Source: Cercospora beticola | Taxonomy: Eukaryota; Ascomycota; Dothideomycetes; Mycosphaerellales; Mycosphaerellaceae | NCBI RefSeq assembly: GCF_033473495.1 | Contig: NC_088936.1 | Coordinates: 1,364,001 to 1,428,000, forward strand | Direction: 5' to 3' | Length of the DNA stretch: 64,000 nucleotides | In this document: positions 1-64,000 of the stretch, piece by piece | How the letters are laid out: each line of letters starts with the position of its first letter | How positions within the stretch are numbered: position 1 is the first letter of the stretch | The notes under the pieces: generated by a model | What the model was told of the DNA's origin: nothing | Database searches by the model: none | What the model saw: the letters and a program-made list of their open reading frames with translations, nothing else | Position numbers and translations under genes: made by a program

Positions 1-2181
1 TCCGCCCGATGAATCGGTATTCCCGCCGGAAGATTCCTGTCCATTGCCGCCAGAGGAGCCTCCAGAATTGTTGTTGGAAGCCTCGCTACCTTGGCCGCTG
101 CCTCCAGAACCATTGCTTTCTGACCCATTTTCTCCGCCTCGGCCTGAGCCTGAGCCCTGATTATTGTTGTTGGACGAGTCACCGCCAGCGCCGCCAGATG
201 AGCCTTGATTACCGCCAGAGGACCCTCCATTATTGGAAGATCCTCCGTTGTTTGAAGAACCTTCGTTGTTCGAGCTGCCTCCATTACTTCCCGACCCTCC
301 ATTGTTGAAGCCTCCTCCATTATTGCCTGATGCTCCATTGTTGAAGCCTCCTCCATTATCGCCTGATGCTCCATTGTTTGAGCCACCTCCACCATTTCCT
401 GATCCTCCATTGTTTGAACCTCCCCCTCCTCCATTGTCCGAACCACCTCCTCCATTTCCTGATCCTCCATTGTTTGAACCTCCCCCTCCTCCATTGTCCG
501 AACCACCTCCTCCATTGTTTCCCGACCCTCCATTATTGCCACCACCTTTCTCACCCGACGAACCTCCACTACCAGGAGGCAAAGTCGGACCAGCAGGACT
601 ACCTTCGGGAGGAAGCTCATTCGGAAGCGCAGTCGGTCGAGCAAAAGGAGGAATCTGAGGCAGGTTCCCAGGGACGGCAGTTTGCGGCGTGTTGTTCGGT
701 TGCTCAGGGCGTGGAGTCGGTTTGTATCCACCTGGTAATGTAGGGGCCTCGGCCACCGAGGCCTTTGTCAGAGCTATGGGAGGATCGTAAACGCCGTAGA
801 TGACCGGGAAGCAAGACTTCCACGCTCCCTGGAATCCAGTGACCTCTTGCGGCAAAGAAATGAGTGCGCGATATGCTCCTTCGTAGATGGTAGAACATTG
901 CGGCTGTGGTGCTAATGGGTCACACCCAGGAGCGTTTTCCAGTGGCTGCAGATAGTAGGCTTCAGGCGGCGGATGAAGAACATCGCTCAAATTCAGTGGC
1001 TTAGCAGTCACGTTGAAGTTGCCGGCGACCTTTGCCATGACATCTGCGTATCCTGGTAGGTTGTGGGCCATGGTGCTGATGATGCTCGAGGCCTCTTTTG
1101 CATCGAAATTCAGCACAATACTGGAAACCTCCTGTGGTGCCAGAGATACCAGCTGACCCTTGATCGACGTCCCTTCGTGCTTTCTCTCCTGCCCGCCATC
1201 TACTGCTTGCGTCACGCAACCCTTTTCGTTGCAAGTTGTGCAGTATATTGCATCATTTGCATTGATTTCCCGCTCTGCAGAGAGATAGTCGAATTTGAGA
1301 TAGATCGAAGGCGAGGTGAATGTGGTTCCTGGAGCATATTCGTAGACTACTGCCGGTGGCTGTGTAATGGTTCCTGAAGGCTCAATGGTCGGTGTGGTGG
1401 ACTGAGTCGGAAAGTAGAAGAGTTGCACGCTGTTCCCCATGATTGTGCAATCGTTGGAGTAACTCGTGACGAACGATTTTCGACAGGTCGAGAAGGGCTT
1501 ATAGAAGTACTCCGGACATGGTGGCGAATTGGCCGGCGCAGGTGTGACCTTCGGCACGGAAGCATTGTATGGAAGTCCAAGGCTCGATACATATTCCACG
1601 TAGAGCTTGCTGCACTCCTTCGGTTTGAGTAATTCGCAGCTCGGCGTTGCCCTGGCAAGGGTTTTATTCCGAGTCGACTCCGTAGCTGTCTCACTGATAG
1701 AAGTGATGTTCAAAACTCGACTCGTCGCTGTGCTCGTCGCTGTGAAGTTGCCGCGGGCTACTGGTATCCTATAGACAGGTTCGGTTGAGTAAACATCTCC
1801 AGTACCGTAAGTGAGATCTGTGGTCAGCGCTTGATACACAGTGGTCGTGATATGTTTCCAGACGACATTTGCAGATGCGCGGCTGCGGTATTTACTCCAA
1901 CTGCTCGAGCATGCTGAGGCGGCAGCCAGATCCTGGTCGGGAGGCGGAGGCGAAGGCGGAGGAGGCGAACCAGCAGTAACCGTGACATGTTGCGTTGTCA
2001 CATAATACTCATACTTCGTCTGTGTTAGTTGTACAGGTCCGTCGTAGCCAAGGCCGGCGCGAATGTAGTCTGCGCATCCTGGAGGATTTTTGTCGTCACA
2101 TGTAGTCAGGCCAGCATTGAGTGCTACAGCGAGCGAAAGTAGTATTACTAGACGTGTATTAGATGCATGACTCTGCAAGAT
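1..2181 (-). CDS. Gly/Asn/Ser-rich secreted protein, 3' end outside window
   Basis: One minus-strand frame stays open from an upstream TAA at 2184-2182 to the left edge, giving about 700 visible residues. Near the start lies a hydrophobic run (VILLSLAVALNAG, about 2148-2110), probably a signal-peptide core. It is followed by a Cys-containing globular part with N-glycosylation sequons and proline/threonine linkers. The last ~220 visible residues are Gly/Asn/Ser repeats of the GGGSNNGG type. No in-frame ATG precedes the hydrophobic run, so a short upstream exon is likely; an ATG at 2242 with a donor near 2204 does not join in frame by any normal-sized intron I could find, so the start is unresolved. 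The protein is probably extracellular or wall-associated. No enzymatic motif is visible and I do not recognise the family. Confidence 0.6.
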   Translation of the reverse strand, partial: MLQSHASNTRLVILLSLAVALNAGLTTCDDKNPPGCADYIRAGLGYDGPVQLTQTKYEYYVTTQHVTVTAGSPPPPSPPPPDQDLAAASACSSSWSKYRSRASANVVWKHITTTVYQALTTDLTYGTGDVYSTEPVYRIPVARGNFTATSTATSRVLNITSISETATESTRNKTLARATPSCELLKPKECSKLYVEYVSSLGLPYNASVPKVTPAPANSPPCPEYFYKPFSTCRKSFVTSYSNDCTIMGNSVQLFYFPTQSTTPTIEPSGTITQPPAVVYEYAPGTTFTSPSIYLKFDYLSAEREINANDAIYCTTCNEKGCVTQAVDGGQERKHEGTSIKGQLVSLAPQEVSSIVLNFDAKEASSIISTMAHNLPGYADVMAKVAGNFNVTAKPLNLSDVLHPPPEAYYLQPLENAPGCDPLAPQPQCSTIYEGAYRALISLPQEVTGFQGAWKSCFPVIYGVYDPPIALTKASVAEAPTLPGGYKPTPRPEQPNNTPQTAVPGNLPQIPPFARPTALPNELPPEGSPAGPTLPPGSGGSSGEKGGGNNGGSGNNGGGGSDNGGGGGSNNGGSGNGGGGSDNGGGGGSNNGGSGNGGGGSNNGASGDNGGGFNNGASGNNGGGFNNGGSGSNGGSSNNEGSSNNGGSSNNGGSSGGNQGSSGGAGGDSSNNNNQGSGSGRGGENGSESNGSGGSGQGSEASNNNSGGSSGGNGQESSGGNTDSSGG
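393..512 (-). repeat. 60-bp perfect tandem duplication inside the Gly/Asn-rich coding repeat
   Basis: Bases 393-452 and 453-512 are identical, so a 20-codon block encoding a Gly-rich segment is duplicated in frame. The flanking sequence carries shorter, imperfect copies of the same GGN-type motif. Exact identity suggests recent slippage or unequal exchange. Confidence 0.9.
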
Positions 2182-3353
2182 TTACCTGAATATGGAGCAC
2201 CTACCAGTAGAGGCCTTTGAAAGCGCGTGGCCGAGGATCATCGCGAGGCAGAATTTCCCGTAGCGACCGTGGGGAGTAGAACCTCTTACGCAGTTCTAGG
2301 CTCCTCGGAAGTGCTCATTAGCAGAATCCAGCCCAGAGACTGCCGTGGAGAGTCGTGGTAGAGGCCTCAAAACGCGAATATTGATGAGGAGCAAGAGACT
2401 GGACGTGCAGAGGTGTTGACGTAAACCTTGAAACACCCCAAGGCCCAGGAAGCTAGAATGACGCCGTCCTCAGTCGTACCGTAGATGAGAGTTGGTATTC
2501 CTGCACAGTTCCACGCCAGCATAAGATGTCGTCTCCTTCGGTATCGGTTGTCCTGGTACAGTCGCAGCGTCGTAGGCGACCGCAGATGAGCAATGCATTG
2601 TAAGATCGAGTCTGAGAGCGAGCGCGTGCGTAGGATGTGAGGAGATCGCTTCGCAGGGTTGTTGCTAAGGTTCAGAATACGAAAGTCTAGCGCCCTCGGC
2701 ACATGCGGAAGCCGGATCGCATTGGGAAAGGCGGCGGTGACGACTCCTATTCTCCTGCTCGTAAAGACGAAGATCTTGCTAGTGCCTTCCAACATCATTG
2801 TTCGTAACAATCAAAACATGGATTGAACATCTTCAACAGATCTCCTTCGACATTTTTCTCTACCCTATATGCCATTTTCGCACAGGTCCCAATTTAGCAA
2901 CTCAACGGTGACGAGGAATGAACACTATGAAAGAGCATGATGACAAGCGAAGGATGTACATTCTGGAATGAGCCACACTTCGAACGCAAGGATCGACAGG
3001 CTTCTTGGCCATACATCCTGGCTTAGCAGAAAGGTCAAATCTTGGACGCACCGGACTCTTACGACCATGCCAGATTTTGCAGAAGTGTGCCCATCAGCAC
3101 AGCCATTCACGTCGCGCCATTTCAGACAATTGTTCTACTTTACGCGGCAACTATTGACTACACGCTACATTTGATCAGACGCTGCATAGGCGCCAGGAAT
3201 TCACAAGTATACGAAAGTAGATGCTAACATTATGAAACAGAAGAGACGAGTTCGCAAAATACAATTCCATTGCCGAAAATCACACGAAAAAATCAGGATG
3301 CTATCCTAGTATGTCCGTCACTGTGCCTGCACAAGTGATGGAGTTAGCACACT
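2182..3353. other. Intergenic region without a supportable gene
   Basis: The longest reading frame here is a 147-codon minus-strand ORF (2367-2810). It has no domain or motif I recognise and no obvious splice partners. It could be an orphan exon, but I see no positive support. Confidence 0.5.
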
Positions 3354-4388
3354 CTATTCACAACCCAATGCATGAACGAACTCCAAAACGTTCGCCGCCT
3401 CGCTTCCAACTCCGTTGACCAAGGACCAGAAAAAGTGCTGCGGAGCAGTCCATGTCTCACGCTTTGGGAAAGTACTGGTCAGTCCACCTTTGGTGGCGTC
3501 AGTAAAGATCTCAAAGGCTGAGGTACGCGTGCTCAGTGCCTTTAGAAGAACTTCTGAGAAGCGAAACCACAGTGAAATGCGTCCGTCGAATTTCTCACAA
3601 TCCATCTTGCGGAGACACTCAACAGTTGTTGAGACGAGAATTGCCCAGCTCAACGCTTCATCCTTATGAGCACGGTAGTATCCCTCCTGTTCTTGCAGGT
3701 GAAGGCCGCTTTGCTTGACGACCCACTCACAGAGGATGTTCTCCTCGATGGAGCGACTTGGAGTGTCGAAGGTGACTGGTCGACTTGTTTCGCGCCAAGC
3801 GTGGTAGCGTTCGAGGAAGTTATGGTCTTGGTCGGGAGTGTCGGTGCCGTTGAAGGTAAGATACGTTTGGCCGGGTCTTACATCCATTGGGATGTGATAG
3901 CGATGACCTGACATCAAAAGCGTCAGCATTCCGAAAGTGGAGAGATTCTTCAACAGGGCATCCAAGCCATTGTTTTCTTCGCCATTGCGGTCTTCGTAAT
4001 CGAACTCTTCGTCATCGCAGTCATCGTCACTGCTGTCTTCGTCAGCACTGTTACCGTTACCGTTGTCAAAAATGGTTGCCTGAGTCACGTCATCAGCATA
4101 GTTCGTGTTGTCGAAAACACTTTGCTGTTCCTCTGTCAAGTCATCGTCGTCGGAACTGCTTTCTTCTTCAGCCCAGAGAGTATCGCCACAAACTGGACAG
4201 CCATTATTTGACATCGACCAACCTTTGATACAGTCGTAACAGTAGGTGAAATTGCCAATACACGAGCAAGAACATTCTGCGATGATGACCGGATTGTTCG
4301 CGGGTCTCGTAGGGCAGAGAACACAGCCTGGCTCTGGAGGAGGAACCAGCTTACCCAGAAATCCAGCTCTCGTGTTGGAGGGGGACAT
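3354..4388 (-). CDS. RING-like zinc-finger protein with acidic linker
   Basis: Single-exon ORF of 344 aa starting at ATG 4388. Residues ~21-67 hold an atypical RING-like cysteine array: CVLC, then CSCSC, then CYDC and CPVC. Such arrays usually bind two zinc ions and recruit a ubiquitin-conjugating enzyme, so an E3 ligase role is possible but inferred. A long acidic, low-complexity stretch follows (~75-135: SSSDDDD, DEDSSDDDCDDEEFDYED). The C-terminal half (~140-344) looks globular and Trp/Phe-rich, with no family I recognise. The histidine normally found in RING cross-braces is not clearly placed, so zinc binding may be non-standard. It stands alone, with more than 600 bp of non-coding DNA on each side. 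Confidence 0.75.
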   Translation of the reverse strand: MSPSNTRAGFLGKLVPPPEPGCVLCPTRPANNPVIIAECSCSCIGNFTYCYDCIKGWSMSNNGCPVCGDTLWAEEESSSDDDDLTEEQQSVFDNTNYADDVTQATIFDNGNGNSADEDSSDDDCDDEEFDYEDRNGEENNGLDALLKNLSTFGMLTLLMSGHRYHIPMDVRPGQTYLTFNGTDTPDQDHNFLERYHAWRETSRPVTFDTPSRSIEENILCEWVVKQSGLHLQEQEGYYRAHKDEALSWAILVSTTVECLRKMDCEKFDGRISLWFRFSEVLLKALSTRTSAFEIFTDATKGGLTSTFPKRETWTAPQHFFWSLVNGVGSEAANVLEFVHALGCE

Positions 4389-5066
4389 GATGTTTATCTT
4401 TGCTTGTTTCGTGTATGTAAATCAAGAGAGCTTGTTGATGCTGCTTGATCTGTTTCTGCTGAATCCTTCTGGTAGAACCAGAAGATCTGAAGCATGTTCA
4501 CTCACGCCCTTATAACATACCAGTGCCCACGTTTTGCATCCTGGTGAGAAACCTTTGTTGCGTTGTTCAGAACTATATTTCTTTGTTCCATTGTTGACTC
4601 ATGTACAAAGAATGTGCTCTAGGCTTCCATGATTTCGAGACATTGTCCCCTCTATCGCCTCCAGTTAGAGACAAACGGTGGCGATAGTAATTGTACAAAT
4701 GCTAAGGGAACAATGGCATTATGTCTGAGAAACAAAGAGCAAAGTGCACATTCGCCTAAACCTGCGATGTCATAGAGTCAGTGTTAAGAGACATCATTGG
4801 AAGAAAATCTTGACAGTACTTGTTGCAAGACAGCAATTGGAACGGAGTGTTCAGTATCATCGCTTCTATAGAGAGAAGATCTCAAGTCGTGTGTCAATGA
4901 ATACACTGCAGAATTGACTTGCGAACGAGCCATCTCACTTAGCATCGATCCCAGATTCCATCTCTGTACATTTGCTCGTGAGATCTCAACTGGTATAACG
5001 ACCGAATAGTTCCGGCTCGGCTTGTTTCGACTTCTTGACATCTTCCTGATTCTCACATCATATTCT
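4389..5066. other. Intergenic region, nothing recognised
   Basis: No ORF with recognisable content. It separates the 5' end of the RING-like gene from the 3' end of the small secreted protein gene. Confidence 0.5.
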
Positions 5067-5363
5067 CTAACAGTTACAATTGCATTGTGCAAATCCACTC
5101 AAGACACCACCACAGGGCTCCTGATCCAAAGAGAAGGTCGCAACAGTACAGCATTTTCTCCTTGTTCCTTCGGCAATGCACAAGTCGCCGCAGTCTTCGC
5201 CTGGAATATTTGGAGTGCCATAGATGCCGCACTCGCCACCAACGAAAGGACCAGAGAAGCACTGGCGGGCTTCGAGGTTCTCGAAAGCTTCAGTCTTGGC
5301 AACGGGACTGGCGAGCGTGAGAGTAGTGAGAATGGTGGTGAGGAGCAGTGTTTGGACTTGCAT
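5067..5363 (-). CDS. Small secreted cysteine-rich protein A (effector-like)
   Basis: Intronless ORF of 98 aa from ATG 5363. Residues 1-19 form a typical signal peptide (MQVQTLLLTTILTTLTLAS). The predicted mature part has ten cysteines spaced C-x9-C-x12-C-x3-C-x8-CC-x11-C-x9-C-x-C-x-C, consistent with up to five disulfides. A paralogue with nearly the same spacing lies at 6980-7343 on the other strand; shared blocks include RQ-C, CGD-x-CIAEG-x-RR-x-CC and a C-x-C-x-C tail. A TATA-like ACTATAA lies about 45 bp upstream of the ATG. The length, export signal and cysteine density fit fungal apoplastic effectors or small defence proteins, but I do not recognise a named family and the role is unknown. 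Confidence 0.85.
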   Translation of the reverse strand: MQVQTLLLTTILTTLTLASPVAKTEAFENLEARQCFSGPFVGGECGIYGTPNIPGEDCGDLCIAEGTRRKCCTVATFSLDQEPCGGVLSGFAQCNCNC

Positions 5364-6979
5364 GGTTGCTCTTGGTGTGAGGGTGCTTGAATTTGGGTGT
5401 GCTCGTTATAGTTCTTGTTATGACCTTGTTGGATGTTGATTGTTTATACTCCGTGGGTCAGAGGCTGTGTAGAAGTCCTGAATTGGAAGGCAAAACAAGA
5501 GACCCGTGGGCGCAGGCGGAGATATAAGTATCTCGTCGCATTCACCTCCAAGGCCCAACACTAGCCATGCTATGGGCAACCTGGCTCTTGCGATACGCTC
5601 CCTTCTGTTCTCTCCTCTCCGCTCTCTCGCAATGTAAACCAACTCATGACTTCACACCTTCTCTTTCTGTCCCAACCGCGCATTTCTCCTCCGCTTGTTC
5701 GCAATAATCACCACAGCCTCACGCACATCAATCTGCCGCCATGTAACCTCAGCTCCACACTTCCTTCTACGTCCATTTCATGACGTCCTTTGCTCCCAGT
5801 CTATGTCATTCACAAACACGACCACGAAAAGTAGACTCCACTAGCTCTCCCAGAATCACCTCTTGGCAGACTCGAAGCGCGAATGCGAAGCAAAAAGTTT
5901 GAAGCTGCATCGCACACATACTGCTTTAGGAAGAGAAAATACCTTCCTAATCGGGATAACCTTGAGAACTTCGCAGCAAATCCTCGATGTACAATATTTT
6001 CATTTGTTTGCATGCGTCATGCATTGCATTCGAGGGTCCTCTTACAGGCCGATGGTACTGGTCGTCGCTCCCTGGCGTTACTATCGCGGCCAGTAACTTT
6101 GCGGGGGGCTGAAGGTAGATCTTAAGCTTATTGGCACCGCTCCTGATCCTTCCAGTAACGTGGGAATATTGCTGGCATTCGAGTGGCTAAAGGGGTAGAT
6201 CCGTTCATGATCAGCAGTCGACCGACGTCAGGCTGTGTAAGGATATGGCTGCGGACTGCGGATTCTGTTGTTTTTAGACAATCTGTGCTACGCCCGATGT
6301 GTTGAAGAACCCCACCCGGTCATTGGTCTCCAGATTTTGTTAGACGTTGGCCGAGCCCATTCATCAACAGCATCTTGAGAGGCTTGTGGCATGGTGTAGT
6401 CCTGAAAAAGGGGATTAGAATCATGTGTCGTTGCACCGCGGCTTACTGATTTGTCTGAATCAAGTGACCATGAGCGACAAGACGGATGGTGAGAAGGATT
6501 TCGACATGCTAATGCTTCGGAGTCTGGATTCCGATGGTGCTTGGGACCCGTTCAATTTCCATTTTGTGCATTCGCACTTCAGCTGAAAACCGTGGTTGAC
6601 GTTCGTCTCTCCGTCAGCCAAGGCGTTGCAATGCAACACCGTCATACCATTTTACTTCAGGCTGCTGATTTCTGCTTCTTCCATCCATGGTGTAACAATC
6701 ACGATGTGACAATGGTCGTATCGATCGGTCTTGATTCGTCAACGTAGCATTGAAGGATCGCTCGCTGTCGATTCTCCCGTGCCTTCATTCCCATACGAGA
6801 AATACTGTTTCCGGAAAGAGTGTCGTAGTGGTCCAGAAAGGGCCCGAGTCACGTTTTCTGCAACTATAAGTATCTCCCCAAAGAGTCGCTTTAAGTCATT
6901 AGTTTCCACTCGAGACGTCGACAAGTGCAAAAGGATTCCAACCAAAACACAATACTGCTAGTCAACAAAAGTCTCAAAA
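5364..6979. other. 1.6-kb divergent intergenic region between two paralogous secreted-protein genes
   Basis: Both flanking genes are transcribed outward from this region, so it holds both promoters. On the right side ACTATAAGTATC at about 6861-6872 is a plausible TATA box for the plus-strand gene. A similar ATATAAGTATCTC occurs at 5521-5533. Several short ORFs are present but none has supporting features. Confidence 0.5.
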
Positions 6980-7343
6980 ATGCAATTTGCACTACTTACC
7001 CTCTTGGCCACCTGCGCCGCCCTCATCACCGCAACACCAACCCCAGTCGAGCTGCAAGAACGTCAACAATGTTTCCGTGGAACATTCCCTGGTGGAGGTT
7101 GCGCGATCTATTCCACTGAGGCGAATCCCTCGGGACCCAATTGCGGAGATCAGTGAGTTGCCCCAGGTTCCTTCTTTTCTATTGCTTCATGAATATAATA
7201 GTAGAGTTTGCTGACTGGGTATCTCTGTGTATAGGTGCATCGCTGAAGGAATCCGCAGAGGATGCTGCGGACCAACGGGTTTCCAGATCGTGCCGGCAAA
7301 CTGTTTCCAGCCGTTCAGTGCGTGTCAATGTACTTGCACATAG
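6980..7343 (+). CDS. Small secreted cysteine-rich protein B (paralogue of A, with one intron)
   Basis: Two exons: 6980-7152 and 7235-7343, joined over an 82-bp intron with a GTGAGT donor, a CTGAC branch site and a TATAG acceptor. The product is 93 aa. Residues 1-18 form a signal peptide (MQFALLTLLATCAALITA). Ten cysteines follow, spaced C-x9-C-x13-C-x3-C-x8-CC-x11-C-x6-C-x-C-x-C. This matches the minus-strand protein at 5067-5363, which has no intron at the corresponding CGD-x-CIAEG site. Because the intron breaks the frame, the gene is not visible as one ORF. It ends 141 bp from the 3' end of the convergent GUP1 gene. Likely secreted and disulfide-stabilised; function unknown, effector-like by inference. 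Confidence 0.85.
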
Positions 7344-7484
7344 AGTTGTGGAAGGCAAGGCGGTTGTGGAATGCGCTCTGGGCGAGGAGAATGTGGACTT
7401 AAGACAGGACGAATATGCCGAATACCATACCTCTTGTGACATTTCAGAACTTACTCGTGCAAGTGGCCACATCCCATCCTTCGT

Positions 7485-9413
7485 CTAACACTTCATGTTC
7501 ACACCTCTTCTTTTCTCTGCCTCTCGTACCTCGAACATGACTTGCACGCCGACGAAGAGTGTAGCCATTGCCCCGAGCAAGAAGACACGTCCACCCCAAC
7601 TTCCAATGATGCCATCAACCAGACCCTTGAGTCCGTCAAGGCCGACAGCAAATCCCACAAGATTCGCAGCCATCATCATAAGAATATTGCCCACGGCTCC
7701 GACTCCACAAAGCCATCTATACTGGTCAGGTCGGTCCTTCCATTTCTTTGCTGGGAAAGCTAGAGTTGCCAGAATCTCCGGTAGAACGAAAAGCGTAATG
7801 AGCCAGCCCCACATCAATAGTCGAAGATTAATATCGTGCCACAGAGCGACAAAAGTGAACACTGCGAGGAAGTTGAGGATGCCCCGTATCTTGCCTTGCC
7901 CAGAGCCTCCGAGTGGGACATAAATATATCGTACGACGAAGCGATTGAAGGAACGATGCCAGCCTCTCCAGAAAGCAAGCGCAGAATAGTTATCTGACAT
8001 ACAGCGGACCATGTTCTCTGGTGGATCGATGCCGTCTACTAGCGACCAGAGGCGGAAGAAGCGCCAAGGGAGTAGGAGTTTGAGCCAGATGACGTGGAGG
8101 TTGAAGTAGCCGAGCATGCTGAGCTGGAAGGGAGAATAGATGTTCCAGTCGGGGTTAGACTTAGATATAGCGACGGCGTACAGGTAGTGGAGGACGAGTT
8201 CCATGCAGAGAAGGCAGAGAATGAAGCGAATTGCATAGGGGACGATGCGTGAGCGTGAAGTGGTGGCCATTGGGTAGCGGGATTGGGAGATGTAGTCGTT
8301 GAAGTTCACAATGGGCCCGGCGAGATAGAGCGGCGAGTAGAGAACGTAGGCGAGGTAGTTGCGGAAGGTGAAGTCGGAGGGCTTGGCGCCGAGGGAGGTG
8401 CGTTCTCGTTCGGACAGGTTGGCGGGATCGAGACCTTTCTTCTAGAGTTGATCAGCATAAGTTTGCAAGACAGATTAAAAGGGACACAAAGTACCTCAAC
8501 TGGACTACTAGCTCTCCTGTCGAGCATCCATAGGTGATCGAAATTGAAAGCGATCAAGCGCAGCACTGTGATGTTGAACAGTATCTCCCAGCGTGGAATC
8601 AGACCTCCATAGCTGTCTAGCCATGTTCCCCAATTGTCTCCTGAAGGCTTGCTTGCGCCTGTGGTAGTAGGAGGAAGTGTCACGGCGGCAATGTCAGCAA
8701 ACTTGTAGCCTTGACAGAGTTCATTTGCAAACAGAACGCCGATGTTGAACACCCAAGTCGTGGCAGCCACATACTGCCTTGGCAGTGCTGTACCGATTTG
8801 GTAATTGAGGTAGAGGATTAGCAGGACTTTTGTCGCAGAGATGCCATGCAGCGCGATGATGAAGATCATGGCGAAGAAGAGGTCAAACGTGACACGGTCC
8901 TGCAAGTGCTGATCTGCTTTCTGCGTAGCGTTCCCATCTTTGCCGCCAGTCTTCGCGCCAGGCTTGACAGCTTCGTAGGCTCTTCGTAACAAGGGGTGCA
9001 GCATCAAAACGATTGCCATGTACGGAATATTCTCTCGGAAGCCAGCATACTGGGCGTCAGAATTGTCGACTTTTCGTCCTGGGATCCAGCCTGGCTCGAG
9101 AAGAGGCTCTAGTTTGGCGTAGCCCGGATGGCTTGGCTTGGAAACATCATATACACTCTTGAACATCATGAAGGGAATGGTCAAGAAGACCAAGTAGTAC
9201 ACATAATACTCGGCCGTATTCCTGCAGTCTCATCAGCCTTGCCCAAACACTTGTGCTGCGTTTCCCACTCACTGCTGACTGTTAGCCACGTTTCTCGATT
9301 CATGGAAGCAGCCGACTTGCCCATTTTGACGGCTGTGCGGTAGGCAATGCCTGACCGGACCCGGCAAAACGCGTGTCGAGCGTTTCGACTTTGTACAAAT
9401 CGCGTATTCGCAT
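7485..9413 (-). CDS. GUP1: GUP1-type membrane-bound O-acyltransferase (MBOAT)
   Basis: Multi-pass MBOAT family protein of roughly 600 aa. GUP1 proteins act in the ER membrane, remodelling GPI-anchor lipids, and were first linked to glycerol uptake. Hallmarks include PGYAKLEPLLEPGW, GRKVDNSDAQY, FWRGWHRSFNRF, YIYVPLGGS and LWHDINLRLLMWGW; the histidine of LWHD is the likely catalytic residue. About ten hydrophobic segments are visible. Exons: N-terminal exon from ATG 9413, a middle exon to 8495, then 8441-7485 after a clean 53-bp intron (8494-8442). The first junction is unclear: the N-terminal exon reads to ...QPSKW and the next should begin NTAEYYVYY, but the boundary (about 9321 to 9222) would start with GG, or with GC if shifted one base out of frame. 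Convergent with secreted protein B. Confidence 0.88.
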
Positions 9414-9464
9414 GGTGAAGTGTTGATGGAGTAGAGGTGCTCCAGCTGTCTGCAGGGGCTCAAA

Positions 9465-9980
9465 TTGGCCAAGGCAAGAGGCAAGTCAGCGGATCGTACC
9501 GCATGCTGTGGCTGCCTCAGGCACCCAAGCAATCAATCTGCTTCGTTTCACGACATCCTGTCGCCGCCGCATCTAACCACGCAATCACTGTGTGCCACTC
9601 TGGCAAAGAACACCTCACTCACGCATCGGAACGCAATACGGGCACAGCGAGCTTTACCAAGCACTCACGATTTAAGCCACAAGGCATCCCTCCTCTCCGC
9701 CGCTTCCCGCGAACGTTTCGAACGCATCCTGTCCTCTTTCTACGTGGACAGATACAGCTTCAGAGCATGCTGACTTGTCTGCCGCTCCTTCGAGCTGCCT
9801 ACCTCGCCGTGTCTCATAATAAAGATGGTGTTGGCCGGGCGCTCAAGGAGCATCACTCACCTGGCTGAGATCGTGGAGCACCCTTTATATCACAAGTGCG
9901 TGGAGGAGTTGGTCTGCGACGATAGTCGCTACGGCCAAGGCCATGCTACCGCTTGGATATATGTATACAGAAGAGCTTGA
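9465..9980 (+). pseudogene. F-box protein remnant with an in-frame TGA
   Basis: One frame reads ...ERILSSFYVDRYSFRAC, then TGA at 9771-9773, then LVCRSFELPTS...ITHLAEIVEHPLYHKCVEELVCDDSRYG, ending at TGA 9980. The two halves join as the core of a fungal F-box (usually ...RxCRLVCRSF...) followed by the typical first repeat-like segment of F-box proteins. The stop sits where Arg is expected, and CGA to TGA is one transition. The downstream leucine-rich or substrate-binding part is missing. A functional gene would recruit substrates to an SCF ubiquitin ligase; this copy looks dead. A sequencing error at 9771 or stop readthrough are alternatives. The boundaries are approximate. Confidence 0.6.
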
Positions 9981-10701
9981 ACGACCACGCAACTCAGTGG
10001 GTACAGGGTGGACAAAGAGGAAGCTCAAGGATCAGAATGTTCGGAGCGTGAGAGACGAGGACGTTGCGGCAGTGCTCGGTAGGCGATACCCCCGTTGTAG
10101 GCCCGGATACTTTCATGGGCATCAGTGGAGTCGGCAAAGCCAGTCATGTTTCCAGTGGGAACTTCTAGGTTCTGTCAATCGGCATGTTCTTGGCTGCCCA
10201 ACAGACCAGGCAATGGTATGCCAACAAACCCCAAGCATCTGAGGGAACGAATCACAAACAATGGCGATTTCAGTCGGTGGTTACGCTGTCCCTCTCGTGT
10301 TGAAAAGGTGACCATGCGAAGTGTTACTGTACAAATGCTCACTGAAGTAAGCAGTATCCGGCTTGCCGAGACTAACGCATCATGCCCTAGGGCAAAGTGT
10401 ACCTCTACGAAGACACAACATTGCTCCATACGGAGAATCGTGCTACTCAATTGATCTCAGCGGCGAGATGGTTTCCAGAGATTAGCAAGCAAATTGCCGG
10501 CAGTGATGCCATCAAGGTCACGGTGGTGTTGTCCAATTTACATATAAGCGCAGACTTCGACGTGGGAACTGTTGACACTCATCAAAACACAAACCTCAAT
10601 ACTATCTACAGCACGACTCTTCAAGAGAACAAGGCGCAGGCGCCCAAACCCAAAAGAAGCACCCCTCCACAGGCATACATCAACAACAACACATCAACAA
10701 T

Positions 10702-10740
10702 CATACATCAACGACCATACATCAACGACCATACATCGAC
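10702..10740 (+). repeat. 14-bp tandem repeat in the 5' leader of the small peptide gene
   Basis: CATACATCAACGAC occurs twice in a row and is followed by a shortened third copy ending just before the ATG at 10744. The leader is CA-rich, as many fungal 5' UTRs are. Confidence 0.85.
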
Positions 10741-10743
10741 AAA

Positions 10744-10992
10744 ATGAAGTTTTCAGCTATCACTCTGCTCTGCCTTGCCAGTGGTCTGGCTATCGCTGCG
10801 CCTGTGCAAGTGCCTGATGGACAAAGCTCAAGTATTGGCCAGCGTCAACCGGCAGAAATCGACAACCGCGTTCCATTGCCGGCAGAGAAGCGCGACCCAA
10901 GATTCAAGATACACACAATTGGTGCACCCAGACCACAGCCACCACCACCGAAGAAGGGGCTTTGGGACAAGATCAAGGGAATCTTCAGCTGA
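10744..10992 (+). CDS. Small secreted pre-pro-peptide with Kex2-type sites
   Basis: Single-exon ORF of 82 aa. Residues 1-19 form a signal peptide (MKFSAITLLCLASGLAIAA). A Lys-Arg pair at residues 49-50 is a typical Kex2 cleavage site. The rest holds a Pro-rich spacer (PRPQPPPPKK) and a C-terminal 11-residue segment, GLWDKIKGIFS. On a helical wheel Leu, Trp, Ile, Ile and Phe fall on one side and Lys and Asp on the other, so it could form a short amphipathic helix; a Lys-Lys pair at 70-71 could release it. There are no cysteines. The layout resembles fungal peptide pheromone or defence-peptide precursors, but there is no repeated core peptide and no CAAX box. Function unknown. Confidence 0.75.
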   Translation: MKFSAITLLCLASGLAIAAPVQVPDGQSSSIGQRQPAEIDNRVPLPAEKRDPRFKIHTIGAPRPQPPPPKKGLWDKIKGIFS

Positions 10993-11385
10993 TCGTGCAT
11001 TGTGGCGGATTTGAGCAGGGAACTGTTGTGTATGAGCGAGGAGTGGAGGATCGGGGCAATCAGGATTTGGGCAGGTGTTTAGGTGTTTACTACAGAAGGG
11101 GTGAAGGTAAAGTCGTGCAGACGTGATGGAATGGAATTGGCGTGAAGATTTGTAGTGGCCAGATAGAGTTTAGCGTGTTGAGCTTCACGAGGAAGTCGCG
11201 TTCCTCGCTGCAGCGAAACACAATTCCATGCACTGTTGTCGCAAACCATCTCAACCTTTTCATTGAACTGGCCCTTCTCGCCGAATCGTATCAATCGAAT
11301 CGCGCGCTGCCGCTCCACCACCTCTTGTCAGAGTCAGTCAACGGGTTCGTCCATATCGGCGCATCGAGCGCAACATTCCCCCGCG
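10993..11385. other. Intergenic region upstream of ARP4
   Basis: No gene seen. It holds the 3' UTR of the small peptide gene and the ARP4 promoter. Confidence 0.5.
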
Positions 11386-12849
11386 ATGTCCACGCTCCCT
11401 CCCACGCAAGCCCCGGGGCAGCAGGAATATGCAGGCGATGAGATCAATGCGCTTGTGTTAGACCCGGGCAGTCACAGTGTGCGCGCAGGCTTCGCCGGAG
11501 AAGACACGCCCAAGTCGGTGGTGAGCATATCCCAACCCAGGATCAGGAAACACAGCTAAGGCGAGCAGGTTCCCACAAGCTATGCAAAGACGGCATCAGG
11601 CGATAAGCTATTTGGCGAAAATGCGATACATCTCCCGAAACCCGAAGTCGAGATACTAAATCCCTACGATGCGGACGGAATTGTGGAAGACTGGGAAACA
11701 GCGTCGAGTCTGTGGGAGTACGCAGTCACGAGCAGATTAACGGGGCAGCGGCAAACACCACCCTCGAAGAATGGGCTCAACGACGGCAACACGGACGAGA
11801 ATGGCGACGTGAATATGGATGAGGCGGCGGAGCAGGCAGAGGAGCAGGAGAAGGTGCTGGGAGAGTATCCGCTACTCATGACAGAACCAGGTTGGAACCC
11901 GCTGAAGGCGCGAGAAAAGACGATGGAGATCGCCATGGAGCAGTGGGGCGTGCCGGCTTTCTTTCTCGCAAAGACAGGGCAGCTGGCGGCATACTCACAA
12001 GGCAAGGCAACCGCGCTGGTCGTGGACGTTGGGCACCAGAACACGTCAGTCACGGCGCTACACGAGGGCATGGTGCTGAAGAAGAGCATTCAGCGAACAC
12101 CACTCGCCGGAAACTGGCTTAACGATCAGATCCGGCTCATGTACAACCAACAGAGTGTGCCTCTTGTGCCGCACTACATGGTCAAGTCGAAGCTGCCCGT
12201 CGATGCCGGTGCACCCAGCAATGCTACATACGTCAAATTTGACAAGCCGCCCACAGACAGCTACCGCAAGCTCGAAGAAGAACGCGTCCTGACAGCCTTC
12301 AAAGAGAGTGTCGTGCAAGCCTGGCCTGGCCCCGGACGCCTCGACCAACCTTTCGGACCCGGTGGCCAAACGAACGCTGACTCAGTGAAAGGCCTCCCAC
12401 CTAAACCATTCGAGATGCCAGATGGGTGGAACCAAGTCTTCGGCGTAGAGCGCTTCCGCGTCGCTGAAGGACTCTTCGACAATAAAGCCGCCTACACAGA
12501 CTCCGAACACGCTGCGCCTCAGCAGTCGCAAACGATAACACAAACCGTTCGCACAGCTGTCGAAAGCGTCGATGTCGACCAACGGCCAAGTCTCCTTAAC
12601 AACGTGATTCTGACCGGTGCTGGCTCTCTCATCGACAAGTTGCCCGAGCGGTTACAGGCTGATCTGGCAGCTCTATTCCCCAACCCGAAGGTGCGTGTAA
12701 TTGCGAATAGCAGCAGTCCGGAGCGAAAGTATGGTGCATGGATTGGAGGAAGTGTTTTGGGGAGTCTGGGCACGTTCCACCAAATGTGGGTTAGCAGGCA
12801 AGAGTATGAGGAGTTTGGGTCGAAGATTGTGGAGAAGAGATGCAAGTGA
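11386..12849 (+). CDS. ARP4: Actin-related protein 4
   Basis: Two exons, 11386-11520 and 11569-12849, with a 48-bp intron (GTGAGC donor, GCAG acceptor). The product is 471 aa, a usual length for ARP4. Arp4 is a nuclear actin relative shared by the NuA4 acetyltransferase and the INO80 and SWR1 remodellers, where it helps bind nucleosomes. The actin fold is visible: [21 protein letters not shown] (phosphate loop 1), [12 protein letters not shown] (phosphate loop 2), [21 protein letters not shown] (adenosine region), and a C-terminal [28 protein letters not shown] typical of ARP4. An acidic, variable insert sits near residues ~90-135. The start ATG follows CCCCCGCG and gives the expected N-terminus. 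Convergent with the sulfatase gene, 225 bp away. Confidence 0.93.
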
Positions 12850-13074
12850 TGAATGAAGAAAAGTGCTCAATCATGCCAGCAAAGCAGATAGGGAACATCA
12901 GCCTCTTTTGGAGCATGTCATAACTAGACGAAGGACAATCTGTGCCGATTCTTAAGGTTCAGAAAGATGTAATGCTTTATGCCCGGTTCGAAAAACGATG
13001 CTGTTGCTAGCGGACCTTGGTCGAAGGCATTCGGCCTCCTTCCGCCATCAGGATCTCTTGACCCTCGTCATTGC

Positions 13075-15100
13075 TCACGTCCAAATCTCCCCTCCATACA
13101 CCGGCCCTTCACTCTCCAAGATATATCCTTTCTCACACCTCTCGAATTTCACTTTCTGCTGCTGAGCATAGAATTTATCGTACTTGCCATTCATCGCATC
13201 TTTCAAAATTTTCACATCTCGCGCAGGATGTAGCACTTCCCAGGGATGTGTACAAGATCTCCCTTTGCAGGTTTTGAGCAACATGGTGAGAGCATCTAAA
13301 CGGTCCAGCAGCTTGCTGATTGAGAACGTCGACTGCCCCCTCAAGGCAACTGCGGCGTTATCATGCAGAGGTGCTTGAGCGAGAGTCATAGGCGAAATGA
13401 AGATGTCACTTTGATAATCGTTCTGGTCGGAGGAGATATCGCTAAGGGAGACAAATGTGTTGGAATGATTTCTGGTGTAAAGATTTTCCATCTCGTATGG
13501 GTCTTGGATTAAATCGTAGAGTTCGTGTTCGCCGCTACACCAGATTGTGTACAAGAGGCTGTAACCTTTCCCAATGATGCGGAGGGCTTTGTAAGTGTGG
13601 TTGGGGTAGAGGGTAGAGCCGTGGTTGCCTTCGGACATTATTACGCCCCAGGCTTCGATGTTGATGTGTTCTGTTGTCCAGTCCTCAGCACTTGCGGTCA
13701 GCGATGTGCCGGACTCATCCTGAGGATGCTGGGAAACTTCTGCTCCGGGGATATCACTTTCGCCCAGTCCATGTAGGGGAAGGACCTGCCCATCAAAATC
13801 TTCTTGTAACTCCCCGCCTGCTAGCTTCACGAAGGTTGGAGCAAGGTCGGTATGTGTCGTCATGATCTCTGTGCTCCAATTCTTCGGAATTCCAGGTCCT
13901 CTTACGATTAGAGGGATGTGAACATCCTCTTCAAATGGGCATTGCTTGCCAGGCTGAAGTCGATGCTGCCCGATATGATATCCATTATCCGTAGAGAAGA
14001 ACACGTAAGTCTCATCAGTAGCACCAGCCTCATCAAGTTTTCTGAAGACTGCATCAATCATCTCATCGACCGCCTGCAAAGCTCTCAGTCTTTGGCGATA
14101 GAAATGATCGTTGAACTCCACATTCGTCTGATTCTGCCTCGGTAGCCTTTCGATCCAAGAGACGCCGTGTGGGGTTTCCGGGTTGAAATGTGGTGTTCTG
14201 GGCACGACCACGTCTTCGAAAAGATGCGCATGGCGTGCAGCCGCGACAGGCGGAGACTGTGTATTCGAGCCTTCGGAGAAGTTCCCGTCAATGAGGGTGT
14301 TCATATGCACGTTCGAATGTGGTGCATTTGGCGCAATAGTCATGAAAACTGGCTTGTCTGTTTCTTGATACTCGTGCAGTGCATCATCAAGAAAGCCCAA
14401 TGCCATTTCTGAGATCACGTCCGTGCTGTACTGTCCTTCGTAGGAGACCGGATGTCCATCGTGGTTTCGAACGAAGGTCGCGTTGAGGTATTCGTACGTA
14501 TAAGGGTTGAGAAGAAATTCTGAGCCCGTCCAGCCAGCTGCTCGCGGTGATGCGTAGTTCTCTACGCTGTGGGCGTTGAAAAGTTTTCCGATATAGTAGG
14601 TTGCGTAGCCGAGCTCTTGAAGCCAGATAGGGAGGTAGGCGGAGTTGAAACCTTGGGAGACAAACTTGGGCCAGCCGCCTATGCAATGTTGAGTAGAATC
14701 TCAGCAAGCTGTTTTTGCGAAGCGTGGGCGTGTGGTCGACTTGAGATACTGGGTCTAGGGAAAGGCAAAAGGGAAAGCGCTATAGGCACCTACCATACGG
14801 AGGATTCACATCTGTGACATTGGTGTTATGTGCTGCCTTTCCAGTCCAGATAGTAACTCTAGAAGGACAGCATTGGGCTACGGTACAATAGTGCCTGCCA
14901 AAAGTTGTACCTTGTTCGGTGATGTGTTTCTTCAGATAAGGCATGTAAGAAAGCGAGTCCATGTGGAGGTCTTGGTCATCAGTGAGGATGAAGATGATAT
15001 TTGGCTGCTTTGCATTTGTTCCATCTTGGGCTACTCTGCCCCCCAATCCCGATCGGTATAGGAGGCTAAGGCAGAGCAGTATAGATCTTAACAATGTCAT
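13075..15100 (-). CDS. Secreted sulfatase (arylsulfatase family)
   Basis: Two exons, 15100-14794 and 14678-13075, with a 115-bp intron (GTAGGT donor, GCATAG acceptor). The product is 636 aa. A signal peptide covers residues ~1-21. The metal-binding DDQD is at residues 41-44, and the C-x-P-x-R signature CCPSR is at 77-81, in which the first cysteine is converted to formylglycine in active sulfatases. GKLFNAHS, PVFMTIAPNAPHS and FFSTDNGYHIGQHRL match conserved alkaline-phosphatase-superfamily segments that supply further metal ligands. It likely hydrolyses sulfate esters of aromatic compounds or sulfated polysaccharides outside the cell; the exact substrate cannot be read from sequence. Several N-x-S/T sequons fit secretion. 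Confidence 0.92.
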
Positions 15101-16113
15101 TGCTTGTTCAGTCGATGATTTTTGGCTCAGATAGACGTGTTCAGTCTTGATAGGCCTTGAAGATGTACTCGGTCTGAGCTGTTCAGCAGATCAGAGTAGC
15201 TCATGGCAAGCGAAGAAGCTGCTGTTGTCGTGATTGCCAAGACAATTGGCACAGCAATTGCCGAATGTTGAGCCTTCTCTCTTTCCATTGTTGTGCACTT
15301 CTGCAAATCTCACAAGTATACCAGCGCATTGCCCACACACCGCTCTGGGGCTAAAGAAGCTGCTCCGATACAACCGAGGATTGGGAACGGCGACAATCTG
15401 CAACCAGACACGCCTACTTCGAGTCAGTCGCGTCGGCTGAACGGCGGTATATGAGCCCGCCGACCTGACTGCTTCATCTGATCGTCTAGCGACAGCGATG
15501 GAATCTTCGGAAAGGACAAGACAAGACATGGGAGTGATCGCCCTATATTTCCTGCAAGATGAACGGACGCGTAGGATGTGCTATCGGCTCGGTTAGCGCA
15601 CTTCGGAAAGAGACACTTCGCAACAGCCGAGCCTTGTTCCGATCTTCAAGAACTTCACTTCGAGGTCCCATGGGCCTCCGCATTGCTTATCACCGCCCGA
15701 CCGGGTTGAACCATGATTGTATCTGGAGAAGCCTGAGAACACAGCAGACGCAGCCTTATCGCATTCGTTCCGCTTGTCTACTTGCTGAATGCGTTTTTTC
15801 TCAAAAATGTGCGAGCTGTGGGCGTTGCGAAAGGTCCCACATACGGGAACAAAAAGAGCGGAGCAAGCTGTCCACTAGACGTGCTACTTTGCCATACTAA
15901 TGCTGTACCTAATTCCATGGCTACCGGACTGCCTATGCACCCGGCAAACTACAATGGCTTTTAAAGTTTGGGATCTACCCAAGCTCCTGCATCTAGAATT
16001 GGTCGGAAGTACAGCTCCTCATTGAAGAGGCCGTACTACCGAAGCATTATAGTATATCACCTTCTTCCTACCCGACCTCACCTGTCCCGCAGTGGAACTC
16101 ATCGTCTGCAGAG
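15101..16113. other. Divergent intergenic region between sulfatase and tannase genes
   Basis: No gene recognised in about 1 kb. Both flanking genes are transcribed away from it, so it holds both promoters. Both encode secreted hydrolases, so co-regulation is possible, but no shared operator was identified. Confidence 0.5.
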
Positions 16114-17960
16114 ATGTTGTCTCTCCTGCTTACTTCTTTTCTCGCACTCGCTGCCGAGTCTTCAGCGGCGACATGCTCATCAAAGGCACTGGAAGCAGCG
16201 GGGAAGCCTGCCGACTTAGAAGGTGTCAAGATCGAAGAGGTGATCGCAGAGACTGTGAAAGGATGGGTCGAAGAGCCAGTCCCGATGCCAAGAGCTCTGC
16301 CTCTGTTGCCAGCCGAAGCAAAGCCTTTGGACTTTTGCAATGTCACCATTCTCTACTCACATCCTGGTCAGTCTGTTCTTTCTCAACAGGATTATCCACT
16401 TCCTTGCTTACAATCACAGGCGTTGATGGCCAAGTTCGTGTGAACGTTTGGTTGCCCGAAGAGAAAGAGTGGAACGGAAGGTACTTGGGACAAGGAGGAA
16501 GTGGACATGTATGTGATTCGTGTCCTCAGCACTGATGCGCAGAATTAACAACATGACCAGGCAGCGGGTATTCCTGACGCACTTGGCCCGGCGGTGTCGA
16601 TGGGCTATGCTGCAGCCAACACAGACGGCGGCCATAGCAACGAAGGCGATGTTTTCCGCACTGCGCTCGATTCAACCTGGTGGGGCGTTAAAAGCCCCGG
16701 CAACGTAAACTACGACTTACTGCAGCTGTATGGCTGGCGCTCTGTGGGAGAACTCGGGATGCTTGCCAAGCATGTGATTGAGCACTACTATGGCAAGAAA
16801 ATCAAATACTCTTATTGGAACGGATGCAGCACAGGTGAGTGACTTTTGCAAAGAGTCCGTGAAGGCTTTACTGATGTCCCGAATCACTAGGCGGACGTCA
16901 GGGCATGATCCTGGCCCAACGCTACCCAAAGCTGTACCAAGGCATTATTTCCACCGCACCTTCATTCAACTGGGTAACCTTCTTGGTGACTGAGTTCTAC
17001 CCTCATGTCGTTATGAAGAGACTGAACTACTACCCGGCTCCGTGCGAGCTCGATGCTATCACGGCCGCAGCTGTCGACGCTTGCGATGAGATCGATGGCG
17101 TCAAGGATGGTATCGTCTCTGCTCCGGGTCAATGCAAGTTCGATCCCAAATCAGTGGTTGGGCAGAAGTACACCTGCGGCACCGATACCCGCAAGATCAC
17201 AAAGCAGGCTGCCGAGGTCGCCTCCTATGCTTGGAGTGGTCCTATTGATCCAGAAAGTGGCAAGCGAGTGTGGTTTGGAACTACCCCAGACGCATCTATG
17301 TCAGGCATCGACCCTGTTTTTGGCGGCCTTGCTACAACGAAGTGTGATGAAAATTCGAAGAACTGCAAGTCTTCGCCATTTGGCATCTCCGCAGACTGGA
17401 TCAAGACATGGGTGATGAAGAACCCTGACTTCGACCTGGCAACTGTCGACGACGAGCAATTCTTCGATGAGCTGCTTGTCAAGAGCTATCAAGAATACCA
17501 CTCATCGATCAACTCGGCCGATGCTGATCTGCGACGATTCCGAAAGGCGGGTGGAAAGCTGTTGGGCTGGCACGGTCTGCAGGATCAATTGATCCCACCA
17601 AACGGCACGTCGAGCTACCACGACCGCGTGAAAGCAATTGTTGGGCCGAGGATCAATGATTTCTATCGACACTTCGAGGCTCCTGGCATTGCCCACTGCA
17701 TTGGAGGACCAGGAGCTTATCCTCTGACGGCCTTCTTAGATCTTGTCAAGTGGGTCGAGAAAGGCGAAGCTCCAGACCACATTCTGGCACAGAACTTGCC
17801 CTTCCCAGGACAAGATATGAGCACGTTCAAACAATTCACCCGGAAACTGTGTCCATACCCCAAGGTCGCTGCTTTCACTGGAGGAGACGAGAACGATGCT
17901 GCCAATTTCGAATGCAAGGATAATTTCGAGGCGAGCGTAAAAGTGAAGGACGAGTTGTAG
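16114..17960 (+). CDS. Tannase / feruloyl esterase family serine hydrolase, secreted
   Basis: Four exons: 16114-16366, 16420-16508, 16561-16834 and 16891-17960, with introns of 53, 52 and 56 bp, all GT-AG. The product is 561 aa with a signal peptide (~1-19). The family cleaves ester bonds of gallic, ferulic or related phenolic acids in plant material. The CS-D-HC active-site arrangement is complete: GCSTGGRQGM (Cys203-Ser204), GLQDQLIPP (Asp437) and APGIAHCIGGPG (His474-Cys475). The two cysteines next to the catalytic Ser and His usually form a disulfide that holds the triad. GRYLGQGGSGH and DALGPAVSMGYAAANTDGGH are further family blocks. Tannase versus feruloyl esterase cannot be decided here. 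Confidence 0.93.
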
Positions 17961-18499
17961 TATGGTGTCGCACCGTTGAAAAATTTATGAGGAGAAGTCT
18001 CCGGACGACCGGAAGGAATCGAAGTGGTACAAAATCATCGACAAATGTATGTATTACTGCTGGCGAGTTCCTTCTCTCCCCTGCACATGTCGTCTTCACT
18101 CTCCTAAAAGGCATTGCAAAGCAAGTCGTTCGCATGATCCGCATCCTTCTAGTGTACCAAGATTCAACCTCTCGGCTTCGTACCGCTTATCTCGGCAAAA
18201 AAGCGATGTGATGCGACGATCTCTCGATCAAACGTCTCACGTGCAGCATCCAGGCCACTACAGACTTCCACCTCTCCGTAGGCTGAACGCTTGTTTACAT
18301 TTGGCGGCGCATCACGATCATCACCATTATGCTTCATTGGCTTCGTTTAGAGCGGGGTTGAACGGCAATGTGGCTGCCGAAGGTGATGATGGGCGGCCAC
18401 AACATAGACTAGCCATGCCCCGGGTAAGGTATAACACTTTCTTGTTCCTCTTGGTGAGTTGAGCTCTTTGGCAGCAGGAAAAGCTATACAATTTACAAA
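17961..18499. other. Intergenic region, nothing recognised
   Basis: Only short ORFs without supporting features. It contains the promoter of the MAPEG gene. Confidence 0.5.
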
Positions 18500-19310
18500 A
18501 TGTCGAACCGACGCGATTTCCCAAGCGCAGACGAGGCTAAGGCCAAGGCGCAAGAAGGCAAGCAGAAGGTCGAGAATAAGCTGGCAAATGATGGCGTGTG
18601 AGTTCTAGCAGAGCGACTGCGACAAGAGAAGCGTAGCTGATAGCGAGATTCTTCCAGCGAGGACCCAGCAGGCCTGGCGATGTTCGGCTTCGGAGGCCTT
18701 TTCCTCGCCGCGATCCCTCTCACATCCTGGATCACACAACCCAACAGCCTTGTCGAGAAGGCCGTGAACGGAGTTGTCAGCACAGTCGGCTTCCTCTCCT
18801 CCGCCGGAAGCACCTCTGCGATTCCTCAGTCCGGCAAAATCGCAGCGTTGGCAGGACTGTACGTCACAGTCACCTATGCACTCTCAGGAGCGGGCAGTGC
18901 GGCGGCCTCCGCAGCAGGTATCAAAGGAGGCAGAGATAACGACCACCCACGAGCACAAATTAAGGACTTGCGTGGGCTGCCATTGAGGTTGTACTCCGCA
19001 CACTACAACCTCATGGAGATGTTCCCGGGTTTTGCGATCAGCGCTGCTTTGGCCCAGGCTATGGCTCCTGGTGATCAGACATTGATCAACTTGCTCGGTT
19101 TGCATGTGATTGCCAAGTGCTTTGTGTGAGTATTGAGATTCTTGCGATGAAGTTCAGAAGAAGGTGAGCAGAAGCTGACTGCGAGGGACAAACAGACACT
19201 ACCCATGCTACGTGTTCAACCTCGGCACTCCACGAACCCTCGCACACGTTATTGCGACCTCTAGCGTGATCAACGTTGCTCTCAGGCTTGCGAAGAAGCC
19301 GTTGGTCTAA
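18500..19310 (+). CDS. MAPEG-family membrane protein
   Basis: Three exons: 18500-18597, 18658-19125 and 19196-19310, with introns of 60 and 70 bp (GTGAGT donors). The product is 226 aa. The C-terminal part resembles fungal MAPEG proteins (membrane-associated proteins in eicosanoid and glutathione metabolism): IKDLRGLPLRLYSAHYNLMEMFPGF, a long hydrophobic segment, LLGLHVIAKCFVHYPCYVFNLGTPRTLAHV and a final hydrophobic helix. Four hydrophobic segments are visible. The first ~45 residues are soluble and Lys/Glu-rich (EAKAKAQEGKQKVENKL), which is longer than in animal MAPEG enzymes. Substrate unknown; glutathione-dependent detoxification is a guess from the family. Confidence 0.85.
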
Positions 19311-22300
19311 ATCGGGATTAGGTACAGCAGAAACCGAAGAGACAATAGTCAAGTGATGAGAAACAGCTAGCGGAATAAATCAGAAGCAGGGTAAATTGGA
19401 CTGCGGAAATGACTCAAGATGATGGAGAGATACGACTGTATATACCTGTAGTAATGAATAAAGGAATAGCTCTTACAATTTGGCAAAAAGAGCATTAGCT
19501 CCACGAGCTTTGGGGTCAATTTCTGCTGAGAATTGCAGTGGACAAAAGAGCAGACTCTACGTTTACGCTGTTCTCAGTTTCAAACTTTCAGAGCGAATTA
19601 CTAGGACTGCTCTTGCTGTGTCTGGGGTGTGACCGGGTCTTTGCCGAACTGGGTAAGCGCCAAGAAATCTGGGGTGGCAGTGGCGTTTGATTCTTGCACA
19701 GTAGTCGCGTCCACTTCACGTCCACCACAACAACGACCACAATAACAGCAGAAAGACCTACGTCTTTCGTCAAAGTCATTGCGATCCTCTCAAAGCCATG
19801 GTCGAAAGCCTGTCGCAATGCCTGGTATCCAGCATCCACGGTGCCGAATTCTGCGGACTACGGAAAGCGATATCAGCAACTCGAAGAATGCACGATCAGA
19901 AGCCTGATATTGGCTGATGGCCAGACTGATGAGGGCCATCCCCAGCAGGCAATACTCTCTTGTACTTCTCGGCGGCACTGCCGGTTCAGAGGTCGCAGTA
20001 TCAAGACGTTTACGAACAGCCTTCCCGAGACCGGACTGGAGGTCGAATTTGAGGCTCGGCGGCTCTGTTCGTGGCTTAGCCCATGGTCTCTTTCCGATGG
20101 CTCAGTCAATGGATCAGTCAATGGCTCAGTCAATGGCTCAGTCACCAGCTAATGGCTTAGGCGGTGCTTCACTCGCCTGACATGTGTTGCCACGATATCC
20201 ATGGACACAGAGCCTGTGCTCCGAATATCACAAATCGAGCCCTCCAATACTAGCCGGCCCCGAATGTCACACACGATGAGTCAACGGTGGACACATTTCG
20301 TACAGACTTGGCAGCAATGTTTCTGAGCTTGAGTCTGAGCTTCCCCAAGCATGCAAGACATAGCCCATCGACTTTGGTTCTGAACGGCAAGAAAGCCGAC
20401 TCTCGAGGGCTGTCTCTCTATATGGAAATTCCATGACTCTTGCTCGTGAGAGAGGGTGTCTTGGAGCAAGCTCAAAGCGTAAGTTACAGTTGAGTCACGC
20501 TGATAAGATGCCGCATAACTTCAAACTTCAACCTTCCGAGAACTGTTGCTTCGGCATCGAACAACTCAAGGGCTTCAAAGGTTGCAGTGAAGAGAAATAC
20601 AGTTCAACGCGACCGCAGCACACGGACGCAGGAACCGAAGTCAAGGAAGGCATCGTGCAAGTGCCGAACCACGGCCTCATTGTCTCTCGCGTTTGATAGA
20701 CCGCAAGTCCCGGATCCGCCCAGAAGAGGGCTGAGCAGGATCAATATATTAAGCCAGCGATGAGGGTTCGAAGACTCATTACAGCTCCAGTATCGAAGTC
20801 CACGCCTCACGCTGCCCGACCATGAGCATAGGTCGGACAGATGATGACCAGGTGGAGCATTTCCACCCTTACTTGGAGCTCAATTACACACGAACTCATG
20901 ACCCGGTTCATCCAGTTTGCTTGCTCAATATGGTCTGCCTGCGTTTCGAGGCAGCGAAGCCCTCATTGTTGACAAGTATGTCTGACTCAGCACAAAGCAA
21001 TATCCCTCAGACGAAGCCTCTCAGTGGGTCCTGCTCCTCTGGAAGACGCTTTTAGGGGACGCAATCTCAGCATGTCCTTTCTTGCAAGACATACCGAGAT
21101 GAGTGACATCTAGCGTCCTGTTGAGGCTATTGCTGGACATTGCTTTGGGCACCGCTCGAATGTGTCGCGTGCTCGATACGCTGCCATTGGGGCTTGAAGC
21201 ATCGCATGCCGGACATATTCCGCGATGCCCGGCAATAATGCTACCTGATACAGCGAATGCGAAGAGATTGCCTCCATGGCGGAGCTTGTCTTCAACTCTG
21301 TCGCTGACACAGGTTCCTACGTGTTGATCTGATGCGCGCCATGGTTCGATCTACTCTGGTTGTTATCCTCGGCGGTTGTTCCTCGTCGAAATCACATATG
21401 CTTCTATCAGCCACATGGCGTTCATCGCTCGCGAGATGTGGCGCCTGGCTATGTGAGTGAGTGGCCCTCTCGAGTCAGCCGGAATGAGCAATGGAACCTT
21501 TCGAAAACATTTCGTGTCGAGCTTGTGAGCCCGACCAGACAGCTCGTGCTCAGATGAAGTAGTCTACCTTCACTTGGTTCCGGTGCTGTTTGTGTGTCAG
21601 AAGATCTAGCCCGAGTACCCTCGTGTCCGCTCCTCACCCTGACCGGCTCAGAAGGCAAGCTCCGGATGGTATGGTGATGTTTTACTACTGACGCAAGCGT
21701 TGTCCTAAGACTGACACAACTTCAAGAGCTTTCACGATGCACTTGACTCCGGCTCAACTGATTCACACAGAATTCGTCTGGAAACTGCAGCGTGCAGCGT
21801 CACACCACTGTCAGCCTAACATCATGATTACTCGCTTTCGAGAGTCTCAAGAATCCTACCTCGACTGACTCTTGCCATCACGAAGACAGCGGTGTGCTTG
21901 TAACACATATTCCGGCCCATCGGAAACCGTCAGGAAGATTCAACGCCGAAGGAAAGGGACGACCACGCCTTCCAGAAGCCGAGACACTCCCACATGTCAG
22001 ATCTCAGATGCCGTGCCGCCAGAGACGACCAAATCCTGGTTTGCGCATAGCTTATAGAACTACTGCGCCGTCGGACAACAGCACACCGTCTCGCCAAGTG
22101 GCATCGTTCACGATCGATGTGAGAGCGCCTGTGCTTTCCGGATTTCCAAGGACATCGTCGTTCGTGATGCTCTCCGGCCAGCGCATACGGGTACACACCG
22201 TCCCGTCCGACTCTGCCTGTCCTTCAAACAGACATCATTTGTGGCTGGGCGAACAAAAGTGATGCTGACACTACCAACTGCATGAGCTGAAACAGCCGTT

Positions 22301-24859
22301 CGTGAGTCTCGCAAAGCATGAACTCCATCCTCGGAGCGCTTGCAACTCTCGGGGCCGCAATACCTGCTTGCCCAGAGCCACGTGCCCATTCTCAGCGCGA
22401 CGTCGGCCGACCTTGCATATCCGCGAGAACCGGGCAGGAGCATTGCAGGTGTCTGCAATCAAAGAAAAGGCTAAAGACCCGCCAACCCGGGTTGCGGCCA
22501 TTTCTGCGGCGTGTGTGCGCGGATTGTGATTGCGCACCGCCTTGCGCCACTTGGGCAAGGAAGCTGTCCCAAAGAGCTTCCAGCCCTTCCAATCGACGCA
22601 ACGTCGAAGCTCGTCCCGCGCCTGTCGAAGCAGGCTACGCATGCATGCCATGCCATGCCGTCGCGGCACAGCCAGAGTCAGCCAACGTGGCATGGGAGCC
22701 CTTGCACGTTCTCGATCTCGAGCCCCCAGCAGCTCGAATGTGGCTGTGCACATTGCAGATCACTGCCCATGTCGGAGTAGATCTTCAACGTCAGGCGTCA
22801 GGGCGCTGGGTTCGAACTTCCGTACAGCTCCACGGACGGTCATCACTCATCACCAACACGAGAGTCGGATCATCTCATGTTACTGTGTATAGCAACAGTG
22901 AACCCTTTCTTTTGGGCAACCGCACAGAAAGTGCTGCTGGACGCGTAACACGGCTGCTAGACCCCAGAGAACACCAGAGCTCATTTGCCACCTCGATATA
23001 GCTCTCCCCGCCAGCAAATGGGCACCAGAACACCCATGCAAGGTGACGGTATATGCTTGCCCTCCACGTAACAGAATCGAGGCGTTTTCATTGGCATCAC
23101 ACTCCAAGCAACAGCAGTAAACCAAAAACGCAACAGAAAGCAGAGCTCTGAAATAGCCCTAAGAAATACGAGACTTGGGGACTTCCCAAAAGGCTTGTCC
23201 TTTGTTTCATGTTCGAGGCTGGTGAAAGCTGTCGTGGCTGTCTGCAGGCGGCACGCGCTGCTTGGTTGTGGCGCTATCTGTCTTTTTGCTTCTTCGCTTC
23301 CTCCTCACCCAAGCCGCAAGCGCGGAGAAAGCCACACCTGCTCGTCTAATCTTGCAGCACAACCCAGCGGCCAGTCTTCCATGTTTGCAGAAGATTGGCG
23401 CTCTCGTCTACAAGCACTATAATAAACAATAGTTCCAGAATAGCTACTAACGACCAATACGTCTAAGCGTCCGCAAAACGTTCGTCGAAATGTCCGCGCC
23501 ACAGCCAGCGTTCGGCGGCAGAAACTGGGTCTGGCTGGAATCGCTGGAATAATTGCAGCAGGCAGGTGCTCTGTCGCCCGCCCGCTTTTTTCTGATTTGG
23601 CAGGCAGTGGTCGGTGTCCAGCCTCACATTACCAGAGCTATCTTCCAAGCTGTGGCTCGCGCGTTACGCCGCACACGGGAAAGAGAGGGAAGGGCAGAAC
23701 TCTAGACTAACTAACTTAGTCAACCCCACGGACAACCCGGCCAGTGGACATGGACGGGATGTGCCCAGATGACCTTTCTCTCTTCTGTCTGTGATGATCT
23801 TCGCCAGGGAAGTGCCTGACATGAGCTTCGACGACTAATGTTCGTTCGAATGTTGCAGCCTTCTGTGCGACGCACGTACGCCCAACTCAACTTTGCGCTG
23901 CGGTGCTCGAAAAAGTGTACAGTCATAGGAAGACGGGATGAATGGACGGTTTCTTTACCGTTTGCGTGTTGGAAGCCTCACGTAAAAACTCAGTGTAGTG
24001 GAGCATAGTGATGGGAATTGAATTGAGCTTTGAACACATCATCATTTTGATTGTATTGACAAGAGACCCTGTGAAGTGCTACACACCGCCGCTATCCAGG
24101 CTGCTGGATGGGGGGTGATCCTATCCTATACTGTGTGTCTCTCTCTGTGTGTCTTCTGTTGACAAATATTTCTGCTATGACTGTCATGTAGCCAGTGCAC
24201 TTCAAAGCAGCTCTGCCGCTGTGTGTGTGTTCCTTGTCCATGTCTTTTGGACAAACGATCCATGATCCATTCTGATCCGATATGTAGTAGCTTAGTAGTA
24301 GTAGTATTTTCCCGTGTGTGATTCCCGCCGCAGCAGTGGAGTCCCGCCACCGCTGATGAGGTTATACGCCACCGCAGACCCAAGAGACAATACAGTAGGA
24401 AAGATCCCCGATCGCCACATTTCCCTCCCGCCTCCCAACAATCCCATCCCATCCATGTATTAATCTCTTTCTGCGCGCGTTCCTGACCCGAGCAAATTCT
24501 CCAGAGCCATCCCGGTTAATCGCAGGTGTGGGTATCTCCAGTTATTCAGAATGATGAGAAGAACAGTAAAAGTAAAAAGGTTTCGCCTCAAATTCGTAGG
24601 CCATGTGGTATCTCAGAAGAAGGAAAAAAGAGGCTGCCTTCTCAATCGCAGGCGGGCGATATCTAGCCGAAGGAGGCACAAGGATAGGAAGAAAATTCCG
24701 CAGAAACCGTCCCAATTCATGTACACGCTTCCCGTTTCATGCGATATGATGCGTTTGTTTCGTTCGTCGTGTTGCTCGTGTCGTGCGATTAGAAACCAAG
24801 GAGCGGAGGAGATGGGCTCCTCAATGTAGGAGAGTCGCAAGTTCATCGCTGAAAGCAAA
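19311..24859. other. 5.5-kb gene-poor region
   Basis: No ORF with a recognisable domain, no transposase-like frame and no tRNA was found. The longest frame is 227 codons (22318-23001); it is Cys/Arg/Pro-rich, lacks hydrophobic periodicity and overlaps equally long frames on the other strand, so I treat it as chance. Base composition is not AT-biased, so this is not a repeat destroyed by C-to-T mutation. Simple sequence tracts occur at 20097-20144 and near 24130-24310 (GTGT and TAG runs). The right end holds the 3' UTR of the CP2-like gene. Confidence 0.5.
20097..20144 (+). repeat. 12-bp tandem repeat, four copies
   Basis: ATGGCTCAGTCA is repeated four times, with one substitution in the second copy, in DNA with no supportable gene. 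Confidence 0.9.
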
Positions 24860-27648
24860 TCAAAATAGCAATTTGAGCTCGTAGCCGTGAGAATTCACAT
24901 TTTCCGTCGTCGGAAGTTCGCCGTCGCATTGAATGTCGGTGGGCCCAGCGTCCCACTCTCGTTCGGCCTTTACCGGAGCATCGTCGTCGTCGAGTTGGAC
25001 CTCGCAGAATTCGGCGGTCATATCCTGTCCTTCGGCCAGTTCATCGATGCATTCGTCGTCGAAGAAAACGTTGAGACCATTTTCGGTGATCCGGTATGTG
25101 CGCAACACTTGGGTCGGCTCGATGTTGCACTTCCTGGCGAGCGCATTGGTAAAATCTTTGAGCGTTCGCTTCATCAGGTAAATGGCGCGATAGTGGTTAT
25201 CGGACGGCGCTCGGCCGGACACATGTGGCTGGACATAGAAGCACGCAACCGGTTTGACAGCCCTGGGTGGAGGTGGCCGGTAACTAGGGTCAACTCCGAC
25301 CGCCTCGATCCAGCCAGAAACGGCCGCAGCCTCTGATGATTTGATCTGCACCTTCACAGGCGCATTTTCTGGTGGGCTGTGGAGCTGTTCCGGTATTGTC
25401 GGCTGGATGTCCATGGTCGCTGTCTGCGGGTTATTGCGCCACTCGTTCGATGATTGTCGCGATGGTCCTCCGACAGGCGTGGGCTGCTGCATCGTCGAGT
25501 CTTTGCGACTGCCAATCAGGGAGTTGGAACTCGGTGTGGGCGATACCATCGAAGACTCGTTCTTGCCGTCGCTGTGCTTATCCCAGTTCGCCGTGTCCGC
25601 AGAATCTGTCCGTACCAGGTCGATGTCTCCAGTGAGCTTGACGGGGTAGGCGTCTGGATCGTCGCCGTCTTCGCCGCGAAGGTACAATACACTGGCAGGT
25701 CGTGTTGACGTGAACATGTCTTGCAGTGTCATCAATTTCATGTGAAGATCCTCTTCTGCGCTTCCACGGCCGCCGTTCGATGTCGCAGAAGTGACCGACC
25801 ACGTTCTTCGGTGCTTGGGCACCTTGCCGGGCCTGTCCATACCAGGCTTTTGCGCCAGAGATCCAGCTCTCTTCCTTTTGCTCAAGTCCCGCATCCCGGA
25901 CTCGATCTGTGCTATTTGCTGATTGAGCTTGTCGATGGTCTTCTTGACATGGGCGACATCGTTGGACAGCTTTCGTTCTGCGCCGTGGTCTCTGAACAGC
26001 TTGACTTTGCAGTAGCACACTTCTGATCCGGTCGCTTGTGATGGCGTAAGTGTCGCCTCATCGATTGCTTCCGTCTTCGCACATAACCGGACTGGAATAC
26101 CCTTGACACCTTTGGAATGGCTGAAGTCGGTGGACAAGAAGTTAAAGCGCACTGATATGGGACATTCGGCAGCGCCGTTGGCAGGTGACCAGGTCACGCA
26201 GAAGCCGTCGAAAGACGAACATTCGAGGTCGACCTTCGGTTTTGACGGGTCCTCGGCGCCTCCAAGCTGACCAGAGTCGACGTATTCGACTGCTTGTAAG
26301 CGACCGCCGCGTTGATGCGCTTCGTTGGTACCTCGGCCTTCTTTCCACAATTGCCAGCAGGCCGCCGGCTTCTGTCGCTGCTGTTCATCTTCGAACGACA
26401 CGCGCACGTAGGTCCGGTATCGTGACGCGGGCGCACCTTGTTGTGTGTGCGTGTCGACGACGTTCAGCGTGTACGCCTGGCCTTTGTTGAGGTATGTCAC
26501 GGGAATCTCATCGGCATGCTTGATCATCGCAGTGGGCGCATTCAGCGTGACATGGTAGCGGAACCTAGAAGTTATATTAGTCTCGCTCGTGTTGTGTTGT
26601 CTGGATACGCACTTCTCAGCGGATGGATGCAGCGGGGGCGGTTGCATCGTGGTATGCATGTTGGGCGGCCGAAAGAGCATGTCGGGCGATTGGTGTGGAT
26701 GTGGCAGGCCCATGTCCAGACCCATGTCGTCGACAGGCGAGTCTCCAACCGGCCCTTGCAAGTCATCGAAGCTGTTCTGATGTGAGAACTGCGATGGCGC
26801 AAAGCCCTGCTGGTGCATGTGGAAAGGGTTCATGTTCTGGAATTGTTGCTGCTGCGGTTGTTGCATGTGCTGAGGCAAGCCGGGCTGGAAGCCATGAAAC
26901 GGTGCGCCTTGCTGGCCAGCATGCAAGGCGCTCTCTGAAGTTGGCATCGATAGCGGCGTGCCCAATCCCATGCCGAAGGTGGGCGTGTGCAGGTCGCCGG
27001 CTTGGTTGTGATAGAGGGTGTTGGTGCCGCCGGGCGTGGGCGTGTAGTAACCCGGCATTTGGTTGGCGAACATGTTGAAGCTGTGGCTATTGGGATCCAT
27101 GAGGGACGGTGTTAGACCAGAAGTGCCAAAATTCCACGGCTCGTTGGAGCCTCGGGGGGTGGGGTCGGCATCCTTGATATCGTGCGGCTGACTCTGATTG
27201 TCGAGAGGTCTGGAGCGCATGTCAGTGCTCGTTCATAATGCGCAGTTGCCTGCCACGCAGACCGCGTTGATCGGTGCTGGGTATTTCCAGCACGCCGACA
27301 GGGAGAGGCCTACCGCGGGTTCAACGGGATGTCGAGCGCTTCCGCGAGCGAAGTCGTCGGCGGCGCTTGGGCAGCGTCGCTGGTCGCCGGCGCACTGTTG
27401 CCGCCGAGGGTTGGGAAATTGGCCTTGAAGTTGCGGTACAGGTCGTCGCTGGGCTTCTGGGAGTTCCTGCTATGGTATCGCCGTCAGTATGGGTGTTGTG
27501 GTGTGTCTCCGCGCCGCAGCGTGATAGAGTTCCCAGTTGCGCAACGCCGGAGACGATCGATGTGGCAGTGGAGGCTGTCCGGCCAGCGGGCTGGCGAGCT
27601 GACTGCGACCGCGCCTCGCCATTTCTCTACTCACCGATTGCGGAACAT
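24860..27648 (-). CDS. CP2/grainyhead-like transcription factor
   Basis: Four exons: 27648-27635, 27466-27314, 27209-26613 and 26564-24860, with introns of 168, 104 and 48 bp. The product is 822 aa. The first exon gives only MFRNR; the second continues SQKPSDDLYRNFKANFPTL. A Gln/Met/Pro-rich activation-like region covers ~70-250. The CP2 DNA-binding domain follows (KFRYHVTLNAPTAMIKH, DEIPVTYLNKGQAY, FDGFCVTWSP, RFNFLSTDFSHSKGVKGIPVRLCAKTE). A coiled coil lies after it (KKTIDKLNQQIAQIESGMRDL) and then a basic KHRRTWS patch. The C-terminal ~100 residues form a ubiquitin-like or SAM-like fold typical of the family. It acts in the nucleus; in other fungi such factors control cell-wall remodelling and conidial separation. 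Intron 3 is 48 bp, stop-free and a multiple of three. Confidence 0.92.
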
Positions 27649-30427
27649 GGCCAGCAGAGGAGCACTCTAGCAGCAGCGCCGTCGCGAGGTTGTTTGGAGG
27701 AGCATGAAAGAAGGCGCGCTGGGCGGAGGGTGTGGAAGTCGAGCGTGCTGCGCCGTGGTGAAACTGGAGGAGAGATTATGTTCAGCCACAGCAGATGGGC
27801 GCTGGGGCTCCCATGAGAATAAGAGCGGCGCCAGACTGCATTCTGAACGACCCCTGTCCGGCCGTGACTTTCTAGCGTGCGCTTCGACACTCCGCCGGCA
27901 GCTCTCACATACTCTGCAGCACGTCGCGATCGATCAGGGTACGCTGCCTATAGCGACACGCAATGACACGGCTCGTCCGCGCTCGCCATCCCTTCCATGC
28001 TCTTCGACCGCCTGCCCTGTGCCCGCCGGCCACGAGAGCACGAGAAACGCAAGCGAGCTTGCCGATCACTCATCATTCTCGCCTGCGCCACAGCTGTGGC
28101 GACGACGCCACATGTGCTGGCTCTGGCTCTGGCTCGATGCAACGCGGGACGCTGCAACTAATGCTAGTTGCTTCCTTGTGCTCATTGTGGCTCGTTTCGT
28201 ATGTCTGCTCCGTCCCCGCCCAACGACGCTCTGATCTCCAAGCTGCTGCCACTCTTCCTGCGGCCTGCGGCATAGCGCCAATGTAAAGCTCAAGAACGTG
28301 CCGCGTGCGAGGATCGATGGTCGCTTAGTAGCCCGCGTGAGCCACTTGGTCGACTGCAAACTGCTGCGATCCTTCGACACGCGAGCGGACCTTCTGGACA
28401 CTGGCGTGACTGGTCCGCAGTCCAGCTTCCAAGCATTGGGATCACACTCATATCGAGCCACTTGGCGAAATACGGTGGAGCACGTCTTCGGAGTCGTGCG
28501 GGCGAGCAACGCCCAGGCCGAGCCACCTTCATTGCTTCGTTGTGCATGAATGTCATCGGCATCGAGAGATCCGTGCGGTGCGCATCAACAGTTACGAGGC
28601 AGTGAAGCTGTGACGTGCAATGACTTGCTGTGCGTCGAATTTTTCGCCCTGCGATGAGATGGAGTAGTTGGCACAACCCGGCAGTCCGTCGGCGTTGCAC
28701 CAGCGGCTACCGACGTGATCGGGTCGTCAATAGCCTGTAAGAGGTCTGACGGTATTGACGCCCAGGGCCATGGCACGCTCCGCTAGATCGCGCATACCGT
28801 CTGTCGATGCCACTTGCCTGTGATGCTGCAGAAAGAAGCTTTGTATGCGAAACACCCACCTGTGAGTGGCTGAAGTCCTCGACGGAACCTCCGCCTGTTC
28901 TTCACCTAGTCACTTTCAGTAGCCGAAATGAGCATAGAATGTGATGCTCCATTCATTGCTGCACCTCCGGCCGCAATCATTGCCCGCAGCCAGCGAACGT
29001 TGTCAAAGAATAACACGTGATGGCATCCTGTGTATGTGCCTGCGATACCGCTGCTGTACAGAAGTACCTCTCACCATACTGCTCTAGCCTGTGGAAAGAG
29101 CTTGTGTGCGCGTGACGGTGTGCAACTGCACGAGTGACCAGTGTTCGGAGCGTGTAGGAATCACAAGCAGCTCGGAGCCGAGTCGTGGGGCACTGGAAAT
29201 TCGACTCCCATATACCCATCTTCACAGTCGTGGATGCCGTGAGTGGATCGTCGATGTGCGTCGCGAGCAGTGGGTCGCGAGAATTCCTTCCAGCGACAAC
29301 GACGGTCGCAGAAATCGCATCAGTTCGGATGGCTGTCCGACAAAGCACAAGCGCGTCGTCACCACGAAAGCCGTCAGCTGCCACGCCGGCCCGACGCCGA
29401 CACATCCTCTCCAGCCGCGCTGTGGCAGTCGGGAATTTGTGCCACGAGGACGGAATACTCCTTCGCGATTGTGGCTGTGCAATGCACCACCCCTCACTTG
29501 CGTCTGCTGTATGGATCTAGGCAGCTCCATCACTCACTGTGTCCGCCCACCGCTGACGTGGTGCCCCAACACACTGCACGACCTTGCGCTGATCTTCGAG
29601 ACGATGTGGCAACGATGTCGAAGATCAAAGCGTGCCTGCATGCTTCACCGTGCTCGAGCAGCCACACCCATGCCCAACATGTGCGTCATGTTGACTGTGC
29701 AAAGGACGACAGCGGACCGTCAGACCGAGCAGATTGCTGAAGAACGGACTGTCCGCAAGGCCTAGGCCTGAGGATCGCTGAAGAGGAAGGGCGGCGAGCA
29801 TTGGAGATGTTCTTCGGGAACACTTCGTAGCGATGGTGTTCGCACGTGTTGTCGAACTAAGGGCAGACATTCGATCCATACTGACGTTTTCAGGCAGAAC
29901 TTTTTGCAAACATTGTACCTCCTAGGTACATGCTGTGAGAGTGCCTGTATCATGAATGCTGAAACACGCTTGACGAAATGGACCCCTGCCGATAACGATG
30001 ATCCATGCCTATAGCGGGTCGTCGCAAGCGCGTCAACGTCAATGCTGTGTCTGCCAGCACAGCTTCCATCCCAGCGCTGGCTCGCTGGTTGACCGACTGT
30101 AATGCTGCATGTGCATGTGCGCCGAGCCATAGTGGCTGAGAGATTCCTCGAGTGTGAGCCTGACGGCCAGCTGTAACACATACCGTTTGGCAGACTTGGC
30201 ACTTGCTGCCCCAGACCTGCCGCGCTGCGAACTATTGGAGCGGCGCTGTCAAGATAATTGGTTGTTGCGGTTGAAAGCTAATGCGGGTGATTCATTTCGC
30301 CTGGTATGCGAGTGGCAACTACCGCATATGCCAATGAGCAAAGCCACAGTGCCTCGTGGACTTGCATACCATCGATCAAATCCGAGTCCTATCGGCAGCA
30401 GCGCTGTGCACTTCAGTAGCCTAGAAC
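27649..30427. other. 2.8-kb gene-poor region upstream of the CP2-like gene
   Basis: Overlapping frames of 100-224 codons exist on both strands (for example 29091-29765 plus, 29762-30202 minus). None has a recognisable motif, and all are Cys/Arg/Ser/Thr-rich as chance frames in GC-rich DNA are. It must contain the CP2-like gene's promoter and perhaps a long 5' UTR. Confidence 0.5.
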
Positions 30428-32399
30428 TCAATTTGCGGGCCGCGTATTCTCCTGTCGAACATCGATGCTGACCGAAGACGCGGTGTAACTACTGCGAAGG
30501 TGCTGCGTACTTTGTCTCTTGATGGACTGCCCTCGCGGAGAGATGTCTGGCCGGATGTGAGTACCACGGGCTGTGCCTGCAGTCAGACCAGGGCCACGTA
30601 GCGAGTTGGAGTGACCCCGTAAAATGTCACTTTCATTGGAGATAGGTCGAGGCACGGGGCTCTGTATGGTGAGCACTTCGTGCGCTGCACGAGCAAGATT
30701 GATTCGACTGCCTGATGGCGAGCTGCTCACCGATCTGGCACGACACTTTTCATCGTTCTGTTGAATGACAGTCAATAAACTGGCTGCTGAATCCTCTCGT
30801 TCCTGTCTTGGCCTGGCGAGTGAGCCAGAGCTGAAGACTGGTGTTGGAATTCTCGAAAACGGACCAACTCGCACATCACCCAACGTGGACGCCGTTGGGC
30901 TTTGGGCAACAGGCGACAAAGAGCGGGGTGCAGTGGCCATGTCGGGCCCTCTTAACGCATACGCTGAAACAGTCTTTCGCAGAACGCGATCTTTGTGATC
31001 AGAGCACGAAGCCTGGGGCTGATTGCCAGCGGGAATAGAGTCGTCTCCTGGCTCGAAGGAGAATCTGCGAATTGCTTCAGGGCCAGTGCTTGGGTCCATG
31101 TTGAGCTGGGGCACGAGTTTCTGCAGAAAGCCTGACGCTTTCGACATCACAGTGCGATGTCTTGATGGCGCAGCATTTGTCGCCGCCAGCATCGATGTCG
31201 TCCGCGCCGGCCAGGGGTTGTTAGCATGCGGAAGAGCTGTTGGCATACTGACTGCTTTGCCGCTGTCAAGAACCTGTGCATTGAACATCGTTAAGAGCTG
31301 GGGCATGATTTGGGCAGGATCCATTCTGCGGCGGCGAGCGAGTGATTCGGCAATTTTTGCAATGGACACATAATCTTCGTCTTGCGACAGAAATTGTAGT
31401 GCTGGTTGGTCCGGAGATACGAGCTCTTCGCAACTGAATGTGGAGAAGGTGTCCTCCGAGTCGCTTTGCGTTGTCGACCCGGTGTCAGCGCGCTTTCGGC
31501 TGGTAAGCTTGCGCAAATCTTGTTCCAACGATGGATTGGTCAACGAGAAACGAATGTCGCTCGTTGGTGGCGTGCCAAACGGGAGCTCTGCATGAAGGTG
31601 TGTCATGGACTTCTTCTGTGCCAACTGTTGCGAAGCCTGAATGTCTTTGTTGGAAGGAGACTGAACAATGGGCTTCATCGTTGCTGCAATTCTGTTAGCA
31701 TGCGTATGTCGGAATGTTGGTCTGCGACTCACCTCGCTGACTGTCCCAAGTCTTGTCATCGTACAAGTTTGATTTTTCGAGGAGCTCGAAAATGGTCTCC
31801 TTTTTGTGAAGTCCACGGGACTGATGCCCATGGAGCCTGCTTTCTTGACGTGCAAGCGTGACTTCCGCGACACCACGCTTACTAGCTTTTGCCAGGAGCA
31901 CTTCAAGTCGCTTAACTTCGTCTTTGTAGTCTTGCTTCTCATCTTCCCAGTCCTTCTCGGCCATGTTGAGCTTCGCGACCAGAGCCTTGTTCGATGCAAC
32001 TTCAGCTCCAAGTCGCTGCTGAAGTCGAGCTTTTTCGTCGATCAGGTCTCTGTATGCTTCGAAAACCAACATGAGTGAGCTGTTGTGGCGAGGGTCGAGT
32101 GGCTTGTAGAGAGATGCCATGAGTGTACACATCATCTCGTCCAGCACTTCTTCAGGCTTCGGATCAGGATAGAACTGGTCTGGTGGCCACGCTGGCAGCT
32201 CCGTAGATGTCGCCACGTCTCCCTGCAATGATGATTTCTGGTTGTGGCCAAAGTAGGACGACAACTTTGGTTTGATGCGCTTCTTGGGCGTCGTGGAGGT
32301 GAAGTAGTCATCGGGTTCTTCGTGATCGGGAAAGGGCGTGGCTGGAGTGCGAGATCTCGCCGGCTGAATCTTGCGTCGCCATTGTTGGATGTCGGCCAT
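30428..32399 (-). CDS. Uncharacterised coiled-coil, Ser-rich protein
   Basis: Two exons, 32399-31733 and 31683-30428, joined over a 49-bp intron (GTGAGT donor, TGCTAACAG branch, TTGCAG acceptor). The product is 640 aa. The start at 32399 has a good context (ACCGCCATGG) and was chosen over longer in-frame openings because residues upstream are Pro/Ser-rich with no conserved look. Residues ~113-172 form a long heptad coiled coil (AYRDLIDEKARLQQRL...EVKRLEVLLAKA). The rest is Ser/Pro/Arg-rich and probably disordered, with many S/T-P sites and RRxS-like motifs, suggesting phosphorylation. An N-terminal Lys/Arg patch (PKKRIKPK, ~38-45) could be a nuclear localisation signal. I do not recognise the family; a scaffold or cytoskeletal role is possible but unsupported. 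Confidence 0.75.
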
Positions 32400-34514
32400 G
32401 GCGGTGGTCAGGTCGACCTGTGTCGTCGTCTTGCGCGTGCGGGCGGTGGCGCAGTGTGGTGGTGGAGGAGCGGGGAGTAAGAGAGAAGGCATTGGGAGCG
32501 ATGAGGTGGTGTTGGGGAGATGAAGTGACGTTGGGTGCGTCTCGTCGCTGCTGCTGTTTGCTTGCAGAAGGGGGAAGCGTGAAGCGCCGCTAGTGCGTCC
32601 TGCGCATGGAGGGAAAGAACGTTGCCTGCGAGGGGAGTGTCGGCTGAAGTGGCGAGGAAACCGATATGGACGCGGCACAGCAACTGAGCAGACAGTTGCG
32701 CTCATTCTTGATACCGATGTGAATGGGACGTGAAGATTGTCGTGACTTGTGCTGCATTCTCAACTGAGGCGCGGACCTCGAGCTCGCCCCTTCCTGTCGT
32801 TGGCAACGCAAGTGTCTGTGCATCATATCAGTGGTACTCAGATGTCTATCATGCGAGCGTCAGGCGCTCGCTCACGACTGCACGTATTCATGCAAATGGC
32901 GCTCCAGTAGAGGACAGTGTTCTGCCAAAGAAGATGAGAAGCACAGCGTAGGGCAAGGTCAACAAATTCGAATTGCGTAGCTACCTACTCTTCTCGATCG
33001 GCTTCCCCCTCTTCACAGAGAAAGAAGCTTTGTATCAATGGTCTGTAACCACAGTCTTCATGCACAAACGCCGACAGAAACAGCGTTTGTGTTTGGTAAT
33101 GACATGGTATGCTCCGAAAAGACTCAATCTTGGCATGATAGATTTTCCTTCAACGCTGAAGCATGGAGATTGTGCGAGGCGTTGTACACACTGCTGCCGT
33201 GGGATAGAACAAAGAAGGAAAGGGAGAAACACCATGGATCGGAGAGCGCAACCCGAGGTCCGAGTGGTAGACGCGCCTGGTACCGCCGCAGCTTACCTTT
33301 TGGTGAGAGGTTCGTGGTGGAGAAGGCGGACTTGTCAGTTCAGGCATGCAATTCAGCTACCTTCGTCATGAGGCCTTTCTCAAGCAGGCAGGTATCTCCC
33401 TTCTCGCAATGCCATTTCCATCCCTTCTCTCGCTTTTGCGCCATGGCATGCTCTCGTGTCGAAGCCGTAATGTCAGACCGCCGTGTGGTATGCTCCAGGT
33501 CCCAGCAGTAGTGAAAAGCAAAACTCAATGGACAAAATTCATTTATGCCGCATCGCGCTTGCCTTCCTTGACCTCTTTCTGCTCCAGTTGTCAGCGTTGT
33601 CCATTGATGTCCAAGTGCAAATGATCTGCACGCACCAATGCCTTCATGGTGCCGTGAAGAGCATGTCTGTGGTTTCTCCGGAACTTAGGGTCGGTTCCCT
33701 TGAGCGAAGGGTATCGGTTGGTCTTTGGCTTCTTGATACTGTTCACGTTCCTCCGTCAGCGCAATTCTCTCGACCCCAGCTCATTTGTTCCTCCTCTCAA
33801 CGGCGCTCGTATGCTCGATGCATCCTCGTTCGTTCGGTGTGGTTGAGTCGTACCCGTTCTTGTGGTTCTTCTTAGCCTGGTTGTGCTGAGACGAGTTCTT
33901 TGACTCTGCGCATCTGGTCAGTATAATTCCAAGACTGCATCTCTGTCGGCGCACATACTGGCCATGGCGACGGTATTTGTGCGAACGTGCTGCGAGGTTC
34001 TGTCGTCGGAGGTGAGCTTTGGCAGTGTGATTGCGGCAGGTGCGCTTGATTTTCCACTTGGCGCCAAGTCGGTGGCCGTCTCGCCGAAGTGTCGGCCTCA
34101 GGCATGACAGAGAGATACAACATCTTCACCTCCACGCTGGGAAGCACATCTCAGGTTGGCATTGCTGCACTTATTCAGCACTGACTTCTTCGCGTATAAA
34201 CACCAATCAACATGGCAACATGGCGTTAAAATCTGGTGCATCGCAGCTGGACTGTCAAGGAGAAGATTTTGGTCTTAAAAGTTCATTGTCACAATACATG
34301 ATCCCCTCCGGAACGACCAAACGCGCCTGAAATAAATATGCACAATGCTACAGTCTCGTCGCTGACCGCGCTGGCCACTGCCTCCCACGCATGTAATGCA
34401 CGAGGCGACGAATGCCGCCCGTTCTGTGTATCATTACGACGATCCGAAAGTCGTTGCTTTCATACCTCTTGTCATTCACTCCTCTTCTCATCCTGATCCT
34501 CGTTCAAGATCAAC
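32400..34514. other. 2.1-kb intergenic region, nothing recognised
   Basis: Only short frames (up to 157 codons) with no family resemblance or splice structure. It lies between the 5' end of the coiled-coil gene and the 3' end of aconitase. Confidence 0.5.
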
Positions 34515-37273
34515 TTATTTCTGAGCCGCCTTCTTGGCCATGGTGTTCAGCGCACTGCCGTTCCTGAACCACTCCAGTTGTCCTTCGTTGAATGTGTGCA
34601 CAAGTGTGATATCGAAAGCTTGACCACCAGCAGCTGGGTGCACAGTCATGGTAACAGGCTTGCCAACACCAATATCGGTGAGCTTGAGGTCGATACGGTC
34701 ATCTGGCTTGATCTTGTCGTAGTCTTCTGGGTTCTGGAAGGTCAAAGGAAGCATACCCTGCTTCTTCAAGTTGGTCTCGTGAATACGGGCGAACGATCGG
34801 GTAATGATGGCAAGGCCACCAAGGTGGCGAGGCTCGAGAGCAGCGTGCTCACGGGATGAGCCCTCTCCGTAGTTCCAGTCGCCAATGACGACCCACTTGA
34901 CACCCTCCTTCTTATACTGACGGGCCACTGCTGGAACGGCGTCCCAGTTGTCGGTGTCCTGGTTCTTGACCTTGTTGGCCTCACCGTTGGCCTCGTTGAT
35001 GGCACCGATGAGCAAGTTGTTCGAGATGTTGTCCAAGTGGCCACGGTACTTCAACCATGGGCCGGCCATAGAGATGTGGTCAGTAGTGGTCTTGCCTTGA
35101 GCCTTGATCAGGATTGGGACGTTCCTGCGTATCGTGGTCAGTTTAAGACGGTTAATGAATGAGGGTGAAGCTCTTACTTCGCGTCCTGGCCATTCCATGG
35201 CTCGAAAGGCTCGAGCAGCTGCAGACGATCGGAGGTTGGCGAGACCGCAACCTTGACAGCGGCGCGATCTTCCGGTGGATGCTGATAAGTGTCCATACCG
35301 ATGGGGTCGTTAGTTTCATGTGCTCAAATCATGTTCGTGAGTAAAAACATACCTGGATCATACCCACGAGTGGGCAGACCGTCACCAGTTGGCTCCTTGA
35401 GCTTGAAGTCCTTGCCATCCTTGTCCTTAAGGGTGTCGGTAAGCGGGTTGAATGTAAGGTCGCCAGCGAGGGTCATGGCAACGACCATGTCAGGAGAGGC
35501 AACGAAGGAGTGTGTGGCTGGGTTGGCATCGTTACGACCAGTGAAGTTTCGGTTGTACGAGCAGATGATCGAGTTGGCTTCGCCCTTCTTGACGTCGCGG
35601 CGCTGTGAAAAGGTCAGCAGTAGTTCTCAGGCTGCACAAATGGTGGAGTAAACTCACATCCCACTGTCCGATACATGGACCACATGCGTTAGCTGCACAC
35701 CTGTTAGCTCGGAAAGCCGCATAAATCCAGAGAAAGCGATTCACGAACCAAGAACCATGCCACCGAATTCCTCGAGAGTCTTGAGTTGACCGTCGCGCTC
35801 GCAAGTAGCGCGGATTTGCTCAGAACCAGGTGTGATTGTGAAGAGAGCCTTGGCCTTGATACCGTGGTCAAGCGCATCCTGAGCAATGGCCGCAGCTCTG
35901 CTCATATCCTCGTACGAGGAGTTTGTGCAGGATCCGATCAGACCAACCTTCAGCTCTTGTGGCCACTTGTTCTCCTTGACAGCGTCTGCGAACTTGCTGA
36001 TTGGGGTAGCAAGATCTGGGGTGAAAGGTCCGTTGATTTGTGGCTCGAGCTCGCTCAGGTTGATCTCGATAAGCTCATCGTACTCGGCGCCCTCGTCCTC
36101 GCGGAGCTCGGCGGCGTAGCCACGAGCGAAGTCGCCAATGTGTTGGCGCTTGGTGGCGGCGAGGTAGTCGTACATGCGGTCGTTGAATGGGAAGAGCGAG
36201 GTGGTGGCACCAATTTCAGCACCCATGTTGCCTGTCTCTCTTGTTAATGCACACTCCTGTATGCATTCATGAAACTCGGAACTTACAAATAGTGGCCATT
36301 CCAGTACAGCTCAGGTTCTCAGTTCCAGGTCCGTGGTACTCGACGATGGCACCAGTTCCACCCTTGACAGTGAGGATACCAGCGACCTTGCAGATGATGT
36401 CTACAAACGGTTAGTACACGTTCAGTGCAGCCCGCTTTGATGATTATAACTCACCCTTTGGTGCAGTCCAGCCGCTCATCTTTCCGGTAAGCCTGACACC
36501 GATGACCTTTGGTGCCTTGAGCTCCCATGGCAAGCTGGCCATGACATCGACGGCATCAGCGCCACCAACACCAATGGCGGCCATACCAAGACCACCAGCG
36601 TTTGGAGTGTGAGAGTCGGTACCGATCATGAGACCACCTGGGAAAGCGTAGTTTTCGAGCACGATCTGGTGAATGATACCAGAACCTGGCTTCCAGAAAC
36701 CAATGTTGTACTTGGCACATGAAGAGCTCAAGAAATCGTACACCTCTCGGTTGATGTCGTATGCACGCGCCAAATCTTTCTCGCCACCAACTTGTGCCTC
36801 GATCAAGTGATCGCAGTGCACAGTGGTGGGTGTGGCAACAGCATCCATACCCGAGCTCATGAACTGCAGGATGGCCATCTGAGCTGTGGCATCTTGGCAA
36901 GCAACTCTGTCTGGGCGGAGCTTGAGATAGCTCTTTCCACGCTCAATCTCCTGTCCATGCGGATCGTCCAAGTGCGAGTACAGGATCTTCTCGGCGTATG
37001 TGAGAGGCTTGTTCAGTCGCTTTCGCACAATGTTCAGGTTCTCGTTCATGCCCGCGTAGTTGATGTAGTGGCCCTTCTCCCAATTGGTCATCTCGACCTT
37101 CTTGGTGAGAGGGGAGTCATTGACGGTAGCGAAGGTCCGGCGACCCAGCCGGGGCTGTAGTGAGCGAGTGTCAGTCTCTCTTCCCGGCGTTCAATGGCGC
37201 GTTGTGCGGGTGCGCAAGCTCTTATCAGAAGCAAACATACCAGCTGTCGCGCTGCGAGTCGTTGCGCCAACAT
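34515..37273 (-). CDS. ACO1: Aconitate hydratase, mitochondrial
   Basis: Eight exons: 37273-37241, 37154-36455, 36400-36287, 36231-35749, 35692-35658, 35602-35353, 35298-35178 and 35124-34515. The product is 781 aa, the usual length. It interconverts citrate and isocitrate in the TCA cycle. A mitochondrial presequence is seen ([20 protein letters not shown]). The [4Fe-4S] cysteines are in [10 protein letters not shown] and [10 protein letters not shown]. Catalytic blocks [24 protein letters not shown] and [16 protein letters not shown] are intact. Six introns are GT-AG. The sixth (35352-35299, 54 bp, GTATGT donor, CTAAC branch) would have to end in CG to keep the frame; the nearest downstream AG shifts it. 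Divergent from BUD20. Confidence 0.95.
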
Positions 37274-37702
37274 CCTGAAAGACGCTCAGCTGAGAGGCAG
37301 TGTCCCAACAAAGCTGCAAGAGAGGAGAGGACTGTCAGGTCGGAGGGCAGACCTGAAGTGCGAAAGGTGCGGATATCAAGAGAAGACGTAACAAGACGCC
37401 GGCAAAGAGTAGAGAAATGGAGCTCAAAAGTAAGCAAATGTGATTGGCTAGCGCTCTTCCGTCGTTCCTTTCCTCGGCTACACCCCCCGGCACGGCGTGG
37501 TCTCCAGGTCAAGAAGAATTTGCGTCGCGCCCAGCCGAGACGAGGAAGCGGTCCGATCTCGCTGTGTGCGCTGCGTTGCATGCAAACCAAAGTTTCCAGA
37601 CACAATCAGAACACCTCTCGCAGCACCGACACAGGCGCTCGACCACTACAGACTCAATTCGAGACCGACACCGGCGCGGCGCAGCTCTGAAAATCGCACG
37701 CC
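37274..37702. promoter_or_regulatory. Shared divergent promoter region of aconitase and BUD20
   Basis: The two start codons face away from each other over 429 bp, so both promoters must lie here. The stretch is GC-rich and contains TGATTGGCT at about 37441-37449, a CCAAT box in reverse orientation. No other site is proposed. Confidence 0.55.
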
Positions 37703-38071
37703 ATGCCTGCAATCAGAGGCGCAAACAGCAAGAGGAAGGCGAGGCGGTATGCCGCGATCCGTGACATCGATCAGATCTACGCCGACAAGCAGGACCAAAA
37801 GCACCTTCAGCAGTTCAAGGACACCAAAGCGTTGGAGGATCTGCCCGGGTTCGGCGAGTGGTATTGCACGGAATGCGCAAAGTGGTTCGAGTCAGAGACC
37901 AACTACCAGCGCCATAGCAAAGGCAAACCACACAAGAGACGCGTCAAGCAACTGAAGGAGGAACCACACACACAGAAGGCGGCAGAAGCGGCAATTGGGT
38001 TGCGGACAGACACCGACAAGAAGATCGTGGAAGAGGACATGGAGGACGTTACGGATGAAGACATTCGATGA
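37703..38071 (+). CDS. BUD20: C2H2 zinc-finger 60S ribosome export factor Bud20
   Basis: Single-exon ORF of 122 aa. Bud20 (human ZNF593) is a shuttling factor that binds pre-60S particles and helps their export and cytoplasmic maturation. Family blocks are clear: a basic N-terminus (KRKARRYAAIRDIDQIYAD), then LEDLPGFGEWYCTECAKWFESETNYQRHSKGKPHKRRVKQL, holding one zinc finger of the C-x2-C-x12-H-x5-H type, then EPHTQKAAEAAIGL. The acidic C-terminal tail is short. Length and order match yeast and animal relatives. It is divergently paired with mitochondrial aconitase over 429 bp. Confidence 0.93.
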   Translation: MPAIRGANSKRKARRYAAIRDIDQIYADKQDQKHLQQFKDTKALEDLPGFGEWYCTECAKWFESETNYQRHSKGKPHKRRVKQLKEEPHTQKAAEAAIGLRTDTDKKIVEEDMEDVTDEDIR

Positions 38072-40470
38072 AGATTCAGTCTCATCAGCCCCCACAGAGA
38101 CTGAAAGCACTTTCGGTTCCCTACGCGTCGGATTCAGCACAATGTGCTCTTTGGATGCGACCTGTCAACGTATTCCTGCTGTTGGATCCTGCTGCTCAAG
38201 CTATACTGGTTCGCTGATCGGCCATCGATCTGCGGCGTCAACATGCGTCTCTGGATCTCGAGAGTAGCCTCTGCCTGGACGTCTGTCACCCATTCCGAGA
38301 GTTCTGCGATTTTCTCTTGTGCTCATGCACAATCGCATAAATTTACAAATTCGCAGGACCTAGACCGGACCCACAAAATTTCTGGTGCACTCCGGCCGTC
38401 CACTCACTGCATCGAGATTTGTCTTGGGCTGCCACAACTTCTGGAGCATATACCACGACAACGCACACCGACCGCTATAGGCTACGGTGCCTTGAACATC
38501 TGCACGCCACGATGTGAGACAGTCCTCGCCGACACGATATCGCCGAAGTCGCAGACGCTGCCGCGGAGCCACAACTTCCGTTGCCATGTGAAATGCTTGG
38601 CACTCGATTCTAGCGGCTCCGCACGTGCATGCGTGTGTTTAGCGTCCGCATATTCCCGGTCGAAAGCAGTTCGGCACAACACCATCGTGAGGTAGTGAGG
38701 CATATCAAATATATGCAATATCATCATGAGCCTCAATTTTTGAAGACCTGACTGTGCCTGTATTCTTTCGGTGCTCCAGGGATGGCTGTCACTTGGCCGC
38801 CTGCCGTGTTGTACACTGACTTGTAGGTGCAAGCTCTGGCGTTTTGGTTATGGGCGTGGTCTTCTTGATTGTATGCGACGCAAGTTCTTGCTGATTATCT
38901 CTTGTTGGAAGTGCGAACGTGCCTGGGAGAGGACGTGGTGTCAAAACTAACTTCGCGCAGTCGAGAAAGGCGCATCTGAAGGACCTGCAAACACAGACTT
39001 CCTGCTATATCTTCCTCCACGAAACTGACATCCAGTACGCCGAAACCGACTTGGGCCCCTGAGCTCATCTGGCGAAGCGGTGCACTCCAGATTTCAGCGT
39101 CACCATTTCCGTCCACTCTGCAAACCGCAGACCACACATCTGAAAATCGCGGCCGTTTCGCAGGAGGCACTCTCATATCCTGACGTCGAAGATTTGGCTG
39201 CTGGTGGCAAGACCTCATGTATGTCGTTGACTCATTCCTCGCATCTCCAGATCGCAGAGGGGCTCGAATTTGGTTGAGTACTGGACTTCCGAGTTCTGCT
39301 CGATATCAACGCAGAATCTTGCAGGGCACGCGAATGTCGATGGAAGTGCCTTTTACTGTAAGGCAGATACGAGTTTCTCCGTACCTTCTGAATGCCAATA
39401 GGAAAACCGCGCTGGACACCTGAAGCCTGGACAAGCCTTCACTGCGATGCGAGCGTATCGATCCTGACAGGTACTGGATATCAATGCCTATCGAAGGCGT
39501 CAATTGCAGGCATTCCGCTGCGATTTTGGATCAGGCTCTCTGCTGCACGCCATACTGATCGGCCATCTCCGCTCGCATGAACAAGCGCATGCAGCAACCA
39601 CTTCGAGAGACTGGCGCCTCGATAAGCCTTAGCAGAACCTGCGTAGCTGGTTAGTCTTCTACGCATCTTCGGAGAGGTCCCTGTACCACATGGCTTTTGA
39701 CAAATCCTGCAGTGGCGAAACATGTTCCAGGAGGAAGCGCAGCCAGGATGCTCTAACAGATATACCTACAATCCTTCACTAAGTCCGCGCCTAGAACGCC
39801 TTGCCCGCTCCGGAGCCTCGGCTACATCACGAAAGTGCGTAGTACAAGACTCACCAGGTGAGACGTGATACGTGTTTGTGATAGACAACGTTCCAGTGAA
39901 GATTCGGACTTGCACGCATAGAAACTCCTCGTACCGGGATACCCCAATACTATGGACGAGCGCCCAAGAATCTGCGCTCAAAGTGGTAGGTCGGTCCGCG
40001 ACCCAGGCAACAGTAGTGCATTCGTCTACGACGAACTTGCTTTTGCTCCATATTGCTCGCACCATAAGTGCCGAGGAGCACACACTCAGTGGCCAATCGT
40101 CGGGTTACAATGGCGGTGTACCCCAGCATCCACTGGTTCCACAACGTTCGCGTGGAAGTATCAGAAGCCCAAAGGCACTGCGGAGCGCACGCCGAGCATT
40201 CTACTGCACACACCATCCAAGCAACGGGTCATTGGGTGGTGTAAGGTGGCAGGAGTGTGGTATCTCGCCCTGTATCCGCGAAGCACCCTCGCAGCTGACG
40301 TGTATGTCGGCTTTGTTGGCAGGAATGCGACTGTACGAGGATGTTCCTAGTTGGAGATCTAGCGAACACGACTCGCAAAGAGGCCCTCTGCGCCTGCTCA
40401 TCACTCTCTGACTCTCTGTAACAATCAGCGTTTGCGATATTCACTGCAATTTGACAGAAAGTAGGGCAAA
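38072..40470. other. 2.4-kb gene-poor region
   Basis: No gene can be supported. Minus-strand frames at 38895-39218 and 39306-39503 have somewhat protein-like composition, but no motif and no clear splice sites connecting them, so they are only a possible degraded gene. Confidence 0.45.
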
Positions 40471-41828
40471 ATGCCAACCACGGCAGCACTGCAAGCGGCC
40501 GGCTTGAATGTGTGTGAATTGAGACAGATTATCAAATTGGACAGAGAAGCCACGAAAGAGCTCCAGTCACGTACAGACAAACTCCGAAGAGATCTAAGGA
40601 ACGGAGGAGTTTTGCCAGAGAAGACAGTAGAAATGATGGAAGACCTCAATAAAGACATGACCAGGGAGCTCGTACAGAAAATCGAGAAGATAGAATCGCA
40701 AGACGCACTTACGACCACTGATCGCGAACTCCTACAAGCACTCAACGCTCAACTTGCTAAGTGCGACCAGTCAGGAATGAAGTTGGCAGAATTGCGAGAT
40801 CTGGAAGAGGAGCTTCAGCGCAGAAGACGAGATTCTGGTTACAAAGATACTCTGCCTTTAGGCGGCACACCTCGAAGAATCAGCAAAGCCAGCGCACGAT
40901 ACACACCGGCTGAGAATCCTCATACAATACCGATACGAACAAGTAGCAATCTCCCGCCACCTCCGCCATACACACCGACATACAGTCCGAGCAGCAGCGA
41001 TCCAACATTAACGCCGCCATCATCTCGGTCACCACGCTCCAGCAACCATTCACTAGAACGAGTAGACAGTAGCCAAGGTCGCAGTCGGAAAAGCATGGAA
41101 CGTACGCGACCGCCATCCTTCATGCCACCGACAATGTCCACGAGTCCAAGATTTCCACCTCCTCCAACCTCACCAATCATGCCCGCATCAGCTCCAATGA
41201 GCTCTACTCCACCAACTCCACCCTCTCCAAGATCTTTCAGAAGCATGCCATCACCTTTTGCACCGGCTGTGCACCCACCATTTACCTCTCCTTCGGAGCC
41301 TATCCGCAGAAGCAGCAGTAATAAACGCGCCTCTGCAAGTGGAACAGGCGAGTACCAGTTCTACTCGTATGCCGACTACGATGACAGTGACGATGAAGCA
41401 ATTCATGCGGAATGGAGCAAGACAGACTGGCCATTGCTGTATCGAATCCTAGATATCAACCCTTCGACTGATCCGGATGTTCTTTTGCTTCTTGCGAAGA
41501 GGTATGCTGAGTACCAAAATGTACATCACAAAATGGACGTGGGCTAGCATGCTGACAATATCCCCACTCACAGACAACTCGAACGTCTCTCCCTCCGTCA
41601 CAATCCGAATCGAAATCCCGAGGATCCCGATGCTCCTTCAAGATGGGTAAGCAAATTCTCACGAGTTTCCGTTGGATCGTAGTACTAACCACATGCAATG
41701 AACAGATTGCAATCAACAAAGCCTATGACGTTCTCACACACCCGGAGAGAAAGAGATATTATGACGAGTATGGACGCGAGCCGGATGAGGTGGAAGGGAT
41801 TGATCTTACGGGGTTGAAGATATCTTGA
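40471..41828 (+). CDS. Divergent J-domain protein lacking HPD
   Basis: Three exons: 40471-41501, 41574-41646 and 41706-41828, with introns of 72 and 59 bp (GTATGC and GTAAGC donors). The product is 408 aa. Residues ~1-130 are charged and helical (DREATKELQSRTDKLRRDL..., RDLEEELQRRRRD), probably coiled coil. Residues ~150-300 are Pro/Ser-rich and disordered (PPPPPYTPTYSPSSSDP). The C-terminus (~325-395) has J-domain layout: LLYRILDINPSTDPDVLLLLAKRQLERLSLRHNPNRNPED..., then INKAYDVLTHPERKRYYDEYG. The canonical His-Pro-Asp between helices II and III is replaced by His-Asn-Pro. HPD is needed to stimulate Hsp70 ATPase, so this protein probably does not act as a normal co-chaperone. The fold assignment is firm; the role is unknown. 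Confidence 0.82.
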
Positions 41829-42198
41829 TTGTTCGATCCACGTTGATTCACTGATTGGGAGTTCGTTGGGACGACTTTGGAAGAGGATGGCTGAGCGTGC
41901 AGTGTTTGTCCGGCGAGTTCTTCATGCTTCATCACATCTTTCGGCAGTTTATGCGAGTCATTTTGTGCACATGGGAGGAAGCGCTGGAACACACACATCT
42001 TGAGAATCTGATATAGCTTCGATCAATGAATTGTTCATTTCATACATCGCTTCTCAAACAACGGTGAAAGAGACAAGGGTATCGCCTAATCATACAACAT
42101 TCACGGATCGTACAGTAATCGCGTCCGTCAATCATTACTTCGTCGTCACATGCTCGTTCCCGTACCCTTAATGGCATTTGAGCAATAAAGGTCCTTCC

Positions 42199-42696
42199 TT
42201 AGACACAAGTCCTTCTCGCGCCACGGCCATCTGTACCATGCATTCTTCGAGTACCAGCAGCCTGTTCGAGATAAGTCAGTCATTTAGTCCACGCCGATAT
42301 CACGCACTCGAAAGCTCAAGATAAAGAACTCACCTTCTGTCCACTCCTCCCCGTCGCACTGCCCTTCAACTTCAACAACGCTCCAGAGATCTTATCTCCC
42401 ATGCTCGTCTTCCTCTTATGGTGGTGCACTGGCCCCGAAGTGCCCGTCGTGTAATGTGTTGCGTGGTTACTAGCCATTGGTCCACGACCCCCGTGACCTC
42501 TGTAGCCAATTCCGTTAGGATGAGTGGTGGTCTTCTGCGTCGTGGTCGTCGTGCCCGTGATAGGGTTCGTAGATTGCGAAGTTGTGACTTTGGCTTGATT
42601 CTTGTTTCGAAGACGAGAGAGGAGAGAAGGCTTCTTGCCTGTTGCCGTGGTGCGCGAGGTGCGGGTTGTGGTGTTGTGTTTGCGAGTAATGGCCAT
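42199..42696 (-). CDS. Small conserved basic fungal protein (MGDKISGALLKLKGS motif)
   Basis: Two exons, 42696-42334 and 42261-42199, with a 72-bp intron (GTGAGT donor, ACTGAC branch, AACAG acceptor). The product is 141 aa. I chose MAITRKH at 42696; an in-frame ATG at 42846 would add 50 poorly conserved residues. The protein is Thr/Lys/His-rich (KPSLLSRLRNKNQ, TTTTTQKTTTHPNG) and ends in a block I recognise from many filamentous ascomycetes: HHKRKTSMGDKISGALLKLKGSATGRSGQK followed by AAGTRRMHGTDGRG from the second exon. The small second exon completes this conserved block and supports the splice. No biochemical role is known to me; it is probably disordered and stress- or conidiation-associated in some species. 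Confidence 0.78.
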
Positions 42697-43572
42697 TTTG
42701 TTTTCTTGGTCTTCTGGTTGTGATTGTAATTTGTTGTTCTTCTTACTTTGTCGATTCTTGAAATAGTACTCTGTAAAAGTAGGTTGTAGCTCTGTACTCT
42801 GCTGTGAAGGATAAGAAGGAAACCCCAAAGTCGTCCGCGGAGGCATCGCATATATCTAGTTTCCACGACGTTCGTGATTCATGGTCCAGAATACCTGCTT
42901 TCAGCGACAAGGGCAACCGAGCTCACGAGATTGCCAAACTACATCATCGTCCACTTCACACCGTGCCACAACAGTTCGCGTAGCCTGCGATAACCCTACT
43001 GGGCACATCTAAAACGACGTCAACCGTCCCGATTCAGAGGCTCAAATGTGGAGACAGGGCTGCGCAGGTGTCGTGGTGGTGTGGACGCGAAGTTGGAATC
43101 CTGGCCAAAGGATTGCTGGAAACGAATTCAGGGTCCGAATTTCTCGCTGTCGAACAACGTCATACCATGCTTGAAACTTGACACAAGGCTTGATATCGAG
43201 TAGATCTCTGTACCAAATCAGTTAGACCATTGCGAATGGAAATAGAGAACAGCGTCAGCTTGACTCGGGATGGTGTGCAGAGTGCGGATAAACTGTTATC
43301 TGATGCGGTTGCTCAGCCACAATTACTGGTATCACGATCACAGCCACATATGCGAAGAGTCTCGAGATCGAAGTGGCTGCGCGAGCGAGATCAGCATGAG
43401 AGTAAGTCTTGACGAGCAGTGACGTGAGCAGAGGTGTGGCTGGTATCAATTGAAGTCCATTGTCTGACCATCTCTGTCAATGGTATCGTAGTTTTACCCA
43501 CCCCGATAACGCCTTGCTAATACCTCAATTGTATTTCATGCCAGCTTCTGTATGCTCGTCCTGGGACCAGGC
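42697..43572. other. Intergenic region, nothing recognised
   Basis: No ORF with support. It lies between the 5' end of the small basic protein gene and the 3' end of TAF5, both on the minus strand. Confidence 0.5.
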
Positions 43573-46289
43573 TCAAGGCAGATAAGCACCGCCCGCAACG
43601 ACCAGATTCATCTGTGTGAAGCCGACCTTGTAGACCGGACTCTTCTTGGTCGGAAAAGCCGAGATCTGGTCGGGTGATACCACGACGTCCTTCTTGGACT
43701 TGCCTTTCGCGACAGCACCTCCTGTTGCCGCGCCATCGATCTTGGCACCCGCTCCACCTTCGCCTACGACCTTGCCTTGGCCTTCCTTGTTGGGCTGCAC
43801 GTCCCAGACACGGACAGTTCCGTCCGCGCCGCCAGAGACGAGCACGCTCGACTCGATGCTCCAATCCAGACTCCAGATTCCGCCTCGACCGTGTCCACGC
43901 ATGCGCTTCACCAAGCGACCGCGAGCTAGGTCCCAGAGCAGAATCTCTCCTCTATCGTCGGCGCTGGCGAGAATCTTCCCGCTCGGCGAGCACGCAAGAG
44001 CAGTGACGTTGCCAACGTGGCCGGTGAAGATACGCACAGCTTGTCCTCTTGAGATGTCCCACATGCGCACTGTCCTGTCTGGCGCACCCGATCCCGTGAA
44101 GATGTACGCGCTGTTCGGATGCCATGCCACTGTGTCTACATCCGAGTCGTGCCCAACGAAGAGCCGTAGTGGTGCAATCTGCGGCGTACTCCAGAGTCGA
44201 GCTGTTCGGTCTGCAGAGCATGATGTGAAGTAGTGGCCATACGGTGAGAAGCGGACGTCCCAGACAGGCAGATTGTGGGATTTGTAGACCACCAAGTTTG
44301 TCCATGTGTCTAATGACCACAGTCGGATAGTGCAGTCCGCTGAGCAAGATAGTAAGTATCTTGGGCGCGAGTCTGATGAAGTCGAGTTGTTCGTATGCCC
44401 ATTCGTCTGTGGTTCTGGAATAGCAATCGATGGCGAAAACGAAAGCCCGTAGACTGGGCCGGAGTGTCCGATCAAGCGCCGTGACGAAGATGGCTGGAAG
44501 TTCGGAGGGTCAGTAGGTGAAGTCAGAGTCTGCCCATCCAGTGACCAGACTCTGATATATGACTCTGCCGATCCGATGGCGACGAGGCAATTGTCGCCGG
44601 AGAATTCGATGCAGTTGACGCTGTCATAAGTGTTGTGGAATGTGAACATTGTCACGCTCACACCAGGCCCGACGCCGCCAGTCTTGTCTTCGATGCGGAA
44701 GCGGTCACGGTTCTCCTTGACCCTCTGCACCTCCATAGCCACGTCTCGTGCCGTGGAAGGTGGGAAAGGGAGTGTATCTCGAGATGGTGCCGCGTCAGCA
44801 GTCTCTTCGCGCTTTATGCGCTGCTCAAACTCATCTATCAGAGAGTTTTGGCCTGCCCCGGGCGGATGTGCTGCGTCATGTTCTTGCAATTCTGCCTTGA
44901 CGTCCTCCAGCAAGTCATTCTCCATGGGTAGTGGACCAAGAGCAAGCTTTGACAGTACTGAAGGTGCCTTGGGGTCGAGGTTGGCAGATCCGGGATTATG
45001 ACCAGGAATGCCTTCGTCCTCTGCCGGCACGTCTTCTTGCCCGTCTCGGGTTGCTAGCATTTTCGCCAGACTCCGCTCAGTGCCGGCAGCGGCGCGATCC
45101 ACTATGCGCACATCCAAATTCTGTGAGATGATATGGGTGATGACCTTGCCGCCTTCGTTATCTTTGCTCTCCAAGTGCATCATGAGCGTTTGGAAAGCCA
45201 TGTTGCTAAGTGTCAGGCGGTACTTGTTGTTGCGATACAGGTCCGCGACCGCGTTGTCCTGCGCGTGCTCCGGCTCGTACAATTTGGAGAGCGCTCGCAA
45301 ATCATCTGGATTTTCGCGCTCGAAGTGGCTCCGAAAACGTGTGAAGAATTCCTCTGCATCTCGAGAATAAAACTCGCCGATGCATTGCAGGTAGGAGTAC
45401 ACAAAGAGTGGCCAGAGTAGACGCTTCAGCTCTGGCTTGTAGATGTCCAAGACGTTGTCGATCCAGTTGGTGACGAGGTCGAAAGCGCGCCCATACTTCT
45501 TGCCGCCGATTTCATCTATCGAGGTGGCGACGATGTTGCCGTTGGCGTCGGTGTTTGCACTCTCTTTGCGGAGCATGGCCTCGGTACGGCTGTACCCTTT
45601 CTTAGAGAGATATTCAAGTACCTGGGGAATGAGGTCAGCCATGATGCCGGTGGAAGTTGTTTGACGCGCAGTGATGAACTAGTTGACGAAGTGCAGGATC
45701 CGAGTAAACGGGGTTGCGCTGTGCGGAGGAAGACGGCTCCATCGTGTTGACGGGAGGAAGCGCTCTGCCGGGCTCGTGAGGACTGACGTGAAATCTCCTT
45801 CAATGTCGATGTCGATGTCGTGGGAAAGCCAGCAAGACAGACATCGGATTGAGCTCTGGTGGGTGCCTTCTGGCGACGGATGATCGAGTGTCTCTAGCGG
45901 CAGTGGCGACAGATCGGAAGGCGCTTTCGAGTCATTGCCGGCTTTGCCTCAATAGCAACATCTCGCGTTGCTTTCTCTATCCGAATTCGTCCAAGTCCAA
46001 TTCGATAGAGCGCCGTCGCTGGATGCATGTGGGCTCGCGCGGTCCTTGGACGCCAGTAGGAAAGGTTCGTGCGATGCGCGACGCTTGATGGGGGGCGCAT
46101 CCAACAGAGAACAAATCGTGAAAATCAACGCGACAACAAAGGCACACTTACTATTTGATTCAGATTCTGCTGTTGGTTGTTCTGGCCGCCCGCGCCGCCT
46201 GGCGCATTTGGGGGAGGAGCGCCCATGCCGCCTGCACTGGAAGGTCCAACGCTCGTTGTGCGCGACGGCGGTAACGGCTGCGACGCCAT
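43573..46289 (-). CDS. TAF5: Transcription initiation factor TFIID subunit 5 (also SAGA)
   Basis: Two exons, 46289-46152 and 45621-43573, joined over a 530-bp intron (GTAAGT donor, GGCTGAC branch, CCCCAG acceptor). The product is 728 aa. Exon 1 gives a Gly/Gln-rich N-terminus ending NQQQNLNQI; exon 2 continues VLEYLSKKGYSRTEAMLRKES, a LisH-type motif. An apparent start MADLIPQ just before VLEYL is formed by the intron's 3' end (branch and acceptor) and is rejected. The TAF5 N-terminal domain follows (~95-230: DIYKPELKRLLWPLFVYSYL...). Six WD40 repeats make the C-terminal propeller (GHSGPVYGLSF, SHNLPVWDVRF, GHDSDVDTVAW, GHVGNVTALAC, GHGRGGIWSLDW). Taf5 scaffolds TFIID and SAGA. Divergent from MED11. 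Confidence 0.95.
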
Positions 46290-46529
46290 GATGAATACTG
46301 AACGGCCTTCACATGTGAAGTGGGAAGATGAATAAAGATGATCTCGCGAATGATGTGAAGTTGTAGTGGAAATGGAGGGGAGGCTCGAAGTGAAGCTGTG
46401 CAGGGTTCCAGCGGCTCGGCTCATCCCGCCGCTAAGCGGTACCTGCAGCTGCAGCTGTCGCATCACTTTGTCCATGCTGTATCGCGAAGCTACGCGCTAG
46501 TTCACGATGCTGGGGAACTGAGACTCGCG
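46290..46529. promoter_or_regulatory. Divergent promoter between TAF5 and MED11
   Basis: Only 240 bp separate the two outward-facing start codons. Both products belong to the RNA polymerase II initiation machinery, so shared control is plausible. GCAGCTGCAGCTG at about 46444-46456 is an imperfect palindromic run. No TATA box was seen. Confidence 0.55.
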
Positions 46530-47096
46530 ATGGCGCAACAAAATCGGACCTTCACACCAGAAGAGCGCATCGACGAGCTCTCGGAGATCAACCAAGATGT
46601 CTCGAAACTTGTCACTTCTGCCGGCCAGGCAATTCATGCGCTCACGAACCGACCATTAAACCTGTACGCTTCCGGGGACGATGAAGACGAGCAAATGGCG
46701 GGCACAAATAACGACACCGTCGAAGATCGAAAAGCCCAATTCAAGGACAACACCGAGTCTTTCTTCACTCACTTGCAGTCCATCTTCGTCATGCTCCGCC
46801 GACAGACCTACGCCCTGGAAGAAGCTGGTATAGTCACACCTGATCCACTCGCGTTACCTGAGCAGCCGAAACCAGTACAGGCGCCGGCTCAGTCGACCCC
46901 GAGAGGGTTCGCGCCAGTTCCGAAAGAGCAGCAGCTGGATCCGGAGAGGATCAAGAATGGTGGCTTGGGACACCTCGATATTGGCTGGCTGAATAGTCGC
47001 GGCAACAAAGTCGGCGCGGAGAAGGAGGCTGAGCTTGTGCAAGAGGCGAAGGCTCTGCTTGAAGATGTCCTGAGAAGTGAGGATTCAATTGACTGA
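46530..47096 (+). CDS. MED11: Mediator complex subunit 11
   Basis: Single-exon ORF of 188 aa from ATG 46530; the reading frame is open further upstream but the preceding residues lie in the divergent promoter. Med11 is a head-module subunit of Mediator that dimerises with Med22 and contacts TFIIH. The N-terminal helix pair is typical: EERIDELSEINQDVSKLVTSAGQAIHALTNR and FKDNTESFFTHLQSIFVMLRRQTYALEEAGIVTP. The C-terminal extension (~120-188) is Pro-rich, then acidic-helical (EKEAELVQEAKALLEDVL), longer than in yeast (about 131 aa) but common in filamentous fungi. Nuclear. Confidence 0.88.
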   Translation: MAQQNRTFTPEERIDELSEINQDVSKLVTSAGQAIHALTNRPLNLYASGDDEDEQMAGTNNDTVEDRKAQFKDNTESFFTHLQSIFVMLRRQTYALEEAGIVTPDPLALPEQPKPVQAPAQSTPRGFAPVPKEQQLDPERIKNGGLGHLDIGWLNSRGNKVGAEKEAELVQEAKALLEDVLRSEDSID

Positions 47097-47820
47097 GAGC
47101 GGATGAGAAACGTGATGGACAATATCAATGTCGCTCCATCTGCACGTTGAAGCCAGGGATACATTTGGTCTTCGCATGGATTGGGTAGCGCGATCCTCCT
47201 TCTGCGATCGCTGCCATAATATGGTCGAAACTCTCGTGGAACTGATGCCACACTCCATGGCCTTTCGCGCCTGACCCCGGACAACGACAGCACACACCTT
47301 ACATGGCCCAGTGCGATGCAGACGAACCATCGTCTCAACTGTACCTCTTCGGAAAGGAGTCCAGTGGCCCAGGCGCTCAATTTCGGGCGCGCAGAATATA
47401 TCCGTCGACTCTGTTTGGCAGAAGGCGATGTGACATCGAGACTACAATGGACGCCGAGAGGTTCAATGGCATACGTCCGCTATGTGGTTGCTTATCTGCC
47501 CTCCCCGTGCCGAGCGGACAATCGGGTTGATGACTTTGTGGCCGACCAAAGCTTTGAAGCACGGAGAAGAAGTTTGAAACAAGGCACCGCCCTTCGGAGA
47601 TGTGCAGTGGAGGAGGCATGTGGAGCTTTCAGCAACACTTGGAGCATTATACACAATATACGAACAAGCCTCTTTCATCACACGTTTCGGACGATCGGAT
47701 GCGTTCTTTCCCTTGTCTCAACTTCTTCGTCGATTTCACAGATCGAAACTGAAGTGATCCCTGTTCCCACGACCACAGACGGAATCAGGGGTCATGTGTG
47801 CTTTTCAGCATCAACAACCC
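47097..47820. other. Intergenic region between MED11 and the structured-RNA array
   Basis: Short ORFs only. No further copy of the array unit could be found at the expected position about 300 bp before 47821. Confidence 0.5.
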
Positions 47821-47973
47821 AACGATCAGCCTTGGTCTAGTGGTATCACGTTAGTCGACTTGCAGACGTCGCCGGACACACGTTGGACGAGACGAGCTCC
47901 TCATCGTGTCAAGCTAGGATATGAGTGAGTTGGTTACCTGTCAACATCACTCGGCCAAGGCTGATTGTTTTGC
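47821..47973 (+). ncRNA. Putative structured RNA, unit 1
   Basis: The 5' arm AACGATCAGCCTTGGTC pairs with the 3' arm GGCCAAGGCTGATTGTT without mismatch apart from G-U pairs, and the pairing extends inward through TAGTGG and TCACT. This is the best-paired closing stem of the six. The A-box-like TGGTCTAGTGG fits the TRGYNNARNNGG consensus. TTTT at 47968-47971, at the outer end of the stem, could terminate RNA polymerase III. No clear B-box was found. Confidence 0.65.
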
Positions 47974-48120
47974 TCTGCGTTCTTAGATATCTGGCCCTTT
48001 TTGTCCTTGTGAAACTAATTTTCGCTCAAAGCTCACAGCATCGAATCTGACTGCTGCAATGTCTCAATCCATGCTTTCCCCATGGCGCTATTCATATACA
48101 ATTCTCACCGTCAAATCCAC

Positions 48121-48278
48121 AACGACCGGCCTTGGTCTGGCGGTCTTAGCGTAAGTCTTGCAATCATGTACGCTGCTTTATTGGATCGCTGGAGTGATGA
48201 CACGAAAAACGTCGTCGAGACTTCGTTTCTGTCAGCAGTCGTCATCCGAAAGCGCTAGACTATTGTCCATTGTTTTGC
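48121..48278 (+). ncRNA. Putative structured RNA, unit 2
   Basis: The closing stem is kept by AACGACCGGCCTTGG and TATTGTCCATTGTT with several mismatches, but inner pairing is strong: GTCTGGCG with CGCTAGAC. An internal hairpin AGCGTA...TACGCT is perfect. The A-box-like TGGTCTGGCGG has one deviation from consensus. TTTT lies at 48273-48276. Confidence 0.6.
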
Positions 48279-48406
48279 CTGTTCTTGTCTAATTGAACGC
48301 AGCACTCTCCATAGAGATACGTGCGTCTTGATTATGCTGTCGCTGAATTTTCTTCGTCTTCACTGTGGATCAGTGTTGATAAGTGGGCAAGCTTGTGAAC
48401 GTCCCC

Positions 48407-48564
48407 AACAATCACCATTGGCTCAGCGGTACAAGCGTAAGTCGTGCCAAACGTACGCTGTTGTATACGATGACCGAGAAGACTAAAACGAAGAGGTTCC
48501 TTGAAGGTCTGCGTTCGGTTCTTCCATTCATCATAAGCCGCTTGGCCATTGCTGATTGTTTTGC
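48407..48564 (+). ncRNA. Putative structured RNA, unit 3
   Basis: AACAATCACCATTGGC pairs with GGCCATTGCTGATTGTT, where the first six bases changed together with their partners compared with unit 1 (C-A-A-T-C with G-A-T-T-G). AGCGG pairs with CCGCT further in. The internal hairpin AGCGTA...TACGCT is perfect. The A-box-like TGGCTCAGCGG fits the consensus. TTTT lies at 48559-48562. Confidence 0.65.
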
Positions 48565-48565
<1 letters not shown>

Positions 48566-48595
<30 letters not shown>

Positions 48596-48598
48596 CTT
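48566..48598 (+). repeat. (CTT)11 microsatellite
   Basis: Eleven perfect CTT triplets start right after the 3' end of array unit 3, in the spacer before unit 4. Confidence 0.95.
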
Positions 48599-48712
48599 TA
48601 TTTTTTCGCCTATATCTATCCATATCTCGCCGCATGCCATGGTCTCTCTCTTACTCCCAGCATTCTTGATGAAGATCGGTCATTATGGGTGTTTTTCTTT
48701 TTACATCATCAT

Positions 48713-48867
48713 CCAATCGGACCTAGTCTAGCGGTAAGATCACAAGTCGTACAAGTGTGTGCGCTGATCAGCTTGACCAACAGCCGCGGGGACCTGAAGA
48801 CGCATCACGATTTCTTCCAGTAGTCCTGGGCGCCAGTGGAATGCTTGGCTATTGTCGATTGTTTTGC
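48713..48867 (+). ncRNA. Putative structured RNA, unit 4
   Basis: CCAATCGG pairs with the reverse-complementary TCGATTG near the ends, and TAGTCTAGC pairs with GCTTGGCTA inside. The internal block GATCACAAGTCG...TGTGCGCTGATC can fold as in units 2, 3 and 5. The A-box-like TAGTCTAGCGG fits the consensus. TTTT lies at 48862-48865. The middle of the closing stem is disrupted. Confidence 0.6.
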
Positions 48868-48994
48868 TTCACTTTTACTCCGTGTACCCATCTTCCAACT
48901 TGGAGAGACTCGTTCACCTGTCTTGTGCACGTGTTTGACTAGCTGTCGGGCATTCCGACTAGCCCCTATAAGTGGCTGGAGTTTGCTTCTACTC

Positions 48995-49143
48995 AACGAT
49001 CAGTCTTAGCCTAGTGGTCTGATCGTAAGTCGACGTTCAAGTACGCTGATCAACTTGGATAGCAGCGAGAGCACCTCGGAATCAACTTTGATTCCCAAAG
49101 TTCCAATCTGCCTCAACACGCTCGGCCATTTCTAATGTTTTGC
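48995..49143 (+). ncRNA. Putative structured RNA, unit 5
   Basis: The 5' arm AACGATCAGTCTTAGCC is well conserved, while the 3' arm CGGCCATTTCTAATGTT has lost one base and pairs worse, mainly through the inner TAGTGG/CGCTC part. An internal hairpin is strong: TGATCGTA with TACGCTGATCA, with a 3-nt bulge. The A-box-like TAGCCTAGTGG fits the consensus. TTTT lies at 49138-49141. This may be the most decayed unit. Confidence 0.55.
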
Positions 49144-49289
49144 AACATTCATTTTGCCTTGCCAAAAGCCACTTGGTTGCTATGCTCGACATCGAAACCA
49201 TCGCCATGTTGCAATATCGCGAGCGCCATGTTTGCTGTACTCTTGGGGTGTGTGAACATCCATAGGTAGCTCTGATTGAACGCACCTCC

Positions 49290-49439
49290 AACGATCAGTC
49301 TTGGCCGAGCGGTACAGCTGTAAGTCGCTCTGTAACGAGCGTTGCTGAATCCAGTCCGATGTCGCTGCGAGTAACACCGTCGCTAGTGTTAGAATGTCGC
49401 TTCAGCCACGGACCGCTTTCCCATCGCCGATTGTTTTGC
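49290..49439 (+). ncRNA. Putative structured RNA, unit 6
   Basis: AACGATCAG pairs with CCGATTGTT at the outer end, and AGCGGT pairs with ACCGCT at the inner end, where both sides changed together relative to unit 1 (TAGTGG/TCACT). The middle of the stem is interrupted. The A-box-like TGGCCGAGCGG fits the consensus and GTAAGTCG is kept. TTTT lies at 49434-49437. Confidence 0.6.
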
Positions 49440-49685
49440 ACGTTCTTTTGCCTTGCTCACCAAGCTTTTGCTGCTTCCATTGGTGCACAAGTGACTGTGG
49501 TCCTCTGTGATCACAAGCGACAACCTTGGGTGAGGCTCAAAAATTGGTTAGCCTTCATATACCGATTGCATCTTACGCCTTTAGAATGAGCGGCATTTTG
49601 CAACTTGCACGCTGACAATGTGCAGCTGAACATGCCTTGCGGTTACTACCTCTCTGTACCCTATGTCTGCTCTTTGTCCTGCTGC

Positions 49686-50987
49686 TCAGTCCACATAGAC
49701 TCTCCATCCATATGCCCTTCCAAACCACTTTCTCGCTAATTGTGCTCCAGCCGCCGTGGGTTGAGAGAACGCGATGTCCTGTTTCCTTCCAATCTTCCTC
49801 AGAGAATCACCTGTCGTGGGTTGTTTCCCATCTTCTCGGGACCCGATCGTGGAATTGTGCCGGTTGATCGCAGTGTTCAAAAGACATCGAGCTATGCCTT
49901 GTCCTCTCACGGAAGAAGAAGTCCAGATCCTCGAGATGCCCATGACAGCAGAATGTTTGGACTCGGAGAGCTCGATTGGATGTGCCGCTGCTTCTTCAAT
50001 CTCGTCTTGAATAGCTTTTGCAGCATCTGCTTCTTGCTGCTTCCGTGCTCTGAGTTTCTCCAGTGCAGACTGCGTTCTCGTGGTAGCTTCTGCTTTCTCC
50101 CTCGTTGGGGTTGCCGACCTCTTGTCTTTTTCTAGAGCCTTCGGCCTCACCACCTCCAATGCTTGCTCAATCCTCTTCACCAGCAAGAACGCCACACACT
50201 TCGTCCCTCGGACATACAAGAAACACTTATATGTTGGATCGTCCGGAGCCTCTCCGCCGTCCCGCCTTCTTCCCTGCCAAATCTCCTTCTCCGGGATCTC
50301 CACAGCTCCCAGCTCCCTCTGCACAATCTCCAAGACCTCCTGTGCCTTTCTCTTCCGATGAACAGAGTTCCCACAGTCCATATACACAATCGCGTCTCCC
50401 ACTTTCACTCCTTTGAGGACACATAGTGCCTTGTCTTCTTGCCTCACCTTCACCACAAAGTCCTTGCCGACATCATACCCATCCACATTCTGCTTATGGT
50501 ACTTATCGTGCAGTTTCCGGTCTTCTGCAGAGGAAGCGACGTACTGCATTCCACATGTGAGACATTTCTTTTGGACTTTCTGGCCGAGGCTCATTTGCAT
50601 TTGTTGGAGACCATCGTTGGCAGAGTTATACGGTTTGGAGGTCTTCGAAGGGCGAGGGTTGTCGGTGGAAGGCGTTAGAGGTTTGCGCTTGCCGAGGATG
50701 GAGAACACGTTCTTGAAAGGTCCTGCTGTTGTCGATGTTTTTGAGACGGACTTGTTGTTGCGAGTTAACAAGGACTCGTCTTGCTTCCTTTCCCATGGAA
50801 AGGCGTCCGGAGGACTGCTCGGCGGACTGCTGACTCCATTGGCAGCGGATTCGCTGAAGATGGCTCGTTGGCTCGACGCGCGTGGTGGTGTTGAGCTCAT
50901 CATCGATGCATTGTATCTGAATGTTGACAAGTCGAAGTCCTCACGACGCGTCGAAAGTTCACGCGTCGATGAGCTCATCCCTGCCAT
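49686..50987 (-). CDS. ECO1: Sister chromatid cohesion N-acetyltransferase Eco1/ESCO
   Basis: Single-exon gene. The first ATG is at 50987 (MAGMSSSTREL), giving 433 aa. Eco1 acetylates Smc3 during S phase to lock cohesin on DNA. The N-terminal ~115 residues are Ser/Thr-rich and disordered. A C2H2-like zinc finger follows (~123-155: KKCLTCGMQYVASSAEDRKLHDKYH). The acetyltransferase core is split by a long Lys/Arg/Glu-rich insert (~275-335). After it, HSAVMGISRIWTSSSVRGQGIARCLLNTAI contains the acetyl-CoA binding R-G-x-G-I-A, and DIAFSQPTAAGAQLARKWFG contains the conserved FSQPT. Both C-terminal blocks are intact. Nuclear. Divergent from DAL3. Confidence 0.94.
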   Translation of the reverse strand: MAGMSSSTRELSTRREDFDLSTFRYNASMMSSTPPRASSQRAIFSESAANGVSSPPSSPPDAFPWERKQDESLLTRNNKSVSKTSTTAGPFKNVFSILGKRKPLTPSTDNPRPSKTSKPYNSANDGLQQMQMSLGQKVQKKCLTCGMQYVASSAEDRKLHDKYHKQNVDGYDVGKDFVVKVRQEDKALCVLKGVKVGDAIVYMDCGNSVHRKRKAQEVLEIVQRELGAVEIPEKEIWQGRRRDGGEAPDDPTYKCFLYVRGTKCVAFLLVKRIEQALEVVRPKALEKDKRSATPTREKAEATTRTQSALEKLRARKQQEADAAKAIQDEIEEAAAHPIELSESKHSAVMGISRIWTSSSVRGQGIARCLLNTAINRHNSTIGSREDGKQPTTGDSLRKIGRKQDIAFSQPTAAGAQLARKWFGRAYGWRVYVD

Positions 50988-51247
50988 CGCGCTAGCCGAG
51001 AAGCTTAACAAGCATAAAGCTTTCGCCTATCGCAGACCCCACCTTGCTTCCCTCATCTCTCACCTGTCCGAACATGTCTCCATCAAACCCACAATCGACA
51101 TCCTCCAAAGTCATTGCGTGGCTAAAGAAGACCTTCATCAGACCACCTGGCGACGGTTACAGCCCAAATAGCCAATCTGACAACCTCGAGCCCCGACATC
51201 CTCGCTTCAAGTCCCATTAGTAGTGCCTTTGCTGCAGCCTCACAAAC
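50988..51247. promoter_or_regulatory. Divergent promoter between ECO1 and DAL3
   Basis: 260 bp separate two outward-facing starts whose products have unrelated jobs (cohesion and purine catabolism). No clear TATA box or operator was identified, although GATA-type sites would be expected for nitrogen control of DAL3. Confidence 0.5.
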
Positions 51248-52129
51248 ATGCGATCTCAAGCTCCGAACCGTCTCGTATCCGTCTCAACCCTTACGCCCGA
51301 AGATTTCGCACCTTTCGGCGAAGTAGTCCAAAATCCTGCTACACATGATGAATTGGACGGCAACGGAGAATGGAGGCTACAACATCAAACGGCGAATCAA
51401 GGTAGCGCGACCAAATGGCTAAATGTCACGCATATGGCGAACCATTACGACCGGGCAGCGAGTCGGAAGGCAGCGAAGGTGGCAATGAATATGTTCGTGT
51501 GTAAGCCGAGGACTTTGTCGAAGAGAAAGTCAGACGGAAAAGCGGTGTTCAAGGTGGGGATCCTGGAGAGGCACCCGTTCACTCCCCAGACATTCGTGCC
51601 TATGGGACTAGGAAAAGAGGATGAGAGGACAAATTATCTGGTCATCGTAGCTCCTACTTTGCCTGCGAAGGCAAGAGGCGAGGCTGAGAGGCCAGACAAG
51701 GCATATCCAGTCGATGCGCCGAGGAGAAAGAGAAGTCTAAAAGAACGGTTGCTTGATGCAAGGCCTAATCCTTTCACGAACGACCATGTGCCTTCCACGA
51801 CACGTTCCGTAGCTGCGCTCCCTCCATCGCAGCGTCCGAAAGGAACTGGTTTGCCGGACCTAGACAATCTGCAAGCTTTCATCGCGAGAGGCGACCAGGC
51901 TGTGACATATGGTCCTGGAACGTGGCATGCTCCAATGGTGGTCTTGGGAGCGAAAGAGATTGAGTTTGTTGTTGTGCAATATGCGAATGGTGTTGGCATT
52001 GAGGATTGCCAAGAGTGTGAGATTGTTACTGATGGCGGGGAAGGAGTAGTGGTCGATGTCGGTGTCGATGGATCTGCGGTTGATGAAGCAGATGCAAGCA
52101 AACCAGGTTATATGCGGGCGAAGCTGTGA
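51248..52129 (+). CDS. DAL3: Ureidoglycolate lyase
   Basis: Single-exon ORF of 293 aa. The enzyme converts ureidoglycolate to glyoxylate and urea, the last step of allantoin use as a nitrogen source. Family blocks: LTPEDFAPFGEVVQNP, a cupin-like core with VFKVGILERHPFTPQTFVPMG, YLVIVAP, DLDNLQAFIARGDQAVTYGPGTWHAPMVVLG and EFVVVQYANGVGIEDCQEC. The GTWHAPM segment with its histidine is typical. A Lys/Arg/Pro-rich insert of ~50 residues (~150-205) separates the two halves of the fold, as in many filamentous fungi, making it longer than yeast Dal3 (195 aa). Divergent from ECO1. Confidence 0.93.
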   Translation: MRSQAPNRLVSVSTLTPEDFAPFGEVVQNPATHDELDGNGEWRLQHQTANQGSATKWLNVTHMANHYDRAASRKAAKVAMNMFVCKPRTLSKRKSDGKAVFKVGILERHPFTPQTFVPMGLGKEDERTNYLVIVAPTLPAKARGEAERPDKAYPVDAPRRKRSLKERLLDARPNPFTNDHVPSTTRSVAALPPSQRPKGTGLPDLDNLQAFIARGDQAVTYGPGTWHAPMVVLGAKEIEFVVVQYANGVGIEDCQECEIVTDGGEGVVVDVGVDGSAVDEADASKPGYMRAKL

Positions 52130-53406
52130 TGTTGCTCAACTAAATTCCCCGAGGCTTCCGACACGTCCCGCAAACATGTCTTGCATTGCTGGCAAGACTT
52201 TCGACTCAAATTCCTGTTCCTGCTCGTTAGGCGAGGCCGCTCCACTGTTGTAGAGCCACACAACCGCTGTTCCTGAGAACATTGTATCGTGCCTCGAACA
52301 GCTCTCCGCAGTGCTATTGTGCAACATCTCTGGGTCGGAGAGCAGACCAGCAGAGAGAGGAGTCAATTGCCTCTCTGCGGATAGAGATCAAGCGCGACTT
52401 CCTCGTAGATCCGAGCTCTCAACATGAAAGGCAGGCCAAGGAACGCGGACGAAATCGACCCGCACAGCATCAAACAGTGGGCCTTGCAGCCGACAACGAG
52501 GGGATGGGCAGCTGACTGTTCCGATGTGTCGCTGGGGGTGGAGTGGTAATCGGGATGGTGGTCGCATCGAATAGATTCCCGTGCGAGCTCATGGTCAACC
52601 GCAGTGGCGACTGAATGAAGGAGTTTGCGTCGAGCTCGGTGTTGTAACGCGATCTCGTCATGACAGTGAGCCACGGTGTCAACGGAGGAAGCAGGATCGG
52701 GAGACACTTACCAGGAGTGGTGTTTTGATCAACGCGGGAACGCTTCTTCTTCTTGCTATTTGTATCTTTCCGAGCAGCCTGGTCTGTTGTCGGACTTTGG
52801 AGGAACGAGTGGGATCAGAGGACATACGTTGGTGGTATATGTGCGGGGAGTTAAAGGTTCTATGAAGAGTTAGCAAAGCGAAGCGCTGCCCAGTTTGCCG
52901 TGTGGCGCTTGCCTTGATGCGAAATTCGTGGAACCAACCTCGTATGATTACTTCAGTTCTGCTTCTCTGACCGACCAACAGACGCTGGACATCTCGATGC
53001 CGCGGTCAGAGAAGCAGAACTGAAGTGATCATACAACTCGCCTTCAGGTGCTGTCGTTATTTCATGTACAGTAGCGTTCTCTGCTCTGTCTTGTTCTTGC
53101 TCGGTTCCTTAGTGGGACTGTCGCCAGTATGGGGTCTGGCATTCTGGACGTCGGTTCAGATGGGGTGCGATTCACATTGTCTCCGCCACTGATATGCGTT
53201 GTCGGTGCCGCTAATGCGCGGAACAGTGACTGAAAAGCCAGTGGGTGTGGCTGTCCGCTGAGGAATGGAGGCGGTGGTGCTTGCTGTTGATAGGGAGGCT
53301 GCACTGACCACGGCGGCGCCGGGGCGTGCAGTGCGTAGATGGGCTGCCCTGACCACTGTCACTTTCGTGACAATCCTGTGCCGCTCTCTCTGCAAGGCCT
53401 TGACTG
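52130..53406. other. 1.3-kb region with a long foldback and no supported gene
   Basis: A minus-strand frame (52363-52707) ends in AFLGLPFMLRARIYEEVALDLYP, vaguely like the start of fungal LPxELRxxIYE proteins, but it is short and isolated. Minus-strand Pro/Gln-rich frames at 53062-53410 lie just after the frameshifted gene and may be its decayed tail. The foldback at 52942-53034 is listed separately. Confidence 0.45.
52942..53034. repeat. Near-perfect 32-bp inverted repeat (foldback) with 29-nt loop
   Basis: The left arm 52942-52973 and the right arm 53003-53034 are reverse complements at 31 of 32 positions, the exception being a potential G-U pair. Arms begin GTATGATTACTTCAG and end CTCTGACCG. 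Such a hairpin would be very stable in RNA or as a DNA cruciform. No target-site duplication was seen just outside it. Confidence 0.93.
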
Positions 53407-54818
53407 TCACATGAAAGTCTCCTCCTCTGCTTCAGATACAGCTGATCGCGACTCCATCATCGCCTCGGATCTTTTGACTATGGCTTTGTTGAACGACTTC
53501 TTCACTTGACCCATGAAGTTGCAGGAAGTCTTGGGGTCCGTGAAGTGCATCGTGTTGATCATGGACCCCACGTCGGTGATCACCTCTCGCTCGAGAAGAA
53601 TCTGCTCCATGTACTGGTATGAGCCATCTGTATGGGGGAACAGAGTGTTGCAATCGAGTGTCATGGGATGGAAGTTCATAGGAACCTCCAAGAAGTTGTG
53701 CTTCTTGCGTTCACGAGCGAGGAGCTTCGAATTCACCCCAGCACCGCACTCTCCGATCTCCTCTTCGAAGAAGAAGTATAGCGTAATGTGCATCATCACC
53801 TCAGACCACATCAAGAGAACTTCGATGGCGTGGTCATATTTCTTTTTCCCTATGACACCCATGAAGTTGGTATGCCAATGGAAAGTGCAGTCCTCATTCG
53901 GACAGCTCATGTGGAAGCTCGCATCCACGAGCAGAGATGGCGGCGGCGGTGGAAAGTGGGCATCTCTGAAATGGTGCCACATTTCCGGCCAAATGTGAAC
54001 GGCAGTGCAACCTTCTTCGGGTCAGGCAGAGGGCACAAGGATATCTTTGCGTAGGCTTTCGTCATCTCGTGGCACTGAGCATCAAAGTCTACGTCGGTTG
54101 CGTATGCAAGTAAGCAGGCGGGTTGACGTCCATGGCCGTGATAAGTACCGGTAGTAGTGCATCTCTGGCGGGCCACATTTACGACACCTCGCTCGTATAT
54201 GGCGTGCACCGGATTCATGCAATGTGTCTGAGAGTCCAGGTGGGAATACTCAAGATCCGGCTTGTTCGTGTACTTTGTCCAGTCAGAAGCTGTGAACCTC
54301 CGCAGCCGGACTTGCAGAATGAATTTGACCTTAAACACGGAATGATAGCTGTCACAGCCGTGCCTCGGACACTTGTATCCTGGCGGAAGTACTATAGCAA
54401 TGCCTTCGATGCCGTCGTAGGAAAGGTTTCGAACCTCGTAGGCAATGTCGACTTCGGGCGAGGGGACGTGGCCATCGAGGCAACCGACCTCTTTAAACCA
54501 CTCCTCGGCCTCCTCCGGTTGAAATGGACCAGAGTCTCCAAGCTTGCGTACGATCTCATAAGCGCGAAGCCCGCACATGTAACGAAAGCCATCGTCTTGT
54601 AGTAGTGCGACTTTGCATTCCCATGAAGCCTTAACGTCGTGATGTTGAAACCTGTATTCTTCAGCACGTTTCACGGGAAGTGCCCACTCTCGTTGGTGCT
54701 CAGGACCGATGGGGCACGTCTCATATCCGTCTCGTCCGGGAACTCTTCCATCCACAATCGGATTCGTTTGCGACATCCATGTCTGTTGAGATTGGCACCA
54801 ACAATTGCCGAGCGACAT
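53407..54818 (-). pseudogene. Uncharacterised protein gene with two CPxxxC motifs, frameshifted
   Basis: Two frames overlap at about 53907-53982. The upstream frame (from ATG 54818) reads to ...ISLCPLPDP; the downstream frame then continues EEGCTAVHIWPEMWHHFRDAHFPPPPP... to TGA 53407. Joining them needs one missing base near 54020-54030 (run GACCCGAAGAAGG); no GT-AG intron of fitting length was found. The joined product would be about 460 aa. Two similar metal-binding-like motifs occur, CPRHGCDSYH and CPNEDCTFHWH. Charged and aromatic residues are plentiful, with no signal peptide. I do not recognise the family. A sequencing error is an alternative to true decay. The gene starts about 95 bp from the telomere-like tract. 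Confidence 0.5.
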
Positions 54819-54913
54819 ACAACAGGTATTCTTGAATGTCGGACACTTTTAGCGCCCGTCCTTTCTTTGAATTTCGGATATGCCGTCCGCAACGGATAGT
54901 CTTACCTCCTCTC

Positions 54914-54998
54914 GGGTTAGGGTTAGGAAAGGTTAGGAAGGTTAGGGGTTTGGGTTAGGAGGGTTAGGAGGTTAGGGGTTTGGGTTAGGAAGGGTTAG
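54914..54998 (+). repeat. Interstitial telomere-like (TTAGG)n tract
   Basis: In 85 bp there are eight TTAGG motifs and a final TTAG, spaced by G- or A-rich linkers (GGGTTAGGGTTAGG at the left end). A longer inner unit, GGTTAGGGGTTTGGGTTAGG, is present twice. Fungal telomeres are usually TTAGGG repeats, so this is a degenerate internal tract, oriented with TTAGGG on the plus strand. Confidence 0.9.
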
Positions 54999-55903
54999 TA
55001 GGCAGAGTGGATGCCGTCGGATATATTCGACTTAATAGGCACCCCGAATGCCCTTCGGAATATAGAAAAAGTCGCGTTCGAGAGTGTTGTCGCGTTCGAG
55101 TTGCTTTGTCGCGAGAGTGCAAGTCGCGACACGTTTCGGGTTTAGAGCCCGTTTGAGTTACGGAAGGCTTAAACTCAGAATTATACGCACGCCGTTACTG
55201 TCCGACACTCAAGAGTATCTGCCAATCTGCATGCTGGAATGCACATTGACATGAATCTTGGCGACGATGCTTGCATCTCTTCTCCGCGACTGTGAGCACA
55301 CCTGCAGTTGCCAGCCTTTGTTGCCAGGCTTGGATCCTTGGAACGGGGCACTGCTTGTCACGAGGCAGCGCAGGAAGTGCGTCGACATACTCTGACCCTG
55401 AGCCGGATGACGCAGTGTACTAACGGGCCCGGCTTGCGACATGTGAACTCGGAGTGTGATGATTCCGAGGGTAGGACTGGCGAACGAACGTCTCGCGAGA
55501 TCGTCGAGCAATGAAACTTTCTTCTGGAGCTATTTTCTCAGCCCCAGCGCATTGACGTGGTGCAGGCGGAAAGCCATGTGTTTGCATGAGCCATTCATGA
55601 CACTGCTTGCGGGAAGAAGTGAATATCGACCTTGAGCTAGATTGGTCAGCACATCTACGTACAAAAGGCGCCAATAAAGACGTCGTTAGAAGTCGCATAA
55701 TCAAACTCGTGACGACTCTTCGTATTCTCCAAGGAGAGGTCGTTCGTAGTTTGGTTCGTGTTTGCGATTGCTCTGTCATCAGCTATCTGCTACGCTGTAT
55801 GTCAACCACACGACGCGTGCTCAACGCCCTAATGCAATGCTTTTATTGGCGATGCAGTTCGTACACCGTCTCAGTCGTCATCGGCCAGTTATGCATGCCG
55901 CAT
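54999..55903. other. Intergenic region with short GTCGCG repeats
   Basis: GTCGCGTTCGAG occurs at about 55070 and again about 18 bp later, followed by two more GTCGCGA copies up to ~55130. TATTCGACTTAATAGG and GAATGCCCTTCGGAATA nearby give small palindromes. No supported gene. The right end is the 3' flank of the aspartyl-tRNA synthetase gene. Confidence 0.5.
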
Positions 55904-57625
55904 CTATGGAAGTCTGCGCGGGTCGCTTGGGAAAGCAGTGGCCAAACGCACGTTTGGTAGGCCCAGCCACAGCATTACAATACGCTCCAGGCCAATACCA
56001 CCTCCGGCATGTGGTGGGCACCCTTGCCGGAAGGCATCGACGTATGGTGCAATACCTGGATGCTTGGGGTCGACCGCATTCGGGTGCTCCTTCATCCTCT
56101 GCTCCAAGAACTCTGCCTTATGGATACGCTGCGCGCCTGACATGATCTCTTGCCCTCGCATGAAAAAGTCGTAAGAGTTCGAGTAGCCAGCGTTGGGGTT
56201 CTTGGGGTCATATACCGCTTGCGTCTCCACAGTAGGCATCGTGTACCACGGCCGAACCTCGAGTGGGTACTTGTCAAGCACGTAAAAGTCAGAGTTGTAC
56301 TTCTCAAGTACAAGTGCTCCAAGTTTCTTCTCCTGTGGTGTGCTCAAGTCGTCAAAGTCTCCGACCTCCTCACCAGCATCGCGAAGCATTTGAATACCTT
56401 CCTTGAACTCGAGGCGAGGAACCTTGCCAGCTTCCGGGAGCTTAAATGGCTCGACATGATACACGGTCCTCACGTGCTCTGTCTCTTTCTTGTACCGCTC
56501 ATTGAGGCCATTGAAGATGTACAGGAACAGATTCTCAAGTAGTGACACCACCTCGTGGTAATGCTGGTTGAAGGCCATTTCCAGATCCAGTCCGACAAAC
56601 TCTGTGAGATGGCGATTGGTGTTGCTATTTTCTGATCGGAAAACGTGTCCAATCATCATGACCTTTTCGAAACGAGCGGCGATCAGACGTTGTTTGTAGA
56701 ACTGTGGCGATTGTGCCAGGTAGCCCTTCTTATCGAAGTATTTGACTTCAAACACAGAGGCACCACCTTCTGTTGCTGCGCCGAGCATTTCAGGCACGTC
56801 GACATCGAGGAAGCCGCGTTCTTCGAGGAACTCTCGGAACAGCTTCTTGACGCCAGATCGGATTTTGAGGATCGAGTGGTTAAGGTTCGCGGTCAAGTCC
56901 AGTGTTCTGTTGTTGAGACGAGTGTCGAGAGATACAATGGCCTTGCCGTCGTTGCTAACAGCGTTGTCCTCTCCTTCGGCAGGGATGCGACCTTCTGCAT
57001 CGGCGACCTGTAATGGTAATTGCGAGTCGGCTTTGTTGAGCAAATAGAGCTTGGTGACATGAACCTCCAGGTTCTGTACAGTCGTGCTCTTCACTGGCTC
57101 GAAAGGCTTGGCAAGAACTCCGTGGACGAGGACTTCACTCAGAGTAGGTATGCTGCCCGCAAATTTGACCATCTGCTTGCTGAGAGTGTCGCTGCCTGCC
57201 ACGACGGCCTGAATGGAATGCTCCTGCTGAGCGAATGTCAAGAATGACAACTTCGCGCTCTGATTGCGTGCATTGAGCACAGTCGCCCTGAAGACAGCTT
57301 TGGGACCGTTTGCCTGTGTGATATCCTTGCCCTCGTGCTCAGCCGCGAGCTCGACGAGTTGCTCGTACTTGGGCCCTTCCTGCTCGCGAACCATCGGCAA
57401 CTCGCCGTAGTCTTCCTTGCTCACATCGTTGGCCTCGTCGGCCTTCTTGCGCGCAGCCTCCTCCGCAGCCAAGCGAGCTCTCTTCTCTGCCTTCTCTTTC
57501 TCCTTGGCGGCCTTCTTCAATGCAGACTTCGAAGGCCCCTTCTCGCCCTCGCCTGCAGCAACCCCCGCAGCGGGTTGTTCGCCTTCTTTGGGTCGCTCGG
57601 GGATTTCTTGCTGTTGCTCCGACAT
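55904..57625 (-). CDS. DPS1: Aspartyl-tRNA synthetase, cytoplasmic
   Basis: Single-exon ORF of 573 aa, close to yeast Dps1 (557). It charges tRNA-Asp with aspartate in the cytosol. The N-terminal ~75 residues form the Lys/Ala/Glu-rich tRNA-binding extension (SKSALKKAAKEKEKAEKRARLAAEEAARKK) typical of fungal and animal enzymes. An OB-fold anticodon-binding domain follows (~105-225: VFRATVLNARNQSAKLSFLTF...). The class II catalytic core has motif 2 (HVFRSENSNTNRHLTEFVGLDLEM) and motif 3 (GGGIGLERIVMLWLGLPNVRLA); the end FPSDPRRLP is normal. No mitochondrial presequence is seen. The reading frame is intact. Confidence 0.96.
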   Translation of the reverse strand: MSEQQQEIPERPKEGEQPAAGVAAGEGEKGPSKSALKKAAKEKEKAEKRARLAAEEAARKKADEANDVSKEDYGELPMVREQEGPKYEQLVELAAEHEGKDITQANGPKAVFRATVLNARNQSAKLSFLTFAQQEHSIQAVVAGSDTLSKQMVKFAGSIPTLSEVLVHGVLAKPFEPVKSTTVQNLEVHVTKLYLLNKADSQLPLQVADAEGRIPAEGEDNAVSNDGKAIVSLDTRLNNRTLDLTANLNHSILKIRSGVKKLFREFLEERGFLDVDVPEMLGAATEGGASVFEVKYFDKKGYLAQSPQFYKQRLIAARFEKVMMIGHVFRSENSNTNRHLTEFVGLDLEMAFNQHYHEVVSLLENLFLYIFNGLNERYKKETEHVRTVYHVEPFKLPEAGKVPRLEFKEGIQMLRDAGEEVGDFDDLSTPQEKKLGALVLEKYNSDFYVLDKYPLEVRPWYTMPTVETQAVYDPKNPNAGYSNSYDFFMRGQEIMSGAQRIHKAEFLEQRMKEHPNAVDPKHPGIAPYVDAFRQGCPPHAGGGIGLERIVMLWLGLPNVRLATAFPSDPRRLP

Positions 57626-57970
57626 TGTGACTGTTCGGTGTCAGCAGAGAGTCTTTGAACTGAACGGGCAGCGTAGCTGACCTGGTGTATAAGGTGAAGA
57701 AGATATAGGCGTCCCAAGTGGGTAGACTCATTGAGTGACTGAAGTTTTGGTGGGGCATTCGTGGATCGGCATAACATTTCCCGACGTGCGTCATCTATAC
57801 AAAGTAGACATTGCCCCTTTCCAGAGAGACTGGAGTTGCAACTTGTACACGTACATGAGAGAAGTCATAAATGACATTAGACAGTCATGAGGCCATCATG
57901 CGGAACACTATGCATATCATAGACGAGACAACTATCAGGAGCACCCTCAAGCCTTGTCAGGATTCATCCG

Positions 57971-58521
57971 CTACAGCAAATCCCCTGGCTTAACGAAGCC
58001 CAGTTCCCGTATAGTCTCATCCCATAGCTGATCAATCAGCTTCTTGCCTTCCGGCGTATGTAAGCATGGCGGAAATTTGTCGAGCCCGTACTCAACATGT
58101 CCCTCGGCCACTTCTCCTGAAAGCCGCCCGTGGGCACGGCGTTTAAACTTACGACTGAAGCATCCGACTCGTCAGGAAGCAGCAATGGCTCCCTTCAGCC
58201 GTGACTGCTATGCTATCGAGACAAGTCGAAGCTTCTACTTCAAATGACCAACCTGTCATAGCTGCGAAAGTCTCGACTGCAAAGGCCGTGAGTGCTGGCA
58301 TCTTTACCGAATCCGTGCCTTCCACGTACATGTATGCCGGATCGACCGCAGTGACATCAACAATATTGTCAGCTGAAAGCACTTCAGAGAGCTTCCAAAA
58401 CAATAAGTGCATCAGAGTCTTAGAAGTGTTTGACCATGCTGTATTGATGGAGTTTGCCTCTACGATCGAAAGACTTCAAGACCGGCTCATTCAAGAACTC
58501 AGGATCAGAATATGCGAAGTG
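57971..58521 (-). pseudogene. Short-chain dehydrogenase/reductase remnant, frameshifted
   Basis: Three minus-strand pieces in different frames match one SDR. First, HFAYSDPEFLNEPVLKSFDRRGKLHQYSMVKHF, ending at a stop, contains the catalytic Y-x3-K (YSMVK). Second, LMHLLFWKLSEVLSADNIVDVTAVDPAYMYVE...SHCCFLTSRM corresponds to the part after the active site. Third, GEVAEGHVEYGLDKFPPCLHTPEGKKLIDQLWDETIRELGFVKPGDLL, ending at 57971, is the usual C-terminus. The breaks are at about 58400 and 58140-58150; a perfect GTAAGT at the second could be a donor, but the implied intron is only ~36 bp and does not restore the frame. The NAD(P)-binding N-terminus (TGxxxGxG) is missing upstream. A dead gene is likeliest. 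Confidence 0.65.
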
Positions 58522-58796
58522 AGCTGAGGCGAAGAAGAGTCCAGGGCTTAAAGACCGGACTGAGTGAAGGATCTGTCAGTGATGCGAAGGATAGATCAGG
58601 CAGAATGAACTTGGCTGCAGGACAGGTGTCGATATCAAGATGCTCCAAAACAGATTATGCCTCCAGATGAGCAGTAGTATATGTTTCCATCACTGATTCT
58701 TCGCGATTCCTGCCCTCTATCTCCACATCTCGCAGCTTCGCAAAGCCCGCAACTCAATTTTTCAATACGCTCTCAAGCTCGCCGAGAAATCGGCAC

Positions 58797-59609
58797 CTAC
58801 TCGCCTCCAGTCAAGTTGTAGATCTTCTGGATATCCTTGAGCTGCTTCTCAAAGTCAAGCTTCAAGTCCTTGAGAAGACCATCCTTGAAATCGAAGATCC
58901 ACGCATGGACGATGGGAAACTTGTTCTTGGCATAGCTCTGCTGAACAGCAGCAGTCTTGACAACATTGCGAGCCTGCTCCAAAACGTTGAGCTCAGCCAG
59001 CCTGTTGTACTTCTGGTCCTGGTCGGTGATGGCGTCAAGTTCCTGCTCGTGCAGCCTATACACGTCTCGGATGTTGCGAAGCCATGGGTTGAGAATACCA
59101 AGATCGGCCGGAGTCATGGCCGCTTTGACTCCACCGCAGCTGTAGTGACCCACAACCACAATGTGCTTGACCTCGAGGTGTCGGACGGCGTAGTTAATGA
59201 CGCTCATCACATTGAGGTCGGTGTTGCACACCAGATTGGCAATGTTGCGGTGCGTGAAGACCTCGCCGGCATCCAGACCCATAATCTCGTTGGATGGGAT
59301 TCGGCTATCGGCACATCCAATATACAGGTAATCGGGCTTCTGGCCAGAGGACAGCTTGGTGAAGAACTCCGGGTCGTTCTGTGCCTTGTCGGAGGCCCAT
59401 TTTCGATTGTTCTCAAAAATGCGGTCGTGGCTCGCGCCGAGATAGTCGGTGGTGAGGTCGGACATTTTGTGGGCGGAGCAATATGCTCTGTGATGACTGG
59501 TGACCTTGATGGGGAGTAGCTTGTGAGATGTGACGAAACGAGCTGCGGGCCGCGTGCAGGCACGAGTTTTGTCAGTGCTGGCTCCACGCAACAATGCTCT
59601 CCGAAACAT
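58797..59609 (-). CDS. NCE103: Beta-class carbonic anhydrase
   Basis: Single-exon gene. From ATG 59609 the product is 270 aa; from an internal ATG at 59465 (MSDLTTDYLG) it is 222 aa. It interconverts CO2 and bicarbonate, supplying carboxylation reactions and CO2 sensing. The zinc site is complete: Cys99 and the Asp101-Arg103 dyad (GCADSRIP), His155 and Cys158 (VVGHYSCGG). The first 48 residues (MFRRALLRGAS...) are Arg-rich, free of acidic residues apart from one Asp, and look like a mitochondrial presequence; the shorter form would be cytosolic. The reading frame is open to 59900, but residues before 59609 show no conservation and no targeting pattern. Confidence 0.92.
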   Translation of the reverse strand: MFRRALLRGASTDKTRACTRPAARFVTSHKLLPIKVTSHHRAYCSAHKMSDLTTDYLGASHDRIFENNRKWASDKAQNDPEFFTKLSSGQKPDYLYIGCADSRIPSNEIMGLDAGEVFTHRNIANLVCNTDLNVMSVINYAVRHLEVKHIVVVGHYSCGGVKAAMTPADLGILNPWLRNIRDVYRLHEQELDAITDQDQKYNRLAELNVLEQARNVVKTAAVQQSYAKNKFPIVHAWIFDFKDGLLKDLKLDFEKQLKDIQKIYNLTGGE

Positions 59610-62600
59610 GAGAAGAGATGTTGCTTCTCTTATGACTGCTGCAGCTCGGGCGAAGTTGGAACGTTGCGGGATGCGCAGCTTCGGTGTCCCGCCCAACAAA
59701 AACACTGACTTTTCCGTTCTTGCTAGGGTTATCGGGACTGTGACGACGCTCACGTGTCCGCGACAGGGCCTGCCAAGCCAGATATGAGCAACTCCAAGAA
59801 GCAATGGAAACCGATCGTGCCTGCAACAGGCATTACCCTCCACTAAATCCAGCTTCAGATCGCGAGTGTCAGTCTCCGATAACGAGTGCGACGTCAGCAT
59901 CAGCGCCTTTCGCAGCTGCGTCCTACGGCTTCGATCCGGTTGGGATTATTAGATGCATCCTGGTGCAATCTTAAGTAAGCGCAAAACATCGGGGACGCGG
60001 AGACTCCAGTCTCCAGCTACAGAGTCGTCGCATGGAGACTATGACTTCGGAACGATCCGAAGACGGCCAGCACTTCGCGGAAATGTATGCGTCTATCAGA
60101 CCAGAGCGACAGGCATTGTTCGACAGGTGTGTGAGACAGCACATGTGGTAGAGCGGAGAAGCTACATGTAGTACAGAGTAGAAAACACGACGGTTGTAAG
60201 AGAAAAAGAGGCAGGGTCAAGCATTCGCCGCAATGAGAAAGAATCGAGTAGATACTAGGCAAGCATGCCTCCAAGATTGTAATCATAAAATGAATTGCAA
60301 CACGATTTGTGAACACATTGTGGATAAGGAAGGACATACTTGGAGACGTGGACGTGACAGCACGCATAGGCAATCGCAGGTGCCTCAGGCCAATGCGCCG
60401 AGCCGAGTGACCTCTCCTCTCGTCCCTGCAACAACAACATGCTCGTGTCCACCACCGCTCCACTCCGCCATCTTGAGCGAGATATCCCAGGCAATCGTGC
60501 CGTACGAGAAAAGGTGTGTTGATTGCAGGCGCGTCTTTGTGGATCCCCGCACCCGGACAGCACGAAAGAGACGAATTACATGAGAACGCGCCTCACAACC
60601 AGGACGGACGGTCGTGGAGCGATGATGGTCCAAGAGGTGAACGGCAAAAGAGCTGTGGATCTTGGAATAGCCTTGGAAGATGAGATCACAGGGGCATCAT
60701 CGTCATGACAATAACTCCTCAGGCTGTTCGCGCCGATGATGGTGGGACAATGAGGGTAGCCTTCTGAGGCCAAAGAGCTGGAAGTACCGCCTTGGATCGG
60801 CAGCGGGCCATAGCATGTCAGTAATGCAATGTTATCGGAATCCATACTCCTTGCGATTGCATGCTTCAACAAAGGGACAACTGAGGTCTGCGTCCGTCGA
60901 ATGTCGACGAACTGCCTCTGGGGTCCGCGAAGACCTTGATGAACCAGAACATTGTGTATGCGCACATGGTCTGGTCATGCCTTCGCGCAGCCGACTTGAA
61001 CCTGTCACTTGCCATACCTTCAAGAGGACCACTTCGCCCATATCTGCGTACTGCTGCTGCAGAGTGTCAAGAATATATTGCAAGTTCTTGATATCAATGT
61101 CAGGATTCGTCCTGAGGGCTCTGTCATGTCTTAAGAGCGAACGAACAATCGAGGCTGCAACATTTATTCTTGGCGCACTGGATGCCACAGTATCTGTGCA
61201 GCCCATGCGACGCTATAAGCAGCCTTTCTCTGCCCGATCCCGGAGACCTCGTAAAAAGAATCCAGTCGTCCTACGAATTGAAGCCTGTACTTCCATCGCG
61301 AATCTGAAACAAGCGTTTCTGGTTCCGTTCGCATTCTGCGAATCGCATGCAAGAAGAACACGACGCCTGGTCTGGGATTCTTGAGGGCCGGTGCATCAGC
61401 TTAGTTTGCTTTAACTTCTGGCAAACCCCAGCGATCGGTCTCTATTGATGCGGCGGTAGACCATGCTAGACAAGATGCTTGATCCATGACAGTACCAACA
61501 CCCGTGGAAGCACGCAATAGCCGCTGCTCGAAATGCGGCAAATCTTTTGCATTCGATGGGCCTGGTAGACGCGGCTCTTCCAGTTCCGAAAGCTCACTGC
61601 TCCCGTATCGAAGTGGCATCTGTGTAGACAGCTCTTCCGCGGTATTTCGCGGTCCTGCGTGTGCCTGAGAAGTCTGGTGCGCTTGTGGGCGTGCACAATT
61701 TCTTTGCAATGTACCGTCTGACGACTTGGTCGCTCCTTTCATTGGTATCAGCAACATCCTGCAAGGCCAATCCTCTACCTTGGTTTCCGAATCTCGGTCT
61801 GAATGAGCAGAGCTGCCAATGCAATCCAATTTATCACAAATCCTGAGCGCGCGATCAAGCCGTCGTGGTGTCTCGTCTGAAGAGTTGGCTTACACCCAAG
61901 AAATATTCCAGTCCTGCCCAGCACAGCTTTGCCACTCCAACAGACATATGCCGATGGACCATGCAGGCTTTCGAGTTCAAGCTGATATGTGAGCTCTCGG
62001 TGCTTGCTCGCATGGTCCTCCTCGTCATGTGCCAATATCGAAATACTGGCTTCGGTCGAATTTCTCACCCACCACATTAAATGGCGAATAGGGCTACAGA
62101 ACACAATGCGATGCTGAGAACCCCAGCAGACGAGAGTGCTATACAAGTATATGGTGCTTTAGGGCCTGCTGCTGAGCCATTGCAGTCACAAGAAGTCATC
62201 GCCGCCGGCGTAGTTGTCCTCCATTCCCATGACACGGGCAGCTGTTATGGTATAGTTTGTACGTGGCATTCGATCTGCTACAGTTCGAGCTTATCCGCAA
62301 TTCCTTGCTCATTACCTGACAATACTGTTAGCGTTGGTGTTGATCTCCGCCCCGGTCCTTACTGGCTTTCCCCTTCCACGCCATAAGTCCAACGCACATC
62401 TGGCAGGCCTCTTCATACACTCAGCCAAGGAATTATTGAACTTTTTCCACACGCCAAGTGCATCGTTAGTCTCCTTGCCACGGCCAGAGACGTCAACACT
62501 GATACTGGGCTTGGCATGAATTTCTCTTGAGCCATCACTAGTTCGCCGTCTCATCGTCCGGCTTTCTGATAAATGATTGGATCTCTCTTTAAAGTGTGTT

Positions 62601-64000
62601 CTACAGCATCATGGTGTTTGCTGGTGTCTTACACCATCTTGTGCAACTCTGTCGTGGAGGCTTTCGAACTGGCATTTATCTCGGACCATTCTGGCTTCTT
62701 CGATACTGTGCCCAAAGACTTGGCTCTGCTAGTAGCACTACATTAGTCCACTCTCGTGAGGCTCTTGAAGTGTTTTGGTGTGATAGTCATCGTTGTCGCT
62801 ACCTGTCACCCAGAGTGTCCGACTCTGTTTTCCTCGCGGACTCCAAATTCGGACGATGAACCGCCAGCATTCCATTCGGATAACCAGAACTCCTAATTAG
62901 GACCTTGGCTACAATCTCGTATCAAAATCGGAGTGTCTAATATTCGCGTTGCTGCCATGGAGTCGTTGTCCCGAAATCTTGCTTTCTTCGGTTGCGCACA
63001 ACTCCGGATTTTGCTGGGCAGTTCTGCTCAAAGTCAAACCACCTACTCAATGGACTCTCATCTTTCATTCCTCCCTGGTTCAAATGTCGACAGACCTCGT
63101 CTTGACCCAAAGACACATGTCTTGGCATTCCGCCCACATCTCCACCCCCCTCACAGAATCCGCAAAGTTGTGGCAGCGCCAAAACAAACCAGATATTCGG
63201 ATCCTACGTCCTCAAATTAGTCTCCTCAATCTCGAAGCATGGCGCAGCGCGTCGTTGTTCGGCCATTTGCCAGGATCACCAGCTTTCACATGATCCTCGC
63301 CAAGACTTTGAAGTGAATTTGAAGCCGCCCCACTTTCAGCACTTGTGGGGCGCGCGGTCACTGCGCAACCTCACGCCCCACAAACATGACTCTTACCAAC
63401 CTCGCCATTGCTCCATTGGCTCAATGCCTGGTGAACGTGACCTCCCCACAGAGATCGACACTTTTGCAGGCTCGTGCAGGGGCGCAGCGGTGGTGTGCTG
63501 TTTAACTGGCACTCCGGCGGTGGGAAATGCCTCAATGTGCCTGAGGACGGGGCGCGCGTGCCTGAGAGCCTGAGGGCGAGGAGCGCGCGGGCAGCGAGTA
63601 GGCGAGCAGGCAGAGGAGACGCTGGGACGGAGAAGGAGGGATGAAGAGATGGTGGTGACTTCGGGCTTGCCCTCCATTGCTTTGGCTACGATCTTTCCCA
63701 TCTTGCCTCGTAGTCTGTCAGATGCTCTCTTGAAACTCCATCGTCCATTCCTAGGACGTTGTGCGCGAGCGGCGGCGCGTGCTTGTTCGCGAGACTGTGT
63801 TGAAGTTGGCCTCGATCTGATCCGTCCTCTGCAAAGATGGCACGTCCATACTCAGGAATATTGTACAGGTTGTGGGATCGAGTTGTCTGAAGTAACTCAA
63901 GTCTCTGCTTTGCGTGTGATCTGTTGACGGCCGAAGTTGACATGGCCTTGGACCATGGCACTCAGCGACCGCGATGCAAGCCTATGTGCTGCCAAAGAAG
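59610..64000. other. 4.4-kb right-end region without a supported gene
   Basis: Many frames of 60-190 codons overlap on both strands. The most protein-like is a minus-strand stretch at 60832-61206 (AASIVRSLLRHDRALRTNPDIDIKNLQYILDTL...), which could be an exon of an unrecognised gene. A plus-strand frame at 61486-61668 has one CSKCGKSF finger-like motif, and a minus-strand frame at 63686-63961 may be an N-terminal exon (possible start MSTSAVNRSHAKQ). None can be joined into a convincing gene. About 63310-63650 is GC-rich. Confidence 0.4.

Follow-up and report, generated by a model that had tools for sequence, protein, structure and literature searches.

The six tandem units at positions 47821-49438 of the window, by which we mean the whole 64,000-nucleotide stretch of Cercospora beticola DNA analysed here, are best read (probability roughly 0.8) as one locus, among at least 25, of a large and apparently undescribed family of structured noncoding RNAs of about 160 nt, each gene of which would be transcribed by RNA polymerase III (Pol III). 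Computation establishes the family, its P1/P2 fold, the RNA strand, and the promoter- and terminator-like signals. A typical gene would start at CAAC, about 27 bp downstream of a TATA-like element, contain an A-box, and end in a TTTTGC terminator, and each unit would be transcribed singly by Pol III. The fold consists of a terminal stem (P1), a hairpin with a near-invariant UAAGUC (P2), and a fast-changing arm (P3). In the predicted RNA, the two ends would be joined through P1, P2 would present a UAA bulge, a G-C pair, a single bulged U, and a C-G pair, and the longer P3 arm, which is little conserved, would occupy the stretch from P2 to the 3' strand of P1.

The array in the window and its genome-wide family

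The tandem arrangement of six units is confirmed; successive matches of the covariance model R2 start 300, 286, 305, 283, and 295 nucleotides apart on the forward strand. Unit 1, with the order P1-P2-P3-P1' and a terminal inverted repeat, spans 47821-47972 (R2 match 47820-47975, 79.9 bits). It is followed by unit 2 at 48121-48277 (48120-48280, 65.5 bits), unit 3 at 48407-48563 (48406-48566, 76.4 bits), unit 4 at 48712-48866 (48711-48869, 55.8 bits), unit 5 at 48995-49142 (48994-49145, 62.3 bits), and unit 6 at 49290-49438 (49289-49441, 68.6 bits), all six being sequences on which R2 was trained. The genes on either side of this array are Med11-like and ESCO-like. The closing stem claimed for unit 1 is present, its arms (47821-47842 and 47948-47969) being 86% complementary. 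The TTTT run expected at the 3' end is likewise found in 6/6 units, in each case inside a terminator-like TTTTGC (47968-47973, 48273-48278, 48559-48564, 48862-48867, 49138-49143, and 49434-49439 in units 1 to 6). An ATA near -28, a feature that the original prediction does not mention, is present in units 2, 3, 5, and 6 and absent in units 1 and 4; the upstream scan placed TATA-like elements at 48093-48099 (CATATAC), 48378-48383 (GATAAG), 48967-48972 (TATAAG), and 49261-49266 (CATAGG, weak) in those four units, respectively.

Three of the motif claims in the original prediction stand in part. The A-box had been given as TRGYNNARNNGG, a 12-nt form that is exact in none of the six units, whereas the 11-nt form TRGYNNARNGG is exact in five: unit 1 (47833-47843, TGGTCTAGTGG), unit 3 (48419-48429), unit 4 (48724-48734), unit 5 (49007-49017), and unit 6 (49302-49312). 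In unit 2 the box as read from the sequence (48133-48143, TGGTCTGGCGG) departs once, with G instead of A. The supposedly near-invariant GTAAGTCG occurs exactly in units 3, 5, and 6 only, but its UAAGUC part is indeed near-invariant across the family. This P2 bulge motif is located, from sequence and alignment (A1 and A2 for unit 1), at 47851-47856 in unit 1 (TTAGTC), at 48743-48748 in unit 4 (CAAGTC), and, as TAAGTC, at 48152-48157, 48438-48443, 49026-49031, and 49321-49326 in units 2, 3, 5, and 6. Similarly, only units 2 and 3 clearly show the inner hairpin AGCGTA...TACGCT, yet the P2 pairing that it represents is kept family-wide despite changing letters.

Beyond the window, genome pattern searches combined with R2 recovered 129 distinct units in 23 loci, and six further units were found later, so that the covariance model and wider search proposed at the outset extend the family from six copies to at least 135 units in at least 25 loci, a lower bound. 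Nearly all units (126/129) sit in multi-copy arrays, and in the 129-unit set all 20 such arrays run head to tail, with a median spacing of 283 bp. The median unit length is 161 nt. Pairwise identity among the 123 full-length units has a median of 42% and a maximum of 70%, and thus there is no sign of recent copying.

Several controls define these counts. Matches of reversed patterns were set against those of the patterns themselves (5 vs 19, 4 vs 26, 1 vs 32, 5 vs 52, 22 vs 71, and 46 vs 89); because these controls indicate that many two-mismatch hits arise by chance, only places supported by R2 were counted. R2 was trained on 55 units, and 80 of the 135 units lie outside its training set. Of the 129 units, 119 score at least 20 bits, while the faintest counted matches, at 13-16 bits, may be decayed or due to chance. 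Across the 64 kb window and 33 further loci (30 tRNA matches, two 5S, and one IMG/VR contig), R2 matches with E ≤ 0.1 were confined to the six units and their antisense, the E-values being rough owing to a short calibration. The count of 129 excludes matches on the antisense strand, duplicates that overlap, and sense rows that are faint or short (for example L076:897-1055, L076:2108-2262, L085:1-59, and L099:1356-1394) and keeps six partial units; one of seven matches in the later batch completes a unit already counted, leaving six to be added. Three loci chosen for matches to the 3' end (L064, L083, and L084) gave no R2 match below E 0.04. A pattern search of GTDB genome contigs returned no hit, and the single IMG/VR pattern hit (L079) was rejected since neither R1 nor R2 matched it.

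Covariation and the strand of the RNA

Selection on RNA structure, the reading first offered for the six units, is supported by an excess of double changes in two genome-wide alignments made without structure, both of which comprise units of one genome only. Among 55 units, 225 double-changed cells were observed vs 97.6 ± 10.6 in shuffles; among 57 units outside the training set, there were 205 vs 88.1 ± 9.2. In neither case was any of 500 shuffles as high. These two alignments provide the decisive support, as the six units alone contain six pairs changed on both sides and 10/500 shuffles are equally high, which is modest support. In the MAFFT alignment of the 55 units, three adjacent pairs of P2 occupy the top three ranks among 11325 column pairs, and pairs of P1 and P2 take ranks 1-4 of 10153 column pairs in the 57 non-training units. 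When the partner strand is slid, pairing falls to 30-47%. The 57 units, taken from the 80 outside the training set after one duplicate row was removed (alignment A3), were picked by R2, which scores pairing, and the percentage paired in them is therefore biased upward; the other 23 were partial, fetched later, or left out. Alignment A2 excludes one 130-nt match (C5:43911) together with partial and fragment matches.

The balance of non-canonical pairs is informative with respect to strand. G-U cells outnumber A-C cells by 278:86 and 321:81 in two alignments, an excess that identifies the RNA strand as the promoter-bearing strand. Conservation is strongest in P1 and the P2 bulge, and P3 has little conserved structure.

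Pol III signals and competing explanations

The signals that the original prediction took for those of Pol III, an A-box and a T-run end, hold genome-wide: an A-box within one mismatch is present in 104/123 units and a T4 end in 115/123, although these counts, like that of AGTC, are partly circular because the search patterns included those letters. The region upstream was covered by no search pattern, and there ATA occurs at -32 to -19 in 88/120 units (those of the 123 with full flanks) vs 8/120, 9/120, and 9/120 in control windows of the same length. The tRNA and 5S genes of this genome have comparable TATA-like elements and TTTTGC ends, the TTTTGC context being found at 15/29 tRNA/5S loci (three mitochondrial-type tRNA loci were excluded from 32). 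There is no excess of B-boxes, the mean best score over 64 units being 5.53 vs 5.50 ± 0.13 in shuffles, with 27 tRNA controls scoring 7.4-10.2 and two 5S controls 5.5. As such, the units combine the general features of Pol III genes, an upstream TATA-like element, an internal A-box, and a T-run end, but they lack the B-box that type 2 Pol III promoters ordinarily carry. These signals suggest that the units are transcribed by Pol III.

It is possible, although unlikely, that Pol III transcribes the units as precursors of microRNA-like RNAs, with Dicer cutting P3 or P1 and Argonaute using the products. The major milRNAs of Neurospora rely on Pol III, and excerpts of PMC3547838 describe TATA-like elements and putative A- and B-boxes at milR-1 to milR-4. 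These loci resemble the present family in being fungal, Pol III-dependent, and equipped with a TATA-like element, an A-box, and poly-T, but their milRNAs derive from hairpins and the same excerpts describe no homologous tandem family with a shared fold. The genome analysed here contains four Piwi-domain loci, which point to RNAi machinery. Moreover, the P3 arms of some units are long hairpins (in the unit at C5:4568471, for instance, the arm has a z of -2.5), and a minority of units could qualify as precursors. On average, however, P3 is barely more stable than its shuffles (mean z -0.97 ± 0.11; z ≤ -2 in 22/123 units) and does not, overall, form the stable hairpin of a miRNA/star duplex; conservation peaks in P1 and the P2 bulge instead of in a duplex of about 22 bp; and a DNA search of the genome with the region of unit 3 (48405-48580) recovered nothing but the query itself. 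The weakness of the P3 hairpin means that a role as microRNA-like precursors, one of those originally suggested, is not favoured.

That the units are a diverged known class, such as Y RNA or stem-bulge RNA, vault RNA, or snoRNA, missed by Rfam models is very unlikely. Y RNAs and nematode stem-bulge RNAs are Pol III transcripts with a terminal stem, a U-rich 3' end, and a variable loop region, and vault RNAs are products of Pol III genes with an A-box, a B-box, and a terminal stem. A closing stem, Pol III signals, and a U-rich 3' end are common to Y and vault RNAs and to the present units, which also share the variable region of the former and the A-box of the latter. However, the Rfam search suggested in the original prediction yielded no family at gathering score in the 64 kb window and 15 loci, and in four array loci no match reached E ≤ 1. 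Two weak matches near the array are attributable to chance, namely a turnip virus pseudoknot (E 3.1, not within any unit) and sR52 (E 2.4, in a CTT repeat). A six-frame search of the genome for Ro60 (TROVE, PF05731) found no match, the same search being positive in 1/14 prokaryote controls, and the conserved bulge of our family, unlike the Y and stem-bulge RNA design, lies in an inner hairpin. Vault RNA genes have a B-box, of which the units show no excess; the major vault protein domain (PF01505) had no match in the genome, and no control matched it either. As for box C/D guides, visual inspection revealed a RUGAUGA-like word in unit 2 alone, and no snoRNA family matched in the window or 15 loci. 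Splice-donor mimicry was also considered and rejected, as GTAAGT occurs in only 23/55 units and its first G sits in a G-U, A-U, or G-C pair.

The arrays might instead act as DNA, clusters of TFIIIC/TFIIIB sites insulating chromatin with the RNA as a by-product. The conserved TATA-like element and A-box amid a largely free remainder, and the regularly spaced arrays on one strand, would suit such a role, which we nevertheless regard as highly improbable, because selection on DNA sites is not expected to produce the double changes that keep the P1 and P2 pairs or the strong bias of G-U over A-C. Least probable of all is that the units are copies, degenerated where they lie, of a tRNA-related SINE or another mobile element of that kind: despite the A-box, the T-run end, and the many copies at 25 loci, a transposon is unlikely given head-to-tail units at near-constant spacing and a TATA-like element at a fixed distance outside the transcribed unit, and the missing B-box excess, the compensatory changes in both alignments, and the 70% ceiling on identity also count against it. 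The suggestion that the RNAs are tRNA-derived finds no support beyond the common A-box, as ARAGORN (bacterial-code setting) reported 0 tRNA in the window, no tRNA family of Rfam matched in the window or 15 loci, and B-box signal is lacking.

Related designs and implications for fungal RNA biology

One of the closest designs to that of the present family is found in another eukaryotic lineage, the dictyostelids, with no sequence link shown. As described in excerpts of PMC7919456, Class I RNAs are encoded by many different intergenic genes that are often clustered and possibly terminated by Pol III, and, as in our family, their end-joining stem is kept by compensatory changes and a conserved motif near the 5' stem accompanies a variable remainder. 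The same description gives lengths of 42-65 nt, an 11-nt motif, and a DUSE about 60 nt upstream, whereas the present units are 161 nt long at the median, bear UAAGUC in a P2 hairpin, and have a TATA-like element near -27 together with an A-box. Among fungi, Li and Breaker (2017; PMC5640933) screened the noncoding regions of genomes computationally for structured RNAs; the motif headings of that article list no tandem Pol III family, the word "tandem" is absent from its main text, and its atypical snoRNA motif is, in the portion available, mostly intronic with C- and D-like boxes. Extracts of PMC9757828 and PMC6960233 make no mention of such a family. Among the literature matches listed, there was no description of this RNA family, although papers beyond that literature may know it. 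The novelty lies in the apparently undescribed RNA family; analogues of its overall design exist in other lineages.

Of the roles originally proposed, a fast-evolving ncRNA cluster is the best fit. Granted the family reading, there is about an even chance of a more speculative design, resembling that of Dictyostelium Class I RNAs or Y RNAs, in which P1 and P2 would serve as the dock of a shared protein, defining one small RNP class, and P3 would provide a copy-specific contact. It is rather more doubtful that the constant protein-binding core carries at least 135 different P3 arms that diversify in tandem arrays, each addressing another partner. If the latter were true, the arrays would resemble a large repertoire of variable payloads or guides, each RNA with a promoter of its own, more than a set of redundant copies.

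The family, with no fewer than 135 RNA genes in a single fungal genome of 36 Mb, matches no Rfam family and, if expressed, would give fungi a further large class of Pol III RNAs. It also offers a natural experiment in how compensatory change maintains a constant RNA core as one arm diversifies without homogenisation. Moreover, it could explain part of the unannotated small-RNA reads in related fungi, and Pol III RNA repertoires beyond tRNA become directly testable with existing RNA-seq.

Genomic setting and extent of the family

The six units, each a copy of roughly 160 nt, lie at 47821-49438 of the window on contig C2 (genome 36.07 Mb, 10 contigs), with a Med11-like gene on one side (46398-47096, forward strand) and an ESCO-like acetyltransferase gene on the other (49686-51011, reverse strand). 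They are as described in the original prediction, which reported six foldback RNAs with A-boxes and TTTT ends, apart from sequence details that have been corrected. A (CTT)n simple repeat occupies about 48566-48599, immediately 3' of unit 3. The TAF5-like protein at 43573-45642 matches, among named relatives, Zasmidium cellare (80%), Zymoseptoria tritici (78%), and Lecanosticta acicola (78%); four further matches are closer than those of the named Mycosphaerellaceae and their kin.

Across the genome, a pattern combining the A-box with AGTC occurred at 19 places versus 5 for its reversed control, comprising the 6 window units, 9 places in a second C2 array (473-476 kb), 3 elsewhere, and 1 tRNA. 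A 3'-end pattern occurred at 26 places versus 4 for its control, and two further patterns added more. New units were recognised by covariance model R1, built from the six units, and model R2, built from A2 (55 units aligned with MAFFT without structure), found units outside its own training set. Another two patterns revealed or lengthened arrays on C1, C2, C4, C5, C8, and C9. The tally reached 129 distinct units in 23 loci (123 of at least 140 nt, 119 scoring at least 20 bits). With six additional units, two of them at new loci, the covariance-model search suggested in the original prediction, here widened, raised the six units to at least 135 in at least 25 loci, a lower bound because several arrays run to the edge of the fetched stretches; 80 of the 135 had not been used to train R2. 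As a test of specificity, R2 was run on the window together with 30 tRNA and two 5S loci and an IMG/VR contig; it hit each of the six units, plus two antisense echoes, and otherwise gave three matches, at E values of 0.19-0.65.

With antisense echoes of the units themselves set aside beforehand, units shared one orientation in all 20 multi-copy arrays of the 129-unit tally, at a median spacing of 283 bp (quartiles 273 and 303; 97 of 106 spacings, those below 420 bp). Two opposite-strand arrays lie less than 4 kb apart at C5:113.7-120.7 kb. Pairwise identity among 123 units has a median of 42% and a maximum of 70%. Of 120 units, 79 have their nearest relative within their own array, versus 6.5 with shuffled labels; therefore, arrays seem to grow locally, yet their copies are not kept alike. 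Elsewhere on C2 (3502.6-3503.1 kb), three AT-rich, mitochondrial-looking tRNA matches (loci L014, L022, and L025) fall within 0.6 kb on a contig of nuclear size, a stretch that looks like a mitochondrial insertion.

Covariation in the P1 and P2 stems

Selection on structure had been proposed from the six window units. Taken alone, these give it modest support: both sides change in 6 pairs, a number reached in 10 of 500 shuffles. Pairing tests on the larger alignments support it more strongly. In A2, an APC-corrected G-test placed 43-66, 45-64, and 44-65 first among 11325 column pairs. Pairs 13-174 and 11-176 of the terminal stem P1 and pairs 32-73 and 34-71 of the lower stem of hairpin P2 also ranked high, as did several non-pairing column pairs in the A-box region or the variable arm P3, which we take as marks of subfamilies. 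Under the named structure, itself read off the alignments, pairing covers 79.3% of A2 cells, compared with 69.5% in shuffles, and 225 cells are changed on both sides, against 97.6 ± 10.6 and with none of 500 shuffles as high. In A3 (57 units outside R2 training), 82.8% of cells pair versus 71.5% in shuffles, a share that leans upward because R2 picked these units; the alignment itself is blind to structure, and 205 cells are changed on both sides versus 88.1 ± 9.2 (0 of 500). The count of pairs with any double change is not above shuffles (99 of 500 as high in A2, 319 of 500 in A3). Shuffles ignore relatedness; slid versions, which keep it, gave 56-99 double-changed cells in A2 and 76-107 in A3.

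The base opposite the G of the P2 motif UAAGUC gives G-C in 46 and A-U in 6 of 57 A3 units, and G-C in 41, G-U in 7, and A-U in 2 of 55 A2 units, which suggests that this G pairs across the stem. If so, P2 would consist of a UAA bulge and a single bulged U with a G-C pair between them, followed by a C-G pair; the single bulged U is present in 57/57 and 54/55 units of A3 and A2, respectively. G-U cells exceed A-C cells (278:86 in A2, 321:81 in A3), thereby indicating the strand of the RNA.

Whole units fold with a mean z of -2.36, a weak argument by itself because antisense strands reach -1.48. P3 folds only slightly better than shuffles, and its longest helix, which barely exceeds that of shuffles (6.3 versus 6.0), tends to lie near the middle. 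By eye, P3 tips with AGGC...GCCT or AGGCC...AGACCT recur in arrays at C5:4566k, C1:4990k, C6, and C7, hinting at an array-specific conserved tip. The original prediction had also offered the units as precursors of microRNA-like RNAs. The genome contains four Piwi-domain loci, which make the presence of RNAi likely and speak for this role. In most units, however, P3 is unconvincing as a precursor hairpin; its mean z is -0.97 ± 0.11, and we consider this role improbable.

Promoter- and terminator-like signals

An ATA lies at -32 to -19 in 88 of 120 units, in a region outside all of the search patterns; three other windows of the same length contain it in 8, 9, and 9 of the 120. CAAC begins at least 74 of the 123 units. 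An exact A-box is found in 46 of 123 units (shuffles 0.9 ± 0.9) and one within a single mismatch in 104 (shuffles 10.6 ± 2.6), with none in 19, frequencies that are partly circular because A-box letters were in the patterns used to find the arrays. The exact box lies mostly at nt 14 (34 units) or nt 22-23 (12 units), shifting place yet persisting, as expected of a promoter element. The B-box scan stayed at background: across 64 units the best score averaged 5.53, versus 5.50 ± 0.13 in shuffles, whereas 27 tRNA controls scored 7.4-10.2. In contrast to most of the family, one isolated unit (L059:1499-1658; C5:1629993-1630152, reverse strand) has a B-box-like GGTTCGAACAC immediately following P2. 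Of 123 units, 115 end in a T4 run (also partly circular), and 47 of 64 have a second such run within 40 nt downstream, versus 24.8 expected.

In several units of the C2:473-476 kb array (L035-L043), the upstream position that is TATATG-like in other arrays is taken by a common GTGAGRGTACTTGAA-like block. By eye, many tRNA loci and both 5S loci (L002-L033) have TATA-like elements upstream, comparable to those of the family (CATATT, TATATG, and similar), and TTTTGC occurs within 60 nt downstream of 15 of 29 tRNA and 5S loci. According to the covered part of PMC7279448, tRNA genes in plants and S. pombe have a TATA box at -30/-24.

Identity and possible role

Comparison with Rfam, also suggested in the original prediction, returned no family at its cut-off in the window or 15 array loci, and permissive scans gave chance-level matches only, or none. 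Regarding partners of Y and vault RNAs, a genome search found no Ro60-type gene; major vault protein had no match in the genome, and its control search was also without a match. No fungal RNA family of matching kind was among the literature matches listed, in a search of freely accessible main texts, and the outline, abstract, and covered sections of a fungal motif screen (PMC5640933) name no such motif. Within the searched literature, the family is undescribed. The nearest design in print that we found, from the covered part of PMC7919456, is that of the dictyostelid Class I RNAs.

The fold of the family and its promoter-like signals are established by computation. The bulge letters of P2 (UAAGUC) are kept amid freely exchanged stem letters, as would be left by a protein or tertiary contact. 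We infer that P1 and P2 together may form a shared docking site, while P3 would be the part that varies from RNA to RNA.
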